DNA from: Desulfocapsaceae bacterium
Lineage (GTDB): Bacteria; Desulfobacterota; Desulfobulbia; Desulfobulbales; Desulfocapsaceae
Assembly: GCA_031292275.1 (NCBI GenBank)
Contig: JARLHL010000022.1
Location: 1-64,000 of the forward strand
Reading direction: 5' to 3'
DNA length: 64,000 nucleotides
This document shows, piece after piece, positions 1 through 64,000 of the stretch; within the stretch, counting starts at the first letter, position 1; every line of letters starts with the position of its first letter. The position numbers and the translations under genes are program-made. The notes beneath the pieces were generated by a model. It was not told the DNA's origin. It was given only the letters and a program-made list of their open reading frames with translations, and did not search any database.

Positions 1-1617
1 CAAAAAGTATTTTTCAGCCTGCCGCTTGCCACCTACGGCCGGAAGGATCTGCCCTTCGAGGCCCCCCACCTCACAACCGATCTGCTCGCGCGATACAGGG
101 ATGCCCGGCAGATTACGGCGACAATCGACTTGGATACCCAGCGGCTGCTGACCCGTATTCTGACTCAATATATCGGAGACCGGCGAGAAAGCGGCCTGCA
201 GAATGCCAGTGCCCTATTGGTGGATAGCCAGACCATGCAGGTGATTGCCAGCATCGGTTCGGCTGATTTTATGAATACGGCAATTCGAGGGCAGGTGGAC
301 GGAACGCGTGCCAAACGGTCCCCGGGCTCGACCTTAAAACCATTTATTTACGCGCTGGCGCTGGATCAGGGCCTGATCCACCCGCTGAGCATTCTGGGCG
401 ACACGCCGGTAAGCTTTGGCAGCTACACGCCCGATAATTTCGATCGTGATTTCCGTGGCCCCGTCTCCGCCCGCAACGCCCTGCGCCTAAGCCGTAATAT
501 CCCGGCCATCAGACTTGCGGCCCAGCTGCACAAGCCCGATCTCTATGATTTTCTGAAGGATGCAGGCATCACGAGATTGCGCGAGCGGGACAGCTACGGG
601 CTGTCGATGGTGCTGGGGGGCGCTGAGGTCAGCATGCGTGAGCTTGCAGAACTGTATGCGATGCTGGCAAACGACGGGGCCCTGCGTCCCCTGGTCCTGC
701 AACTGGCCGGCACTGAGCAAACGCAGGCAAGGACGCTGCTGAGCCCGGAGGCCAGCTTTATGACGCTGGACATGATGGCGGATGCGCCCAGGAGGTATAC
801 GGCATCACAGGACCGCGTCGTGTACTGGAAGACGGGCACGTCCAACGGGTTCCGCGATGCCTGGACAGCCGGGGTGTTCGGTCATTATGTCCTTGTGGTG
901 TGGGTGGGCAATTTCAACGGCAGCGGCAACCCGGCCCTGACCGGACTCCGTGCTGCGGCGCCGCTGTTCTTTGCGATGGTCGATGCGGTGAACGGGAAGG
1001 AATCGAACCGTGAGCGTATCGCCGACAAGGCCCGGCGTCTGCATGTACGCAGAATCGATGTCTGCGCCACCACCGGAGATCTGTCCATGGAGTCATGTCC
1101 GGCCCGCGGTTCGACGTGGTTTATTCCGGGTGTCTCTCCCATCCGCAGTCACAATGTGTACCGAAAGGTATTGGTCAATCTGCGCACCGGAAAACGCGCC
1201 TGCCGATTTGAGGACGGTATAACCATCTACCGTACATTTGAAGTATGGCCGAGCGATTTGCAGCAGGCCTTACAAAAGGCCGGTGTTTATTACGAATCCT
1301 TGCCGCCATGGGAAGAGGGTTGCACCGGCGATCAACGGATGGCCGGTGATGAAAAAAAACCGGTCATTACATCGCCTCAGCCGGATGTGGAATATCACGC
1401 CCATCTCGGCGAGACCGCCGGGGACCTTGCCTTTAATGCCACCGCCGACGGCGAGGTCCGGGTGCTGCACTGGTTCCTTGACAACCAGTACCTTGGAACA
1501 AGCCATCCCGACGAACCCCTGTTCTGGCATCCTCATCCCGGCCAATTTCGAGTGCGCGTGGTTGATGATCAGGGACATTCGGATTCGACACGCCTGAAGG
1601 TGTCTTTGGTTCAATAA
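1..1617 (+). CDS. pbpC: Penicillin-binding protein 1C, C-terminal part (5' end outside window)
   Basis: The frame is open from base 1, so the transglycosylase half lies upstream of the window. What is visible is the transpeptidase domain: SxxK as STLK at bases 328-339, SxN as SRN near 490 and KTG in YWKTGTSNGFRDAW near 830. The last roughly 90 residues (from about base 1350) form the beta-rich BiPBP_C extension, with WFLDNQYLG, that marks PBP1C rather than PBP1A/1B. Family knowledge: a class A PBP that polymerises and cross-links peptidoglycan in the periplasm, often encoded beside an alpha-2-macroglobulin-like gene, which would be upstream here. An internal TTG at 130 is not the true start, because the conserved sequence continues in frame before it. 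Confidence 0.93.
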   Translation, partial: QKVFFSLPLATYGRKDLPFEAPHLTTDLLARYRDARQITATIDLDTQRLLTRILTQYIGDRRESGLQNASALLVDSQTMQVIASIGSADFMNTAIRGQVDGTRAKRSPGSTLKPFIYALALDQGLIHPLSILGDTPVSFGSYTPDNFDRDFRGPVSARNALRLSRNIPAIRLAAQLHKPDLYDFLKDAGITRLRERDSYGLSMVLGGAEVSMRELAELYAMLANDGALRPLVLQLAGTEQTQARTLLSPEASFMTLDMMADAPRRYTASQDRVVYWKTGTSNGFRDAWTAGVFGHYVLVVWVGNFNGSGNPALTGLRAAAPLFFAMVDAVNGKESNRERIADKARRLHVRRIDVCATTGDLSMESCPARGSTWFIPGVSPIRSHNVYRKVLVNLRTGKRACRFEDGITIYRTFEVWPSDLQQALQKAGVYYESLPPWEEGCTGDQRMAGDEKKPVITSPQPDVEYHAHLGETAGDLAFNATADGEVRVLHWFLDNQYLGTSHPDEPLFWHPHPGQFRVRVVDDQGHSDSTRLKVSLVQ

Positions 1618-1696
1618 AAAAACGGCATTTCACGATCGTATGCGCAACGCACGGGCGCTGATGCACCGTCCGGGGCATGGCCTCTGGCGGCATCGT

Positions 1697-2608
1697 TCAC
1701 GGCCGGACCCTGCTTTGGTTTGCTGTCTGCCGCGCGCAAAGACGGGCGAAATACTGTCCGAGATCGGTTGTTCCGGCTTCGCTAAGCACGCTGGAGATTC
1801 GCCGGGAGCGGGGTTCGTTTTTAGGGAGCAGAATTGCCGTTAAGTTGTGGTAGGGCTTTGGCATGTCGTGAAAAAAGTAGGTCGCGCTGAAGGACTCCAT
1901 GGCCAGGCGGAACCCGTTGCGGATTTCATGAGCGCCGGAGATTGCAAACAGGTCGAAGTCGTGGCAAAGCAGATCGACCGCAGCCTCATGGATAGAGCAG
2001 GTACGCAGCCTTCCTTTCAAGGGGACTTTTTGTCCAATCCGGGCAGCGATGGAACGTGCAGCGGCCAAATGATGGGAGCCGCCGGCGTTCGCCAGAAAAA
2101 TCCGTCCATCCCATAGGTGACGGACGAAATGATCGGACGGGTCGTTGTCGTGAAGGATGCGGATCTCTCTGTGGGCAAGATGCCTGCGCAGACTGGTCTC
2201 ACTGATGTCGGCGATGAGTTCAGGCGAGTCTTTTGCCACCATATCGTCAAGGCTGGTGAACATCTCGAGTGCGGATTTTGATGACGAGAAACCTGCAATG
2301 TCCTGGATATCGCAGGTCCATTGTCTGGTCGACTCGCCGCCGAAGTTTGCGAATGCCGACCTGTATACCCTGCACTGCCGGTAGTGTCCGTTGGTTCGTT
2401 TCCAGCCCGTGAGCTGCCCCTGGCTATTAAAAGGCATGGGCCTGCTCCATGTATGCCAGGGGACCACGCTCCCCAGCGCGATCGTGTTTTCCGGTTCTTC
2501 GATTGCAGCTGTGATGTCCGGGTGCTCTTCAAGCAGCCGGTAGAGTTGTACCGGATGGCCCAAATACTTCCTGAGGCTGTCCCTGAAGGTGGAAAAGATT
2601 TTTTTCAT
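1697..2608 (-). CDS. Conserved-looking protein of unknown function, about 303 aa
   Basis: I do not recognise a named function with certainty; it may belong to one of the DUF families of about 300 aa with a central G-S-H-H-x-A-A-A-R motif (DUF6685-like), but that is a guess. I chose the start at 2608 (MKKIFSTFRD), preceded by GAAGAG. The frame stays open to 2917, but the extra 103 residues look like translated intergenic sequence. Visible: no signal peptide or membrane helix; an aromatic/polar middle (WTCDIQDIAGFSSSKSALEMF); a segment DGRIFLANAGGSHHLAAARSIAARIG near residues 180-210; a C-terminal half rich in His/Asp (LLCHDFDLFAISG, YFFHDMPKPYHNL). It converges with pbpC and stands alone. Confidence 0.6.
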   Translation of the reverse strand: MKKIFSTFRDSLRKYLGHPVQLYRLLEEHPDITAAIEEPENTIALGSVVPWHTWSRPMPFNSQGQLTGWKRTNGHYRQCRVYRSAFANFGGESTRQWTCDIQDIAGFSSSKSALEMFTSLDDMVAKDSPELIADISETSLRRHLAHREIRILHDNDPSDHFVRHLWDGRIFLANAGGSHHLAAARSIAARIGQKVPLKGRLRTCSIHEAAVDLLCHDFDLFAISGAHEIRNGFRLAMESFSATYFFHDMPKPYHNLTAILLPKNEPRSRRISSVLSEAGTTDLGQYFARLCARQTANQSRVRP

Positions 2609-3024
2609 ATTGCTCTTCGGTTTGATCGTTGGCGTCCCTGCGGGCTTGAGCACGATCAAGTCTGCCTCTCCAATGAATGCGGGGGGTGATAAGAGGAGAG
2701 CCGCATCAATTTGCCGGTCAATTTGATCAGTAAGGAGCTGACCCGCAAAGCTGATGCGGATCTGGATTCCCGGGGAGGATGCAGGCGGCAGCTCTTGCGG
2801 TGGTGACAGTATTCTTATGCCGCCTCTCCGTATCTGGCCGGCACAGAATACTCTAAAAGTAAAAAATGAGAAGGGGAAATGTACCACTGGACGCAGGATC
2901 GGATCCATCTCCCGCAATCAGGGGCCTGATATGAAAACTCCCCGGAAACAGCGGCATTGCCTTGCTGAAATGACGTGTTTTCATATTCCGTTGCAGGCTG
3001 GCAGGTCCGGTCCAGCCATGCTGG
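2609..3024. other. 416-bp intergenic stretch
   Basis: No convincing gene on either strand. The part next to uppP (2929-3024) is copy A of the interspersed repeat listed separately. The rest (2609-2928) shows no motif I can name; short open frames here lack ribosome-binding sites and family resemblance. Confidence 0.6.
2929..3024 (-). repeat. Interspersed intergenic repeat, copy A
   Basis: Read on the minus strand the element begins ACCAGCATGGCTGG (its first bases share the uppP stop codon), continues ACCGG...AACGGAATATGAAAAC, and ends GTTTTCATAT. It holds a perfect 10-bp inverted repeat, ATATGAAAAC at 2929-2938 and GTTTTCATAT at 2977-2986, and a small hairpin CCAGC-CAT-GCTGG at 3012-3024. 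The 25-bp distance between hairpin and inner arm is the same in copy B (58863-58962). Copy C is at 45114-45213. Confidence 0.65.
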
Positions 3025-3987
3025 TTAGATGATTTTGCTATACAGCAGCACCGATACCACCAGGGCCAGGGCGACCCTGTAATAGCCGAAGATGGCCAGG
3101 CCATGGCGATTGAGATAGGTGACCATCCACTTCACCGAGACGACGGCGGCGACAAAGGCAAAAAACACGCCGATGGCCATGGACTGCGCATCGAAGGTCT
3201 GGGCCATGATCTGCCAGTGCTTGAGGCCGTCATAGCCGGTGGCGGCACAGAGGGTGACCACGCCCAGCAGGAAGCTGAACTCGACGGCCGCGGACAGGCT
3301 CAGCCCCGCCAGCACCCCGCCGACGATGGTGACCAGGCTGCGACTGGTCCCGGGCCACATGGCGATGCACTGGGCAAAACCGATCAGCAGGGCCATCTTC
3401 CAGCTGAGATCGTCCAGGGCCAGGGCGGGACGGGCGGCATTTCCCCTGTTCTTCATGCTGACCATGATGATCGCAATCCCCCCGACCAGCCAGGCAATTA
3501 CCACAGGCCAGGTGCCGAAGAGGTATTCCTTGATGATCCCGTTGCAAAAAAGGCCGATCACAGCCGCCGGTATAAAGCCGGTTATCACGTTGATGAGCAG
3601 GCGTCGGCCCAGGGGATCCCTGCCTGCAAGGCCGTTCAGCATCTGCAGGACCCGGCGGAAATAAAGTCCAAGTACAGCAATGATAGCCCCTGCCTGTATA
3701 CAGATGGTGTAGGCGTCGGCGGCGGCCTTCGCCCGTTGTTGCTCTTCAGCGGTGTAGCTTGGGTTTTCGCCTATTTTCATGATCTTTTCCGCCAGCAGCA
3801 GGTGCCCGGTGGAACTGACCGGCAGGTACTCTGTCAGTCCCTCGACGACACCCAGGATCACGGCCTGGACAGCGGTCATCTCCCGTTCGGGGGAAGGGCG
3901 CTCCTCCGCGGAGGCTGTCATTGCCCAGAGGTGTGCGGTGAGGATGGCCGTCAGGACCAGCGCGAAGATCTGTTTTCTACTATTCAT
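3025..3987 (-). CDS. uppP: Undecaprenyl-diphosphatase (BacA/UppP)
   Basis: Integral inner-membrane enzyme that dephosphorylates undecaprenyl-PP to recycle the lipid carrier for peptidoglycan and O-antigen. The sequence carries the two family signatures: EGLTEYLPVSSTGHL around residues 50-64 (catalytic Glu residues plus the Ser/Thr/His loop) and the second loop PGTSRS near residue 210. Several hydrophobic segments span the rest. At 320 aa it is longer than the usual roughly 270 because of an N-terminal segment resembling a signal peptide or extra helix (MNSRKQIFALVLTAILTAHL). The stop codon is the first part of repeat copy A. Not obviously cotranscribed with the exporter operon upstream: 137 bp and a hairpin separate them. 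Confidence 0.95.
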   Translation of the reverse strand: MNSRKQIFALVLTAILTAHLWAMTASAEERPSPEREMTAVQAVILGVVEGLTEYLPVSSTGHLLLAEKIMKIGENPSYTAEEQQRAKAAADAYTICIQAGAIIAVLGLYFRRVLQMLNGLAGRDPLGRRLLINVITGFIPAAVIGLFCNGIIKEYLFGTWPVVIAWLVGGIAIIMVSMKNRGNAARPALALDDLSWKMALLIGFAQCIAMWPGTSRSLVTIVGGVLAGLSLSAAVEFSFLLGVVTLCAATGYDGLKHWQIMAQTFDAQSMAIGVFFAFVAAVVSVKWMVTYLNRHGLAIFGYYRVALALVVSVLLYSKII

Positions 3988-4103
3988 ATTCCTGTTATAC
4001 TTTAAATTTTAATGTTCGATTACCATGCAATGGCCGGAGGGCTGAAACAGCAGGATAAGCCGCTGCACTCTCTTTATTGTAAAATGCCTGGCCTTTCAAG
4101 AAT

Positions 4104-4129
4104 AATAATGCCTGACAGTCAGTATTATT
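4104..4129 (-). terminator. Hairpin at the 3' end of the exporter operon
   Basis: AATAATGCCTGAC pairs with GTCAGTATTATT (one bulge) and overlaps the stop codon of the TolC-family gene. There is no long U-tract, so it may be a weak terminator or a 3'-end stabiliser. Confidence 0.4.
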
Positions 4130-5432
4130 TTCTTCCGGCTGCCCGTTCGAGGTTGGCGAGGGCGACCATATATCCGTAGAGGGCCCGGTAATAATTGGTC
4201 TCCGCCTGGCTTAAAAAAGTCCTGGCATCGAGGACCTCCGTGGAGGTGGTCAGCTGGTTGCGGTACTGCAGGTCGGTGATTCGGCTGTTCTCTCTGGCCT
4301 GCTGCAGCGCTTCGCGGGCGGTACCGATATTGTTTTCGGCCACGGTCAGATCCAGGAAGGCGCTTTTAATCTCCAGCCGGATCTGGTCTTCGACGCCGCG
4401 CATCTTTTCAATCAGGGCACGTTTGTCGAGCTTCTGTTTTTCGATATTTGCCCCGGTCTTGCCAGCATCAAAAAAGTCCCATTTGGCGGTCAGCATCACG
4501 GTTGTATTGTGCTGATTGGAATAATTGTTGGTCTCGGCACCGATGTCACTGCCGTTCTGTTCATATTTCCCGGACAGGGCAATCTCGGGGAAGTAGGGGC
4601 TCCTGGCCAGGGTGATTGCCTCGTCCAGATTGTCCAGACCCAGCCGGTAGCTGGCAAGCACCGGCTGGGTCTGCATGGCCTCGCCGGTCAGGGCCGCCAG
4701 GTCGAATTTCTGCGGCTGAAAGGTTTGGGTATCCTCCAGGCTTTTCTCTGAATCCAGGTCGATACCGATGACGGTGTAGAGCCTGGCCATGGCGATCCGG
4801 GCGTCGGCATGGGCCCGTTCCTTTTCCTGCAGCGCGTTTGCCAGGGCCACCTTGGATTTCAGCAGATCGTTCTGCGGAATGAGTCCGTGCTGGAAGAATT
4901 TTTCGGCGTCCCGGGCGTGGGAGCCGAGGGCGGCAACCGTATCGGACGCCACCGCTTCGATCTTCCCGGTCAGCAGGGCGTCGTACCAGGCGGTCTTCAC
5001 CGTCTGGCTGACGTCTAGCAGGATGCGCTGTCTTTCCAGCTCTTTGATCTTGGCCGAAATCTTGGCCATCTGATACCGGCTGGTAATGGCAAAGCCGGTA
5101 AAGAGCGGCTGGGTCAGGGTTATATCCCAATGCGAGACATCCCGATCACTGACCTGCATGGTTATGCCGTTGATGCGCTGGAACGGCGCATCCTGGAGAG
5201 TGCCGAAGCTGTAATGGGCCGAGGCATGGGCGAAGAAGTCCGCCCGGGCGCTCTGCATCTCGGCAAGCGCGCTGTTGTGGGTCTGGCCGGCTTCCAGGAG
5301 GGAATGGTTGCGCGTATAAGCCGTCTGCAGGGCCTCCTCAAGGGTGAACAGCCGTCCGGTATCCCCCTCCACCGACCAGCAGGCAGAGGGGAGGGACAGC
5401 AGAAAACTCAAGGTCAACAGTAGTAGCCGCAT
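4125..5432 (-). CDS. TolC-family outer-membrane efflux protein
   Basis: About 435 aa. Start ATG at 5432 (MRLLLLTLSFLLSLPSACWS, a classical signal peptide) has AGGAG just upstream; the longer open frame to 5594 would bury the signal peptide. Two repeats of the OEP family (PF02321-type) are visible as long alternating helical/strand segments, e.g. SLLEAGQTHNSALAEMQSAR and LQARENSRITDLQYR-like stretches with the typical N..LL..Q......R patterns. It would form the trimeric channel tunnel for the ABC exporter encoded upstream. The gene is last in the cecR-ybhGFSR-like operon, 127 bp after ybhR. The E. coli version of this operon has no dedicated channel gene and is thought to use TolC itself. Confidence 0.9.
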   Translation of the reverse strand: MRLLLLTLSFLLSLPSACWSVEGDTGRLFTLEEALQTAYTRNHSLLEAGQTHNSALAEMQSARADFFAHASAHYSFGTLQDAPFQRINGITMQVSDRDVSHWDITLTQPLFTGFAITSRYQMAKISAKIKELERQRILLDVSQTVKTAWYDALLTGKIEAVASDTVAALGSHARDAEKFFQHGLIPQNDLLKSKVALANALQEKERAHADARIAMARLYTVIGIDLDSEKSLEDTQTFQPQKFDLAALTGEAMQTQPVLASYRLGLDNLDEAITLARSPYFPEIALSGKYEQNGSDIGAETNNYSNQHNTTVMLTAKWDFFDAGKTGANIEKQKLDKRALIEKMRGVEDQIRLEIKSAFLDLTVAENNIGTAREALQQARENSRITDLQYRNQLTTSTEVLDARTFLSQAETNYYRALYGYMVALANLERAAGRK

Positions 5433-5559
5433 GGTGGTCTCCTGGGGGATACAAATCTGGCGAGTTGGAAGTATTTTCTGAGAGAGGCGCCGCAGCCGCA
5501 AGGTGCCGGCAGACCGTCCCGGATAGGTGAGGGGTTCTGTGTGATTGTTGCTCATTGCT

Positions 5560-6687
5560 TCATGACAATGTTTTCCTGAACCGCGAGGCGGCAATGGTGA
5601 TAAAGGAAACCGTCAATGCAGTCTGGGCGAGGATTGCTGGCCACAGGACCTGCACGCCGATGCTCTTCATGACGATGCCTCTCAGGATAACCAGATACCA
5701 GCGCATCGGATTCAGCCAGGTGGCATACTGGATCGGTTCTGGCATATTGGTTATCGGAAACATAAATCCGCTCAGCATCACGCAGGGCATCAGGATCAGA
5801 AAACTGGTCAGCAGGGCCTGCTGCTGGGTCTGGGCGCTGACGCTGATGATCAGCGCGATCCCCATATTCCCGCAGAGATAGAGCCCTGAAAGGATGTAGA
5901 GGAGGATCAGGCTGCCTTTGACATGGACCCCGAAGATGAAGAAGGCGACCAGGAGCATGATGGTCATGGAGATATATCCGGTGATCATGTAGGGAATGGT
6001 CTTTCCCAGGATGAACTCCAGACCGCGGATGGGAGTGACCATGACCTGCTCGATGGTGCCGATTTCCTTCTCCCTGACGATGCCGATGCTGGTGAGCAGC
6101 ATGCTGAAGATCAGCAGCATGGTGGCGATCAGCGAGGGGACATAGTAGTATTTGCTCTCTTGGTTGGTGTTGAACCAGGCGCGGGTGATGGTGCCGACCT
6201 GGATCGGGGAGATGGTGGTTCCCCTGCTGTTCAGACGCTTGGCCTGCTGCTTGTCGGAAAAGGCACTGATGACGCTGCCGGCATAACCGAGGGCGATGGC
6301 GGTGGAGTTGCTGTCGGTGCCGTCGGTGACGAGCTGGACCACCGCAGTGCGTTCCGAGAGAATATCGCGCTGGAAGTTTGCCGGAATGCTGATCACCACC
6401 TGCACCGCCCCGCGGTCGAGAAGGGGGCCGATCCCCTGGTCCGAGGCCAGGACGTTCACCACCTGGAAATAGCGGCTGGCGGTGAAGTCGTCGATCAGTT
6501 CACGAGAGGCCGGGGTCTTGTCCATGTCGAGGACCGCCGTCCGGATGTTCATCACGTCGGTGGTCAGCGCAAAGGCCATAATGGTCATCTGGATCACGGG
6601 GATTCCAAAGATCGCTACCCGCATCCGGGGGTCGCGCAGCATCTGTAGAAATTCCTTGATCAGCATTCTTGCAATCCGTTGCAGCAT
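5560..6687 (-). CDS. ybhR: ABC-2 type transporter permease, YbhR-like
   Basis: About 375 aa. An N-terminal helix (residues about 20-45), a large extracytoplasmic domain with the tyrosine-rich FNTNQESKYYYVPSLIA transition, then five hydrophobic segments between residues 180 and 375. The motif REKEIGTIEQVMVTPI before the second helix is diagnostic of ABC2_membrane_3 permeases of the YhhJ/YbhR/YbhS group. It forms a heterodimer with the permease encoded 3 bp upstream (ends 6691). Together with the fused ATPase (7821-9764) it would drive tripartite export. Confidence 0.92.
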   Translation of the reverse strand: MLQRIARMLIKEFLQMLRDPRMRVAIFGIPVIQMTIMAFALTTDVMNIRTAVLDMDKTPASRELIDDFTASRYFQVVNVLASDQGIGPLLDRGAVQVVISIPANFQRDILSERTAVVQLVTDGTDSNSTAIALGYAGSVISAFSDKQQAKRLNSRGTTISPIQVGTITRAWFNTNQESKYYYVPSLIATMLLIFSMLLTSIGIVREKEIGTIEQVMVTPIRGLEFILGKTIPYMITGYISMTIMLLVAFFIFGVHVKGSLILLYILSGLYLCGNMGIALIISVSAQTQQQALLTSFLILMPCVMLSGFMFPITNMPEPIQYATWLNPMRWYLVILRGIVMKSIGVQVLWPAILAQTALTVSFITIAASRFRKTLS

Positions 6688-6690
6688 AGC

Positions 6691-7824
6691 CTACTCCAGT
6701 TTGAACCGGAATTTCCGGTTGGCTATGGTGATCATGATCAGGGCGTAGGCCAGCAGGAAGAGGGCATCGGTCCAGAGGATCTCAAGGCCTATTCCCTTCA
6801 GGTAGATGCCGCGGAGGATGGCGATGAAATAGCGGCCGGGGACGATATAGGTGAAGATCTGCAGGGGCAGAGGCATGTTCTCGATGGCGAAGACGAAGCC
6901 GGAAAGCAGAAGCGTCGGCAGAAAGCCAGCCATGATGGCCGCCTGGTTGGCCAGGGTCTGCGACTTCATCACAATGCTGAGGGTCAGCCCGAAAAACAGC
7001 GCCCCGGTCAGGAAGAGGGCCGCCATCGCGAACAGGAGCCCGGCATTGCCCACCACCTGCACATCGAAGATCCACTTGCCCATGGCCACGGCCAGGGCCA
7101 CATCGGACATGCCGATGAGGAAGTAGGGCACCACCTTGCCGCCGATAAGTTCCGGACCGCGCAGGGGCGTGCTGATCAGCTGCTCCATGGTCCCGGTCTC
7201 CCACTCCCTGGCGATGGTGACGCTGGTGAGCATTGCCGCCACCACGATCATAACCAGGGCGATGATGCCGGGTATGAGTACATTCTGGCTCCTGAGATCG
7301 GGATTGTACCAGGCGCGCTGGACCAGCTCGACCGGCGGCTTCAACGTCCCCCGGCCTTTGGTCTGCATGCGTTCCGATCCCACATTGTGGGCATAGATCA
7401 TGCCGATGGTGCCGGCATAGCCGCTGGCCAGCCGTGAGGTGTTGGCGTCGGAGCCGTCGACCAGGACCTGGATGTCCACATGCTTGCCGGCCTGAACCTT
7501 GTCTGCGAAGTCGCTGGGGATGATGATGGCGATCATCGCCTTGCCGCTGTCGATGGCCTGCTGCAGGTCGCGATAGGTATCGCAGGAACCGATTATGGAA
7601 AAGTAGGGAGACCCCTGGTACAGGCTCAGGAGCTCGCGGCTCTGCGGGGAGCGGGACTGATCCCAGACGATGGTGGGGACATTGCGCAGGTCCAGGGTCA
7701 GGGCATAGCCGTAGAGCAGGATCAAGATCAGGGGGATGGCCAGGGCCAGGGTCAGACTCCGCCAGTCTCGGATGACGTGGATGGATTCCTTGCGGGCCAC
7801 GGCGGCCAGGCGTCGCATGTTCAT
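6691..7824 (-). CDS. ybhS: ABC-2 type transporter permease, YbhS-like
   Basis: About 377 aa, same architecture as its downstream neighbour: N-terminal anchor (LTLALAIPLILILLYGYAL), extracytoplasmic domain (SPQSRELLSLYQGSPYFSI), then a C-terminal membrane block preceded by EWETGTMEQLISTPL. The start ATG overlaps the stop of the ATPase gene by 4 bp (ATGA, 7821-7824), indicating translational coupling. Probable partner permease of ybhR. Confidence 0.92.
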   Translation of the reverse strand: MNMRRLAAVARKESIHVIRDWRSLTLALAIPLILILLYGYALTLDLRNVPTIVWDQSRSPQSRELLSLYQGSPYFSIIGSCDTYRDLQQAIDSGKAMIAIIIPSDFADKVQAGKHVDIQVLVDGSDANTSRLASGYAGTIGMIYAHNVGSERMQTKGRGTLKPPVELVQRAWYNPDLRSQNVLIPGIIALVMIVVAAMLTSVTIAREWETGTMEQLISTPLRGPELIGGKVVPYFLIGMSDVALAVAMGKWIFDVQVVGNAGLLFAMAALFLTGALFFGLTLSIVMKSQTLANQAAIMAGFLPTLLLSGFVFAIENMPLPLQIFTYIVPGRYFIAILRGIYLKGIGLEILWTDALFLLAYALIMITIANRKFRFKLE

Positions 7825-9764
7825 GCCGCCACCTCGCCGGTTTTGCCGTTGTCAACCCCCTCGATCAGCGAGACGAAGACATCCTCCATGCTGGGCTCGA
7901 TTTTCTCCATGGTCCGGATCGGAATGGCCAGATCGCCCAGGGCCTTGGCGATTGCCGCCATAGCCGCATCGGCATCGCCGGCGACGATGTGCAGTCCCGC
8001 CCCGAAGAGCGAGGCATCGCGGACTGCGGGCAGAGCTGTGACGATGTCGATCACATCCTGCGGGGCGGGACAGTGGAGGTTGATGATCTCCTCCTGCATG
8101 AGTTCGGTCTTCAGCTCCAGGGGTGAGCCCATGGCAATGATCCTGCCGCCGTAGATGAGGGCGATGCGATTGCAGTATTCGGCCTCCTCCATATAGTGGG
8201 TGGTGACGAAGACAGTGATGCCCTGATCGGCCATGCTGTAGATCAGATCCCAGAACTGCCGTCGGCTGAGCGGATCGACGCCGCTGGTGGGCTCATCAAG
8301 AAAAATGATGGGCGGTTCGTGCAGGATGGCGCAGGCCAGGGCGAGGCGCTGTTTCCAGCCGCCGCTCATGATGGCGGTCAGGCTCTTTCTGTGGGCTCTG
8401 ATCCCGGCCATGCCCAGGGCCCATTCCTTCCGCCTGGCCAGGGCAGGTCCCTTCAGTCCGTAGATTCCGCCGTAGAAATCGATGTTTTCTTCAACAGTCA
8501 GGTCTTCGTAGAGGGAAAATTTCTGGCTCATATAGCCGATGTGCAGTTTGATCTGCTCGGCCTCTGTCCTGATGTCGAAATCGGCGACGATGCCGTTGCC
8601 GCCGGTGGGGGCCAGGAGCCCGCAGAGCATCCGGATGGTGGTGCTCTTTCCGGCCCCGTTCGGACCGAGAAAACCGAAGATCTGTCCCCTGGGGACCTGG
8701 AAGCTGATGTTGTCCACCGCGATGAAATCGCCGAAACTGCGGCTGAGGTGGTCTACGTGTACGGCAATGGCCTCCTCATCGCTCCTCCAGTCGGTGAAGG
8801 CGGCATAATCCAGTCCGCCGCCATCCTCTATAGTCTTGTCTTCAGGACGGCCGAGGACGCTGACGAAGACATCCTCAAGGGAGGGCGGCGCTTCCCGGAT
8901 GGGCCCATATGTCAGGCCTTCCCGGTCGAGGAGGAGCCGGCATTCCGCCCCGGCTGCGTCAATATCGCTGCAGACCAGGTGCACCGTGTCGCCGAAGACA
9001 TTGGCGGCAAGCGCATTGTTCTTCAAGACCGTGTGAATCCTCCGGGCCTCCGGACTCCTGATGGTCAGAATGCGGTTTTGCATCAGCTCTTTGATCTGCG
9101 GCGGGGTGCCGATGGCGATGATCCTGCCGCCCGCCATCAGGGCCACGCGGTCGCAACGCTCTGCCTCATCCAGATAGGCGGTGGTGACGAGTATGGAGAC
9201 CTTTTCCTTTAGGAGCTTGTAGAGAATTTTCCAGAAATCCCTGCGGCTTACTGGGTCGACTCCGTTTGTCGGTTCGTCCAGCAGCAGGACCTTGGGGGTA
9301 TGGATCAGGGCGCAGATGAGCTGGAGCTTCTGCTTCATTCCGCCCGAGAGGTTTCCGCCTCGCCGTTTTCTGAAGGGGCGCATATGGCTGAAATCGAGCA
9401 GCTCGTTGATCCGCTCCTCCCTGCCCTTTCCGGGGACGCCGTACATGTCGGCGTAGAAGTTGATATTTTCAATGACCGTGAGGTCCTGGTAGAGGCCGAA
9501 GCGTTGGCTCATATAGGCGAGGTGATCCTTGACCGCGGCGGACTGGCCGGTCACGCTGTAGCCGGCGACCTCAGCCGTTCCCGAGGTGGGATCCATGATG
9601 GAGGCAAGCATCCTGAGACTGGTGGTCTTGCCGGCCCCGTCCGGCCCCACCAGGCCGAAGATCTCGCCAGGATGCACGTCAAAACGCAGGTCTTCAACGG
9701 CTGTCAGCGCACCGAACTGTTTGCTGAGCCCCAGGGCCCGGATGGCAGGATGCGGGGTGTCCAT
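7821..9764 (-). CDS. ybhF: Fused two-domain ABC transporter ATPase, YbhF-like
   Basis: About 647 aa with two complete nucleotide-binding domains. NBD1 has Walker A GPDGAGKTTS, signature LSGGMKQK and Walker B LLLDEPTNGVD. NBD2 has GPNGAGKSTTI, MSGGWKQR and IFLDEPTSGVD. A linker of about 100 aa after NBD1 is rich in acidic residues. Start ATG at 9764 (MDTPHPAIRALGLSKQFG) is 7 bp after the membrane-fusion gene and has GGGAATGAGGG upstream; the frame extends to 9830 but overlaps the fusion gene. Family: YbhF in E. coli, energising YbhSR for cationic/hydrophobic drug export. Both ATP sites look intact. Confidence 0.94.
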   Translation of the reverse strand: MDTPHPAIRALGLSKQFGALTAVEDLRFDVHPGEIFGLVGPDGAGKTTSLRMLASIMDPTSGTAEVAGYSVTGQSAAVKDHLAYMSQRFGLYQDLTVIENINFYADMYGVPGKGREERINELLDFSHMRPFRKRRGGNLSGGMKQKLQLICALIHTPKVLLLDEPTNGVDPVSRRDFWKILYKLLKEKVSILVTTAYLDEAERCDRVALMAGGRIIAIGTPPQIKELMQNRILTIRSPEARRIHTVLKNNALAANVFGDTVHLVCSDIDAAGAECRLLLDREGLTYGPIREAPPSLEDVFVSVLGRPEDKTIEDGGGLDYAAFTDWRSDEEAIAVHVDHLSRSFGDFIAVDNISFQVPRGQIFGFLGPNGAGKSTTIRMLCGLLAPTGGNGIVADFDIRTEAEQIKLHIGYMSQKFSLYEDLTVEENIDFYGGIYGLKGPALARRKEWALGMAGIRAHRKSLTAIMSGGWKQRLALACAILHEPPIIFLDEPTSGVDPLSRRQFWDLIYSMADQGITVFVTTHYMEEAEYCNRIALIYGGRIIAMGSPLELKTELMQEEIINLHCPAPQDVIDIVTALPAVRDASLFGAGLHIVAGDADAAMAAIAKALGDLAIPIRTMEKIEPSMEDVFVSLIEGVDNGKTGEVAA

Positions 9765-9771
9765 CAGGCCC

Positions 9772-10806
9772 TCATTCCCTGCTGCCCGGCTCGATTGCCG
9801 CGTCAGCGGGCATGCCCGGCTTGAGTTCACCCTTTAGGTTTTCCAGCTGAATCTTGATCCGGTACATGAGCTTGACCCGTTCTTCAAAGGTCTGCACGGC
9901 CTTGGGGGTGAATTCTGCCTGGTCGGAGATGAAGGAAATCTGCCCGGGGTAAGACGTGTTCGGGAAGGCGTCGGTGGTGACCGTAGCCTTTCGGTTCAGG
10001 GCAATCCGGCCCAGGTCCTGCTCGCGGATATAGGCCCGCAGCCAGGGATGGGCGGTATCGCCGATGGTGACGACGGGGGAGGCTGGGTTGAGATACTCGC
10101 CCGGTTCTGCCGCCTTGCTGAGAATCACCCCGTTCATCGGGGCATAGAGTTCGGTATATTTTTCCTGCTGCCTGGCCTGATTCAGGGTCTCAGTTGCCAC
10201 CTGCACCTGGGCCCTGGCCTGATCGATGGTCTCCCTGCGGGGACCGGCCACCAGCAGGCTGAGCTGCTCTCTGGTTCCTTTGATCCGGGCCTGGGCCTCG
10301 GTCCTGCTGTTTTCGGCGGCGATATACCGGGTATTGTACTGGTCGTAGTCCTTTCGGCTGATGCCTCCCTCCCTGAACAGGGCCGCGTAGCGGTTGAAAT
10401 CGTCCCTGGCCTGGTTCAGCTGCGCATCAGCGGTCTTCAGGGCGGCCTGTGCCCTGTCCAGCTCGGCCCTGGCTCCTTCAATCTCCTGGGTCCGGCTGCC
10501 GGCCTCAAGCTCTGCCAGCCGTGCCTGGGCCTGGGTGAGCGACGCCTCCGCCAGAGAGACGGCTATCTTCTGATCGGCATTTTCCAGGGTGGCCAGGAGC
10601 TGCCCTGCGGTGACGCTGTCCCCCTCATCCACCAGTCTTTTTTCCAGTCGGCCGGGAATTTTGAAACTCATCTGGGCCTCATTGACCTCAATGTTGCCGG
10701 AGGCTGTGATCGCGGTGCCGTGTTCCCGGGTGTGAAAAAAGATATAGCCCAGGATACCTGCAATGAACACAATCAGCAGAAGGATGATTCGCCGCCGATC
10801 TTTCAT
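9772..10806 (-). CDS. ybhG: HlyD/EmrA-type membrane fusion protein, YbhG-like
   Basis: About 344 aa. One N-terminal transmembrane anchor (RRRIILLLIVFIAGILGYIFF), then a biotinyl-lipoyl half-motif (TASGNIEVNEAQMSFKIPGR), a long coiled-coil hairpin (residues about 85-210, full of Ala/Gln/Glu heptads), and the second lipoyl half with the YAPMNGVILSKAAEPGEYL signature, followed by a beta-barrel. The start has AAGGAG upstream. It bridges the inner-membrane ABC permeases to the TolC-like channel of this operon. Lies 37 bp downstream of the TetR gene. Confidence 0.93.
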   Translation of the reverse strand: MKDRRRIILLLIVFIAGILGYIFFHTREHGTAITASGNIEVNEAQMSFKIPGRLEKRLVDEGDSVTAGQLLATLENADQKIAVSLAEASLTQAQARLAELEAGSRTQEIEGARAELDRAQAALKTADAQLNQARDDFNRYAALFREGGISRKDYDQYNTRYIAAENSRTEAQARIKGTREQLSLLVAGPRRETIDQARAQVQVATETLNQARQQEKYTELYAPMNGVILSKAAEPGEYLNPASPVVTIGDTAHPWLRAYIREQDLGRIALNRKATVTTDAFPNTSYPGQISFISDQAEFTPKAVQTFEERVKLMYRIKIQLENLKGELKPGMPADAAIEPGSRE

Positions 10807-10843
10807 GATTTCTCCTTGAGATGGGATAATTCTGCCGGGAGGG

Positions 10844-11503
10844 TCAGCCCCCGGCCGGTATACTCCTGTTGGCCCTGATCCTTCCTATTCCCCCCAGTGA
10901 GAACTGCCAGACGAATGCCGCCAGCCGGTCCAGGTCGTCCTCAGCCTGCACTGCCTGCCGCGGGGCCAGTCTCTGGACCACCGGGGGCCTCAGGGCAGAG
11001 TAGAGGCACTGTCCGATCACGCTCAGGGCGCAGGATGCCAGGATCTCATCCTGCGCATCGCAACCGAGAAGCTCGGACAGGATGGCGGTCAGAATGTCCT
11101 TTTGGGGTTTAATGTATTTTTCAATAATGGGCTTGAAGGAGGGAGTCGGCTCCAGAAATTCCCTGGCGATCAGGCGACCCGGTCCGGCCATTCCGCCCCA
11201 GCCTTCACGGCTCAGAACTCTGTAAAGCAGGCTGCGGACAAAGGCCAGCAGCCGTTCTTCGGGTGTTGCGTCCAGGCCCGCATCGGCCGGGAATCGTGAG
11301 AATCCGGCTTGAAAAAAATTCTCCAGGACTGCTGCGTAGAGCCCTTCCTTGTCGCCGAAATGGTAATGGATAGAGGCTACATTGGCCTTGGCGGCATGGG
11401 CGATCCGGCGGATGGTTGCCGCCTTGAACCCATCTTGGCCGAAGATCTCGCCCGCCGCTGCAAGGATCCTCTCCGGAGTTGTTGCAGGGGGATGCTCGGT
11501 CAC
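10844..11503 (-). CDS. cecR: TetR-family repressor, CecR (YbiH)-like
   Basis: About 219 aa. HTH at residues roughly 15-55 (RILAAAGEIFGQDGFKAATI ... VASIHYHFGDKEGLYAAVL) is typical of the CecR/YbiH subgroup (Ile-His-Tyr-His-Phe-Gly-Asp-Lys). The C-terminal ligand domain contains the LLGCDAQDEI and CALSVIGQCLYS segments. I chose GTG at 11503 (VTEHPPATTPERI), which has GAGGG upstream. An upstream GTG at 11536 would lie against the palindromic operator with no room for a ribosome-binding site. Gene order cecR-ybhG-ybhF-ybhS-ybhR matches E. coli, so it probably represses this exporter operon and itself. Confidence 0.9.
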   Translation of the reverse strand: MTEHPPATTPERILAAAGEIFGQDGFKAATIRRIAHAAKANVASIHYHFGDKEGLYAAVLENFFQAGFSRFPADAGLDATPEERLLAFVRSLLYRVLSREGWGGMAGPGRLIAREFLEPTPSFKPIIEKYIKPQKDILTAILSELLGCDAQDEILASCALSVIGQCLYSALRPPVVQRLAPRQAVQAEDDLDRLAAFVWQFSLGGIGRIRANRSIPAGG

Positions 11504-11535
11504 AAAGCCCTCATGAGAAAAAATTGATTGAAACA

Positions 11536-11566
11536 CGCGAATAAAACAAATGTTTTATTCTGTCAA
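11536..11566 (-). promoter_or_regulatory. cecR-operon promoter with a perfect 22-bp palindromic operator
   Basis: GAATAAAACA (11539-11548), two bases, TGTTTTATTC (11551-11560) is a perfect inverted repeat. On the minus strand a consensus -35 TTGACA (11561-11566) directly precedes it, and a weaker -10 (TATTCG-like) overlaps its far arm with 17-bp spacing. The operator therefore fills the -35/-10 spacer, the classic arrangement for TetR autorepression. It lies about 36 bp before the chosen GTG. Confidence 0.75.
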
Positions 11567-11907
11567 GTTAAATCCCCCCCGGGAGCCCCGGGAAAAATTT
11601 CTTTTCTTCTCTTCGGAAGTACCGTATATAAGCGAAAAGTTGCTCCAAAGACTGTTTTCCATTGCGGCCTTTATGTCCCGTCTCATTGTATCGCTTGAAA
11701 TTGTATCCTTTAATGAGTACTTCTTTGTCTGCGGTATGAGTGTCGGCCGTCTTGTTCCTGCAGCAGAAACCCGGTATCCGAGACAGTGTTGAGATTGTAT
11801 TGCGGGTATGATTCTGCAGAAGCCTTGCTTGTGGAGAATTGTACCATGATGGCAGGCCAGGTGCGATCTCCATTTAATGCCGTTTCTTCTTATTTCTCAT
11901 TCAGAAA
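11567..11907. other. 341-bp divergent intergenic region
   Basis: Lies between the minus-strand exporter promoter and the plus-strand membrane-protein gene at 11908. Open frames here (e.g. 11568-11873 on the minus strand) resemble no known protein. Apart from the cecR -35 at its edge I see no clear promoter, operator or terminator. Confidence 0.5.
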
Positions 11908-13557
11908 ATGATCCAATCCGACACACGATTTTCGCTGACCACTCTTCCCTGGTTCATCGGGCCGCTGTTTTTCGGTTGCCTGGCCCTCTTTCTCGGGCAG
12001 GATGCGAACTGGGATCTGCGCAATTATCATTTCTATAATGCCTATTCCTTTCTCTTTAACCGTTTCGATTTCGATGTGGTGCCGGCCCAGCTGGCCACTT
12101 TCTACAATCCCCTGCTCTACGTGCCCTTTTACAAACTGGTCACAAGCGTTCCCCCGATGGTGGTGGGCTTCGTTATGGGGGCGGTGCAGGGTTTGAATTT
12201 TCCGATCCTGATCGGCATTGTCCGATGCACGGCTGGGCCGCAGCGGGAGTCCTGGTGGCGTTCTTATCTGGTGGCGGCGGTCGGCGTGCTGGGAGCAGGC
12301 AATATCTCGGAAACCGGGACGATGTTTGCCGACAACCTCCTCAGTCTGCTGGTTTTAGGCGTGCTCTGGCTGTTTCTGGCCAATTATCGGTTCATGACCG
12401 AGAGGAAGATGTCCGACGCCTTCCGTCTCCTTGGTTTCGGCGGTTTTCTAATGGGAGCGGCCGCGGGCCTGAAGCAGACTGCTGTTATCTTTCCGGTGGG
12501 TTGGTGCCTTGCCCTCCTCATCATTCCGACATCCTTCTGGCGCAGGATCTTCCTGGCATTCTTCTTTGGAATTGGTGTCCTGGCCGGGATTGCCTCCACC
12601 GGAGGCTTCTGGATGTACGGCCTGTGGGTCCGCTTCGCCAATCCGCTCTTTCCGTATTTCAATCAGATTTTCCATTCGCCGATGGCCTCGATTACCGATT
12701 ATCGGGATGCCCGGTTTCTGCCGGCCAATCTGCTCGATGCCCTGCTCTTTCCCTTTATCTTCCTGCTGGACCCCCATCGCACCGGAGAAATATCTTTTCG
12801 GGATCTGCGCTTTGCCGTCTTTTTGGTGGTGCTGGCCCTGGCCCTCTTCTTTCTGCTCTGGCGGCGGCTGCGGCCAGGGCAGGCGACAGGGATGATCGTG
12901 AAGTCCGGCTCCGATGCGGAGAGGATCCGCTTCAGCCGGTTCTATCTGCTGGTCGGTGCCCTGGCGGCTTACTGCGTCTGGCTGAAGCTCTTCGGTATCT
13001 ACAGATATCTCCTGCCTCTGGAAATGCTGGCGCCCCTGGGTATTCTTCTGCTGATCAGGACCTTTCCCTGGCGGCCCACCCTGCAGGATTGGGCGGCGGC
13101 CCTCTGTGCGGTCCTGATACTCGCCACCCTGCAGCCCGGGAATTGGGGCAGGGTAGCCTGGGGAAAGGCCTACTTCGGCTTTAAGACGCCTCCGCTTAAG
13201 GATCCCGCCAATGCCATGGTCCTTATGACGGGTCTTGATCCCATTTCCTACGTCATTCCGTTTTTCCCTCAGACGGTCCGCTTCCTCAGAATTGAGAGTT
13301 ACTTTACAAAACCCAAAGATATTCCCAATGGTTTCGATCTGCGGATGCAGAAGCTGATTGCGGACCATCGCGGGCCGCTGTACGTTCTCTATCACGGTCC
13401 GGCGGCGGAAAGCGCCGAGGTACTGAGTCGGTTCAACCTTATCATAGAGCCGGACAGTTGTACGGAATCTATTCCTCATATTGAAGAACATCAAAAATAT
13501 TTTCTGGGATTCTGTGAGCTTAAAAGAAATTCTCCCAGTGAAGAAGGAGATAAATGA
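11908..13557 (+). CDS. Polytopic membrane protein, probable GT-C-like glycosyltransferase or lipid-sugar enzyme
   Basis: About 549 aa with roughly ten hydrophobic segments. The first extracytoplasmic loop contains GQDANWDLRNYHFYNAY, a D-x-N-W-D-L-x-N-Y-H motif shared by a family of large bacterial membrane proteins annotated as hypothetical or GT-C/GT87-like. An acidic motif in loop 1 after TM1 is the usual catalytic position of GT-C enzymes, which use polyprenyl-phosphate sugars outside the membrane. The C-terminal roughly 130 residues (from TGLDPISYVIPFFP) look like a soluble periplasmic domain. The stop overlaps the next gene's start by 4 bp (ATGA at 13554-13557). That gene is a GT2 enzyme of the type that makes polyprenyl-P-sugars, so the two may act in one glycosylation step. 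Function is inferred, not certain. Confidence 0.7.
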   Translation: MIQSDTRFSLTTLPWFIGPLFFGCLALFLGQDANWDLRNYHFYNAYSFLFNRFDFDVVPAQLATFYNPLLYVPFYKLVTSVPPMVVGFVMGAVQGLNFPILIGIVRCTAGPQRESWWRSYLVAAVGVLGAGNISETGTMFADNLLSLLVLGVLWLFLANYRFMTERKMSDAFRLLGFGGFLMGAAAGLKQTAVIFPVGWCLALLIIPTSFWRRIFLAFFFGIGVLAGIASTGGFWMYGLWVRFANPLFPYFNQIFHSPMASITDYRDARFLPANLLDALLFPFIFLLDPHRTGEISFRDLRFAVFLVVLALALFFLLWRRLRPGQATGMIVKSGSDAERIRFSRFYLLVGALAAYCVWLKLFGIYRYLLPLEMLAPLGILLLIRTFPWRPTLQDWAAALCAVLILATLQPGNWGRVAWGKAYFGFKTPPLKDPANAMVLMTGLDPISYVIPFFPQTVRFLRIESYFTKPKDIPNGFDLRMQKLIADHRGPLYVLYHGPAAESAEVLSRFNLIIEPDSCTESIPHIEEHQKYFLGFCELKRNSPSEEGDK

Positions 13558-14513
13558 TTATGGACACCGATCGGCTTAAAGAGCGTGTCGCTGTTCTCGT
13601 CCCCTGCTACAACGAGGAAAAGACCATCGGCCAGGTAGTTGAAGACTTCCGTCGGGCGCTGCCCAAGGCGGACATCTATGTCTATGATAACAATTCCAGT
13701 GATGAGACGGCCCGGCTGGCAGCCGAGGCGGGTGCAATCGTCAGACTGGAGAGGCATCAGGGCAAGGGCAATGTCCTGCGGCGGATGTTTTCCGATGTAG
13801 AGGCGGATGTCTATGTGCTGGTGGACGGCGACAATACCTACGATGCCGCCAGTGCCCCCGGCATGATTACGAAGCTGCTGACGGACCGGTTGGACATGGT
13901 GGTCGGCACCCGCCTCACGGCCTTTGACGAGACTGCCTTTCCTCCCGGACATGAGTGGGGAAACAAGCTCCTGACAGGCTTCGTGACCCTGATCTTCGGT
14001 CGCGAGGTGACCGATATGCTGTCGGGCTACCGGGTTTTTTCAAGGAGATTTGTCAAATCATTCCCAGCCCTTTCCAAGGGTTTTGAGACCGAGACGGAGC
14101 TGACCGTGCATGCCCTGGAATTGAGGATGCCGGTGGCCGAGGTGGTAACGCCCTATGGCCAGCGCCCCCTTGGCTCGGAGAGCAAGCTCAAGACCTTCCG
14201 CGATGGTTTCAGGATCTTGAAGACCATTGTCGACCTCTTCAAGGAGGAACGTCCGCTGATCTTCTTCAGTCTCCTCTTCGTCCTGCTGGCACTCGTTGCG
14301 GTGATTCTGGCGGTTCCGGTCTTCATAACCTATGTGGGGACCGGGCTGGTTCCGCGCTTTCCCACGGCTATCCTCGCCACGGGAATCATGATCCTGGCCT
14401 TCCTGAGTCTTGCCTGCGGAGTCATCCTGGATATGGTAACGCTGGGGCGCCGAGAGCTGAAGCGGTTGAATTATCTCTCCATTCCCGCACCGCGCTCACA
14501 GGAAAAGGACTAA
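13554..14513 (+). CDS. GT2 glycosyltransferase with C-terminal membrane anchor (DPM-synthase-like)
   Basis: About 319 aa. N-terminal GT-A fold: LVPCYNEEKTIGQVV, then DNNSSDETA, and the metal-binding DGDNTYDA (D-x-D) near residue 92. RVFSRRFVKSFP and TELTVHALE follow. The last roughly 90 residues hold two hydrophobic helices (FFSLLFVLLALVAVILAVPV and ATGIMILAFLSLACGVILD), as in bacterial dolichol-phosphate mannosyltransferase-like / ArnC-type enzymes that transfer a sugar to polyprenyl phosphate. AAGGAG lies just before ATG 13554; the start overlaps the upstream membrane-protein stop, so both are translated together. Confidence 0.88.
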   Translation: MIMDTDRLKERVAVLVPCYNEEKTIGQVVEDFRRALPKADIYVYDNNSSDETARLAAEAGAIVRLERHQGKGNVLRRMFSDVEADVYVLVDGDNTYDAASAPGMITKLLTDRLDMVVGTRLTAFDETAFPPGHEWGNKLLTGFVTLIFGREVTDMLSGYRVFSRRFVKSFPALSKGFETETELTVHALELRMPVAEVVTPYGQRPLGSESKLKTFRDGFRILKTIVDLFKEERPLIFFSLLFVLLALVAVILAVPVFITYVGTGLVPRFPTAILATGIMILAFLSLACGVILDMVTLGRRELKRLNYLSIPAPRSQEKD

Positions 14514-14766
14514 GAATTTTTCTGCTCAAACCTGCCCGGGGCTGGGGCCTTGCGCTCTGCGCTCTCTGCTGCTCCCCTTGTCCAGTCCGAAGGCGGAGGC
14601 CTCTTTTCCGGCGGAATATTTGACCGGTTTCCCCTGATGATTATGATAAGAAAAAAGACGTCGGTTCGGGAGATCCGCCTACCGGCAGGTCCAGCGGAGA
14701 CAGGCTGTAAACCGGGTGGATCTCTCTGTTGCAGGTATCCTGTAGGCACTTTCATGGAGGAAACAT

Positions 14767-16041
14767 ATGATGGGAAGAATTGCAGCTGTCAGGGCCATGG
14801 AGATTCTCGATTCCCGCGGAAATCCGACAGTCCGGGTCTTCGTCGAACTGGATGACGGTTCGGTGTCGGCGGCATCGGTTCCCTCCGGCGCGAGCACGGG
14901 AGAAAATGAGGCCATCGAACTGCGTGACGGCGATAAGAAACGGTATCTTGGAAAAGGCGTCCTGAGGGCGGTAGCCAACGTCAATACCAGGATCGCTCCG
15001 GAACTCATTGGCATGGACGTTACCCGTCAGGTCGAAATCGACCGGCGATTGATCGAGATGGATGGGACCGGGAACAAATCGGCGCTGGGCGCAAACAGCA
15101 TCCTGGGGGTCTCCATGGCCGTTGCCAGGGCGGCGGCGTCCTTTTGCCGGCTCCCCCTGTACCGCTATCTGGGCGGGGCCGGGGCCAGGCGGATTCCCGT
15201 TCCGGCCATGAATATCATCAACGGGGGCGAGCATGCCGACAACAGTGTCGATATCCAGGAGTTCATGGCGGTGCCGCTTGGGGCGCCCAGCTTTGCCGAA
15301 GGCCTCCGATCGGTGGCTGAGACCTTTCATACCTTAAAAAAAATACTGAAATCGAAAGGGCTTGCCACGAGCGTCGGTGACGAAGGCGGGTTTGCCCCAA
15401 ACCTCACGAGCAATGAGGCGGCGCTTGAGATCATCGTGCAGGCCATCGAGCAGGCAGGCTACCGGCCCGGGGAGGATATCGCCATTGCCCTGGACAGCGC
15501 CGCCAGTTCCTTTGCCACCGATACCCCCGGAACCTATAATCTGGTCTGGTCGGGGGCAGGTGAGATGACTTCCGCCGAGATTGTGGCGATGGGGGAAAAA
15601 TGGGTCGAGAAGTATCCCATCGTCTCCTGGGAGGATCCTCTGGCGGAGAACGACTGGGAAGGCTTTGCGGATTTCACTCGCAGGCTCGGAGAGAGGATAG
15701 AGGTGGTCGGAGACGATATCTTCGTTACCAATACCCGTTATATCGAACGCGGCATCCGGGCAGGGGCGGCCAATTCGGCGCTGATCAAGCTGAACCAGAT
15801 CGGCACGGTTTCGGAGACCATCGATGCGGTGCGGATGTGCCGGGATGCCGGCTGGCGTTCCTTCATCTCGCATCGCTCCGGGGAGACCGAGGACACCTTT
15901 CTGGCCGATTTTGCGGTGGCCATGGATGCGGGACAGCTGAAGACCGGCTCAGCCTGCAGGAGTGAACGGATCGCCAAATATAACCGGTTGCTGGAAATTG
16001 AGCAGGAACTGGGTGACCGTGCCCTGTATTCTTGGAAGTAG
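14767..16041 (+). CDS. eno: Enolase
   Basis: 424 aa, normal length. 2-phosphoglycerate dehydratase of glycolysis/gluconeogenesis. Signatures: [12 protein letters not shown] at the N-terminus, [28 protein letters not shown], the catalytic Lys region [11 protein letters not shown] and [15 protein letters not shown]. The usual LKTGSLSRTERIAKYN reads [16 protein letters not shown]. Metal ligands (D in IALDSAA, E in SWEDPL, D in VVGDDIF) are present. GGAGGAA precedes ATG 14767, with a second in-frame ATG directly after. Single gene with a GC-rich hairpin immediately after the stop. Confidence 0.98.
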
Positions 16042-16042
16042 G

Positions 16043-16066
16043 GGGCAGGGGGATCCCCGCCTGCCC
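16043..16066 (+). terminator. Hairpin after enolase
   Basis: GGGCAGG (16043-16049) pairs with CCTGCCC (16060-16066), starting two bases after the eno stop. No T-run follows, so termination strength is uncertain. Confidence 0.35.
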
Positions 16067-16440
16067 GTGCCCGGTTTTAGCCATGGCCAGAGAGTCCTGC
16101 GGTCCGGATCATGTTTGCCGCCGGATCCTGAGAGCGGCAAGACGGAGCAGGGAGCCGGGACTGCCTCGGACACTCGTCTCCGTGTCCGGATTCAATGGGA
16201 TAAAGCATCGTGTATCGTTTATCCCTTTATCGGTTTTACGGCGGGTTTTGTCTTGCCGTGATTTACCTTACAGAAAAATTTTCGAGAGCCCGACGATGAG
16301 TCCGGTGTCTGCTCGAGTCCAGGCCTCCATCTGGTTTTTCTCCTGGGAGAACACTCCTTTCATTGACGCTCCGTCGCCTCTTTCAGACCATCCTTCCTTG
16401 AGACAGAAAAGGAGGATCGCCGGAGATGCCGGTACATATT
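16067..16440. other. Non-coding stretch between eno and the RHH operon
   Basis: No gene recognised on either strand. The three-frame open stretches (e.g. 16032-16466) are translation of non-coding DNA without ribosome-binding sites. The last part, from 16441, is the promoter/operator of the RHH gene and is listed separately. Confidence 0.5.
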
Positions 16441-16452
16441 CGATTAATTATA

Positions 16453-16497
16453 TTGACATCTTATAGGATATACGTATATATACTCGCCAATACGTAT
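16453..16497 (+). promoter_or_regulatory. Promoter and twin palindromic operator of the RHH-activase operon
   Basis: TTGACA (16453-16458) is followed by TATATA at 16475-16480 or 16477-16482 (spacer 16 or 18). The 8-bp palindrome ATACGTAT occurs twice, at 16470-16477 (overlapping the -10) and 16490-16497, starts 20 bp apart, about two helical turns. Short palindromes on one DNA face suit cooperative binding of ribbon-helix-helix dimers, and the next gene encodes one. The ribosome-binding site AGGAGG lies at about 16509-16514. Confidence 0.6.
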
Positions 16498-16518
16498 CGA
16501 TCATCTTCAGGAGGTGTC

Positions 16519-16992
16519 ATGGCGAAAAAAGTAACGGTCAGTATTCCTGATCTTCTCCACGAAAAGATGGAAAAATGGCGACGGTCCTTCAATCTTTCAA
16601 AAATGCTGCAGGATGCTATTGCAGAGGCTATCCAGCGTAAGGAGGACTTTCAGAAGAGGATCCAGGAAGATCTCAATCTCACCGAGATCATTGACAGGTT
16701 GAGGCGGGAGAAGGAACGCTCCGAGGGGAATCTTTTTGAAACAGGCAGGCAGGACGGGGTGGCCTGGGCAAAGACCGCCCATTATGACGATATCCAGTAT
16801 GCCTTGAGCTGGGAGGATTTGGAGAATGCCGCCAGAGACAACCTGCTTGGGGTCTATTTTGCTGAAAAAATAGAAAAAATAATGAACAAAGAAGCGTGTC
16901 AGGAGGGGACGGACGAATATGTGAGGGTCTATCTGGCGGGCTGGAAAAAGGGGCTTTGCGAGTTCTGGGATGAGGTGAAGCAAAAACTGTAA
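16519..16992 (+). CDS. Ribbon-helix-helix (CopG/MetJ-type) regulator with C-terminal domain of unknown role
   Basis: 157 aa. The N-terminal roughly 45 residues, AKKVTVSIPDLLHEKME then NLSKMLQDAIAEAI, fit the beta-strand plus two-helix RHH fold (strand KVTVSIP contacts DNA). A helical charged linker follows (residues 45-75), then a C-terminal domain with GRQDGVAWAKTAHYDDIQYAL and YVRVYLAGWKKGLCEFWDEV that I cannot assign. Start ATG 16519 has AGGAGG 5 bp upstream; the frame is open back to 16426 but that part is promoter. No toxin-like gene is adjacent. Instead a 1411-aa activase begins 28 bp downstream, so this may be a dedicated transcriptional regulator of that gene rather than an antitoxin. 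Confidence 0.72.
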   Translation: MAKKVTVSIPDLLHEKMEKWRRSFNLSKMLQDAIAEAIQRKEDFQKRIQEDLNLTEIIDRLRREKERSEGNLFETGRQDGVAWAKTAHYDDIQYALSWEDLENAARDNLLGVYFAEKIEKIMNKEACQEGTDEYVRVYLAGWKKGLCEFWDEVKQKL

Positions 16993-17020
16993 TCCTGAAA
17001 ATCCTTGAGAAAAAGAGCCA

Positions 17021-20000
17021 ATGAAAAATCCAATGCGGGATAAAGACACTCTGATAGGGATAGATGTGGGCTCCGTGGCCATGGGACTCGTTGAAGTGAG
17101 TCGAGCCCGGGAGGTGAAGCGCACCGCCTACTGTTTTCATCGCGGCGATATTGCCGGATCTCTGCGGAATCTGCTGCAGGACGTCACCCTGTCCGGGATC
17201 TGCTGTGTCGCAGCCACAGCCTCAACGCCTGCGACAATAGCTGCATCGAGGCGGTTCGACAACCAGATCGCGACGATTACCGCGGCCCGATTTTTCCATC
17301 CGCGGATGCAGGGGATGCTCGTGGTCGGCGGTGAAAACTTCAGCCTGTCCACCTTCGATGAGGCCGGACGGTATATAGGCTCTCTGGCCAATACCTCCTG
17401 CGCTGCCGGAACCGGCAGCTTCCTTGATCAGCAGGCAGGGCGTCTCAATCTGGCCGGGGTCCAGGAACTGAGCGAGATAGCCTGCCGGAGTTCAGGGAAA
17501 TGTCCGCGTATTGCCTCGCGCTGTGCCGTATTCGCCAAGACGGATCTGATTCATGCCCAGCAGGAGGGGTATCAGTTGGGTGAGATCAGTGATGGACTCT
17601 GTCTGGGGCTCGCAAAAAATATTGTGGATACAGTGCTCTGTTCAGGAAATCTCCCCCAGGAGATCGCTTTTTGCGGCGGGGTGTCGAAAAACAGGGCCGT
17701 TGTCAGGCATATCGAAGCCCTAACCGGGGTCTCGCTTATTACGGCTGAGATGGGACATCTCTACGGGGCCATAGGCGCTGCCTTCGGCCTGCTTGACGAA
17801 TTGGAGTCGGGTGAGGAGGTGTCCTTGCCGACACTGGTCGCACCAGGCGGTCTGCTGATCGAGCAGGAAAAGACAAAGAGTTATTCCTTCCAGCCTCTCA
17901 AACTGCAGCTTTCCGAATATCCCGATTTTAGCAGCTTTGAAAAATATGAATTCGCCGGAGAGGCGGGCAATCCGGTGGAGGTTGATATCTACCGCGACAT
18001 TGGCCCTGGCGAACAGGTTGCGCTGTATCTGGGCATTGATATCGGTTCGACCAGCAGCAAGGCTGTCCTGATGGAGGAGAGCGGGGAGGTCCTGGCGGGG
18101 CTCTATACCCGGACGGCAGGCAGGCCCCTTGTGGCTGTGCAGCAGATTTTCAGGGCCATTGAGGATATCGCGGCCGGGCGCGGGGCGGACTTCAGGATAG
18201 TCAGATGCGGAACCACCGGTTCAGGCCGGAAATTTGTTGGCCGGATCATCGGCGCCGATGGGGTGATCGACGAGATAACCGCCCATGCCCGGGCGGCCTG
18301 CGAGTTGAATCCCGATGTCGATACCATCATCGAGATCGGCGGCCAGGATGCCAAGTTTACCACCCTCAAAAATGGTCGGGTTACGTCGTCGACCATGAAC
18401 AACGTCTGCGCTGCCGGGACCGGTTCATTCATCGAAGAGCAGGCGGCAAAATTCGGCTGCCCGGTGGATGAATATTCGGTCAGGACCGAAAATGTCCGGG
18501 CCCCCATGGCCAGCGACCGCTGCACGGTGTTCATGGAGCGGGACATGAACCATCATCTCAGCGAGGGGTACGGGATCAATGAAGTCCTGGCCTCGGCCCT
18601 GCATTCGGTCCGGGAAAACTACCTGAGAAAGGTTGCGACGGAGAAGAACATCGGCCGGGTCATCTTCTTTCAGGGAGCGACGGCAAAGAACAGGGCCCTG
18701 ATTGCAGCCTTTGAACAGCGTCTGCAGAAACCCCTGCTGGTCTCGAAATTCTGCCATCTCACCGGGGCGCTGGGGACGGCTTTAATCCTTAAGGACGAGA
18801 ATTCCGGCAACCGGACGGCGTTTCGGGGGCTTCAGCTCTGCAGGAGCGATATTCCGATTGCAACCGAGGTCTGTGAACTCTGCACCAATCACTGCCGGAT
18901 ATCGGTGGCGGATATCCTGGGAGAAAAGGTGGCTTACGGATTCCTCTGCGGCCGGGATTATGAGACCAAAGCCTATGTCAAGAGGCCTTCGAACGCCTTT
19001 GATCTGCTCCGGGAGCGAAGGACGGCCCGCAAGGCCCCGCATCATCCGGATGAGATCACGATCGGTCTGCCTGCGGCAGCGCATATGGTCGATGATCTTG
19101 ATCTCTGGAGAAGATTTTTTGATCTGCTGGGTATCAATACCTGGAGCAGCGAGGATTATGCCGAGGGCCTGAAGAAGGGGAAAAGCCTCAGTCAGGCCGA
19201 ATTCTGCGCCCCGGTTTCCGCCATGCACGGCCACGCCCATTACCTTCTTGAGCGGGCTGACTATGTCTTCATTCCTTATTATCTCGAAAATAAGGCCAAG
19301 GAGGTCCGCCGCCAGTATTGCTATTATACGCAGTTCCTGCCTTCGCTGGTGTCCACCGCTCACCCGGGACAGCAGCAGAGGTTCCTGACCCCGGTGATCA
19401 AATATCTGTACACCTCCTTCCACACCCGTATGGCCCTCTATCGGATGCTCAAGGGCGTGACCAGGAGGCGCATCAACTTTCTGGAGATATCCTCAGCCTT
19501 TGATCAGGCGCTGAATTTTGATGCGGCCAGGCGGCAAAGACTGAGAGAGCTCTACAGTGCAAAAAAGAACCAGGCCTCCGATATCCGCATTGTCTTTCTG
19601 GGAAGGCCGTATACGGTTTTGGCGCCGACAATGAACTGCGGGATTCCCCAGATCTTCAACGGCCTGGGCATCGACACCTATTACCAGGATATGCTCTCCT
19701 ACGAGAGGGACAAGGTGGAACGTGTCGGCCCGCTGCTCAATGAGCTGCACTGGGAGCATGCGGCGAGGATCATCGAGGCCTCGGAGATCATTGCCGGGGA
19801 AAAGGGGGCCTATCCGGTCTATATCACCTCTTTCAAATGCTCCCCGGATTCCTTTGCCGTCGAGTATTTCAAGTCGATCATGGAGGCCCACAACAAACCC
19901 TACCTGATCCTGGAGCTGGACGAGCACGACTCCAGCGTCGGCTATGAGACCAGGATTGAGGCGGCCATCCGTTCATTTAAAAATCATGCGGCAAACCGGC

Positions 20001-21256
20001 AGGTCCGGAAAACTGCACGCTACGGTTCGATCAATCCTCAATTGGAAAAGGGGCTTGACCGAGGGACCGTAGTCTTTCCGAACTGGGACAGGATCACCTG
20101 CAGCCTGCTGGCAGCGACCCTGCGGAGGGAGGGATATGACGTTCATCTGATAGAGGAGACGGCGGCTTCCATCCGGCGGGGTTTGAAAACCAACTCCGGT
20201 CAATGCATTCCCCTGAATGCCATTGCCGAAGGCTATATGAGCTGCATTGAGGAGAAAGGGCTTGATCCTGCCCGGACGGTACTCTGGCTGAACAAATCCA
20301 GCATTGCCTGCAATATCAGGCTCTATCCCCATCATATAAAGACTCTCCTGCAGGAGAGGGGCGGCGGCATGGAGGCGGCAGGGGTCTTCTGCGGCGAGCT
20401 GTCGTTTATCGATATCTCCATCTGGGCGGCGATAAACGCTTACTTTGCCTATATGTTCGGCGGGATGCTGAGAAAGGTTGCCTGCGGGATACGTCCCTAT
20501 GAACGGGAGAAGGGCCTGACGGACCGTGTTCTCAACCAGGGCATTAAACTCCTGACCGAGGCCTTTGCCGGCAAACGTACCAAGGAAAGCGCGCTTTCCG
20601 AAATGATTTCCCGTTTTGAGTGGATTGAGACCGAGTGGGAGCCCAGGCCCAAGGTCGCCCTCTTCGGAGATCTCTATGTCCGTGATAACGAGGTGATGAA
20701 TCAGGATGTGATCCGTTTTATCGAGGAAAACGGCGGTGAGGTGATTACGACGCCCTACAGCGAGTATGCTAAAATGATCGCCCGTTCCTATTTCCGCAAG
20801 TGGTTCAACGAAGGGAAATTTTTCGATGTGCTGTCGCACAGGACCATCCTGGCCACCATGACCCAGCTGGAAAAACGGTATGCCCGAATATTCGGTCGGA
20901 TCCTCGACGAACCGGAGTATGAATATGACGAGTCTCCCGGAAAGATCCTGGCAGAGTACGGCATTTCCGTTGAAAATACAGGGGAGTCAATGGATAATAT
21001 CTTGAAAATTCATTATATCAGGAAGTATCATCCCGACGTGGCTCTTTTTGTCCAGACCAGCCCGGCGCTCTGCTGCGCCTCGTTGATTACCGAAGCGATG
21101 AAGGCAGTCATCGAGCAGAAGACCGGAGTCCCGGTGGTGTCTGTCAGATATGACGGCACTGGTGGAAACAAGAATACCGTCATTATTCCCTATTTGAAAT
21201 ACTCGCATCATCAGGACTGGTCGAAAAACGGCCAGAAACGCTTCCTGGTTGGGTGA
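17021..21256 (+). CDS. Giant acyl-CoA dehydratase activase-related protein (double BadF/HgdC ASKHA plus DUF2229/HgdB-like)
   Basis: 1411 aa. Two ASKHA ATPase modules of the BadF/HgdC activator type: module 1 at about residues 7-265 (LIGIDVGSVAMGLVEV ... NTSCAAGTGSFLDQQ) and module 2 at about 340-590 (LGIDIGSTSSKAV ... NNVCAAGTGSFIEEQ). Each has the cysteines expected for a [4Fe-4S] cluster (module 1: C-A-A-G-T-G and K-C-P-R-I-A-S-R-C; module 2: C-A-A-G-T-G and S-D-R-C-T-V-F). From about 640 to 900 is a DUF2229-type region with several Cys (CELCTNHCR), and the C-terminal third resembles HgdB-like dehydratase subunits (FFGDLYVRDN-type: ALFGDLYVRDNEVMNQDV). Family: ATP-driven electron injectors ('archerases') for radical dehydratases or benzoyl-CoA reductases; the role of the roughly 1400-aa fused class is unknown. 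No separate dehydratase gene lies nearby. Probably cotranscribed with the RHH gene. Confidence 0.85.
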   Translation: MKNPMRDKDTLIGIDVGSVAMGLVEVSRAREVKRTAYCFHRGDIAGSLRNLLQDVTLSGICCVAATASTPATIAASRRFDNQIATITAARFFHPRMQGMLVVGGENFSLSTFDEAGRYIGSLANTSCAAGTGSFLDQQAGRLNLAGVQELSEIACRSSGKCPRIASRCAVFAKTDLIHAQQEGYQLGEISDGLCLGLAKNIVDTVLCSGNLPQEIAFCGGVSKNRAVVRHIEALTGVSLITAEMGHLYGAIGAAFGLLDELESGEEVSLPTLVAPGGLLIEQEKTKSYSFQPLKLQLSEYPDFSSFEKYEFAGEAGNPVEVDIYRDIGPGEQVALYLGIDIGSTSSKAVLMEESGEVLAGLYTRTAGRPLVAVQQIFRAIEDIAAGRGADFRIVRCGTTGSGRKFVGRIIGADGVIDEITAHARAACELNPDVDTIIEIGGQDAKFTTLKNGRVTSSTMNNVCAAGTGSFIEEQAAKFGCPVDEYSVRTENVRAPMASDRCTVFMERDMNHHLSEGYGINEVLASALHSVRENYLRKVATEKNIGRVIFFQGATAKNRALIAAFEQRLQKPLLVSKFCHLTGALGTALILKDENSGNRTAFRGLQLCRSDIPIATEVCELCTNHCRISVADILGEKVAYGFLCGRDYETKAYVKRPSNAFDLLRERRTARKAPHHPDEITIGLPAAAHMVDDLDLWRRFFDLLGINTWSSEDYAEGLKKGKSLSQAEFCAPVSAMHGHAHYLLERADYVFIPYYLENKAKEVRRQYCYYTQFLPSLVSTAHPGQQQRFLTPVIKYLYTSFHTRMALYRMLKGVTRRRINFLEISSAFDQALNFDAARRQRLRELYSAKKNQASDIRIVFLGRPYTVLAPTMNCGIPQIFNGLGIDTYYQDMLSYERDKVERVGPLLNELHWEHAARIIEASEIIAGEKGAYPVYITSFKCSPDSFAVEYFKSIMEAHNKPYLILELDEHDSSVGYETRIEAAIRSFKNHAANRQVRKTARYGSINPQLEKGLDRGTVVFPNWDRITCSLLAATLRREGYDVHLIEETAASIRRGLKTNSGQCIPLNAIAEGYMSCIEEKGLDPARTVLWLNKSSIACNIRLYPHHIKTLLQERGGGMEAAGVFCGELSFIDISIWAAINAYFAYMFGGMLRKVACGIRPYEREKGLTDRVLNQGIKLLTEAFAGKRTKESALSEMISRFEWIETEWEPRPKVALFGDLYVRDNEVMNQDVIRFIEENGGEVITTPYSEYAKMIARSYFRKWFNEGKFFDVLSHRTILATMTQLEKRYARIFGRILDEPEYEYDESPGKILAEYGISVENTGESMDNILKIHYIRKYHPDVALFVQTSPALCCASLITEAMKAVIEQKTGVPVVSVRYDGTGGNKNTVIIPYLKYSHHQDWSKNGQKRFLVG

Positions 21257-21377
21257 TCTGGGGTAAATGATGGAAAATTAAGTGCATTCGTCCAGGAAAA
21301 GATTATTATGGGGGCGACATTTGTAGCACAGGGGGCGTCAGCTGCGACGGCGGGGAAAAACGGCTGCCCGCAAACCT

Positions 21378-22232
21378 TCACCAGGTTTGCGCCGGTCTGC
21401 CTTCGGGGCTGAGTGTGCAGGCCCGGACGAAGGGGTCGTGATAGAGCAGAAACCAGCTGTCCATTTTTTGATATTTGGTACAATAGTCTTCCTTGCGGGC
21501 GATGACCTCCAGAGGGAAATTGTCATATGCCATGACCCAGAGGGGATTGAAATGGGCATGGGTAGGGCAGAGGTCGCCCAGATGGACGGCGGTCTTGCCC
21601 TGGGATTGGATTTCAACGATCTGATGCCCGCGGGTATGACCGCCGGAATGGAGGATCGTGATTCCCGGGCAGACTGACCGGTCGCCGTCTACGAGCTCGA
21701 GCTGGCCTGATGTTTGCAAAAGATCAAAATTTTCCGTGAGATAGGTTGATTTTGCCCGGCTGTTCGGATTCTGTACGTCCTCCCACTCCTGCTGATTGAT
21801 GATGTGGGCTGCCTTTGGAAAAGTGATTTCCTTGCTGCCATTCTCGTTCAGCATCAGGATACCGCCGGCATGGTCGAAATCACAATGGGTGAGAATGACC
21901 AGGTCGATGTCGTCTCGTCCGAGCCCGTGAGCTGCAAGCTGGGCCGGGAGATCCCAGGGGGAGGTGACCTTGAAGATGGACCGCTGCTTTTCATCAAGTT
22001 TATTGCCGAGACCGGTATCGATGAGAATATTCAGGCCGGCGGTACGAACCAGTATAGGATCATTGCACATGGGGATCAGATTATTTTCGTCGGCCTTGTA
22101 CCGCTTCTGCCAGAGGCTTTTGGGTACCGGTCCGAACATGGTCCCGCCGTCAAGATGAAAAAAACCTCCTTGCAGCCATGTCAATTCTATGTCGCCAATG
22201 CGGAAGATGGCATGCGTGTTGCCTGTGTCCAT
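21378..22232 (-). CDS. MBL-fold metallo-hydrolase (YtnP/AHL-lactonase-like)
   Basis: About 284 aa. Metal motif LTHCDFDHAGG (H-x-D-x-D-H with one C in place of the usual x) near residue 110, further His in LHSGGHTRGHQIV and HLGDLCPTHAHFNP. The N-terminal part (LTWLQGGFFHLDGGTMFGPVP) is typical of the YtnP-like subgroup that includes quorum-quenching lactonases, but the substrate cannot be read from sequence. I chose ATG 22232 (MDTGNTHAIF), which has GGAG 7 bp upstream; ATGs at 22244 and 22289 lack a good ribosome-binding site. Divergent from the TetR gene at 22715. Confidence 0.85.
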   Translation of the reverse strand: MDTGNTHAIFRIGDIELTWLQGGFFHLDGGTMFGPVPKSLWQKRYKADENNLIPMCNDPILVRTAGLNILIDTGLGNKLDEKQRSIFKVTSPWDLPAQLAAHGLGRDDIDLVILTHCDFDHAGGILMLNENGSKEITFPKAAHIINQQEWEDVQNPNSRAKSTYLTENFDLLQTSGQLELVDGDRSVCPGITILHSGGHTRGHQIVEIQSQGKTAVHLGDLCPTHAHFNPLWVMAYDNFPLEVIARKEDYCTKYQKMDSWFLLYHDPFVRACTLSPEGRPAQTW

Positions 22233-22455
22233 TGTGGGCTCCATGGAGTGGAGAGGATAATGCGGTGTCTGCCGGATTCCTGCCGGCACGGACGGGATTT
22301 CTTTCCGACCTGGGACAGCGGAGTTTTACACTCGTAGTAAGAGTTTGGTAACAATACCAGAATTGAAAGTTGTGGGCAAGATGGGATATACGGTTTTGGC
22401 AGGCGCTTGAAGCCGGGACAAGCCGGTTGCTGCAGGAAGGGAAAAGCTTTTTTCC
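22233..22455. other. 5' half of the MBL/TetR divergent region
   Basis: With the following promoter block this forms a 482-bp gene-free gap. I see no promoter for the MBL gene that I would defend. Confidence 0.4.
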
Positions 22456-22502
22456 TTGACAAACAAAAATCCTTTGCATAAAACAGACGCGATAACAATG
22501 TT
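22456..22502 (+). promoter_or_regulatory. Promoter P1 of the tetR-mce-mcm transcript, twin of the prpE promoter
   Basis: TTGACA (22456-22461), 17-bp spacer, TAAAAC (22479-22484), six bases, then GATAACAATG, and the odd palindrome AACAATGTT (22494-22502) followed by CTT. The same -35, spacer length, -10, GATAASAATG and TAACAATGTTCTT recur on the minus strand before prpE (36895-36950). It gives a leader of about 225 nt before the TetR gene. The box lies at about +4 to +12, where bound repressor would block initiation. Confidence 0.7.
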
Positions 22503-22611
22503 CTTCGCCTTTATATTGCATTGTTCTGTGTGCTTTTTTTATTCTGTTTTTCCAGTAGATTATGTTTGTACAAGAGTTAAAATGCAGTTCTATCTTTACG
22601 GCGAAAAAAAT

Positions 22612-22627
22612 ATCTCACAACTGAGAT
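22612..22627. promoter_or_regulatory. Palindrome in the tetR leader
   Basis: ATCTCA-CAAC-TGAGAT is a perfect 6-bp inverted repeat with a 4-bp centre, about 90 bp before the TetR start. It may be a second operator or an RNA hairpin; no further support. Confidence 0.35.
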
Positions 22628-22714
22628 TGATTGTTTGTAAGGTCTTGTAAATATACAGTTGTTTTTATTTTGACGCCGGCTGGTTAATTTTTTAAAAAAG
22701 GACAAACAGTAACA

Positions 22715-23332
22715 ATGTTAACTGAATTGAATCAAGACATCCATGGCCGTTTGGAACGGGCAGTTCTGGAGGTCTTTTCCAATTATGACTTTCATAAGGC
22801 GAGCATACGGGATATCGCAGATAAGGCGGGGGTCAGTTTTACAACCATCTACAAGCATTACGGCAGCAAGGAACGGTTAGTCTTTGCCTTTGTCGATGTC
22901 TGGATGGGTAAGTTGACGGATCGTATAGTCGATCATCTCCAGGGAATTGAGGACCTGAAGGAAAAACTCAGAAAGGTCTTCTGGCTTCAGCTTGATTACT
23001 ATGAACGCCATCCTGGTCTCGGTCGAATTGTCTTCATGACCCTTCCAATGAAGACGTGGATGGCGGATGAGACCTTTGCTCAGCCGCGAATGATGAATCT
23101 GATGATCAGCGTTCTCAAGCAGGGGCAGGAAGAAGGGATTTTGAACCCTGAGGTCAGCGCAGGTACTCTACTGGATTTTTTGATGGGTTTTGTCCAGCGC
23201 AGTTTTTTCATGTGGATTCTGCGGGGACAGAAGGAAGGTCTGGTCGAGCGGGCAAATGCCATGTTTGAGATGGTCTGGCGGGGGATGGCGAATCCCCAAA
23301 AGGCATCTCATTACAACAGAGTTGATATGTGA
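22715..23332 (+). CDS. TetR-family regulator, probable controller of the propionate/methylmalonyl-CoA genes
   Basis: 205 aa. HTH in residues about 20-60: AVLEVFSNYDFHKASIRDI and GVSFTTIYKHYGSKERLVFA, the recognition helix ending in the hallmark Y-K-H-Y-G-S-K-E. The C-terminal domain (KLRKVFWLQLDYYERHPGLGR ... LLDFLMGFVQRSF) resembles acyl-CoA-responsive TetR proteins that control fatty or short-chain acid metabolism. It lies 58 bp upstream of mce, in the same direction, within a transcript starting at P1, so it is likely autoregulated with mce and mcm. The same box before prpE suggests a wider regulon. The ligand (perhaps propionyl- or methylmalonyl-CoA) is inference. Confidence 0.85.
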   Translation: MLTELNQDIHGRLERAVLEVFSNYDFHKASIRDIADKAGVSFTTIYKHYGSKERLVFAFVDVWMGKLTDRIVDHLQGIEDLKEKLRKVFWLQLDYYERHPGLGRIVFMTLPMKTWMADETFAQPRMMNLMISVLKQGQEEGILNPEVSAGTLLDFLMGFVQRSFFMWILRGQKEGLVERANAMFEMVWRGMANPQKASHYNRVDM

Positions 23333-23390
23333 ATATTGAAAAGTGGAATAACTTGTAGATAAAGCATAATAAAATTTCCGGAGGCACAGC

Positions 23391-23795
23391 ATGAAGATTC
23401 TGAAAATCGACCATTTAGGGATTGCCGTCAACAGTATCGAGGATGGTAAGAATTTCTGGACAGAGACACTGGGACTGCATTTTGAAGGTGCCGAGACAGT
23501 GACCGAACAGAAGGTTACCACTGCATTTTTCCCGGTTGGTGAGAGTGAGGTCGAATTGCTCGAATCGACGTCGCCTGATGGCCCTGTTGCAAAATTCATA
23601 GAAAAAAAAGGTCAGGGATTTCAGCATATCGCATTCAGGGTGGAGAATATTGAAGAAGCCCTTGAAGAGTTGAAAGGAAAAGGCATTCAACTCATCGATC
23701 AGAAGCCGAGAATTGGTGCAGGCGGGGCTAAAATCGCCTTTTTGCATCCCAAGGCAACCGGTGGTGTGCTTGTTGAATTGTGCGAGAGATCATAA
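23391..23795 (+). CDS. mce: Methylmalonyl-CoA epimerase
   Basis: 134 aa, the usual length. Vicinal-oxygen-chelate fold: [19 protein letters not shown] at the start provides the first metal His, [18 protein letters not shown] the second, and a C-terminal Glu (LVELCER) the third. Interconverts (R)- and (S)-methylmalonyl-CoA. GGAGG precedes ATG 23391. Sits between the TetR gene and the mutase whose substrate it supplies, 51 bp before the latter. Confidence 0.95.
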
Positions 23796-23846
23796 GTTTT
23801 ACTTTAATTCCATTAATGGGTATTAGCCATAGGTAAGGAGCTGTAT

Positions 23847-25988
23847 ATGTCACAACATCCGAACAAAGCAAAATGGGAACAGATAGCAAGCAAGCAGATG
23901 AAGGGGAAATCCGTCGATACCCTGGATTGGATGACTCCGGAGGGCATTAACGTCAAGGCCCTCTATACCGCAGAGGACCTCGAGGGAATGGAGTGTGTAA
24001 ATACTCTCCCCGGCATGGCCCCGTACGTCCGCGGGCCCATGGCCACCATGTACTCGGGAAGGCCTTGGACCATCCGCCAGTATGCCGGATTCTCCACTGC
24101 CAAAGAGTCCAATGCCTTTTACAAGAAGGCACTGGCAGCCGGCCAGAAAGGTCTGTCCGTTGCCTTCGACCTTGCTACCCATCGCGGTTATGATTCCGAT
24201 CATCCCCGTGTTGCCGGTGATATCGGCAAGGCCGGTGTTGCCATCGATTCCGTGGAGGACATGAAGATCCTCTTTGACGGCATTCCGCTCAATGAGATGT
24301 CCGTTTCCATGACCATGAACGGCGCAGTTATCCCGATCCTGGCCGGCTACATTGTCGCCGCCGAGGAGCAGGGTGTCAGCCATGCCCAGCTCACAGGGAC
24401 TATCCAGAACGATATTTTAAAAGAGTACCTGACCAGGAATACCTATATCTATCCGCCGACTCCTTCCATGCGGATCATCTCCGACATCATGGCTTACTGC
24501 TCCAAGGAGATGCCGAAGTACAATACCATCAGCATCAGCGGCTATCATATCATGGAGGCAGGCGCCAACAGCGTCCTGCAGACCGCCTTTACCCTGGCTG
24601 ACGGCGTAGAATATGTTAAGGCAGCATTGAAGAGCGGCATGGATGTTGACACCTTCGCTCCCCGCCTGTCCTTCTTCTTCGGCATCGGCATGAACTTCTT
24701 CATGGACATTGCGATGCTGCGTGCCGCTCGTTTCCTCTGGCACCGGCTGATGGCCCAGTTCAACCCCAAGGATGTCAAATCCTCCATGCTCAGGACCCAC
24801 TGCCAGACCTCCGGCTGGTCCCTGACTGAGCAGGATCCCTACAATAACGTCATCCGCACCACGCTGGAGGCCCTGTCAGCAGTCCTTGGCGGTACCCAGT
24901 CGCTGCATACCAACTCCTTCGATGAGGCCATCGGCCTGCCGACGGATTTCTCCGCCCGTATTGCCCGGAACACCCAGATCATCATTCAGGAAGAATCCCA
25001 GGTCTGTCACGTCGTCGATCCGCTGGGCGGCTCGTATTACATCGAATCCCTGACCAACAGCATCATCAACGAGGCGCAGAAGATTATCGATGAGATTGAA
25101 GGGCTTGGCGGTATGGCTAAAGCCATTGAGTCCGGTATGCCGAAGATGCGTATTGAAGAGTCGGCTGCCAGAAAGCAGGCCCGCATTGACCAGGGCAAGG
25201 ACGTCATCGTCGGCGTCAATAAATACAAACTGCCCAATGAGAAGATCGACTTCGATGTCCGGGAGGTTCCTTCATCCGTGCGTGATGAGCAAGTTGACAG
25301 AATTAATCAGATCAAGGCCACCCGTGATAAGGCAACGGTTGAGAAGGCCCTTGCCGACCTGACCAAGGCTGCTGAGAACGGCGGCAACCTTCTTGAGGCC
25401 GCTCTGCCTGCAGTTCGTGCCCGGGCCACCATCGGTGAAATTTCTGATGCGATGGAGAAGGTCTTCGGACGTTTTGTTGCAACCACTAGGTGTATTTCCG
25501 GTGCATATGCTTCGGAATTCACTGGCAACTCAGATGTAATTAATTCTCTTAAAAAACGTACCGAAAACTTCATGGCGAAGCAGGGGCGTCGCCCCAGGAT
25601 GCTGGTTACCAAGATGGGACAGGATGGGCATGACCGCGGCATAAAAGTCGTCGCCAGTGCCTATGCCGATCTCGGATTTGATATCGACATCAGCCCGATG
25701 TTCCAGACTCCTGAAGAAGCTGCCAAAATGGCCATTGAAAATGATGTCCATGTCGTTGGTGCTTCAAGTCTTGCTGCAGGTCATAAAGCCCTGGTTCCGG
25801 CGCTGATTGAAGAGTTGAAAAAGCTCGGCGGCGGCGATATCATGGTTGTAGCGGGTGGTGTTATTCCTCCTGGAGATTATGACTATCTGTATGAGAGGGG
25901 CGTGAAGGCTGTTTTCGGTCCCGGCACCCCGATCACTGATTCTGCAGATAAGACCCTTACGCTGATTGAAGAAAAATATCTTCGGTAG
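23847..25988 (+). CDS. mcm: Methylmalonyl-CoA mutase, single-chain (large) form
   Basis: 713 aa. Adenosylcobalamin-dependent isomerase converting (R)-methylmalonyl-CoA to succinyl-CoA. The N-terminal substrate barrel holds [17 protein letters not shown] and [20 protein letters not shown]. The C-terminal B12 domain (about residues 575-713) carries the DGHDRGIKV base-off motif with its axial His, GASSLAAGH and GPGTPI. Both parts are in one chain and no small-subunit gene is present, so it is probably a homodimer. AAGGAG precedes ATG 23847. Followed by a strong terminator, then meaB. Confidence 0.97.
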
Positions 25989-26120
25989 GAGGTATTGATT
26001 ACTGTGAGTCCCGGGCAAAATTCTGCTCTTTTCGTGAGATGCGAGAAGGGAGTTTGGTGCCTGGGACGGATTTGAGGTAATCATAATTCAGGCTGTTTTG
26101 GTCCCATCGAAAAAGACGAA

Positions 26121-26167
26121 AGGGTCCGACGACGTGTTGCAAAGCTCGGTTGTTGGACCCTTTTTTT
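26121..26167 (+). terminator. Rho-independent terminator after mcm
   Basis: AGGGTCCGACGAC pairs with GGTTGTTGGACCC (two G-U pairs) and is followed by seven T (26161-26167). It separates mcm from meaB, so meaB is either read by leak-through or has its own start. Confidence 0.8.
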
Positions 26168-26227
26168 ATTTATCCTAAAGGATACAGGAGATGCAAAACT
26201 GGTCCTTGAAACCGAAGGTCATTGGCA

Positions 26228-27211
26228 ATGTTTAAAGATCCTCAATATTTTGTTCAAGGCGTTCTCGATCACAACCGCTTGATTCTGGCCCGTACGATTA
26301 CGCTGATTGAAAGCACTCTGCCGGCACATCAGGAAATGGCCAGAGAGATAATTGATAAGATTCTTCCCTCTACCGGCAAGTCCATCCGTATCGGCATAAC
26401 CGGTGTCCCCGGAGCAGGAAAAAGTACCTATATCGAGAGCTTCGGGACCATGTTGACTGAACTGGGGCATAGGGTGGCAGTGCTTGCCATCGACCCCAGC
26501 TCTACCCGCAGCGGCGGATCCATCCTTGGTGATAAGACCCGGATGGAGCAGCTTGCCATCAATGAAAAGGCCTTTATCAGACCTTCGCCATCCGGTGGTA
26601 CGCTGGGCGGAGTGGCCAGGAAGACCCGGGAAACCATGCTGGCCTGCGAGGCTGCCGGTTTTGACGTCGTTATCATCGAGACGGTGGGTGTTGGTCAATC
26701 GGAAACTACCGTAGCCTCTATGGTCGACTTCTTTTTGGTCCTGATGATCGCCGGCGCCGGAGATGAGCTTCAGGGTATAAAAAAAGGCGTGCTTGAAGTG
26801 GCCGATGCCATCGTCATCAACAAGGCTGACGGCGATAACGTTATGCGGGCCCAGATGGCCCAAAAGGAGTACCAGGCCGCATTGCATCTGCTGATGCCGG
26901 CCAGTTCAAACTGGTCGCCGCCGGTGTTGACCTGCAGCTCTCTGGACCGGACGGGGATTGATAAGATATGGGAGACCATTCTAGAACACCGATCCATATT
27001 CACCGCCAGCCAGGAATTTGCCGAAAAAAGGAAGACCCAGGCACTGGACTGGATGTCCTTTCTGCTGGATGAAGGTCTGCGGACCTGGTTTTACAATGAT
27101 CCCCAGGTCAAGGATGTGCTGCCCCGGCTTAGAAATGAGGTCGAATTGGACAGGATCTCGCCGACCGCTGCAGCGGGACAACTCCTTTCCTTTCTGAAAA
27201 AGATGGAATAA
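26228..27211 (+). CDS. meaB: MeaB/ArgK G3E-type GTPase, methylmalonyl-CoA mutase chaperone
   Basis: About 327 aa. P-loop GVPGAGKSTYIESFG, then LAIDPSSTRSGGSILGDKTRM (switch region), ETVGVGQSE and NKADG, all diagnostic of MeaB. It gates cofactor loading and protects the B12 mutase encoded just upstream. I chose ATG 26228 (MFKDPQYFVQG) with GAAGG 9 bp upstream; TTG 26222 is possible. A 15-codon frame 26191-26235 begins directly after AGGAG and overlaps this start; it may be accidental. Convergent with the carboxylase gene on the other strand. Confidence 0.94.
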   Translation: MFKDPQYFVQGVLDHNRLILARTITLIESTLPAHQEMAREIIDKILPSTGKSIRIGITGVPGAGKSTYIESFGTMLTELGHRVAVLAIDPSSTRSGGSILGDKTRMEQLAINEKAFIRPSPSGGTLGGVARKTRETMLACEAAGFDVVIIETVGVGQSETTVASMVDFFLVLMIAGAGDELQGIKKGVLEVADAIVINKADGDNVMRAQMAQKEYQAALHLLMPASSNWSPPVLTCSSLDRTGIDKIWETILEHRSIFTASQEFAEKRKTQALDWMSFLLDEGLRTWFYNDPQVKDVLPRLRNEVELDRISPTAAAGQLLSFLKKME

Positions 27212-27294
27212 ACTCCCCTGTGATGTCTTGTTTCCCCAGGCACGCTCCCTGAGGAATTGTGCTTTAATTGTCTTACCTGTTTGCAGCAAAATAA

Positions 27295-27335
27295 AAAAGG
27301 GTATCCGAAAGTTTGAGACTTCTGGATACCCTTTT
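27295..27335. terminator. Bidirectional terminator between meaB and the 5S gene
   Basis: AAAAGGGTATCC (27295-27306) and GGATACCCTTTT (27324-27335) form a 12-bp stem with A- and T-runs on the two sides, so it can end transcripts from both convergent genes. Confidence 0.85.
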
Positions 27336-27361
27336 CTTTTCGGGTGTATCAACTGTAGTGC

Positions 27362-29332
27362 TTAGCCGATAACGCAGAGGGCAGCGCCCTTGGCTACGTT
27401 ATCACCGCTCTTGAAGTCAATGGCAAGGATGGTGCCTGCGCATGGGGAGGGCAGCGCATTCTCCATCTTCATTGCCTCAAGGATCACGATGGTGTCGCCT
27501 TTGTTGACCTTGTCACCAACATTCTTTTCGTATTTAACGATCATACCAGGCATTGGTGCCATCAAAACCGTGCCGGGACCGGTATGGGCGGCAGGTGCGG
27601 CGGCAGGGGCAGCAGCAGGTGCCGCTGCCGCCGGGGCAGCAGCGGGCGCGGCGGCTGCGACAGGAGCAGCTGCTCGAGGTGCAGCAACCATAACCGGAGC
27701 ATCACCGATCGGGTCAACGTCAACACTGAAGAACTCGTTGTCGACAAACACATTGAAGGTCCTGACCCTGTCCGTCTTGCCGGGAGCAGTGGTCTTCTTT
27801 TCAACGAGAAGACCAGCCTTGGCCTTCTTGATGATCTCGTCATTCTTCTTAACTTCTTCCAGGGTGATGGGTTTTACACTGTCAGGTACCTCGGTCTTGC
27901 CGTACTTCCACTCCAGGAATTTCTTGCCGGTAACCGGATAGATGGCGTAGAGCACCAGATCGTCGATGTCGACAGCCAGATCGCCGATATCAGCCTTGGC
28001 CTTCTCAAGCTCGGGCGCAAGAACCTCTGCCGGACGGCAGGTGATGGGTTTTTCACCGCGGGAATATCCCTTGAGGGCCTTCTTCTGCACCTCGGGGTCA
28101 ATGGGCACTGCAGTCTTGCCATAGAGGCCGTAGCACAGATCCTTGACCTGGCCGGTAATCATCTTGTAGCGTTCATCAGGGGTGTCGTGAAGGACGTTAT
28201 TGACTGTCTGGACACCGACGATCTGACTGGTCGGGGTGACAAGCGGGATCTGGCCGAGATCCTTACGGACCCTGGGAAGTTCCTTATAGACCTCACCAAT
28301 CTTATCGAGCGCATCCATCTCTCGCAGCTGATTAACCAGGTTGGAGAGCATGCCGCCGGGGGTCTGATGCAGCAGAACGTTGATGTCAATGATGGAGACC
28401 TTGGAGTCATCAAGAAGGTGCTTGTATTTGGGCATAACCTCCTTCTCGAGGATCTCGTTGACTGCTGCCAGCTTCTTGATATCGAAGCCGGTATCGCGGT
28501 TGGTGCCGAGAAGGGCCATGACCAATGGTTCCAGGGCAGCATGGGAAGTACGATAGGCATAGGGGGTCATACAGGTATCGATGATGTCAACACCGGCCTC
28601 AATGGCCTTGAGATGACTCATTGGAGACATACCTGAGGTGAAATGGCTGTGCAGATGAATGGGGGCCTTCACGGCCTCCTTAAGGGCCTTGACCAGGGCA
28701 TAGGCATCGTAGGGGGCAATGAGACCGGCCATATCCTTAATACAGATAGAATCGGCGCCCATAGACTCCAGGTCTTTGGCTTTCTTGATATAGTAGTCCA
28801 GATTATAGACTTCACCACCCAGACGGGGCTCGGTCAGGGTGTAGCAGATACAGCCCTGGAAGTGCTTTTTACATTTTTTGATCTGTTTGACAACCGTCTC
28901 AAAATTCCGGTAATCGTTCAGTGCGTCGAAGGTCCGGAAAACGTCCATGCCGTTTTCAGCGGAACGCTCGACGAAGGCCAATGCCAGATCATCGGCATAA
29001 TTCCTGTAGCCTACGAGATTCTGCGCCCTCAGCAGCATTGAGAATGGAGTCTTCTTGATATAGCGTTTCAGGGTGCGCAGGCGCTCCCATGGGTCTTCGT
29101 TCAAAAAGCGGTGCATGGTATCAAATGTGGCGCCGCCCCATGTCTCTATGGCCCAGAAGCCGATCTCGTCCATCATCTCGGCAACCGGGATCATGTCCTC
29201 TGTACGACCACGGGTCGCAAACAGGGACTGATGGCCGTCACGTAAAGACAGGTCCATGATTTTTACAGGATTTTTGGCTTTCGGGCGGTCACTACCATAC
29301 TTCAAAGCAGTCATCTTGACTTGGTCACTCAT
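27362..29332 (-). CDS. Biotin-dependent carboxyltransferase, 5S/PycB/OadA type with fused biotinyl domain
   Basis: 656 aa. Residues about 20-290 are the pyruvate/oxaloacetate carboxyltransferase barrel: MDLSLRDGHQSLFATR, the carbamyl-Lys site SICIKDMAGL and the metal motif HLHSHFTSG. About 300-500 is the PYC_OADA region. A long Ala/Pro linker (bases about 27585-27690) leads to the biotinyl domain with EAMKMENAL near the C-terminus. No membrane segment. With the 12S-type protein (30234-31784) it would make a soluble methylmalonyl-CoA:pyruvate transcarboxylase, as in Desulfobulbus and Propionibacterium, where the 1.3S biotin carrier is separate; here it is fused to 5S. Sodium-pump oxaloacetate decarboxylase is the alternative, but no OadB-like membrane gene is seen. 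AAGGAG precedes the ATG. Confidence 0.93.
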   Translation of the reverse strand: MSDQVKMTALKYGSDRPKAKNPVKIMDLSLRDGHQSLFATRGRTEDMIPVAEMMDEIGFWAIETWGGATFDTMHRFLNEDPWERLRTLKRYIKKTPFSMLLRAQNLVGYRNYADDLALAFVERSAENGMDVFRTFDALNDYRNFETVVKQIKKCKKHFQGCICYTLTEPRLGGEVYNLDYYIKKAKDLESMGADSICIKDMAGLIAPYDAYALVKALKEAVKAPIHLHSHFTSGMSPMSHLKAIEAGVDIIDTCMTPYAYRTSHAALEPLVMALLGTNRDTGFDIKKLAAVNEILEKEVMPKYKHLLDDSKVSIIDINVLLHQTPGGMLSNLVNQLREMDALDKIGEVYKELPRVRKDLGQIPLVTPTSQIVGVQTVNNVLHDTPDERYKMITGQVKDLCYGLYGKTAVPIDPEVQKKALKGYSRGEKPITCRPAEVLAPELEKAKADIGDLAVDIDDLVLYAIYPVTGKKFLEWKYGKTEVPDSVKPITLEEVKKNDEIIKKAKAGLLVEKKTTAPGKTDRVRTFNVFVDNEFFSVDVDPIGDAPVMVAAPRAAAPVAAAAPAAAPAAAAPAAAPAAAPAAHTGPGTVLMAPMPGMIVKYEKNVGDKVNKGDTIVILEAMKMENALPSPCAGTILAIDFKSGDNVAKGAALCVIG

Positions 29333-29368
29333 TTTCTATCTCCTTACCTATTCGTTAAACTTTAAAAT

Positions 29369-29581
29369 CTATCGGAGGCGATCAAACGCTCTCATCTGGA
29401 TTAGTCTACGCAAGCTCATCATATCGTGGCGACCACTCATTCCCCAGGCTGTAAATTGCGTCCCGGGGTTAGTGGGAGCCACAGTCATCGCCATCTGTGC
29501 TGCAGCGATTGCTTCTTCCTCTTGAATATAGGCGTTCACTGCGGCCAGAGCAGCGGCCATTTTTTTTTCTTTTCCTGCCAT
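29369..29581 (-). CDS. Small OadG/MmdD-tail-like protein, 70 aa
   Basis: Alanine-rich helix (EKKMAAALAAVNAYIQEEEAI) followed by a basic tail W-G-M-S-G-R-H-D-M-M-S-L-R-R. This W...GR..M..RR tail and the AAxAAVxAY helix recall the C-terminal part of gamma/delta subunits of sodium-pump decarboxylases, but the N-terminal transmembrane helix is absent. It may tether or assemble the soluble carboxyltransferase complex. It lies 36 bp before the 5S gene with its own AGGTGATCTC site, and after a terminator hairpin, so the two are probably cotranscribed. Assignment is by eye and needs profile comparison. Confidence 0.6.
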   Translation of the reverse strand: MAGKEKKMAAALAAVNAYIQEEEAIAAAQMAMTVAPTNPGTQFTAWGMSGRHDMMSLRRLIQMRAFDRLR

Positions 29582-29623
29582 GAGATCACCTATCCATGCA
29601 GCTGGTTATTGTTTATTCACTTC

Positions 29624-29656
29624 AAAAAGATGCCTTCCTTTCAACTCGGAAGGCAT
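29624..29656 (-). terminator. Terminator between the ABM gene and the small OadG-like gene
   Basis: On the minus strand ATGCCTTCC (from 29656) pairs with GGAAGGCAT (to 29630) around a 9-nt loop, followed by CTTTTTG. It would stop transcripts coming from the 12S/ABM genes. Confidence 0.7.
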
Positions 29657-29810
29657 TTCTATTTCTTCAAGAACGTACTGACTCCTGTAAAGCTTACAGT
29701 CAGGCGGCTGCTCCTTTCAATCCCGGCCCGATTCAGGACTGGTCTGAAGGAGTCACCGCAGTCTCTTGATATTCTTTCAGAGAAACAGAAGCAACTTGAA
29801 AGAAATAGCC

Positions 29811-30092
29811 TTACTCGTAAACAGCATAATCGGTTTCAGTGCCGAGAAGCTGATCAATTTTTGTCTGTAATTCGAGTCTCCTTGGGTTGTTAACCCAATT
29901 GTTCCAGTCACCAACGGAACGCCAGGTGCTGATGACCATGCTCTCATTGGTTTTGTCGATTCTCTGCAGGGTCTCCCCTGAGATATATCCCGGCTGGTTC
30001 AGCGTCAGAGCACGCAGACTCTTAAGAAGTGCAGTCAGTTCAGCAAAATTCTTATCCTGGACATCACGTTTAATGAAGATTTTAACCGTCAT
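29811..30092 (-). CDS. ABM (antibiotic biosynthesis monooxygenase-type) domain protein
   Basis: 93 aa, one dimeric alpha-beta barrel unit. VKIFIKRDVQDKNFAELTALL, LTLNQPGYISGETLQR and STWRSVGDWNNWVNNPRR follow the ABM pattern (G-x-x-x-x-E/T-x-L strand, then W-x-S/W-x-x-W helix start). Small ABM proteins of this type occur beside short-chain acyl-CoA carboxylase genes in related anaerobes; a catalytic role is unproven and it may be structural or sensory. AAGGAG precedes ATG 30092. It lies between the 12S gene and the biotinylated 5S gene. Confidence 0.8.
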   Translation of the reverse strand: MTVKIFIKRDVQDKNFAELTALLKSLRALTLNQPGYISGETLQRIDKTNESMVISTWRSVGDWNNWVNNPRRLELQTKIDQLLGTETDYAVYE

Positions 30093-30167
30093 TGCTATCT
30101 CCTTCGCTATTGTGCTTAAAGGGGTTTACCCTTGGGTTAATATAAATCACATCACGACTGCATTATT

Positions 30168-30200
30168 CCCGTCAGGCCTCAGAGCTCGAGGCCTGACGGG
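30168..30200 (-). other. 13-bp perfect hairpin between the 12S and ABM genes
   Basis: CCCGTCAGGCCTC (30168-30180) pairs perfectly with GAGGCCTGACGGG (30188-30200) around a 7-nt loop. No U-tract follows, so it is more likely a processing or stability element than a terminator. Confidence 0.6.
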
Positions 30201-30233
30201 CAGGATGTGGGGGCTCCTTCCTGTCCGTCAGGA

Positions 30234-31784
30234 TTATAACGGGATATTCCCATGTTTTTTCATAGGGTTGGTATCACGTTTATTCTCCAGGGTCTTCAGG
30301 GCCTTGATGATCTTGAATCGGGTAGCTGCAGGTTCAATGATATCGTCTATATACCCACGCTGTGCAGCGACGTAGGGATTTGCAACGAGATCGTGATATT
30401 CCTTTTCCTTGCTGGCCAGGAACTGGGCCGGGTTTTCAGCAGATTTTGCCTGTCGGGCATAGAGGACTTCCGCAGCACCCTTGGCGCCCATAACGGCGAT
30501 TTCACCGGTCGGCCAGGAGTAGTTAATATCCCCGCGCAGATGCTTGGAGGACATAACGCAGTATGCCCCGCCGTATGCCTTTCTGGTAATGATGGTGATT
30601 TTCGGAATAGTGGCTTCCGCATAGGCGTAGAGCATCTTGGCGCCGTTACGAATAACGCCGCCGTATTCCTGCACGGTTCCGGGCATAAATCCGGGAACAT
30701 CGACAAAGGTGATCACCGGGATATTGAAGCAATCGCAGAAACGGACGAAGCGCGCACCCTTGATAGAAGAATCGATATCGAGTACGCCGGAAAGATTTGC
30801 CGGTTGATTGGCAACAATACCGACGCTGACCCCGTTGTAGCGGGCAAAACCAACGATGATGTTCGGTGCAAAATCTGCCTTGACTTCAAAGAAATCGTTG
30901 TTGTCAACGGTCTCCATGATAACCTTCTTCATATCGTAGGCAGCATTCGGATTCTCAGGAATGATCTCGTTTAAGGCAGCTCCGTTGCGGTTAGCCGGAT
31001 CTTCACAGGGAACCGGGGGCGGGCTCTCCATGTTGTTCTGGGGTACAAAGCTCAGCAGTCTCTTGACATAATTGATCGCATCGACCTCAGATTCGGCAGC
31101 ATAATCGCAGACGCCGCTTCTGCTGGAATGCATGTCGGCGCCGCCCAGCTGCTCAACCGTGACATCTTCATACATGACGGATTTGACAACCTTGGGTCCG
31201 GTCAGAAACATGTAGGAATTATTTTTGACCATGATGATGTAATCGGTAAGAGCCGGAGAATAAACCGCTCCGCCGGCGCAGGGACCGAAGATTGCAGAAA
31301 TCTGCGGCACCACCCCCGATGACATGACGTTGCGCTGGAAAATCTCGGTATAGCCAGCAAGGCTCTCGATACCTTCCTGAATACGTGCACCGCCTGAATC
31401 GTTGAGGCCGATTACCGGTGCTCCGTTTTTCATTGCCAGATCCATCACCTTGCAGATCTTCTCTGACAGTGTCTCAGAGAGTGATCCTCCAAGTACGGTA
31501 AAATCCTGGGCGTAGACGTAGACAAGACGGCCGTCCACAGTGCCGTAACCGGTGACAACTCCATCACCGGGAAATATGGTGTCCCCCATGCCGAATTCAC
31601 GGCAGCGGTGGATCTTGAACATATCAAACTCTTCAAACGTCCCTGGGTCGAGGAGCGTTTCGATACGTTCCCTGGCGGTCATACGGCCCAGGGAATGCTG
31701 TTTGTCGATTCTCTTTTGACCTCCGCCCAGTTGAGCTTCGGCTTTACGCTTCGCCAGTTTGTCCAGATGTTCCTTTGAGTTCAT
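30234..31784 (-). CDS. mmdA: Acyl-CoA carboxylase carboxyltransferase (12S / MmdA type)
   Basis: About 516 aa. Transfers carboxyl between biotin and propionyl-/methylmalonyl-CoA. Signatures: [69 protein letters not shown] and [13 protein letters not shown] 31784 ([20 protein letters not shown]) is preceded by AAGGAG; the frame extends to 31820 without support. No biotin domain of its own, so it must use the biotinylated 5S fusion encoded downstream. Context (SucCD, PrpE, epimerase, mutase) supports transcarboxylase; methylmalonyl-CoA decarboxylase or propionyl-CoA carboxylase beta are alternatives by sequence alone. Confidence 0.94.
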
Positions 31785-32334
31785 GCGGTCTCCTTGGTAC
31801 AGAATTCTATGAAAATTCAAAAAACCAATCAGCTAAAGAAAGGTCCTCTCCATTTTCCCTTATGCCCGATGTGGATATGCAACGAAGATCATACGGCTTC
31901 TCCATTTCAGGCAAAGCCCTGAAGTTTCACACAACCTCAATCCAGATCGGGATTAATCAGGTCCCCATGAAACATGGCGCGGGGACCCTAAAAACTTTCA
32001 ACGCTCTAATCAGCAGCTTACTAAACGGTAAAATATACAATCCAATTGGGCTCAACGCATCACGCTTGCAGGATCAGAGGCGTGAGTCCCAATGCAATTC
32101 CCAAATCCAGAGAACCAATGGTCCAGTACTAAAATTTCATATTTTGATTGCCTGGTTCATGTTTTTGAGCAGGGTGGTACGCTGACTTTCCAGGCAAAAA
32201 TCAACTGCAATGATTCACGGTTACAAGACCACGAATATGCTAAATCCGGTGTCCGACGTTCCTCTTTAAACCGGCCTCCACAGATAACCTGCCCATTAAA
32301 GTGGAGGATTTGTCATGTCATGTGATACAAGATG
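31785..32334. other. 550-bp gap upstream of the 12S gene
   Basis: No gene seen on either strand. The open frames 31775-32185 and 32092-32325 on the plus strand lack ribosome-binding sites and family likeness. Presumably holds a promoter for the 12S gene, but I find no consensus -35/-10 and no copy of the AACAATGTT box. Confidence 0.45.
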
Positions 32335-32364
32335 ATCCCTTTTGAGCACGCCCTCAAAAGGGAT
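32335..32364 (-). other. 12-bp perfect hairpin, second after sucD
   Basis: ATCCCTTTTGAG (32335-32346) and CTCAAAAGGGAT (32353-32364) are perfect complements around a 6-nt loop. Tandem with the hairpin at 32373-32406. No U-tract. Confidence 0.6.
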
Positions 32365-32372
32365 CGAATGCA

Positions 32373-32406
32373 GTTTACGGTCCGCCCTGACAGCCGGACC
32401 GTAAAC
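32373..32406 (-). other. 11-bp perfect hairpin, first after sucD
   Basis: GTTTACGGTCC (32373-32383) and GGACCGTAAAC (32396-32406) pair perfectly around 12 nt, about 30 bp after the sucD stop. Probable end or protection of the suc transcript. Confidence 0.6.
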
Positions 32407-32437
32407 GAAAGAATGCACTACTGAAAAGCCGGATACT

Positions 32438-33310
32438 TTAAACAAAAACCTTCTTGCAGAGTTTGCCAAGGCTGCCGAGGTCTTTACAAACGTGGATACC
32501 ACTTTCCTCCATGGCCGCAATTTTTGCTTCAGCTGTTCCCTGACCACCGGACACAATGGCGCCGGCATGACCCATCCGCCGTCCTGGAGGTGCAGTGATA
32601 CCTGCGATAAAACCGACAACCGGTTTCTTCATGTTTGCTTTGATCCAGGCTGAGGCTTTCTCTTCTGCATTTCCGCCGATTTCACCGACCATGACAACGG
32701 CCTCGGTCTCGGGGTCAGCATTGAAACGCTCAAGGCAGTCAAGAAACCCTGTTCCGTTAACAGGGTCGCCGCCGATACCGATGCAGGTGGTCTGGCCCAT
32801 GCCCAGCGCTGTGAGCTGATGGACGACCTCGTAGGTCAGCGTGCCGGAGCGGGAGACAACGCCTACCGGTCCGCCCGGCTTATGGATACGGCCAGGCATG
32901 ATGCCGATCTTGCATTCACCCGGAGTGATGATACCGGGACAGTTCGGTCCGATCAGTCTGGTCTTCTTGCCTGCCAGATAATTCTTGATTTTCAGCATGT
33001 CCATAACCGGTACACCTTCGGTAATACAGACAATGAGATCAATGCCGGCGTCGATAGCCTCAAGGATTGCATCTGCGGCGAAAGGAGGAGGTACAAGAAT
33101 CATGGAGGCATTGGCGCCAGTCTGCTCGGCGGCCTGCCTGACGGTATTGTAAACCGGCACAGAATCCATGGACTGCCCGCCCTTACCGGGAGTAACACCT
33201 GCAACCACATTGGTCCCGTACTCTATACACTGACGGGTATGGAACTGCCCTTCCTGACCTGTGATGCCCTGAACGAGGACACGCGTGTTTTTATTGATTA
33301 GGATACTCAT
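32438..33310 (-). CDS. sucD: Succinate-CoA ligase, alpha subunit
   Basis: 290 aa. CoA-binding Rossmann domain ([26 protein letters not shown]), [22 protein letters not shown], and the phospho-His site [14 protein letters not shown] near residue 246. Pairs with SucC, 97 bp upstream. In propionate oxidation it recovers ATP from succinyl-CoA; in fermentation it runs in reverse. AAGGAATAAA precedes the ATG. Confidence 0.98.
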
Positions 33311-33407
33311 TTTATTCCTTCACATAGTAGGTGGTAATAATTCTTCAGCTTTCTGAAAAGATGGTGACAATGCTCTTCCATCGTTACGTCGAGTGGGGAG
33401 GATTGTT

Positions 33408-34565
33408 TCAGGATACAAGTTCCGCAACCTTCTTCGCAGCGTCGGCAAGATCGGCGGCACCGATGAGTTTAAGGCCGGACTCAGCGAGAATCCTGCGGCC
33501 TTCATCGACATTGGTGCCTTCCATTCTGACAACGACCGGAACGGAAAGTTTGACCTTCTTGGCTGCCTGAACCACACCACTTGCCAGGACATCACAACGG
33601 AGAATTCCACCAAAGATGTTGATCAGAATTCCTTTGACATTGGGGTCGCTCAAGATAATGCGGAATCCATTCTCCACCATCTCTGCATTGGCGCCACCGC
33701 CTACGTCGAGGAAGTTGGCAGGAGATGCGCCGGCCTGTTTGATGATGTCCATGGTGGCCATTGCCAGACCAGCCCCGTTGACCATGTTGCCAACGTTACC
33801 GTCCAGATTGATATAGTTGAGGCTGAATTTAGCAGCCTCGGCCTCTTTAGGATCATCCTCATCCGGATCATGCATCTGGACAACATCAGGATGACGGAAA
33901 AGCGCATTTGAGTCGATGTCCATCTTGGCATCCAGCGCCATAACCCCGTTGTCACCTGTGATGATCAGGGGGTTGATTTCCACCATCGAGCAATCATAAT
34001 CTACGAACAGAGCGTAGAGATTTTTGAGAAGCGCTGAAAAAGGCTTTCTCAGAGCAGGTTCAAGCTCCAGTCCGAAGGCAACCTGATTGAGATGATATCC
34101 CTTGATGCCTGTAACCGGATTAACAGAAACCTTGATAATTCTCTCAGGAGTGGCCTCGGCCACTTCCTCGATGTTCATACCTCCGTCCTGGCTGGCAACG
34201 ATAGTAATGGTCGCCGTTTCCCGGTCCGGAATGATGGAGAGATACAGTTCATTTTTAATATTGACGCCCTGTTCAACAAGGACCTTGTTGACCTTTTTGC
34301 CGACTGCACCGGTCTGTTTGGTGACAAGGGACATACCGAGAATGGCCTCTGCTGCCTCTACCACCTCTTTGGGTGTTTTAGCGACACGTACACCGCCACC
34401 TTTACCGCGACCACCTGCATGCACCTGAGCCTTGACGGCTACAGGTAAACCAAGTTGTTCTGCGATCTTTGCCGCTTCCGCTGAATTTGTGCTGACACTG
34501 CCGTTTGGCACCGGGACGTTGTATTGACGAAACAACGACTTAGCCTGGTATTCATGGATCTTCAT
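33408..34565 (-). CDS. sucC: Succinate-CoA ligase (ADP-forming), beta subunit
   Basis: 385 aa. ATP-grasp N-terminal domain (KIHEYQAKSLFRQYNVPVP, VKAQVHAGGRGKGGGVRVA), EINPLIITGDNGVMALDAKM with the Mg ligands, and the C-terminal GILINIFGGILRCDVLA phosphate-binding loop. AGGAATGATTT precedes the ATG. In one direction with prpE upstream and sucD downstream. Confidence 0.98.
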   Translation of the reverse strand: MKIHEYQAKSLFRQYNVPVPNGSVSTNSAEAAKIAEQLGLPVAVKAQVHAGGRGKGGGVRVAKTPKEVVEAAEAILGMSLVTKQTGAVGKKVNKVLVEQGVNIKNELYLSIIPDRETATITIVASQDGGMNIEEVAEATPERIIKVSVNPVTGIKGYHLNQVAFGLELEPALRKPFSALLKNLYALFVDYDCSMVEINPLIITGDNGVMALDAKMDIDSNALFRHPDVVQMHDPDEDDPKEAEAAKFSLNYINLDGNVGNMVNGAGLAMATMDIIKQAGASPANFLDVGGGANAEMVENGFRIILSDPNVKGILINIFGGILRCDVLASGVVQAAKKVKLSVPVVVRMEGTNVDEGRRILAESGLKLIGAADLADAAKKVAELVS

Positions 34566-34581
34566 AAATCATTCCTGTTGC

Positions 34582-34611
34582 GGGAGGCCGAGGTGTTGGC
34601 CCAGGCCTCCC
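34582..34611 (-). other. Hairpin between prpE and sucC
   Basis: GGGAGGCC (34582-34589) and GGCCTCCC (34604-34611) form an 8-bp GC stem about 20 bp before the sucC start on the minus strand. No U-tract; possible mRNA processing site. Confidence 0.5.
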
Positions 34612-34666
34612 CGAGAGTGTTGATTGTTGAGCCAGCCTCTATATGACGACTGACCTTTGAATTATC

Positions 34667-36562
34667 CTATTTCTTTGGGAAACCCATCCCATGGAAAAGC
34701 GTGGTGATTTCATCTATAATAACAGGATCGTCAATTGTAGACGGAACCCTGAATTCCTTGCCGTTAGCAATAGCGCGCATCGTCCCTCTGAGGATCTTTC
34801 CCGAGCGGGTCTTCGGCAGCCTGACTACATTGGAAGCCTCCTTAAAGCAGGCCACGGCTCCCAACTGATCCCTGACCATCTGCACCAGTTCCTTTCTGAT
34901 GACATCAGGATCTCTGTTTACTCCGGCCTTGAGGACGAAAAGCCCCAATGGAACCTCGCCCTTCAGTGTATCATTGGTGCCGAGCACGGCACACTCAGCC
35001 ACATCAGGATGATTGGAGATAATCTCTTCCATGGCCCCGGTTGAAAGGCGGTGGCCTGCGACATTGATAACATCATCAACTCGGCCCATGACATAAACAT
35101 AGCCATCTTTATCTACATAGCCGCCATCGCTGGTCTCATAATATCCTGGAAAAGTAGACATATAAGCCTTAACAAAACGTTCGTCATTCCGCCAGAGCGT
35201 CACAAGATTGCCAGGAGGGAGGGGGAGCTTGACGACGATATTCCCTTCCCGTTCTGCCGGCAGCTCAAAGCCTTCATTGTCAACGACCTTGAGGTTATAG
35301 CCCGGACACGGTCTGGTGGGTGAACCCGGTTTGATGGGCAGCTGCTCGATACCGCGACAGTTAGCGGCAATGGCCCAACCGGTCTCGGTCTGCCACCAGT
35401 GGTCTATGACCGGAACTCCGAGCAGATTGGTTGCCCAATGATAGGTGTCGGGGTCCAGCCGCTCGCCTGCAAGATACAGACATTCGAATTTTGGGATCTG
35501 GTATTTTTTAAAAAAAGTACCACTGGGGTCTTCCTTTTTGATGGCACGGAAGGCCGTGGGAGCTGTAAACAGACTCTTGACCCCGTGCTGGGAAATTACC
35601 CGCCAGAAGGCACCGGCATCCGGTGTGCCGACAGGCTTCCCTTCATAAAATACCGTGGTGGCACCTTTGATCAGTGGGGCATAGACAATATATGAATGTC
35701 CAACCACCCAGCCCACATCGGATGCCGACCACCAGACATCGCCCGCATCTATATTATAAATGGCCTTCATGCTCCAATGCAGGGCCACCGCATGCCCGCC
35801 ATTGTCGCGTAAGACCCCTTTGGGCATTCCCGTTGTACCGGAGGTGTAAAGTATGTAGAGAGGGTCGGTGGCCTCAAGCTCGACGCAGTCGACAGGTTTG
35901 CTTATGCCGACAAGTTCTTTCCAGTCCAGATCGAAACCGGCCTTCATCTCCGCCTTGACGATATCCCGCTGAAAAAGAATGCATTTCTCGGGCTTATGCG
36001 TCGAGAGTTCTATGGCCTTGTCGATAAGAGGTTTGTAGGAGAGAATCTTCTTGCCTTCAACTGCGCCTGATGCCGTGATAATGAGCTTGGGCTGGGCGTG
36101 ATCAATGCGCACTGCCAGCTCATTGGCGGCAAACCCACCGAATACCACTGAATGTATAGCTCCAATCCTGGCGCAGGCCAGCATGGCCACCGCAGCCTCC
36201 GGGATCATAGGCATATAGATGATAGCAGTGTCGCCTTTTTTCAGACCTTGGCTTTGCAATGCTCCGGCAAAGACGGAGACCCTTTGCAGCAGTTCGTTGT
36301 ATGAGATCTTCGCTACGGTGTCAGTGACGGGACTGTCATAAATTATTGCAGTCTGTTCACCGCGACCGTTCTTAACATGACGATCAACGGCGTTGTAGCA
36401 GGTATTCATCTTCCCGCCTGAAAACCAGCGATAAAAAGGAGGATTCGACGAGTCAAGGACCTTGTCGCATTCCTTGTACCAGTCTACACCTTTGGCAGCT
36501 TCGGCCCAGAATTCTTCGGGTTTTTCAACACTTCGGGTAAATACAGCATCAAAATTAGTCAT
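34667..36562 (-). CDS. prpE: Propionyl-CoA synthetase (acyl-CoA synthetase, PrpE-like)
   Basis: 631 aa. Activates propionate with ATP and CoA. Acetyl-CoA-synthetase N-terminal segment (PEEFWAEAAKGVDWYKECD), P-loop YTSGTTGMPKGV, DHWWQTETGW, and the C-terminal Lys motif PKTRSGKILRGTMRAI whose Lys is the usual acetylation target. Length and the DNGGHAVALHWSM segment after the P-loop match PrpE better than Acs. GAGGACAAG precedes the ATG. First gene of the minus-strand suc cluster and driven by promoter P2 with a leader of about 350 nt. Confidence 0.94.
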   Translation of the reverse strand: MTNFDAVFTRSVEKPEEFWAEAAKGVDWYKECDKVLDSSNPPFYRWFSGGKMNTCYNAVDRHVKNGRGEQTAIIYDSPVTDTVAKISYNELLQRVSVFAGALQSQGLKKGDTAIIYMPMIPEAAVAMLACARIGAIHSVVFGGFAANELAVRIDHAQPKLIITASGAVEGKKILSYKPLIDKAIELSTHKPEKCILFQRDIVKAEMKAGFDLDWKELVGISKPVDCVELEATDPLYILYTSGTTGMPKGVLRDNGGHAVALHWSMKAIYNIDAGDVWWSASDVGWVVGHSYIVYAPLIKGATTVFYEGKPVGTPDAGAFWRVISQHGVKSLFTAPTAFRAIKKEDPSGTFFKKYQIPKFECLYLAGERLDPDTYHWATNLLGVPVIDHWWQTETGWAIAANCRGIEQLPIKPGSPTRPCPGYNLKVVDNEGFELPAEREGNIVVKLPLPPGNLVTLWRNDERFVKAYMSTFPGYYETSDGGYVDKDGYVYVMGRVDDVINVAGHRLSTGAMEEIISNHPDVAECAVLGTNDTLKGEVPLGLFVLKAGVNRDPDVIRKELVQMVRDQLGAVACFKEASNVVRLPKTRSGKILRGTMRAIANGKEFRVPSTIDDPVIIDEITTLFHGMGFPKK

Positions 36563-36894
36563 AGCTTGTCCTCATTTGGTCTGATATTTAAACCACTTGT
36601 CCCATCCACCTTGTTTAGGGGATCCCTGGCAAAGATGTATACTGTAAAGCCTATAAACCTTCAAGGGATTTCCATTAACGTTGTTACCGTTGTACATCCT
36701 CCCGGACAAGACAGATTGACGAATTTTTGTAGACTAAATACCCATTTGCAAAGTGATGCACTCGCTATCGACCAGTGTACTGAAACCCCCTCTCCTTAAT
36801 GTGGCGGAATTTCGTTATGGTTTGTTATGTTCTATAACTAACTGAAAATACATATTTAAAAAAAACAACACCCGTAAGAAACATAGCGCTAAAG
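36563..36894. other. prpE leader region
   Basis: About 330 bp transcribed from P2 but without a gene. AT-rich near P2. I see no riboswitch-like conserved core and no leader peptide with a good ribosome-binding site. Confidence 0.4.
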
Positions 36895-36950
36895 AACATT
36901 GTTACCATTCTTATCTTGAGTGTTTTATGAGAACGTCTTTTCTTTGTCAA
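36895..36950 (-). promoter_or_regulatory. Promoter P2 of the prpE-suc cluster, twin of P1
   Basis: On the minus strand: TTGACA (36950-36945), 17-bp spacer, TAAAAC (36927-36922), six bases, GATAAGAATG, then TAACAATGTTCTT with the AACAATGTT palindrome at 36903-36895. It shares -35, -10, spacer length and downstream boxes with P1 at 22456; 11 of 17 spacer bases also agree. Confidence 0.7.
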
Positions 36951-37257
36951 GCAAAAAAACATTCCTTTGACTCTCACGTTCGTTGGGATCAGAAATAATA
37001 CCCTGTAATGTATGATGAAAAATAGTGTTAGCAGAATGGAAAAAATTAAGCCTCTCGAAAGTGACAGAGGAAATATTCCATAATTTTGGTGAGAAACATG
37101 TTTCTGCTATTAGTCAGTGTAATCATGTTCCGTTGTAAATGCATTAGCGGCAATCAAAAAAACGAGGAAATTTTCTGTAGGCAGGGCAATAACTTGGAGG
37201 GGAGTGGTTCAAAAATCCTTGCAGGGTGATGGTGCATTAGGAAAATACAACAAAGAA
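36951..37257. other. AT-rich gap upstream of P2
   Basis: No gene on either strand. Separates P2 from the terminator of the lipoprotein gene. Nothing further recognised. Confidence 0.4.
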
Positions 37258-37299
37258 CCGGAGCCAGACAGGTCTCATGGATGAGCAGACCGGCTCCGG
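37258..37299 (-). terminator. Terminator of the lipoprotein gene
   Basis: CCGGAGCC (37258-37265) and GGCTCCGG (37292-37299) bracket an inner CTCAT/ATGAG stem. On the minus strand the sequence continues TTCTTTGTTG, a loose U-rich tail. Confidence 0.6.
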
Positions 37300-37323
37300 G
37301 ATAAACGGTGCATCAGACCAGGC

Positions 37324-37827
37324 TTACAGGTGCTCCGGTTCACATCGAAGCAAGACGATCTGAATTTTCTGGCTGAAATCGTAGACCGTGGAGTCTGACC
37401 AGTTGTTGTAGCCAAAACCTGTGACTCCCCCGCTCTTTTCCCAGTTCTCTATGCCGAATTTCCAGCCGAGCCAGCCTTTGTTGAAGAGGTATTCCTGTTG
37501 GGGCCCATAGGAAGTGAACAGGAAATCATGCTCACCGCTTCCCTTGAGTCTGCGGCTCTGGCCGACGAGGATGAGATCCGCTCCCTTCTCTTTGGCGAAA
37601 TCGGTGATTCCCTGGCCGATCCGCGCCCCGCTGGCACCCGTTGGTGTGCGGACGATGACATGGGCAAAAGCCCTGCATTGCGCAGGAACATCATTTTCCT
37701 GAAAGGTCACCGCCGCAGTCTTGGTGGGAGGGAAGTGGAGGCCCTGATAGGCGGGAGGCTTGGATCCGCATCCGGCCAGTAACAAGACCCAAACTATACA
37801 GAAAGCACGCAGTGAATATTTTAACAT
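37324..37827 (-). CDS. Lipoprotein of unknown function
   Basis: About 167 aa. Start ATG 37827 (MLKYSLRAFCIVWVLLLAGCGSK) gives a lipoprotein signal with lipobox LAGC; the frame is open to 37857 but begins before the signal. The mature part has CRAFAHVIVRTPTGASGARIGQGITDFAKEKGADLILVGQSR, an alpha/beta unit resembling small YbjQ/RcsF-like or DUF4156-like domains, but I cannot name it. The C-terminal half is aromatic (GWLGWKFGIENWEKSGG). Single gene with its own terminator. Confidence 0.75.
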   Translation of the reverse strand: MLKYSLRAFCIVWVLLLAGCGSKPPAYQGLHFPPTKTAAVTFQENDVPAQCRAFAHVIVRTPTGASGARIGQGITDFAKEKGADLILVGQSRRLKGSGEHDFLFTSYGPQQEYLFNKGWLGWKFGIENWEKSGGVTGFGYNNWSDSTVYDFSQKIQIVLLRCEPEHL

Positions 37828-37996
37828 GGTAAACCTGATTGGGATAAAGAAACGCATAAACGAGTATTTTCTTATTTTTACTGCATCAGGGGTGAGAACG
37901 CAAAAGATTTTTCCTGATGAGCAGGGCTGGGATACCCCAATGGCGCATCGTGCTGTGCCTGCAAGCCGGATCTGGCCCGGCCAAAGAGAAACCGTC

Positions 37997-38677
37997 TTAA
38001 AACATTAACTCTTTAAAATAGGTAATAGATGGAAATTCGTGTGAAAAAACAACTGGGAGCCGAGAGCTTGAGCGTGCCACGTGGATCAGGTGCTGGATGC
38101 CGTACTGTTGTGCCGATCGCAGGACTTTGAGGGTATCGTCGGCCAGAAGTGTTCGTTCCCGTGCAAACCCAAGTATCTTTTCAAGACGATCCCAAAATAT
38201 TGGATGCTCTTTAGCCTCGCCTACCTCTTCGGAACAAATGATTCTGGAAAACCAGGGGCCCAGTTCAGTCTTTCTCATCTTTATCTCCAGGGTCTTGGAG
38301 TGGGCGTTGGTGACCAGATGGACATTTTTGCCGATAGATTTCAGAAATTTCAGAAAATCGATTACATAGGGATGAACCTGGATCAGGTGGTCAATCCTGC
38401 ATTTCAACTCGGGGATATCCAGTTGCAGCTGGTCCGACCAGTAGTCGAGGTCCGTCCACTGCAGGGTACTTTCCACCCGCTCGTAGCGGGCCAGCAGAGA
38501 TTTGTGGGCCTCTTCAGCAGAAAGATTGTTCTTCTCCGCAAAGACCTTCGGGACATATTCTTCCCAGAAGTAGTCGTCAAAATATTTATCGAGCAGGGTG
38601 CCGTCCATATCGAGCAGGATGGTATCGATGTCGGTCCAGGAAAAGGCGGGCAGCTCCGGAGGGGATGCGGTATTCAT
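37997..38677 (-). CDS. HAD-family hydrolase, YrfG-like (GMP/IMP nucleotidase)
   Basis: 226 aa. HAD motif I LLDMDGTLLDKYFDDYFWEEYVP, motif II HLVTNAHSK, motif III Lys (TLEIKMRKT), motif IV LLADDTLKVL. The Y-F-D-x-x-F-W-E segment and length match YrfG-type purine 5'-nucleotidases. The start ATG abuts the mfd stop (both at 38677), so it is translationally coupled to mfd. Substrate inferred from family. Confidence 0.87.
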   Translation of the reverse strand: MNTASPPELPAFSWTDIDTILLDMDGTLLDKYFDDYFWEEYVPKVFAEKNNLSAEEAHKSLLARYERVESTLQWTDLDYWSDQLQLDIPELKCRIDHLIQVHPYVIDFLKFLKSIGKNVHLVTNAHSKTLEIKMRKTELGPWFSRIICSEEVGEAKEHPIFWDRLEKILGFARERTLLADDTLKVLRSAQQYGIQHLIHVARSSSRLPVVFSHEFPSITYFKELMF

Positions 38678-41600
38678 TATGATAGTAAGGAAGTTAAAGT
38701 TTTACGGGCGGTGGTGAAGATTGCCTCGATGGAATCGAGTTTGGCCTGGACTATAAGTTTCCCATCGGGAGTGAGGCGCGCCGCTCCCCCGGCACCCTGC
38801 AGGTAGGCCAGGATCCTTTCCGGGCTGGCCGGTGTATTATCCTGGAAGGTAAAGACAAGGGTGTCTTTGCCCTTCTCGAGCTTAGAGATCCTCAGGGCGA
38901 TGAGGTCCTTCTTCAAGGCCATCACCTGAAAAAGGGTGTCGGTTTCTGCGGGCAGTCTGCCGTAACGGTCGGTTATTTCATCTTTGAGGTCCGCATGCTG
39001 GGGTTCGTCTGCCGCCGACAGTGCTGAGATGCGTCTATAGGCCAAATACCGTTGATTGATATCGGCAATGTAAGTTTCCGGAATATAAGCGGAGATCTGG
39101 AGATTGATTTCCGGGTCCAGGTCATCGCCGCCATATTGTTCAATGCCTGTACTGATCCTGGCTTTCATGTCGGCCACGGTCTTCTGCAGCAGATCGAGAT
39201 AAAGATCATACCCGATGGCGGCGATGTGCCCGCTTTGAGAGACTCCGAGCAGGTTTCCGCCCCCGCGGATCTGCAGGTCGCTCATGGCCAGCTTGAAGCC
39301 GCCGCCCAGTTCATTATAATCCATCAGGGCCCGCAGGCGTTCTTTGGAGTCTTTGCTCAGGTCGTCTACAGAAGGTACCAGGAGATAGGCGTAGGACTGG
39401 ACGTCGGAACGTCCTACACGGCCGCGCAGCTGATAGATTTCCGCCAGCCCGAGCATGTCGGCCTTGTTGATGATGATGGTGTTGGCGGCAGGGATGTCCA
39501 GGCCCGATTCAATAATGGTGGTGCAGATCAGGACGTCGATCTCCTTATCGACAAAGGAGACCATGATCGCCTCGAGCTCCTTGCCCTCCATCTGGCCATG
39601 TGCCACGCCCACCCGGGCAGCCGGGACCAGCTTCTGGACAATGGCCGCCATGCGATGGATGGACCGCACACGGTTATGGACGATAAACACCTGACCATTG
39701 CGCCGCATCTCCTTCATTATCGCCTCCTTGATGACCAGCTCATCGTAGCGGGCCACAAAGGTCTTGACCGGCCGTCTGTTCTCCGGCGGGCTGGAGATGA
39801 CGGAGAGGTCGCGGATTCCCAGCAGGGACATCTGCAAGGTGCGCGGAATAGGCGTCGCCGTCAGGGTCAGGATGTCCACTTCGGCCTTAATCTGCTTGAT
39901 TTTCTCCTTGTGTCCTACGCCGAAACGGTGTTCCTCGTCGACAATGAGCAGCCCCAGGTTTTTATAGACCACATCCTTGGAGAGCAGGCGATGAGTACCG
40001 ATGATGATATCGATCTTGCCTGCGGCAAGATCCTTGACGATACGTTTCTGGGTAGTTGTGCTCCGGAACCGGTTAATGCATTCGACGGTCACCGGAAAGC
40101 CCTGCAGTCTCTCTGTGAAGGTGTGGGCATGCTGCTCGGCCAGCACCGTGGTCGGGACAAGGATTGCGACCTGAAAACCGTCCTCGACCACCTTGAAGGC
40201 GGCCCGGATGGCCACCTCTGTCTTGCCGTAGCCCACATCGCCGCAGACCAGACGATCCATAGGCCTGTCTGAGATCAGATCAGCGATGACATCGGTGATG
40301 GCCTTGTCCTGCCCGGGAGTCTCGTCATAGGGGAAGGATTCCTCCAGTTCATGATAGAGTTCCGCAGGTGGTGAAAAACGTCTGCCTTCCCGAACCTCGC
40401 GTCTGGCGTAGATCTCAAGGAGTTCCTGGGCCACTTTCCAGACCTCAGCCTTGACTTTCTCCTTGACTGTCTTCCAGGACTGGCTGCCGAGCCTGTCGAT
40501 CCTGGGTTCCGTGTCGGAGAGGCCCTCGTAGCGGCTGACCAGGCTGAGCCGGTCAACGGGCAGATAGAGGCGGTCACCGTCCCGATACTCAATAAGCATG
40601 AAGTCGTTGCGTATACCCTGAAATTCCAGGGCAGTGAGTCCCTGATAGTATCCCAGGCCATGATCACGGTGGACGACCACATCCCCATGGTTGAGCTCGG
40701 CCACGCGGACGGGGGCTCCTTTTTGAGCCTGTCCCTTTTTATGGCCGCCTAAGCGCATTTCGCCGAAGAGTTCGCTCTCGGAGATGAGGTGAAGACGGTG
40801 CTGGGGAAGGCTGAAGCCTTCCTGCAGACTGTGAGTACAGAGAAACAGCGTGCTTGCCGCCAGGTTTTCCAACTGCTGGGCAAGCGGGGTGTCCAAAAGA
40901 GATATGGACAGGCCGTGTCTCTCCAGGAGTTCGGCAAGATTCCTGGTATGCCTGCTTGATCTGCAACAGAGGATCACCCTGTCGCCCTGCTTCTGCCAAA
41001 CCAGGATCTGATCTACCAGAGGAGCGACCAGACCGCGTTTGCGTCGCTGCAGGCTGACCTCCTGTTTCAACAGCCGATGATCGGTCGAGGCAATGGTGAC
41101 GGTCTCACCCGGCTCCTCGCTGAAATCCGTGCAGGCAATCCGGCTATAGGATGAAATGTGCCGCTGAATCTGGGCTTCGTCTAAAAAGAGGCGGGCCGGA
41201 GGCAGGGCAGTCGCCGAGGTCTCTTTCGCAGCAAGGAAATTTGCATCTATCCGTTCTGAGACAAGCTGAACGGTCTGCCGGCAGGCCTCGGGATCCACTA
41301 TGACCATCCGGGTGTCCTGGGGGAGAAAATCAAAGACCGATTGCGAGTCCGCCTCGCCTCCCGGGTAAAAGAGCGGGAGGTAAAACTCCATCCCCGGAAA
41401 TTTGCGGGCATTAATGATGTGGTCGGCGATCTGCTCTGTCTGAGACCTGCCCCAGCCGTGGGATTCAGCCGTAGCCCGCAGAGTTTTAAGGACGAGTCTG
41501 CAGGCGGGGGACTCGGGATCGGGAAAGAGAATATCGGTGACCGGCAGGATGGTTATCTCTCCGATTTCTTTTTCAGAACGCTGCGTTATTGGGTTAAATA

Positions 41601-42192
41601 CCCGCAATGAATCAATGGTGTCGCCAAAGAAATCCAGGCGAACAGGCCCTTCCTGCAGGGATCCGTCATCCAGGGGGAAGGGAGGAGGGAAAATGTCGAC
41701 GATGCCTCCGCGAACGGAGAAATCTCCAATCCTATGGACCATGGCCACTTTTTCATAGCCGTTTCTGACCAGGCTCGTCACCAGTTGTCCCGGGTCGCAG
41801 TCTTCGCCTGCAAGGATCAGCTCGGCTGTCCCTCGGAGAATCCTGCCGGGCATCACCCTGCGCATGAGGGCCTCAGCGGAGGTGATCAGAAAGAAGGGGG
41901 GATCATGCTCAAGGAGGCTGTAGAGAGTGGCGAGTCTGGCCGCCGTGGTCTGCTGGTCAGGAGAAAGCGGGGTATAGGGTGGAATCTCGTAGCCCGGGTA
42001 GATCAGAATGCGGGAGTCGGTGAACAGCTGCAGGTCCTGCTCAAACAGAGAGACCTGATGTTCATCGGGCAAAATACAACAGCACGGTCCTGCGGCCAGG
42101 GCACTGACCAAGGCCGGACTGCTGCCGCGCAGACCTGCAGCCTTGATGATCGAACCGGGCTGCAGGAGGTGTTGAGAGAGTGTAAACGGCAT
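38677..42192 (-). CDS. mfd: Transcription-repair coupling factor
   Basis: About 1171 aa from ATG 42192 (MPFTLSQHLLQPG). UvrB-homology region first, then the RNA polymerase-interacting domain (VVHRDHGLGYYQGL near residue 500), Walker A GDVGYGKTEVA near 645, DEEH as VDEEHRFGVGHKE, TATPIPRTLQMSL and the GRVGRSDVQSYAYLL motif, and a TRCF C-terminal domain. Removes stalled RNA polymerase and recruits UvrA. The start is uncertain: the frame is open to 42285 (ATG there and at 42231), but 42195-42229 is the bamA terminator. ATG 42192 follows its T-tract directly and has no Shine-Dalgarno. Confidence 0.95.
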   Translation of the reverse strand: MPFTLSQHLLQPGSIIKAAGLRGSSPALVSALAAGPCCCILPDEHQVSLFEQDLQLFTDSRILIYPGYEIPPYTPLSPDQQTTAARLATLYSLLEHDPPFFLITSAEALMRRVMPGRILRGTAELILAGEDCDPGQLVTSLVRNGYEKVAMVHRIGDFSVRGGIVDIFPPPFPLDDGSLQEGPVRLDFFGDTIDSLRVFNPITQRSEKEIGEITILPVTDILFPDPESPACRLVLKTLRATAESHGWGRSQTEQIADHIINARKFPGMEFYLPLFYPGGEADSQSVFDFLPQDTRMVIVDPEACRQTVQLVSERIDANFLAAKETSATALPPARLFLDEAQIQRHISSYSRIACTDFSEEPGETVTIASTDHRLLKQEVSLQRRKRGLVAPLVDQILVWQKQGDRVILCCRSSRHTRNLAELLERHGLSISLLDTPLAQQLENLAASTLFLCTHSLQEGFSLPQHRLHLISESELFGEMRLGGHKKGQAQKGAPVRVAELNHGDVVVHRDHGLGYYQGLTALEFQGIRNDFMLIEYRDGDRLYLPVDRLSLVSRYEGLSDTEPRIDRLGSQSWKTVKEKVKAEVWKVAQELLEIYARREVREGRRFSPPAELYHELEESFPYDETPGQDKAITDVIADLISDRPMDRLVCGDVGYGKTEVAIRAAFKVVEDGFQVAILVPTTVLAEQHAHTFTERLQGFPVTVECINRFRSTTTQKRIVKDLAAGKIDIIIGTHRLLSKDVVYKNLGLLIVDEEHRFGVGHKEKIKQIKAEVDILTLTATPIPRTLQMSLLGIRDLSVISSPPENRRPVKTFVARYDELVIKEAIMKEMRRNGQVFIVHNRVRSIHRMAAIVQKLVPAARVGVAHGQMEGKELEAIMVSFVDKEIDVLICTTIIESGLDIPAANTIIINKADMLGLAEIYQLRGRVGRSDVQSYAYLLVPSVDDLSKDSKERLRALMDYNELGGGFKLAMSDLQIRGGGNLLGVSQSGHIAAIGYDLYLDLLQKTVADMKARISTGIEQYGGDDLDPEINLQISAYIPETYIADINQRYLAYRRISALSAADEPQHADLKDEITDRYGRLPAETDTLFQVMALKKDLIALRISKLEKGKDTLVFTFQDNTPASPERILAYLQGAGGAARLTPDGKLIVQAKLDSIEAIFTTARKTLTSLLS

Positions 42193-42194
42193 AG

Positions 42195-42229
42195 AAAAAA
42201 AAGAGCCGGTTACGACTGGCGTAACCGGC
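42195..42229 (-). terminator. bamA terminator abutting mfd
   Basis: Minus strand: GCCGGTTACG, loop CCAGT, CGTAACCGGC (stem 42229-42220 with 42214-42205), then TCTTTTTTTT (42204-42195). A canonical intrinsic terminator, ending 2 bases before the proposed mfd ATG. Confidence 0.85.
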
Positions 42230-42254
42230 ATGGAGAATTCAGAAAAGAGGGAGG

Positions 42255-44945
42255 TTAGAAGGAGCCACCCATGGTGAAATCCCATACAACCCGTTCCTCA
42301 CCGGTCTGAGGATCCAGATTGATACCGCACTCAAGGCGCAGAGGCCCCAGAGGGGAATACCAGTTAATACCGAGACCGGCGGATTTCCTTATACCGTTCA
42401 GCGACCATTTTTCGTCGTCATTGAAAACCCTGCCCATGTCATAAAAGGCTACACCCTGCACGCCCTGGGAAGGGGCGAGCGGAAAGAGGAATTCGGTATT
42501 GGTAAACCACATCTTGTTGCCACCGATATAATCGCCGGTTGCAAGGTCCTTGGGGCTGACTGTGGCAAATTTAAACCCGCGGATGGTGTTGATGCCGCCG
42601 AGAAAATATCTCTCGAAAACAGGCAATCCGTTCGGAGTATTGGCCCAGGCCTCACCGGCCGACCCCCGGATATGGAAGACGGTTCCGTAGAGAACGGGAA
42701 AATACCATGAGGTGTCGCCTTCCAGTTTGGTAAACTGGGAGTCGCCCCCGAAAGGACCGCCCGCATAAGAAACCGTGATGGCGTTGTTTGAGCCCTTGGT
42801 GGTGTTGAATACCTTGTCACGCAAGTCTTTCCTGATACTGTAGGACACCTGGCTTGTTGTGTGGATGTTTTCTGATTCGATGATGAGGTAGGGGGCGTTT
42901 GCTGCCACATTGCTCAGGTGGGTGTCGGTAAACTTGTACCCGGCGATCCCTCGCCAGTCCCCCCAGATGGGATAACCGAAGGACTGTGAACCGCCTTTGG
43001 TGTTGGTGGTGTAGCTCGTATACTCCTGCTCGATGTTAAAGAGATCCGTGCGTGACGACAGGGCGGAATCGTTGACATGAGGATTGGTGAAGGAGAGATC
43101 CATCTGCTTGTTGGTGCTGCCGGTGCTGGCCGTAAAGGCCAGCTTGTCGCCGAGTCCCATGAAGTTGTCTTCAGAGATCTGGCCCATCAGCACAACCTGA
43201 TCCACGGAGCTGTATCCCACACCGACGCTGAACCTGCCGGTGCTCTTCTCTTTGACATCAATATCCACGTTCATTTTTGCAGGATCGCCGGTCGGCTGGG
43301 GAATAAGGGAAACATCTTCAAAAAAATCAAGTCGTTGTAGTTTCTCCGAGCTCGTCCGCAGCGCCTTGGAGTCGAAGACCCCGCCTTCGGAGACTTTGAG
43401 CTCACGGCGGATAACATTATCCCTTGTTCGGCTGTTGCCTTTAATAGTGATCCTGTTTATGTAGACCAGATCTCCCTTTTTGATGTTCAGCACGATGTCA
43501 AAACGTTTGCCGTCTTCTGATTTTCTCAGATCGGGACGAACATCGACAAAGGCGAATCCGCTCTCGCCATAGAGATCCTGGATCTTCAGGATATCGTCCC
43601 GCAGGGCTTTTCTGCTCAGGTATTTTTCATTACGAACACTCATCAGATCGATGAGCGTCTGCTTGTCGGTTATTAGATCACCCTGAAAATCAATGGTGCC
43701 GACAGAATAGCGCTGACCCTCGTCAACATCAAAGGTGACATAGAGGTAGTCGGCATCCTGAGTTATGATCGGATCACTGATTTTCGCATCCAGGAAACCG
43801 TTGTTCGCATAAAAAGCCACGATGCTGTCCGAGTCATGCTTGAGCTGATCCATATCGAGGACACCGGCCTCAGTGAGCCAGGAAAACATCCACTTGGTAC
43901 TGGTCTTCATCACATCTTCAAGCTCACTGTTCTTGAATGAGGCGTTGCCGCGGAACCTGATCTCCTTGATATAGATTTTTTTGCCCTCGTTGATGGCAAA
44001 GACAACCTCGGCGTTACTGGCAGCAGGATAGGTGATTTTTGGAGTTATGGTGGTGTTGTAATAGCCCTTCGATTTGTAAAAAGTCCTGATGCTTTCCACC
44101 GTGCTGTTGATCTTCGAGAGATTCAGGATGGTCTGCTCCTTGATGTTGGCGGCCTCTTTGACATCCTTTTCATCAAGGGCCGAGATTCCTGAATAGGTAA
44201 TTGAGCTGATTATAGGTTTTTCCACAGTTCTGAAGATGATGTCCTTGCCTTTGGCACCGTCCCTGACATCGATCTGCACATCTTCGAAGAATCCCATCTG
44301 GTAGATGGATTTCAAGTCTTCCTGCAGTATAGACGGATTGTAGACGTCGCCCACCTTGCTTTTAATGCGGCGCAGGATGGCGCCGGAGTCGATATTCTTG
44401 TTTCCTTCAGGAGTGATGGAGGAGATGATTGTATCTCCGGTCGAAGAACCGGCGATATCACGAGCAATGGCCTTGAGTGAATCGGGGACGTCTGCCATGG
44501 AATTGGCCTGCCTGGTGTAATACTGGACAGTTGTCAATGGGTTGAAGACCTTGACGTCAATACTGATCTGGCTGCCGATGGCGGTGAGCGTCCCGACAGC
44601 GACAGTGCCCATACCGGTCGTGGCGGCGACACGCTGCAGCTCTTTCGCCGACGGAGGCCAGGTCCCGTTATAGTCAACCATTTTTGCCGCAGCAGCCCTG
44701 TCCAGCATGGTCAGATTGTATGTCTGACATGCCTGGGTCAAACCTGCATCGGCAGTTTTTGCAAGCTCAGCCATATTTGTCGGACTGTTTATTTTCAGAG
44801 GGAAAAAAACAGTATTGTGATCAGCGGCCTTGGCCTGCGTGACCAAAAAAGGCAGGTGGAGGGCAAAGAGAAGGACACATACCATGCGGGGAAGGTTGAT
44901 GCGCTGCCTGGAGGCTGCTGTTCCTCGTTTCCATAATAAAACCAT
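42255..44945 (-). CDS. bamA: Outer-membrane assembly factor BamA with extra N-terminal domain
   Basis: About 896 aa. ATG 44945 (MVLLWKRGTAASRQRINL then a hydrophobic signal ending TQAKA) has AGGG 8 bp upstream; the frame runs to 45002. Residues about 45-180 are not POTRA: FPLKINSPTNMAELAKTADAG and GMGTVAVGTLTAIGSQISIDVKV look like the FlgO/TolB-N-type domain. POTRA repeats follow (SSITPEGNKNIDSGAI, FEDVQIDVRDG, LVYINRITIKGN) and then the 16-strand barrel with ERYFLGGINTIRGF (lid loop VRGY/F-type) and a C-terminal F. Inserts beta-barrel proteins in the outer membrane. Divergent from comF. Confidence 0.93.
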   Translation of the reverse strand: MVLLWKRGTAASRQRINLPRMVCVLLFALHLPFLVTQAKAADHNTVFFPLKINSPTNMAELAKTADAGLTQACQTYNLTMLDRAAAAKMVDYNGTWPPSAKELQRVAATTGMGTVAVGTLTAIGSQISIDVKVFNPLTTVQYYTRQANSMADVPDSLKAIARDIAGSSTGDTIISSITPEGNKNIDSGAILRRIKSKVGDVYNPSILQEDLKSIYQMGFFEDVQIDVRDGAKGKDIIFRTVEKPIISSITYSGISALDEKDVKEAANIKEQTILNLSKINSTVESIRTFYKSKGYYNTTITPKITYPAASNAEVVFAINEGKKIYIKEIRFRGNASFKNSELEDVMKTSTKWMFSWLTEAGVLDMDQLKHDSDSIVAFYANNGFLDAKISDPIITQDADYLYVTFDVDEGQRYSVGTIDFQGDLITDKQTLIDLMSVRNEKYLSRKALRDDILKIQDLYGESGFAFVDVRPDLRKSEDGKRFDIVLNIKKGDLVYINRITIKGNSRTRDNVIRRELKVSEGGVFDSKALRTSSEKLQRLDFFEDVSLIPQPTGDPAKMNVDIDVKEKSTGRFSVGVGYSSVDQVVLMGQISEDNFMGLGDKLAFTASTGSTNKQMDLSFTNPHVNDSALSSRTDLFNIEQEYTSYTTNTKGGSQSFGYPIWGDWRGIAGYKFTDTHLSNVAANAPYLIIESENIHTTSQVSYSIRKDLRDKVFNTTKGSNNAITVSYAGGPFGGDSQFTKLEGDTSWYFPVLYGTVFHIRGSAGEAWANTPNGLPVFERYFLGGINTIRGFKFATVSPKDLATGDYIGGNKMWFTNTEFLFPLAPSQGVQGVAFYDMGRVFNDDEKWSLNGIRKSAGLGINWYSPLGPLRLECGINLDPQTGEERVVWDFTMGGSF

Positions 44946-45486
44946 ATGCTTAACCCTATCTGGTAATGATTTAAAAAAGCCGATGGTAAAACCGGATGTC
45001 AATACTCTGAACCTACATTACAACCAGTGAATAGGAGCAACTCCCCCAATGGATGAAAATCTAAGCCCCTGGACTGCTGTGGTTTTCAGTTCCTTACATC
45101 AAGGAAATATCCCACCAGCCAGTATTGCAGGACCGGACTGGCCGTCTATAATAAATTATGAGAGCTTCTCACTGAGGCATGACAAGAGCCCAGCACCTAA
45201 CGAGCTTTCATATAAAAACTCAATTTATGAGAGGAGGATCGCCCTCTTCTCACGCTAAAAGCGTGCGCATTATGCCATGTTTGTGTAAAAATGCAAAGGA
45301 CACAAACGTACGGAGAATAAAAAGATATGGCAACCTGCAGCCGGCCTGTTTGTGAACACGAGGGGAGCGTACCGTGCAGGTGTAAAGGTATTATTTCTGG
45401 AAATTTTCCTTTATTCGGTTGATGACCACTCAAGCGCCAGGAATGCTTGGGGGGCTTCTCCCTTTCAACTCCTTGAGAGGAACAGT
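44946..45486. other. 541-bp divergent region between bamA and comF
   Basis: Contains repeat copy C (45114-45213) and a short CACGCTAAAAGCGTG hairpin near 45255. The 69-codon frame 45049-45258 overlaps the repeat and is not considered a gene. No clear promoter assigned. Confidence 0.5.
45114..45213 (+). repeat. Interspersed intergenic repeat, copy C
   Basis: Plus-strand copy: ACCAGCCAG..., GGACCGGACTGGCCG (from 45130), AATTATGAGAGC, GCATGACAAGA (45178-45188), and terminal GCTTTCATAT (45204-45213). It aligns over its whole length with the minus-strand copies at 58863-58962 and 2929-3024, with small indels; the ATGACAAGA core is shared with copy B. Confidence 0.55.
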
Positions 45487-46212
45487 ATGCAGGAGGGGAT
45501 TTTTCTCAGGCCGTTGCTTGATCTCCTCTTTCCTTCTGTCTGTGCTTTCTGTGGCGCGTCAGTTCTGGGAGACCGCTGCCTCTGCGATTCCTGCATGGAG
45601 AAGGTCAGGTATCCGCAATCCCCACTCTGTATCCGTTGCGGTACGGTTTTCAGGAGTGGCGAAGATCACCTCTGCGGCCCTTGTCTGCGCCAGCCGCAGC
45701 CCTTTGCCATGGCCCGGTCCGTTGCACTCTACTTTCCACCTGTCGACATCCTCCTGCATCGCTTAAAATTCAGGGCTGACAAGACGGTTTTATCCACCCT
45801 ATCAGCTATGTGCATTTCTTTTGACTTCTCCTTGTTTTCGTGCTGCGACCTGATTTTGCCTGTTCCCCTGCATCCCCGCCGCCTGCAGAGCAGGGGGATG
45901 AATCAATCGCTGGTTCTGGCCCATGTCTTTTTCCCGGCAGAGTCTGGGAAAATAAGGTCGGACTGTCTTCTCAGGACCAGGAACACCCCTCCGCAGACAG
46001 GTCTCGGCGGCCGGGAAAGAAGAAAAAATCTCAGGGATGCCTTCTTGGTTGCAAGAACTGCCGGCATAAGAGGGCTGAGCATCTGTCTGGTTGATGATAT
46101 ATTCACTACCGGTACGACCGTGAAGGAATGTGCGGGGATCCTGATGCAGGCCGGGGCGGCAGAGGTCAGGGTCCTTACCATGGCCCGGGTTGCCGGGGCT
46201 GGCTCGCGGTAG
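45487..46212 (+). CDS. comF: ComF-family phosphoribosyltransferase-like protein
   Basis: About 241 aa. Two Cys pairs at the N-terminus (CAFCGASVLGDRCLCDSC and CIRCGTVF...CGPC) form the zinc-binding part; the PRPP-binding loop ICLVDDIFTTGTTVKEC is near the C-terminus. ATG 45487 follows GAGAGGAAC. Family members are linked to DNA uptake or DNA/nucleotide metabolism; the exact activity is unknown. Confidence 0.92.
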   Translation: MQEGIFLRPLLDLLFPSVCAFCGASVLGDRCLCDSCMEKVRYPQSPLCIRCGTVFRSGEDHLCGPCLRQPQPFAMARSVALYFPPVDILLHRLKFRADKTVLSTLSAMCISFDFSLFSCCDLILPVPLHPRRLQSRGMNQSLVLAHVFFPAESGKIRSDCLLRTRNTPPQTGLGGRERRKNLRDAFLVARTAGIRGLSICLVDDIFTTGTTVKECAGILMQAGAAEVRVLTMARVAGAGSR

Positions 46213-46721
46213 AATAAAAATATCAAAAAAACAGCAAAATCTTTGATTGGCCAATATCCCTGCAGCACTTTCGATGGTAAATTAAGATATTCAAAGAAAA
46301 ATGGAATAATATTGAGTTTTTTATTATTTAATAATATAGAGAAATTGTTGATAACTTTTAGAATATTTTTGTAACATTCGAAAACGATTTGATAAAAATA
46401 AGATTTCTGTTAAGTCAGTAAAATTAGGGTTTGCAGAAGTTAGCCTATGGAAAGCCAGGCTGCGCCTGTATCTGTGGCTGCCTGCGCAAAATCATGGGAC
46501 TTTGCTGAAAATTTCCGAAAATGGTCTTTGACGAAAAGAGAGAAATAAGGTTTATCGATGCATAAGCGTGCCGCTTCTTCAGCGCATTTCTGTCGTCCCC
46601 GGGAAGGTATTCCATCGGATTACAGATCACGCACTCCCTTTTAGACAGCGAATTAAAAATACTGTAGTGTTGGCCATTCTTGCTCAAGATCGGTGAATAA
46701 TCTATTTTCTGGTGAGAATTG
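46213..46721. other. AT-rich region upstream of dnaA
   Basis: 509 bp without a gene; 46261-46440 is very AT-rich (TTTTTTATTATTTAATAATA, TGTTGATAACTTTT), unlike the neighbouring coding DNA. On the minus strand TTATCAACA near 46347 resembles a DnaA box with one mismatch; no cluster of TTATNCACA boxes is seen. It could hold the dnaA promoter or part of an origin, unproven. Confidence 0.4.
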
Positions 46722-48044
46722 ATGGTTTGGGATAAGGCGAAGGAGATTCTGCAGGAAGAACTCGGCAACTCAATCTACTCGCTCTGGATTGAGCCGCTTG
46801 CCTGTGTGCAGGTTGGAGATGACAGGATCAGACTGGCTGGTCCGGATCGTTTTTTCAGTGCATATATCGCTCAGAATTATCTTCAGATTATTCAGCAAAA
46901 GATGAATGAGGTCGATCCCTCGCAGAGAATGGTGGTCCTTTGCGAGCAGGACAGCAGACTTCTTCTCGCCCCCATAAAGGGCGAACAGTTGCGACTTCCC
47001 CACATGCCAGCAGGAGGTTCCTGCGTGCGCTCGCTGCATCCGCGCTATACCTTTGCCGAATTCATGGTGGGCGAGAGTAATATCCTGGCGCAATCTGCCT
47101 GCAGGTCCATATCCGAAGCAGACGACTCCATCGGGCCCTGCCTCTTTATCAACAGTTCAACCGGGTTGGGGAAGAGTCATCTTACCCAGGCCATTGCCCA
47201 TCACATTGTTGCAGTGTCACCCCTGACTCGTCTTCATTATCTGACGGCTCAGCAGTTTTCCTCCGAGATGGTACGAGGCATAAAGGCTGACGCCATGGAC
47301 GGGTTTAAAAAGAAATATAATGAACACTGTGATATACTCCTTGTTGAAGATGTCCATTCCCTGACCGGGAAGAAGAAGACGCAGGAGGAGTTGAACGAAA
47401 TTCTTGATTCCCTGATCAAGTCGGGGAAGCGGGTGATCTTCACCGCAAACCGGGCTCCTCGCGATCTTGAGGGGATTGATGGTGAATTTTGTTCACGAAT
47501 GGCTTCGGGACTGGTAACGACCATCCAGGCCCCTGACCTGACCACCCGGCAGAGGATCGTCCAGAACAAGCTCAACTATTACCATCTGCAGCTTCCGGAG
47601 GAGTTGGTTATCTATCTTGCCCAACACATAAAAGGGGATGTTCGCCGGATTGAGTCCGCCATCATCGCCATCCGGGCCAAGACAAAACTCACGGCTCGTT
47701 CTGTTACCCTGGCTTTGGTTAAAGAGGTTGTGCGGGCAGTAGTGGGGGAGCCAAAGGCCGTGACTGCGGAGATCATAAGTGAATTCGTCGGCAGGCAGTT
47801 TCGGGTAAGTATCCAGGAGATGCAGTCTCGCTCCCGAAAAAAATCCCTGTCCTTTCCCCGCCAGGTGGCCATGTATCTCTGTCGGAAACACACTCAGGAA
47901 TCCCTCATCGATATCGGCAAGGCCTTTCATCGGGACCACGCTACAGTCCTGCACTCCATCAAGGTGGTGACCAACCTGACCCTTCGCAATACTTCTGTAG
48001 ATGAACAGGTGCGGCTCCTGAGCAGTAAGATCGAAAAATTATAG
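46722..48044 (+). CDS. dnaA: DnaA-type replication initiator with altered P-loop
   Basis: About 440 aa. Domain I (WDKAKEILQEELGNSIYSLW), short linker, AAA+ domain and a C-terminal HTH with FHRDHATVLHSIK (canonical GRDHTTVLHA). Walker B region DILLVEDVHSLTGKKKTQEEL. The Walker A reads SSTGLGKSH where DnaA normally has GGVGLGKTH, i.e. the first glycine pair is replaced by serines. ATG 46722 follows GGTGAG. dnaN, the usual next gene, is absent: the downstream gene is a convergent hemG. Either a diverged chromosomal DnaA or a second paralogue. Confidence 0.88.
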   Translation: MVWDKAKEILQEELGNSIYSLWIEPLACVQVGDDRIRLAGPDRFFSAYIAQNYLQIIQQKMNEVDPSQRMVVLCEQDSRLLLAPIKGEQLRLPHMPAGGSCVRSLHPRYTFAEFMVGESNILAQSACRSISEADDSIGPCLFINSSTGLGKSHLTQAIAHHIVAVSPLTRLHYLTAQQFSSEMVRGIKADAMDGFKKKYNEHCDILLVEDVHSLTGKKKTQEELNEILDSLIKSGKRVIFTANRAPRDLEGIDGEFCSRMASGLVTTIQAPDLTTRQRIVQNKLNYYHLQLPEELVIYLAQHIKGDVRRIESAIIAIRAKTKLTARSVTLALVKEVVRAVVGEPKAVTAEIISEFVGRQFRVSIQEMQSRSRKKSLSFPRQVAMYLCRKHTQESLIDIGKAFHRDHATVLHSIKVVTNLTLRNTSVDEQVRLLSSKIEKL

Positions 48045-48063
48045 AGCCACCTTTCCTGCGTGG

Positions 48064-48104
48064 TTTTTTAAGGTATGAGGGCTGATGAAGCCTCACCTTA
48101 AAAA
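48064..48104. terminator. Convergent hairpin between dnaA and hemG
   Basis: TTTTTAAGGT-TGAGG pairs with CCTCA-CCTTAAAAA around GCTGATGAAG. Symmetric A/T ends suit bidirectional termination. Confidence 0.6.
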
Positions 48105-48116
48105 GGTGTTTTCTGG

Positions 48117-49484
48117 CTAAAAATAAACACCCTTGATGGATGCATCCTGTTCGGGATGCCGCCCCATGATCCTTTCCGCTATTCCGTCGGCGGCCTTGAT
48201 CATATGGTTTATGCCGATCCCGTCCCAGCCGAAGCCGCAGATAAACAGTCCCGGATTGCTGCCCATGGTCTGGTTTCGCCAGGCCAGGAGTTCGGCATAG
48301 CCCTGTTCCGGCTGCGGGATCCCGCCGTTGTTCCGCAGGACTCGTGCATGAATGGGGTCCTGAGCGATGCCCAGGATGCCCTTGATGTCCTGCAGGGCAT
48401 TCTGGATGAGGGTCCCGTCGTTGAGATCGACCCGCTCCGGGTGACGTCTTCCTCCCACCAGCACCTCGATCAGGGTGCAGCCGGCCGGGGCCCTGCCCGG
48501 AAACATGTTCGAGGAAAAAAGTGCGCCCAGAGAAAACCGCCCCTCGCTCTCCGGGGCCAGATAGCCGAAACCCGGCGGCAGCCGGACCTCTTTGGCGAAG
48601 GCCAGCACCACGGTGGCAATCCATGCCTCCGGAATTTCCTGAGCGGGAATGTCGAAATTCTTCAGGAGGGCCAGTGATGCATTAACGGGCAGGGCGAGGA
48701 CCAGGTTGGCGGCCTGGAAACTCCCCTGGCTCGATTCGACCTGCCAACCGTACTCGGTTTTGTCAATCGAGGTAACCCCGCAGTTCAGCAGAAGATCCGT
48801 TTCGGGAAGGAAATCGACAAGGCGGTCAGGCAGGCTCTGCATCCCTGCTTTGAAGCTGGTCATGGCGGGCAGTGACAACCGTCTGGGACCGGTTCGGTTT
48901 CTCTGAGCGGCCAGGATCGCCCGGATGATGGAGCCGTGCAGCTGTTCCTGTTGTCTCAGGCCCGGCATGACAGCGCCGATCGCCAGTCTGTCCATATCCC
49001 CGGCGTAGGTGCCGGTCAGGGCTGCATCTACAAAGGGAAGGAGGGCGGGGCCGAAATGGTAGGATGCCCACTGGGCCACCGTCGGCTCTCCCTCCAGCGG
49101 TTTTTTCCACAGGTCAGCCAGGACCCGAAATTTTTCTTTCCAGGGCATGAGCGTAGTGGTGAGGAGAGCAAGAGGGGTCTGCGGGATTTGACGAAGGGCT
49201 CCCTGCAGATAGACGTAACGGGAAAAACGGCTTAACGGGGCATGAATGCATTCGGAGTCTAGGCCGATACTGGACAAGAGGTCTTGACTTTCCCGGCAGT
49301 TGTCGAGAAAGCCGTGGGGGCCGGCTTCGGCGATGAAGCCGTCTTCGGCGTGGCTTCGGATCGCTCCGCCTGCCTTCCCTGCTTTTTCAAGCAGCAGAAA
49401 TCTATGTCCGTAACATCTGACCCGCAGTGTCTGTGCAACAGTCAGACCGGAAAGTCCGGCCCCTATAATCAGTGTATCTCTCAT
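48117..49484 (-). CDS. hemG: Protoporphyrinogen oxidase, HemY/HemG flavoprotein type
   Basis: 455 aa. FAD-binding LIIGAGLSGLTVAQTL at the N-terminus, LLEKAGKAGGAIRSH, GPHGFLDN, and the C-terminal FAD segment FICGFGWDGIGINHMI. The whole-length pattern (PLSRFSRYVYLQGALRQIP, FVDAALTGTYAGDMDRL) matches the HemY-type PPOX that oxidises (copro)protoporphyrinogen. Overlaps the metallophosphoesterase gene stop by 4 bp (49481-49484). No other haem genes adjacent. Family enzymes usually use O2, so its electron acceptor here is a question. Confidence 0.92.
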   Translation of the reverse strand: MRDTLIIGAGLSGLTVAQTLRVRCYGHRFLLLEKAGKAGGAIRSHAEDGFIAEAGPHGFLDNCRESQDLLSSIGLDSECIHAPLSRFSRYVYLQGALRQIPQTPLALLTTTLMPWKEKFRVLADLWKKPLEGEPTVAQWASYHFGPALLPFVDAALTGTYAGDMDRLAIGAVMPGLRQQEQLHGSIIRAILAAQRNRTGPRRLSLPAMTSFKAGMQSLPDRLVDFLPETDLLLNCGVTSIDKTEYGWQVESSQGSFQAANLVLALPVNASLALLKNFDIPAQEIPEAWIATVVLAFAKEVRLPPGFGYLAPESEGRFSLGALFSSNMFPGRAPAGCTLIEVLVGGRRHPERVDLNDGTLIQNALQDIKGILGIAQDPIHARVLRNNGGIPQPEQGYAELLAWRNQTMGSNPGLFICGFGWDGIGINHMIKAADGIAERIMGRHPEQDASIKGVYF

Positions 49485-50176
49485 CGCAGTTCTGCTTCTA
49501 TGTATGATGTATTGATATGGATATCCACCCAGCCGCCCTGGCGGAACATGCCGGGGTTGATAATTTTTGTACGGCCGATGGCGTCAATGCCCTTCCCTTC
49601 GTGGATGTGCCCTGTTATGCAGAGGTCAGGCTGGTATTTCTCAATGAAGGCCCTGATTGCCGTAGAGCCCACATGGCGGCCGTCCGTGAGCATATCGAGC
49701 CGGGTCCCAAAAGGTGGTGTATGGGCGATCAGGATCATGGGTATAGGGATGTTGGCCATGTGGGCGGCCTGCGCTATGCATTCCACGCCCTGGCGATACG
49801 CCTGCTCGCCCAGATCCGCGAGCTGCTCTTCGGAAAATTCCGAAGGTGTTTTGAACGGTGTCCTATTTGATCCGCCGATGCCCAGCAGGCATACTGCCCC
49901 TTTAAAAAGCCGGGCCTTTCCATTGAGATTCAGGTTTATCTCATCCAGGTAATCATTGATCTCGAAGTTGTCGAGATTACCGATCTGGGCAAGCACGCTC
50001 AGGTTGACGGCAAAGATAGCATCAAGAACTTTTTTCGCATCCTTTCTGGTGCCGAAATTGGTCAGATCCCCATTGAGGATGATCAGGTCGGCGGTCTCGG
50101 CATCGGGGATGTTCCGAATTCCTCCAGGAGACATGTGTATATCCCCAAATACAACAATTCTCAACTGTTTCTCCAT
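49481..50176 (-). CDS. Calcineurin-type metallophosphoesterase
   Basis: About 231 aa. Motifs FGDIHMSPGG, NGDLTNFG, GNLDNF (D-x-H, G-D, G-N), then AHTPPFGTRLD and TGHIHEGKGID supply the two-metal site. ATG 50176 (MEKQLRIVVFGD) is preferred to the TTG at 50185. Substrate unknown; the sequence resembles the small cytoplasmic YfcE/MPE group. Cotranslated with hemG through the 4-bp overlap. Confidence 0.88.
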   Translation of the reverse strand: MEKQLRIVVFGDIHMSPGGIRNIPDAETADLIILNGDLTNFGTRKDAKKVLDAIFAVNLSVLAQIGNLDNFEINDYLDEINLNLNGKARLFKGAVCLLGIGGSNRTPFKTPSEFSEEQLADLGEQAYRQGVECIAQAAHMANIPIPMILIAHTPPFGTRLDMLTDGRHVGSTAIRAFIEKYQPDLCITGHIHEGKGIDAIGRTKIINPGMFRQGGWVDIHINTSYIEAELR

Positions 50177-50328
50177 GTTTAGCAAATATGCTGGGCGATC
50201 CCGACGGCCGGGCTTGACAGGGGGCGATATATGCTTAACATTTTCGCCGACTTTCTTGAAAAAATCAATGGAAAGGATAACTGTCCGGAATCCTATCTCG
50301 ATAATGATGCACTTACGTGAGGTGAACC

Positions 50329-52206
50329 ATGAAAACAGCGACCTATGAATTCAAAGCCGAAACCAAAAAACTGCTGGATATCGTTATCCATTCCCTCTAT
50401 ACCGAACGGGATGTCTTTATTCGGGAACTGATTTCCAATGCCGCTGATGCACTGGAAAAATTCAGACATCACAGCCTCACCGCCGAGGCGGGATTCGACT
50501 CGCACCTGCCTCTGGAAATTACCGTTGATCTCGATGAAAAAGAGCACAGCCTGACCATCACCGATACCGGTATCGGCATGACTCAGTCGGAACTTGAGGC
50601 CAATCTGGGGACAATCGCCCATTCAGGTTCCAATACCTTTCTCCTCGAACTGGCCGAGGCGGCGAAAAAGGATGTCAATCTCATCGGTCAATTCGGTGTA
50701 GGTTTCTACGCCGCCTTTATGGCCGCCTCGAAAGTCAGGGTGCAGAGTCGCTCCTGGGACGGCAGCGAGGGACACGAATGGGAATCGGACGGTTCGGGTT
50801 CCTTCACCATCAAGGAAGAGCCAGGCCTGCGCCGCGGAACCAAAATTATCGTGGATCTCAAGGAAGACGCCCATGATTATGCCGTCAAGTGGAAGGTGGA
50901 ATCAATTATCAAGCAATACTCGGCCTTCGTCTCCTTTCCCATCAAGCTGGCCGGAGAGACGGTCAATACAGTTCAGGCCATCTGGACCAGAAACAAGAGT
51001 GAGATCACCGAAAACGATTATACTGAATTTTATAAATTTGTCGGCAATGCCATTGATGAACCGCTCTATCGGCTGCACTTTTCAGCCGATGCCCCTTTAG
51101 CCATCAACGCGCTGCTCTTCGTACCCAGGGAAAACTTTGAGGTCATGGGCTTCGGACGGGTTGATCCGGGAGTCAACCTCTACTGCCAGAGGATTCTGAT
51201 TGATCAGCATTCAAAGAATATCCTTCCGGAATGGCTGCGTTTTCTGAAGGGCGTTGTCGACAGTGAGGACCTGCCGCTCAATATCTCCCGGCAGTCCCTG
51301 CAGGATAACTCTCTGGTGGCCAAGCTCCGTAAGGTGATCACCAAACGCCTTCTTAAGCATCTGGATGAGGAGGCGGCAAAGGATTCCGAGGCCTATCTGG
51401 GATTCTGGAAGACCTTCGGGATCTACCTGAAGGAGGGGGTCACCTCCGACTACGAGTTCCAGAAGGAGCTGGGCCGGCTGGTGCGGTTCGAGTCCTCCAA
51501 GTCCGAGGCGGGCAAGCCCATCGCGCTGGCCGATTATGTCCTGCGCATGCGTCCGGATCAGGAGCAGATCTACTATATCAACGGACCCAGCCGGGCGGCC
51601 ATCGAGGCTGGTCCGTATACCGAGATGTTTCGGAAGAACGATATCGAAATCCTGTACACCATGGAACCCATCGACGACTTTGTCCTCAGCCACCTGGGCG
51701 AATTTGACGGTAAGAAACTGGTTTCGGCGGATCGGGCCGATCTGGCCATTCCCAAGGGCAGCGAGCAGGAGGGCGAAGCGGCAGCCGATGGTGGCGGCAA
51801 GGATTCCATACTTGACAAGGATGCTAAAGAAGGCCTGATTGCCTGGCTGAAAACAGCCCTTTCCGGTAAGGTTGCGGATGTGGTCGAATCCAAACGTCTG
51901 GTTGACTCACCCGCCATGATCGTCAATCCCGACGGTTATATGACCTCGACTATGGAGAGGGTGCTTTCCGCCAGCAGGATGGAAAAGGGACTTGTCCATG
52001 AAGGCAGCAAAAAGAATCTGGAAATCAATCTGGCCAGTCCCCTGATCGTCCAGCTCTCCCAGCTGATCAAGACCGACGAGTCCTTTGCCAAAGAGGTGTC
52101 CGAACAGATTTTTGATAACGCAATGATTCAGGCGGGGCTGCTCGTCGACACCCTGGGGATGGTCGAGAGAAATTACAGGATCCTGAGCCGGGCAGTCAGA
52201 GAGTAG
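50329..52206 (+). CDS. htpG: Chaperone HtpG (Hsp90)
   Basis: 625 aa. GHKL ATPase motifs: ELISNAADALEKFRHH, TDTGIGM, GTIAHSGSNTFL and QFGVGFYAAF; the middle and C-terminal dimerisation regions follow (IDQHSKNILPEWLRFLKGVVDSEDLPLNISRQ split over residues 285-320). GAGGTGA precedes the ATG. Stand-alone, ending in a hairpin. Confidence 0.98.
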   Translation: MKTATYEFKAETKKLLDIVIHSLYTERDVFIRELISNAADALEKFRHHSLTAEAGFDSHLPLEITVDLDEKEHSLTITDTGIGMTQSELEANLGTIAHSGSNTFLLELAEAAKKDVNLIGQFGVGFYAAFMAASKVRVQSRSWDGSEGHEWESDGSGSFTIKEEPGLRRGTKIIVDLKEDAHDYAVKWKVESIIKQYSAFVSFPIKLAGETVNTVQAIWTRNKSEITENDYTEFYKFVGNAIDEPLYRLHFSADAPLAINALLFVPRENFEVMGFGRVDPGVNLYCQRILIDQHSKNILPEWLRFLKGVVDSEDLPLNISRQSLQDNSLVAKLRKVITKRLLKHLDEEAAKDSEAYLGFWKTFGIYLKEGVTSDYEFQKELGRLVRFESSKSEAGKPIALADYVLRMRPDQEQIYYINGPSRAAIEAGPYTEMFRKNDIEILYTMEPIDDFVLSHLGEFDGKKLVSADRADLAIPKGSEQEGEAAADGGGKDSILDKDAKEGLIAWLKTALSGKVADVVESKRLVDSPAMIVNPDGYMTSTMERVLSASRMEKGLVHEGSKKNLEINLASPLIVQLSQLIKTDESFAKEVSEQIFDNAMIQAGLLVDTLGMVERNYRILSRAVRE

Positions 52207-52245
52207 GGCCGTTTCTACCGTATGCAATTGCCCGGATCGGTTGCC

Positions 52246-52281
52246 GCGGCCGCAGATTTTTTCCTTCTTATCTGTGGCCGC
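52246..52281 (+). terminator. Hairpin after htpG
   Basis: GCGGCCGCAGA (52246-52256) pairs with TCTGTGGCCGC (52271-52281) with one G-U and a T-rich loop. No T-tract after the stem. Confidence 0.5.
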
Positions 52282-52392
52282 CTGGCGTTTCCTGGTCGTG
52301 ACTTTCATATAAAAGTTGAAAAATTGAGGGGCACAGGCTATAGAGCAGGTGTGTTATTTTGATTTTTTTGTTCATTTTACAGGGAGAAGGGT

Positions 52393-52782
52393 ATGCCCTC
52401 ATTGCGTCGCCTGAGCGGTATCATGCTGTTGGTCATATTCGTGCTTTCAGGATGTACCAGATATCCAGTCCGGCATCTGGCCTCTGATGCCAGTTTGATC
52501 GTCATCGGAAAGTCCAGCCGGAACGAAGTCCTGACCTATCTGGGGGAGCCGGACTCTGAACGCATGGTCTCTGCAGATACGGCCCAATGGGTCTATTTTG
52601 AAGAGGATAAGTCTATTTTGCAAATGGCTCCCCTTGTGGGCAAGACCTTCAGCCCCAGCGGATATAAAATGATTGTCATTACCTTTAAAGGTGATCTTGT
52701 TACCGACTGCCGCTACAGCTCATATGATAAGGATGAGTTCGACTGGAGTAAGGATTATCGATGGCAGGATAAAAAAGAGTAG
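52393..52782 (+). CDS. BamE/SmpA-like outer-membrane lipoprotein
   Basis: 129 aa. Lipoprotein signal with lipobox LSGC (MLLVIFVLSGCTRYP). The mature part IGKSSRNEVLTYLGEPDSERMVSADTAQWVYFEE follows the SmpA/OmlA pattern (G-x-s-R-x-E-V-l-x-x-L-G-x-P, then W-x-Y). Such proteins assist the Bam complex, though many paralogues have other roles. GGGAGAAGGGT precedes the ATG; pcm starts 3 bp after the stop. Confidence 0.8.
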   Translation: MPSLRRLSGIMLLVIFVLSGCTRYPVRHLASDASLIVIGKSSRNEVLTYLGEPDSERMVSADTAQWVYFEEDKSILQMAPLVGKTFSPSGYKMIVITFKGDLVTDCRYSSYDKDEFDWSKDYRWQDKKE

Positions 52783-52785
52783 AGC

Positions 52786-53433
52786 GTGACTGACGTCTAT
52801 GCAACAATCCGTGAGCGGATGATCAGGGAACAGCTGCTGCCGCGCGGTATTGATAACGAATATACCTTACAGGCCATGCGGGAGGTGCCGCGGCATCTCT
52901 TCGTCGATGACGCCATGCGGGGGAGGGCTTATGGCGATTATCCCCTCCCCATCGCCGCCGGACAGACCATCTCGCAGCCTTTCATCGTCGCCTATATGAC
53001 CCAGGCCCTGAATCTTACCGGTACTGAGAAGGTCCTGGAAATCGGGACTGGATCGGGCTACCAGGCCGCAGTCCTGTCCAGGATCTGTGAAAAGGTCTAT
53101 ACCGTTGAGCGGATACATTCCCTGCTCGCCTCGGCCCGCAGGATCTTTGATCAGCTTCGCTACTACAATATCGTTGCCAAGCTGGATGACGGCACGCTCG
53201 GCTGGCCGGAAAACGGGCCCTACGACGCCATTGTCGTCACCGCCGGCGGTCCCATAATTCCCGCACCCCTCATTGGCCAGCTGGCGGACGGCGGCAGGCT
53301 GATCATGCCCGTGGGCGACCAGGAGCTGCAGAGGCTGCAGCTTGTGACCAGAAGAGGCGGGGAGACCGGGATCGATTTTCTCGAGAGCGTCCGTTTCGTC
53401 AACCTTATCGGTGCCTTCGGCTGGGATAACTGA
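52786..53433 (+). CDS. pcm: Protein-L-isoaspartate O-methyltransferase
   Basis: 215 aa from GTG 52786. AdoMet site VLEIGTGSGYQAAVLSRI near residue 83, QTISQPFIVAYMTQAL before it (PCMT signature), and GRLIMPVGDQELQRLQLVTR after. Repairs isoaspartyl residues. GAGTAGAGC upstream; near-overlap with the preceding lipoprotein suggests cotranscription. Confidence 0.96.
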   Translation: MTDVYATIRERMIREQLLPRGIDNEYTLQAMREVPRHLFVDDAMRGRAYGDYPLPIAAGQTISQPFIVAYMTQALNLTGTEKVLEIGTGSGYQAAVLSRICEKVYTVERIHSLLASARRIFDQLRYYNIVAKLDDGTLGWPENGPYDAIVVTAGGPIIPAPLIGQLADGGRLIMPVGDQELQRLQLVTRRGGETGIDFLESVRFVNLIGAFGWDN

Positions 53434-53495
53434 CGGGCTCCGGCTGGCCATTCCTGCAATCGTTCCCGACTCCGCCCCTCCGCTTTTCCCATTTC

Positions 53496-56477
53496 TTAGG
53501 CGTCTGCCTCTGCCGGCGCGAATCCCCGACGCATGGTGTTCTCGCAGATGAGCCGCGGTTCCATGAACTGCAGCAGGTAATCCGGCCCCCCTGCCTTGGA
53601 GCCTATTCCAGACATTTTGAAACCGCCGAAGGGCTGCCGTTCCACCAGGGCGCCGGTACAGCCCCGGTTCAGGTAGAGGTTTCCCACATTGAAGGCCTTT
53701 CTGGCCTTCTCCAGATGACTGGGACTCCTTGAGAAGATCGCCCCGGTGAGTCCGAAGCGGGTGCTGTTGGCCCAGTCCAGGGCCTGGTTGATATCTCCCA
53801 CCTTCATTACCGCCAGTACCGGGCCGAAGATCTCCTCCTGGGCCAGACGGTGCTCAGGGGTGATGCCCTCCACAATGGTCAGCGGCACATAATATCCCTT
53901 ATCCGGCACTTCGCGGCAGAGCAGAATCCGTCCCTCTTCCTTCGCCAGTCTCACATATTCCATGATCCGGTCCCTGGCCTGTCCGTCGATGACCGGTCCC
54001 AGGAAATGGGCGGGGTCCTCGGCGGGTCCAATGGCCAGCGAGTCTGCAGCCTGGATCAGACGATCGATGAACCGGTCGTAGATAGGGGCGACGACAATGA
54101 CTCTGGAACAGGCCGAGCATTTCTGTCCCTGGAAAGCGAAGGCCGAGGCGATGACTTGTCGGACTGCTTCATCCAGATCGGCGTCATCGTCGATGATGAT
54201 TGCGTTCTTTCCGCCCATCTCGGCAATCACCCGTTTGATCTGGGGCTGACCGGGCCTGCAGGCAGCGGCCCGGTTGAGGATATGACAGCCTACCTCCATG
54301 GAGCCGGTGAAGGCTATGATGGCCACATCGGGATGCTCGACCAGCGTATCCCCGATCTCCTTCCCGCGCCCCGGCACGTAGTTGAAGACGCCGGCGGGCA
54401 GCCCTGCCTCCTCAAAGAGTCTTGCCAGGCCGTGGCCGACAACAGAGGACGGGCCGGCGGGCTTGAAGAGGACCGGGTTGCCGGCAGCCAGGGCCGCGGC
54501 GCTCATTCCGCAGCTGATGGCCAGCGGGAAGTTCCAGGGGGCGATAACCGCGGTGATTCCTCTGGGCCGGTAGAGCAGATGGTTTAATTCGCCCGGGGCC
54601 TGCCCCATCCGCTGAGGGGCGCTGAGACGCATGGCTTCCCGGCCGTAATATTCAAGAAAGTCGATGGCCTCGGCTACATCTGCCTGGGCCTGGGCCCATT
54701 GCTTCCCGACCTCTAAGACCTGCCAGGCTGCAAGAGTAAAGACCCTCTTGCGGGCCAGATCTGCGGCCCTGAAGAGAAAGCGGGCCCGCTCCGCTGCCGT
54801 GAAGGCGGCCCAGGCAGGCATTGCTGTCCGAGCCGCCTGGATGGCCAGATCGATCTCCCGGCCAGAGGCCTGGCAGACTTGACCGATGATCTCGTCGGGT
54901 GCCGCCGGATTGACCGAGGGGAGGAGGTCCTCGGTCCTGACGTCCTTGCCGCCGATACTGAGCGGATAGATGCGGCCCAGTTCCTGCCGGACCCGAGCGA
55001 TTGCCTGGCCGAAGGCCTGACGGACCTCTGTCCTGGAAAAATCAGCCACGGGTTCGTTCTGAAAGCGTTCAGGTCGGCTTTTTTCGTCTGCCGGGGCGGT
55101 CCCCTCCAGATAGGCCCGTTCCAGGGTTGTGAGCGGGTTTTCCATCAGCCGCTCCACCTCCGTTTCCTGGCCGAAGGACTGGCGGAGGAAGGATTCGTTG
55201 GCGGTGTTCTCGAGCAGCCTCCGGACCAGATAGGCCATGCCTGGCAGGAGATTGCCGTATGGGGCGTAGAGGCGGACTCGGCCGGCCACATGCAGCAGCC
55301 CTTTGCGCACCGGCTCGGCCATGCCGTAGAGGACCTGGAACTCATAGCGATCTTCCGGGACCCGCAGCTCCCGGGCCATTTCCATGACGGCGGAGATGGA
55401 GCGGATATTGTGTGAACCGCAGGCAAAGTAGCAGGTGTCGTGATTTTCCAGGATCAGGCGGGAATGCCGTTCAAAGGCTGCGTCGCTTTCGGCCTTGCAG
55501 GTATAGACCGGGATCTCCCAGCCGTTTTGCCTGGCTGTGACCGTCTCGTAGTCCCAGTAGGCCCCCTTGACCAGACGGAGGGCAATGGGAAGACTGTTTT
55601 CCCTGGACCACTGAAGCATGTCGTGCAGGTCGGCGTCGGTCGTGCGCAGGTATGACTGCAGAACAACGCCGAAATGCGGATAGTGCCTGAACTCCCTGCT
55701 TGCCCGCAGCCGCTTGTAGACCTCCAGGGTGATATCCTTGAAGTGGTGGTGCTCCATGTCGATATGGAGAAAGCCGCCCACCTCGATGACCTTGCGGTAG
55801 ATGACCGCCAGACGCTGTTCCACGCCCCCCACCGAGCCCTCGAAATCCACCGGATCGATCCGGGAGAAGAGGGCGGAGGGTTTGACGGAGACATTGATCT
55901 GAGGGGCATAACCCCAGTCCAGGCTGCCGCCCATCGCCGCCCACTTACCCCTGTTCTCCTGCAGGGCGGTCAGGAGTTGTAAATACATGTCCATGGAGGC
56001 CGCGGCCTCCTGCTCGCTGACCGTGGCCTCGCCCAGAATGTCGATCGTAAAGGCGAAGCCGTCCCGGCGCATTTGCTTGATGGTCTTCAGCGCCTCTTTA
56101 ATGTTCTCGCCGATGATGAACTGCCTGGCCATGGCCTCGAGATTGGACCTGATGGTCAAATGCAGGATCCCGCCGGTGAGTTTGCCTATGATCCCGGCTT
56201 TGCTGGCCCCCCATTTCATGGCCTTGGGGACATCCTGATCGTCGGTGGCGAAATACTCCTCAATATGGCGGGCCAGAGATTCCCGGGTGCTGAGATAGGG
56301 CAGCACATCGACAAAGCGGAAGAGCTGGACCTTGAAGCTCTCGCTGTTCATGGCCCACTCCATGACCCGGCCCATCCACCAGCCCTTGTTGAAGAGGGAC
56401 GGAGCTTCCCCCTTGATGCTTGCGAAAAAATCCTTGCCGCGGTTGATGATATTCCGTTCCAGGGAGGAATTTTCCAT
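53496..56477 (-). CDS. putA: Bifunctional proline dehydrogenase / P5C dehydrogenase (PutA without DNA-binding domain)
   Basis: 993 aa. PRODH barrel about residues 80-480: RLVKGAYWDYETVTARQNGW, CGSHNIRSI, FQVLYGMAEPVRKGL, RLYAPYGNLLPGMAYLVRRL. P5CDH about 510-980: WNFPLAIS, AFTGSMEVG, AEMGGKNA, and catalytic Cys in QGQKCSACSR. Oxidises proline to glutamate. Starts with ENSSLERNIINRGKDFF, so the N-terminal RHH domain of enteric PutA is missing. GAGGAGG precedes ATG 56477. Confidence 0.95.
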   Translation of the reverse strand: MENSSLERNIINRGKDFFASIKGEAPSLFNKGWWMGRVMEWAMNSESFKVQLFRFVDVLPYLSTRESLARHIEEYFATDDQDVPKAMKWGASKAGIIGKLTGGILHLTIRSNLEAMARQFIIGENIKEALKTIKQMRRDGFAFTIDILGEATVSEQEAAASMDMYLQLLTALQENRGKWAAMGGSLDWGYAPQINVSVKPSALFSRIDPVDFEGSVGGVEQRLAVIYRKVIEVGGFLHIDMEHHHFKDITLEVYKRLRASREFRHYPHFGVVLQSYLRTTDADLHDMLQWSRENSLPIALRLVKGAYWDYETVTARQNGWEIPVYTCKAESDAAFERHSRLILENHDTCYFACGSHNIRSISAVMEMARELRVPEDRYEFQVLYGMAEPVRKGLLHVAGRVRLYAPYGNLLPGMAYLVRRLLENTANESFLRQSFGQETEVERLMENPLTTLERAYLEGTAPADEKSRPERFQNEPVADFSRTEVRQAFGQAIARVRQELGRIYPLSIGGKDVRTEDLLPSVNPAAPDEIIGQVCQASGREIDLAIQAARTAMPAWAAFTAAERARFLFRAADLARKRVFTLAAWQVLEVGKQWAQAQADVAEAIDFLEYYGREAMRLSAPQRMGQAPGELNHLLYRPRGITAVIAPWNFPLAISCGMSAAALAAGNPVLFKPAGPSSVVGHGLARLFEEAGLPAGVFNYVPGRGKEIGDTLVEHPDVAIIAFTGSMEVGCHILNRAAACRPGQPQIKRVIAEMGGKNAIIIDDDADLDEAVRQVIASAFAFQGQKCSACSRVIVVAPIYDRFIDRLIQAADSLAIGPAEDPAHFLGPVIDGQARDRIMEYVRLAKEEGRILLCREVPDKGYYVPLTIVEGITPEHRLAQEEIFGPVLAVMKVGDINQALDWANSTRFGLTGAIFSRSPSHLEKARKAFNVGNLYLNRGCTGALVERQPFGGFKMSGIGSKAGGPDYLLQFMEPRLICENTMRRGFAPAEADA

Positions 56478-56711
56478 GCCATGCCTCCTCAGTTACCGAT
56501 TTTCTTACCAGATCCTGCACTGCTGTCGGAGGGGTCCGCCCGGGCATCCGGCGCTGTCTGTCCTGCTCCCCTGATTGCATTGTATGCACTGCAGAAGGGG
56601 CAGGTCAAATGAAAAGAGGGACAGATTTCCGGAATATATGCAGTCGGAAGAAAGAGATTGCGAAGGCGGTCTGGGGCGGAAAACCGATGGGAGGCTTGGA
56701 TACGCGCAGGT

Positions 56712-57458
56712 TTAGGGGATTCGGAGGAAGACTCGGTAGGTTCGGCGGATGCGCAGGAGTTCATAAGGGATCCGCGGCAGGTAGGAGAGCCTGACCTTGG
56801 ACTCGCCCACGTCCGTCCAGGCAGCGAGCGGCACCTCGTAGATGGCTTCATATGCCTGTCTGCGGCCGAGATTGCCGATAATCCTGGCAATGAGTTCCAG
56901 ATCGAAGAGCCAGGGGGAGATAAAGGGCTGCATGAAGATCCGGGCCGCCAGGTCCCGGTCGATGAGCTTGGCGCCGCACTGGGTGTCGTAGAAGGGCAGT
57001 TCCAGGATGGTGCTGGCGGCGGTGGCGATAAGCCTGCCGAAATAGTGACGCAGCCATTGCCGCCGAATGAAGGCCCCCATTCGACGCACCCTGGCTCCGC
57101 AGATGAACTGACGGGCAGGTGCCGCCTGGGCTGCAGCCAGCAGGTCGTGGATGGCCGCAAGCGGGGTGGCCAGATCGGCGTCCCAGTAGCCGACATACTC
57201 GGGGGCCGGATTGGCCAGCGCCTGCAGGATGCCTCTGCGGACCGCCTCTGCCTTGCCACCGTTGACCGGGATGTGCAGCAGGCCGATCCGGCTCTCGGCC
57301 TGCCTGGTCATTGCGGCGATCACCTCTTTAGTGGTGTCGGTGCTGCCGTCGTTGACAAAGAGAAAGTCGATGCCCGGGTTCTGCCTGATAAAGTCGACAA
57401 AGACCTCAGGAGCCAGGCGGTTTGCTTCGTTATAGCAGGGGACGACGATGGTCAGCAT
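56712..57458 (-). CDS. GT2 glycosyltransferase, dolichyl-phosphate glucosyltransferase (ALG5)-like
   Basis: About 248 aa. TIVVPCYNEANRLAPEVF, FVNDGSTDTT, VRRGI, and YWDADLATPL as the D-x-D motif, then DTQCGAKLIDRDLA. Matches ALG5-like enzymes that make polyprenyl-P-glucose, but lacks the membrane helices of the DPM group. The ATG at 57458 starts one base after the stop of the DUF711 gene, hence cotranslated with it. The C-terminal tail (YELLRIRRTYRVF) is basic. Confidence 0.87.
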   Translation of the reverse strand: MLTIVVPCYNEANRLAPEVFVDFIRQNPGIDFLFVNDGSTDTTKEVIAAMTRQAESRIGLLHIPVNGGKAEAVRRGILQALANPAPEYVGYWDADLATPLAAIHDLLAAAQAAPARQFICGARVRRMGAFIRRQWLRHYFGRLIATAASTILELPFYDTQCGAKLIDRDLAARIFMQPFISPWLFDLELIARIIGNLGRRQAYEAIYEVPLAAWTDVGESKVRLSYLPRIPYELLRIRRTYRVFLRIP

Positions 57459-57459
57459 A

Positions 57460-58839
57460 TCAGTTCTTGAAGCTGTGGATGGGCGCGGGCATCCTCCCTC
57501 CCCAGGCGATAAAGCGGCTGGATTTTCCGACATTGCGAACCGGCATGATGGGGCTGGCGCCGAAGAGACCGCCGAAGCTGACATGATCTCCCGCCTCTTT
57601 GCCCGGCACCGGAATCAGACGGGCGGCGGTAGTCTTGTTGTTGATCATCCCCAGGGCCATCTCGTCGGCGATGATGGCCGAGATGGTCTCGGCATCCACC
57701 GAGCCGGGGATCGCCACCATATCCAGTCCCACCGAGCAGACGCAGGTCATGGCTTCCAGCTTTTCCAGGCAGAGCTCGTCCCTGCCCACGGCCTCGGCCA
57801 GCAGTGCGTCCTCCATCACCGGGATGAAGGCGCCGCTGAGTCCCCCTACAGTCTTGCTGGCAAAGAGCCCGCCCTTCTTCACCGCATCATTAAGCATGGC
57901 CAAGATGGCGGTGGAACCGGGGGCGCCGATCGCATCGACCCCCAGGATCTGCAGGATCTCGCCCACCGAGTCGCCGATGGTGGGGGTGGGGGCCAGGGAG
58001 AGATCGACAACACCGAATTCGATCCCCAGGGCCTTGGAGACCTGGCGGCCCACCAGCTCACCGCAGCGGGTGACCCGGAAGGTGGTCTGTTTGATCTCTT
58101 CGGCCAGGTCGTCCAGGCGCAGATTCTCAGCTCCGGCGGTGGCGATGAGGCGCTCCAGGGCCCGGGCTATGACGCCGGGGCCCGAGACGCCGACATTGAG
58201 GACAGCCTCCGCCTCCTCGACACCGTGGATGGCGCCGGCCATGAAGGGGTTGTCGCCAGGCTGGTTGCAGAAGACGACGAATTTCGCCGCTCCGAAGCCG
58301 CCCTGGTCGCGGGTCATCTCCGCCAGTTCTTTCACCGTCCGGCCCACCATGTCCAGGGCGTCCATATTGATGCCCTTCTGGCTGCTGCCGATATTGATGG
58401 AGGCGCAGACCCTCTCGGTTGCCGCCAGGGCCTCCGGAATCGAGGCGATATACTCCCGGTCGGTCGTCGTCATGCCCTTTTCCACCTGGGCCGAAAAACC
58501 GCCCAAAATGTCGACCCCGACCTGGCCTGCGACCCGGTCCAGGCTGATGGCCAGCTGGACGAAGTCGCCCCGTTCAAAGCCCGCGCCGACCAGGGCGATG
58601 GGGGTGATTGAGATCCGCTTGTTGACGATGGGAATCCCCAGCCTCCTGCTGACCAGATCGCAGGTCGAAACAAATTCACCGGCCAGGCGGGCGATCTTCT
58701 GTTCGATCCGGCTGCAGGTCTCGTCGATATCCCGGCCCCGGCAGTCCAGGAGGCTGATTCCCATGGTGACGGTGCGGACATCAAGATTTTCCTTCTGAAT
58801 CATCTCGACGGTGGCGAGAATCTGGTCTGAGCGTAACAT
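57460..58839 (-). CDS. DUF711 / UPF0210 family protein (PFL-like)
   Basis: 459 aa. RTVTMGISLLDCRGRD, ISITPIALVGAG, GDNPFMAGAIHGVEEAEAVLNVGVSGPGVI and IPVPGKEAGDHVSFGG-like C-terminus are characteristic. Related in fold to glycyl-radical enzymes but with no known activity. AGAGGAAGAC precedes ATG 58839. UPF0210 genes are usually next to a UPF0237 ACT protein, as here (58998-59555). Repeat copy B separates the two. Confidence 0.93.
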   Translation of the reverse strand: MLRSDQILATVEMIQKENLDVRTVTMGISLLDCRGRDIDETCSRIEQKIARLAGEFVSTCDLVSRRLGIPIVNKRISITPIALVGAGFERGDFVQLAISLDRVAGQVGVDILGGFSAQVEKGMTTTDREYIASIPEALAATERVCASINIGSSQKGINMDALDMVGRTVKELAEMTRDQGGFGAAKFVVFCNQPGDNPFMAGAIHGVEEAEAVLNVGVSGPGVIARALERLIATAGAENLRLDDLAEEIKQTTFRVTRCGELVGRQVSKALGIEFGVVDLSLAPTPTIGDSVGEILQILGVDAIGAPGSTAILAMLNDAVKKGGLFASKTVGGLSGAFIPVMEDALLAEAVGRDELCLEKLEAMTCVCSVGLDMVAIPGSVDAETISAIIADEMALGMINNKTTAARLIPVPGKEAGDHVSFGGLFGASPIMPVRNVGKSSRFIAWGGRMPAPIHSFKN

Positions 58840-58862
58840 CGGCTGTCTTCCTCTGCGTGTTT

Positions 58863-58962
58863 ATATGAAAACGTGTGTGAGCGTGGTCTTGTCATGCTGC
58901 CGGAGAGTGACAAGCTTTCATATTTCGTTGTGGCCGGCCGGCACGGTCCCAGCCATGCTGGT
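58863..58962 (-). repeat. Interspersed intergenic repeat, copy B
   Basis: Minus strand: ACCAGCATGGCTGGGACCG, GCCGGCCGGCC, AACGAAATATGAAAGC, CTTGTCA...TGACAAG inner inverted repeat (58888-58914), GTTTTCATAT at the end. Outer arms ATATGAAAAC (58863-58872) and GCTTTCATAT (58914-58923) match with one difference. Located between the ACT and DUF711 genes, immediately before the DUF711 ribosome-binding site. Confidence 0.65.
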
Positions 58963-58997
58963 TCATGGTAGGGTCTGTCTTCCGGCCCGGAAAGCAC

Positions 58998-59555
58998 CTA
59001 CTTCATCGATATCTCGTTGGTTACCCTGAAGATGTCGTTATGCTGCAGCACGACCCGCAGCCCTGTCTTCTTTGCGTAGGCGTCCAGGTCGTCGCGGACC
59101 TCCTTGATGGAGGCAATGCTGCTGAGATCGAGCTGGAGGATCATCGTGTACTGATCGTCGGCAAGGGTGGTCGCCAGGTCCATTATATTGATATTGCGCT
59201 GGTAGCAGAAGGAGCTGATCCCGTAAACCAGGCCGTGTTGATTTTTGCCCTGGGCGGTCAGGATGTAGGTCTTTTCCGGCAGCTGGGCCTGCATCATCTC
59301 AATGGGCGTATCCATCACCTTGACGATCGCATCGAATTTGATATCCGATTTGGTGTGGGAAAGCTTGGCTATGACATCTTCGGGGGTGATGGTGTTCTTG
59401 AAGGTGGCAATCAGGATCATAGTCAGATAGCCGCATAATACCGACTGGTTAAGGTCGGCAAGGTCTCCATCGAGTTCAAAGATTGCCCCCGTCACGTCGG
59501 CGATGATGCCGGGCCTGTCCTTGGACATGACGGATATGATCATTTGCCTTTCCAT
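58998..59555 (-). CDS. ACT-domain protein (UPF0237/GcvR-like)
   Basis: About 185 aa with two ACT repeats: MIISVMSKDRPGIIADVTGAI (residues 5-75) and TAQGKNQHGLVYGISSFCYQRNINI (about 95-175). ACT pairs bind amino acids. I chose ATG 59555 (MERQMIIS) with AGGAG 9 bp upstream; the frame is open to 59732 but the extra is low-complexity basic. Partner of the DUF711 gene; the pairing is conserved in many bacteria, of unknown function. Confidence 0.9.
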   Translation of the reverse strand: MERQMIISVMSKDRPGIIADVTGAIFELDGDLADLNQSVLCGYLTMILIATFKNTITPEDVIAKLSHTKSDIKFDAIVKVMDTPIEMMQAQLPEKTYILTAQGKNQHGLVYGISSFCYQRNINIMDLATTLADDQYTMILQLDLSSIASIKEVRDDLDAYAKKTGLRVVLQHNDIFRVTNEISMK

Positions 59556-59801
59556 TATCGTTCTGCTCCTGCCTGGGCGCTTGTGAGGGCGGTTGATACA
59601 TTTCAAGAATAGAGGGGAGAAAAAAGAAATTCCAGGTCGCTCTCTCCTTTCTCGTCCTTCTTCGTCCCTGGCTTTGAGGGACGACCTCTGCGGCCGTTTA
59701 CGTTGTGGCCGGAAACGAAAAACTGCCATCATACCTGTGCCGCCCGGCTCTTGTAAAGAGGGATTATTGGGCGGGGACGAAGGCCCTCATCGCCGCCTGA
59801 T

Positions 59802-60014
59802 TTATTTTGTGCGATGGCGGGAAGGAGCGAAGGGGCTTTCGACCTTGGCGCCGTCCAGCATCCGGCGCATCATCTTCATCTCGACCGCGGCTGCCTGCAG
59901 TTCGGCCTGTATGCGGTCCTTCTCTCCTGGTGCTGCCAAATCCAGCTCTTTTTCGAGCCGGCCGACCTTTTGTTGGGCCCGGTATAATTCAAGGGCTATG
60001 GCCTTAATGGACAT
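59802..60014 (-). CDS. Small coiled-coil protein, 70 aa
   Basis: MSIKAIALELYRAQQKVGRLEKELD then EKDRIQAELQAAAVEMKMMRRMLDGAK form two amphipathic helices; the tail is basic. No family recognised. AGGAG lies 9 bp before ATG 60014. It follows the amidohydrolase gene by 32 bp on the minus strand. A TCGTCCCT/AGGGACGA hairpin (59662-59684) lies downstream. Confidence 0.7.
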   Translation of the reverse strand: MSIKAIALELYRAQQKVGRLEKELDLAAPGEKDRIQAELQAAAVEMKMMRRMLDGAKVESPFAPSRHRTK

Positions 60015-60046
60015 CGTGGGGTCTCCTCTTTGCAATCGGGCTTATT

Positions 60047-61351
60047 TCAAGCGGCCCTGAGTCCGGCGGCCAGCCTCTCCACCGCCGCCAGGGTCTCTTC
60101 CAGGTCAAAGGCCAGGACCTTCCGGTCCCGGACCACGATCCTGCCGTCGACGATGACGGTGCGGACATCGCTGCCCCTGGCCGCATAGACCAGGAGATCC
60201 TGGTTGTAAAAGGGCGTCAGGTGCGGGGCCTGCAGGTCGATGAGAACCATGTCAGCCAGGCCTCCCGCCACCAGCCTGCCGGTCTGCGGGAGGCCAAGCA
60301 GGCGGGCGCCGTCCGTGGTGGCGCAGGCCAGGGCCTGCCGGGCCGGCAGGCTGGTGGCGTCATGATCCTTCAGCTTCTGAATCTTGGCCAGCATGTCCAT
60401 CTCCCTGAACATGTCCAGGCTGTTGTTGCTGGCGCAGCCGTCGGTCCCCAGGCCTACCCGGATGCCGCGGTCGAGCATCGCAGAGACCCTGGCAGTCCCT
60501 GAGGCCAGCTTCAGGTTGCTCTGCGGGCAGCTCACCACCTGGGCGCCCGTGGCCGCCAGGATGTCCAGATCCGCATCGTCGAGCCAGATGCTGTGGACGC
60601 AGACAGCGGCGGCATCCAGCAGCCCCAGGGTCTGAAGGTGTTTGACCGGGCTTGTCCCGCGGGCGTCGATGAGCATGCCAGCCTCTCCCCGGGCCTCGGC
60701 TAGATGGATGAAGAAACGCAATCGGTGCCGGTCGGCAGTTTCCTTGGCCCGGAGCAGGGTGGCAGGCGAACAGGTATAGGGCGAATGGGCGAAGACCGCA
60801 GGCGTGACGAGCGGATCCTGCCCCAGCCAGAAGTCGATGAATCTCTCCAGCATCTCGATATTCCGGCTGGGGTCGGGGACGCCGGGCGCCGGGAAGTCGA
60901 TGACCCCCTGAGCCGCCACAGCCCTGATCCCGGCGTCACGGCAGGCCCTGGCCGCGGAATCTGCATGAAAATAGCCGTCGGCGACGGTGGTTGTACCTGC
61001 AAGCAGCATTTCGGCGGCGGCCAGCCTGGTGCACCAGTAGACCATCTCCGGATTGACGCTGGCGGCCTCGGCGGGAAAAATGTGTCGGTTGAGCCAGGTC
61101 ATCAGGTCAAGGTCGTCGGCCAGCCCGCGGAAGAGGGTCATGGCGCAGTGGTTATGGCTGTTGATCAGACCCGGCATCAGCAACTGGCCGGGGGCTTTGA
61201 TGACGGTGGCTGTTCCAGGAGCCGGCCGCTGCTCCATGGGCCCCAGGGTCCGGATCGTGTTGTCTGTAATTTCCAGGAAGCCGGGGCTTATCAGGGGGGC
61301 GCCGGCCTCGGGCAGGATGGTGCAGTCTGTGATCTGGAGAGTGTCCGGCAT
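60047..61351 (-). CDS. mtaD: Amidohydrolase, MTA/SAH deaminase (MtaD)-like
   Basis: 434 aa. Metal motif LINSHNHCAMTLFRGLADDLDLMTWL, then VFAHSPYTCSPATL, FFIHLAEARGE, CVHSIWLDD and GLGTDGCASNNSLDM. This order matches 5'-methylthioadenosine/S-adenosylhomocysteine deaminase and the related TrzN/AtzA group. Substrate not decidable by eye. No strong Shine-Dalgarno before ATG 61351. Divergent from ychF. Confidence 0.88.
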   Translation of the reverse strand: MPDTLQITDCTILPEAGAPLISPGFLEITDNTIRTLGPMEQRPAPGTATVIKAPGQLLMPGLINSHNHCAMTLFRGLADDLDLMTWLNRHIFPAEAASVNPEMVYWCTRLAAAEMLLAGTTTVADGYFHADSAARACRDAGIRAVAAQGVIDFPAPGVPDPSRNIEMLERFIDFWLGQDPLVTPAVFAHSPYTCSPATLLRAKETADRHRLRFFIHLAEARGEAGMLIDARGTSPVKHLQTLGLLDAAAVCVHSIWLDDADLDILAATGAQVVSCPQSNLKLASGTARVSAMLDRGIRVGLGTDGCASNNSLDMFREMDMLAKIQKLKDHDATSLPARQALACATTDGARLLGLPQTGRLVAGGLADMVLIDLQAPHLTPFYNQDLLVYAARGSDVRTVIVDGRIVVRDRKVLAFDLEETLAAVERLAAGLRAA

Positions 61352-61554
61352 CGTTTCGGGATAAAAAGAATTCTTGGGGAAGGGACATTTTTGAAAAACA
61401 TGGGCGTTTTCCAGGACTGATGGGTATAATACTCCGTTCTGTAATATTTGTCTGCAAGAGAGAATGGGATGGCGGTCTTGCTGCCTGTTTTGCCGGTGTC
61501 TGATCGGCGCGGGGGAAAGACGCCCTCCGTTTGAATATGTAAGGAGCTGGCCTT

Positions 61555-62652
61555 ATGGGTTTTCGCTGTGGTATCGTCGGTCTGCCCAATGTTGGAAAAT
61601 CGACTATTTTTAATGCATTGACGGCGGCCGGGATTGATGCCGAAAATTATCCTTTCTGCACTATTGAACCAAATGTCGGTATGGTCCCGGTGCCCGATGC
61701 GCGCCTGGATAAACTGGCGGAGATGGTGGCTACCAAAAAGAAAGTGGCCACCCAGATGGAGTTTGTCGATATCGCCGGTCTGGTCAAGGGAGCCAGCCGG
61801 GGTGAGGGGTTGGGCAACCAGTTTCTCGGTCATATCCGTCAGGTCGATGCCATTGTCCATGTGATCCGCTGCTTTGAGGACGAGAATATCGTCCATGTGG
61901 ACGGCGGCATTGATCCGGATCGGGACCGGGAGATCGTGACCATGGAGCTGATCCTGGCTGATCTCGATACCGTTGAGAATCGTCTGAAGAAGACCCTCAA
62001 TCAGGCCAAATCAGGGGACAAGACCTTTAAGGCACAGGCTGCCTTCCTGGAGCGGCTCCAGGCCATCCTGAACGAAGGAAAACCGGCGCGCAAGGTTGCG
62101 GTCGAGAGCGAGCTTGAGGAAAACCTCTTGAAAGAACTCTGTCTGCTCACGGCCAAGCCTGTGCTCTATGTCGCCAATGTCACCGAGGAAGATCTGCCCG
62201 GCGGCAACGAATTTGTGCGCAGGCTGGAGGCGGCGGCTGCGGCAGACGGCGACAGGGTCGTGATCATTGCGGGCAGCATCGAGCAGGAGCTGAGCCGCCT
62301 GGACAGGGAAGAACAGCAGGAATTCCTGGCCGAGATGGGCATGGAAGAACCAGGGTTGAACCGCCTGATCAAGGCGGGCTATGAACTGCTTGGCCTACAG
62401 ACCTATTTTACCGTCGGCGAGAAGGAGACCAAGGCCTGGACTATCACCAAGGGGACGAAGGCCCCGGGGGCTGCGGGGAAGATCCACACCGATTTCGAGA
62501 AGGGTTTCATCAGGGCGGAGGTGATCTCCTATGCGGATTATGTCGCCTGCGGCGGTGAGAGCGGCGCCAAGGAAAAGGGGCTGATGCGCTCTGAGGGCAA
62601 GGAATACGTAGTTGCCGACGGCGACACCATACTCTTTCGGTTCAACGTCTAG
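61555..62652 (+). CDS. ychF: Ribosome-binding ATPase YchF (OLA1 family)
   Basis: 365 aa. Obg-type P-loop [16 protein letters not shown]3 [11 protein letters not shown], and the N-x-x-E variant NVTEED replacing NKxD, which explains ATP preference. TGS domain with [33 protein letters not shown] (positions about 295-330). AAGGAG precedes the ATG. Confidence 0.97.
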
Positions 62653-62679
62653 AAGAAACGTTTCCCGGAGTTCACAGGA

Positions 62680-63696
62680 ATGCAGAAAAAGAGCTTCATT
62701 GACCAGCTGAAGGATGGTGATCGCTTCGATGATCTTTTTTTAGTGAAGTCAGCCCGGCTCGCCGAGACAAAGGCTGGAAAACCCTACCTGATCCTCACCG
62801 TGGCCGACCGCAGCGGCGAAATAAGCGGACCTGTTTGGGACAACGCCCAGGCGATGGCGGAAAAATGCCAGGCCGGTGGCTTTATCCGACTGAGCGGCCA
62901 GGTGCAGTCCTATCGGGACAAGCTGCAGTTGAAGGTGGACACCGCGGAACGCCTTGAACCCGAGGAGGTGGACCCTGCGGACTTCGTTGCGGCCAGCACG
63001 AAAAATGTGGCCGAGATGGCCGAAGCCCTGCAGCTTATCGTCCGGTCAGTGCAGAATCCCTTCATCAAGAAGCTGCTGGGGCGGTTTTTTAATAAAGGGG
63101 ATCTGTGGGTGGCCTTTCAGTCGGCCCCTGCCGCCAAGGGTATCCATCATGCCTATGTGGGCGGACTGTTGGAGCACTGCCTGTCCATGGCCCGGCTGGC
63201 CGATTTTCTGGCCGGTCACTATTCCGGGGTGGATCGCTCCCTGCTCCTGGCCGGCGCCCTGCTCCACGATATCGGCAAGCTGAAGGAACTGGAGGCGGAG
63301 ATGGGACTCATCGAATATACCCCGGAGGGGAGGTTGAAGGGCCATCTGGTCATCGGCAGCGAGATGGTGGCGTCCGAGGCCGCGGGTATCCGTGACTTTC
63401 CACCGGAGACTCTGATCCAGATCCAGCATCTGATCCTCAGTCATCATGGCCGGCAGGAGTTCGGTTCGCCTGCTGTGCCCATGACCGTCGAGGCCTTTCT
63501 GCTCAGCCAGATAGACGATATGGACGCCAAGATGAACCTGATGGAGCAGCTGCGCCGCAAGATCACCGAACAGGGCTTTTCCTGGAGCGACTATCAGCGT
63601 CCGTTGGAGCGGTATCTCTATTTGAGCCGCCTCGAGGAGGAGAAGGACGAGCCGGCTCCGCTGCCGGTGCCATCCAAGCAGCAGTCACTGTTTTAG
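62680..63696 (+). CDS. HD-domain 3'-5' exoribonuclease-like protein (YhaM type)
   Basis: 338 aa. N-terminal OB fold (KPYLILTVADRSGEISGPVWD), then the HD domain: HHAYVGGLLEHCLSMARLADF, LLLAGALLHDIGKLKELE (H, HD), and SHHGRQEFGSPAVPMTVEAFLLSQIDDMDAK (D). Layout and length match YhaM/CbfA. GGAG 9 bp before ATG 62680, 27 bp after ychF; likely cotranscribed with it and holB. Confidence 0.9.
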   Translation: MQKKSFIDQLKDGDRFDDLFLVKSARLAETKAGKPYLILTVADRSGEISGPVWDNAQAMAEKCQAGGFIRLSGQVQSYRDKLQLKVDTAERLEPEEVDPADFVAASTKNVAEMAEALQLIVRSVQNPFIKKLLGRFFNKGDLWVAFQSAPAAKGIHHAYVGGLLEHCLSMARLADFLAGHYSGVDRSLLLAGALLHDIGKLKELEAEMGLIEYTPEGRLKGHLVIGSEMVASEAAGIRDFPPETLIQIQHLILSHHGRQEFGSPAVPMTVEAFLLSQIDDMDAKMNLMEQLRRKITEQGFSWSDYQRPLERYLYLSRLEEEKDEPAPLPVPSKQQSLF

Positions 63697-63709
63697 GGGG
63701 GTGGCGGCC

Positions 63710-64000
63710 ATGGGAGATTCGAGGACGGCTGGTGTGGTGGAGGCTGCGGAGCCGGGCTTCACCGGTCTGCTGGGTCAGGACAAGGCAAAGATGTTTCTCG
63801 GCCGGGCGCTAGCTGCGGGAAGAATTCCCCATGCGTATCTCTTCCGGGGACCCGATGGAGTCGGCAAACGTCTGTTTGCCGGGAGGATGGCGGCTAATCT
63901 GAACTGCGGCCGGGCCTTGGGCGGTGCGGCCTGCGGGATGTGTCCTTCCTGCAGAAAATTTCATTCGGGGAATCATCCGGATTTCATCGTTATCGGTCCG
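63710..64000 (+). CDS. holB: DNA polymerase III delta' subunit, N-terminal part (cut by window end)
   Basis: 97 codons visible from ATG 63710 (MGDSRTAGVVEAAEPGFTGL), after GGGGGG. Walker A GPDGVGKRLFAGRMAANL and the Zn motif CGRALGGAACGMCPSCRKF with HPDFIV identify the clamp-loader delta'/gamma family. Last base is in frame; the gene continues outside the window. In line with the ychF-HD nuclease genes. Confidence 0.85.
   Translation, partial: MGDSRTAGVVEAAEPGFTGLLGQDKAKMFLGRALAAGRIPHAYLFRGPDGVGKRLFAGRMAANLNCGRALGGAACGMCPSCRKFHSGNHPDFIVIGP

Follow-up and report, generated by a model that had tools for sequence, protein, structure and literature searches.

A two-gene unit of an RHH-like regulator and a giant protein combining duplicated ASKHA domains with two dehydratase-like modules in Desulfocapsaceae

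Results

The DNA analysed comes from a Desulfocapsaceae bacterium, an uncultured member of the desulfobulbial, sulfate-reducer group; the whole stretch of 64,000 nt is referred to as the window. It contains, at 16453-21256, a two-gene unit coding for a small RHH-like protein and, after a gap of 28 bp, a giant protein. The unit is probably an autoregulated bicistronic operon, whose giant product would be a single-chain version of the activator and acceptor machines of class I benzoyl-CoA reductases and 2-hydroxyacyl-CoA dehydratases. This reading starts from the domain order, the homology between modules, the invariant cysteines and the conservation of operator and gene pair, as seen in sequences and in a predicted model, and extends by inference to clusters, electron flow, repression and class of substrate. 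The 'missing partner' of the activase would accordingly be fused into the same chain, not absent.

Organization of the locus

The features of the unit are reported in Table 1. The elements listed by an earlier interpretation, made from the letters of the DNA (the sequence-only reading), i.e. a promoter (with a TTGACA box), two perfect ATACGTAT palindromes 20 bp apart, an RHH-like gene and a 1411-aa double-ASKHA protein 28 bp on, are all present. The ATG of the RHH-like ORF is preceded by AGGAGGTGTC. A search for RNA elements found none.

Table 1. Features of the RHH-giant unit, with their positions in the window
Feature	Positions	Strand	Remarks
Promoter	16453..16482	+	-35 TTGACA at 16453-16458; TATATA at -10, spacer 16 or 18 nt
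Operator palindrome 1, ATACGTAT	16470..16477	.	Within spacer/-10 region; candidate operator by conservation
Operator palindrome 2, ATACGTAT	16490..16497	.	20 bp 3' of palindrome 1, or some two turns of the helix; candidate
RHH-like regulator, 157 aa	16519..16992	+	Weak RHH_5/CcdA matches; residues 1-44 RHH-like, predicted DNA-binding part
RHH-like regulator, residues 45-157			Helical C-terminal domain without family assignment
Giant protein, 1411 aa	17021..21256	+	ASKHA1, ASKHA2, 4-Cys linker and two HGD-D-like modules
ASKHA domain 1 (aa ~9-260)	17045..17800	+	Cys127 and Cys168 invariant
ASKHA domain 2 (aa ~335-590)	18023..18790	+	Cys463 and Cys501 invariant; aligned with HgdC activator 1HUX
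4-Cys linker C618-X2-C621-X3-C625-X17-C643	18872..18949	+	Conserved without exception in 41 diverse giants
HGD-D-like module 1 (aa 665-989; includes DUF2229)	19013..19987	+	Cys729, Cys767, Cys940
HGD-D-like module 2 (aa ~1004-1399)	20030..21217	+	Cys1062, Cys1097, Cys1351; homology to module 1

Downstream of the giant gene, the region 21378-29332 of the window encodes a MBL-fold hydrolase and a TetR-like regulator, followed by methylmalonyl-CoA pathway genes (methylmalonyl-CoA epimerase, mutase, MeaB and biotin carboxyltransferase). This methylmalonyl-CoA cluster also adjoins the giant gene in genomes G001, G007 and G023.

Conservation of the gene pair

Among 58 relatives, the RHH gene was detected in 11 genomes, every time directly 5' of a close giant. 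A profile search over 243 genomes of the order retrieved 14 full-length RHH genes, including five not found by the first search, all located before a giant; four further matches, limited to about residues 1-42, represent other RHH proteins, encoded in different surroundings. When both searches are combined, the pair is present in 16 distinct genomes, all of one family. Within this set, the giant gene of G029 appears broken, and that of G002 leaves the contig end. At the G029 locus (contig C52, 7698-11293; L058) the giant is found in pieces corresponding to residues 5-147, 338-489 and 514-1395, with a stop codon in frame, an appearance that recombination between ASKHA1 and ASKHA2, or collapse of the repeat during assembly, would give.

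The co-occurrence of regulator and activase, which the sequence-only reading proposed to check, holds for the regulator, each of the 16 full-length RHH genes directly preceding a giant. The same count, extending over several genera with differing flanks, bears on the alternative that the RHH protein is an unrelated, self-regulating neighbour of mobile or toxin-antitoxin-like origin and that the giant gene is read through by accident. Short RHH-only matches elsewhere do sit in unrelated, mobile-looking contexts, which speaks for this alternative, but it is very improbable in view of the constant order of the two genes.

The giants found in this way form a clade, with about 57-77% identity inside and up to about 34% to other giants, in which most members have the RHH regulator. 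Two close giants, those of G028 and G018, have no RHH gene upstream, indicating that RHH regulation is not essential. Since an EamA-like flanking gene is common to G028 and to Desulfopila sp. IMCC35008, where the RHH gene is present, the latter was likely gained or lost at a fixed site.

The promoter and its paired palindromes

The promoter had been described as a consensus one. This holds for the -35 box, a perfect TTGACA, and less so for the -10 sequence TATATA, which, with either spacing (N16 or N18), matches at four of six positions; the promoter is absent from the output of a strict sigma-70 scan. TTGAC(A) is found at a similar upstream distance in nearly all orthologues, mostly with the palindrome pair just 3' of it.

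The ATACGTAT 8-mer occurs twice in the window, against 0.14 expected, both times at the RHH promoter. A pair of ATACGTAT-like palindromes, spaced 18-20 bp, was found in 16 out of 16 distinct RHH promoters, with P <= 0.009 for each of them when compared to Markov-shuffled sequence; apparently identical genomes (L050 = G530, L051 = G473) were each counted once. The pair was not found at either of the two close giants devoid of RHH (G028 and G018; P 0.72 and 0.64). Genome-wide, G000, G003 and G016 each have a single exact match to the pair, at the RHH-giant promoter, and such restriction to a single promoter suggests autorepression of the local operon and not a regulon. In genus g6 (promoters L010 and L011) a ACACGTAT site shares bases with the -35 box (as TTGACACGTAT in L010), an operator register unlike that of the other genera.

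The RHH-like regulator

The assignment of the 157-aa protein to the RHH group is based on weak similarity, below Pfam cut-offs: the best RHH_5 match (E 0.0018, 18.4 bits, cut-off 26) was obtained with a 44-residue fragment of one orthologue. An AF2 monomer model contains no ribbon strand, and its N-terminal block has a pLDDT of 53. The protein is conserved along its full length in 13 orthologues. Comparison of the C-terminal domain to Pfam, PHROGs, PDB sequences and PDB folds returned nothing credible. Its G-x-x-W-A and W-x-x-L-K-x-K-L motifs faintly recall the C-terminus of RHH proteins encoded at three other loci (L127-L129), a likeness that is suggestive only. At L127 (1501-2774), L128 and L129, in other family members, the RHH protein is part of a three-gene set, together with an 86-aa protein, featuring NHAVNRCQQRG close to its N-terminus, and a third one of about 147 aa; the set resembles a mobile or toxin-antitoxin-like unit.

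Domains of the giant protein

BcrAD_BadFG matches two stretches of the giant (201.3 bits, cut-off 31.5), corresponding to the two ASKHA domains. CoA_E_activ (TIGR00241, 'acyl-CoA dehydratase activase') scores 226 bits, against a cut-off of 125, and PF09989 (DUF2229) scores 131.3 bits, against a cut-off of 29.4. By sequence, the two ASKHA domains are clearly duplicates of each other (E 8e-57), and neither has lost its GTG/Cys motifs. Each unit contributes two cysteines (four per pair) which are invariant across the giants compared; those of ASKHA2 align with the conserved cysteines of the solved activators 1HUX (HgdC) and 4EHT, and those of ASKHA1 align with ASKHA2. Fourteen cysteines of the giant are invariant in total. 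Four of them form the linker that joins the ATPase pair to module 1 (aa 618-643), a motif matching no assigned family and likely to be an extra Fe-S or Zn site; it is perhaps where electrons enter, or a zinc ribbon.

The remaining part of the protein was modelled by AF2 (aa 600-1411; pLDDT 85.3, pTM 0.82). In a fold search with model residues 66-390, corresponding to module 1, the matches listed with Z between 11 and 15 are exclusively ten BCR/HAD entries, the next row being at 7.7. They include 2-hydroxyisocaproyl-CoA dehydratase (3o3n_B, Z 15.2), DCCP (6eno, 14.4), BzdN (8s02_B, 14.1) and also the Mbd reductase. Profile alignment by hhalign relates module 1 to HGD-D with E 8e-6; its score against Pfam HGD-D (PF06050), 22.6 bits, is under the gathering cut-off of 28.4, and it is not filed as a PF06050 member. 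Module 2 aligns to module 1 (hhalign probability 97.4, E 1.1e-11), with Cys729, Cys767 and Cys940 paired to Cys1062, Cys1097 and Cys1351. Compared directly to HGD-D it gives no clear match (E 0.003, probability 11), and it is absent among the structural matches listed, a list that one domain can fill. A direct profile search of the C-terminal half against PDB sequences retrieved BzdN, at E 0.23, as its sole match. On the basis of the fold of module 1 and of the homology of module 2 to module 1, the C-terminal half is read as the dehydratase/reductase-like part of the giant.

The ten cysteines listed for this half are invariant in 41 giants spanning 17-76% identity. According to our reading of the AF2 model, the three cysteines of each module sit at the N-termini of corresponding helices. 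In the benzoyl-CoA reductase subunits, the active-site [4Fe-4S] cluster of BzdO is bound by Cys95, Cys128 and Cys380, and the double cubane ([8Fe-9S]) of BzdN by six cysteines (PMC11971306). By analogy, a three-cysteine cluster per module would be the natural reading. A double-cubane cluster in the modules is disfavoured, invariant cysteines being three per module and not six.

Search for a separate partner enzyme

The statement that no partner dehydratase accompanies the activase is correct for the neighbouring genes and, genome-wide, for stand-alone HGD-D genes; what it missed are the dehydratase-like modules inside the giant. The HgdA/B-like partner for which the sequence-only reading proposed to search was not found in the own genome (99.98% complete), which holds zero stand-alone HGD-D proteins and zero second BadF proteins above cut-off. 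HGD-D is missing from 11 of 23 giant-bearing genomes, five of these 11 having the RHH pair. In these 23 genomes no HGD-D gene lies near a giant, and HGD-D genes, where present, are located elsewhere; an arrangement in which the giant is always placed beside a complete dehydratase in relatives is thus not what was observed. The view of a self-contained, regulated two-gene operon is borne out, as the pair is conserved, the double operator is kept at its own promoter and a stand-alone dehydratase never adjoins. The view of an 'orphan' injector acting on an external target fares worse: it is probably the giant's own C-terminal half that accepts the electrons, and at least five genomes with the RHH pair (the own genome, G003, G016, G021 and G032) are without stand-alone HGD-D.

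The giant might still be an activase acting in trans on an enzyme encoded elsewhere, its C-terminal modules being docking or relay domains. Its annotation by TIGR00241 would fit, as would the Ruminococcus MAGs in which a giant adjoins a separate Hgd-D-like gene (PMC11362221). This is nevertheless unlikely, given the five genomes just named, the separation of giants from HGD-D genes and the persistence of all three cluster cysteines in both modules across distant giants. A target from another protein family is a possible variant of the same idea.

Gene neighbourhoods vary by genus. In g1 and g6 the giant has methylmalonyl-CoA genes within a few kb, in g4 propionate-CoA genes; lysine degradation genes are found in one genus, nicotinate genes in one and unrelated genes elsewhere. 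The proximity in g1, g6 and g4 could suggest that the giant is a redox repair factor, similar to the RamA-type ATP-driven corrinoid reactivators, serving a neighbouring B12 or Fe-S enzyme, for example methylmalonyl-CoA mutase. This proximity is not kept in the other genera, however, and methylmalonyl-CoA mutase is not known to require ATP-driven electron injection, making a repair role improbable. Derivation of the substrate from the neighbourhood was rejected on the same ground, propionate genes occurring in three genera and the lysine and nicotinate genes in one each.

Discussion

In the single-chain reductase/dehydratase reading preferred here, the RHH-like protein would sit as dimers on the two palindromes overlapping the -10 region and keep both its own promoter and the giant gene repressed, pending release by a signal. 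The two ASKHA domains would form an internal pseudo-dimer, able to bind ATP and to hold one [4Fe-4S] cluster on Cys127, Cys168, Cys463 and Cys501. Hydrolysis of ATP would then drive a low-potential electron into one or more clusters at Cys729/767/940 and Cys1062/1097/1351, and the charged modules would reduce a substrate, or dehydrate it through radical chemistry. For this substrate a CoA thioester may plausibly be guessed, from the family and not as a result. A bolder and rather doubtful version depicts a complete one-protein ATP-driven low-potential reductase under a ligand-sensing RHH repressor; the substrate would not be one of the known CoA esters, and the RHH C-terminal domain would bind it.

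If electron pump and two dehydratase-like modules do reside in one chain, the giant should be assayed alone, instead of with a missing partner. The regulator and its nearly genome-unique operator offer a direct handle, as the inducer of the RHH protein would point to the substrate. Should its C-terminal domain bind the substrate, this would reveal what a very widespread, uncharacterised family of enzymes does: PF09989 is found in 230 out of 297 genomes from the phylum, for the most part within ORFs about 1400 residues long, and also in Thermotoga and Lactococcus control genomes. No functional study of PF09989 giants was found in the literature searched.

Comparison with known systems

Class I benzoyl-CoA reductases (BcrABCD, BzdNOPQ, MbdNOPQ) likewise combine two ASKHA units with two HGD-D-like units, and the three cysteines of module 2 are spaced by 35 and 254 residues, those of BzdO by 33 and 252. 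The giant differs in being one chain, not four subunits, and in having no six-cysteine double-cubane set; the aromatic substrate is a feature of the reductases. With the 2-hydroxyacyl-CoA dehydratases (HadBC with HadI, HgdAB with HgdC) it shares the HgdC-like activator, carrying the same Cys pair, and the nearest fold of module 1 (3o3n_B), whereas its activator is duplicated and fused, a four-cysteine linker is added and the sequence remains under the HGD-D cut-off. The double-cubane cluster proteins DCCP and DCCP-R (6eno, 7yzm) resemble module 1 in fold; three invariant cysteines per module are found here, in place of the six binding the [8Fe-9S] cluster in BzdN.

CopG/RHH_5 and CcdA-type regulators resemble the RHH-like protein by weak similarity of residues 1-44 and by a palindromic tandem operator at their own promoter, while the protein described here adds a C-terminal domain of 113 residues without family or fold match.

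The giant is a member of the DUF2229 giant activase family (PF09989 plus two BadF domains), by its scores above cut-off and with the same domain order and length; within this family it belongs to a separate clade, most members having their own RHH regulator. The fusion of two YjiL units with DUF2229 was already described (PMC11362221). To this, the present analysis adds evidence that the stretch after DUF2229 is, by homology to module 1, a second HGD-D-like module, that a separate HGD-D gene is not needed and that the RHH protein is clade-specific, with a dedicated double operator. As DUF2229 giants are common and the fusion is in the literature, the enzyme represents a known type in variant form, and what is newer is the dedicated regulator with its operator.
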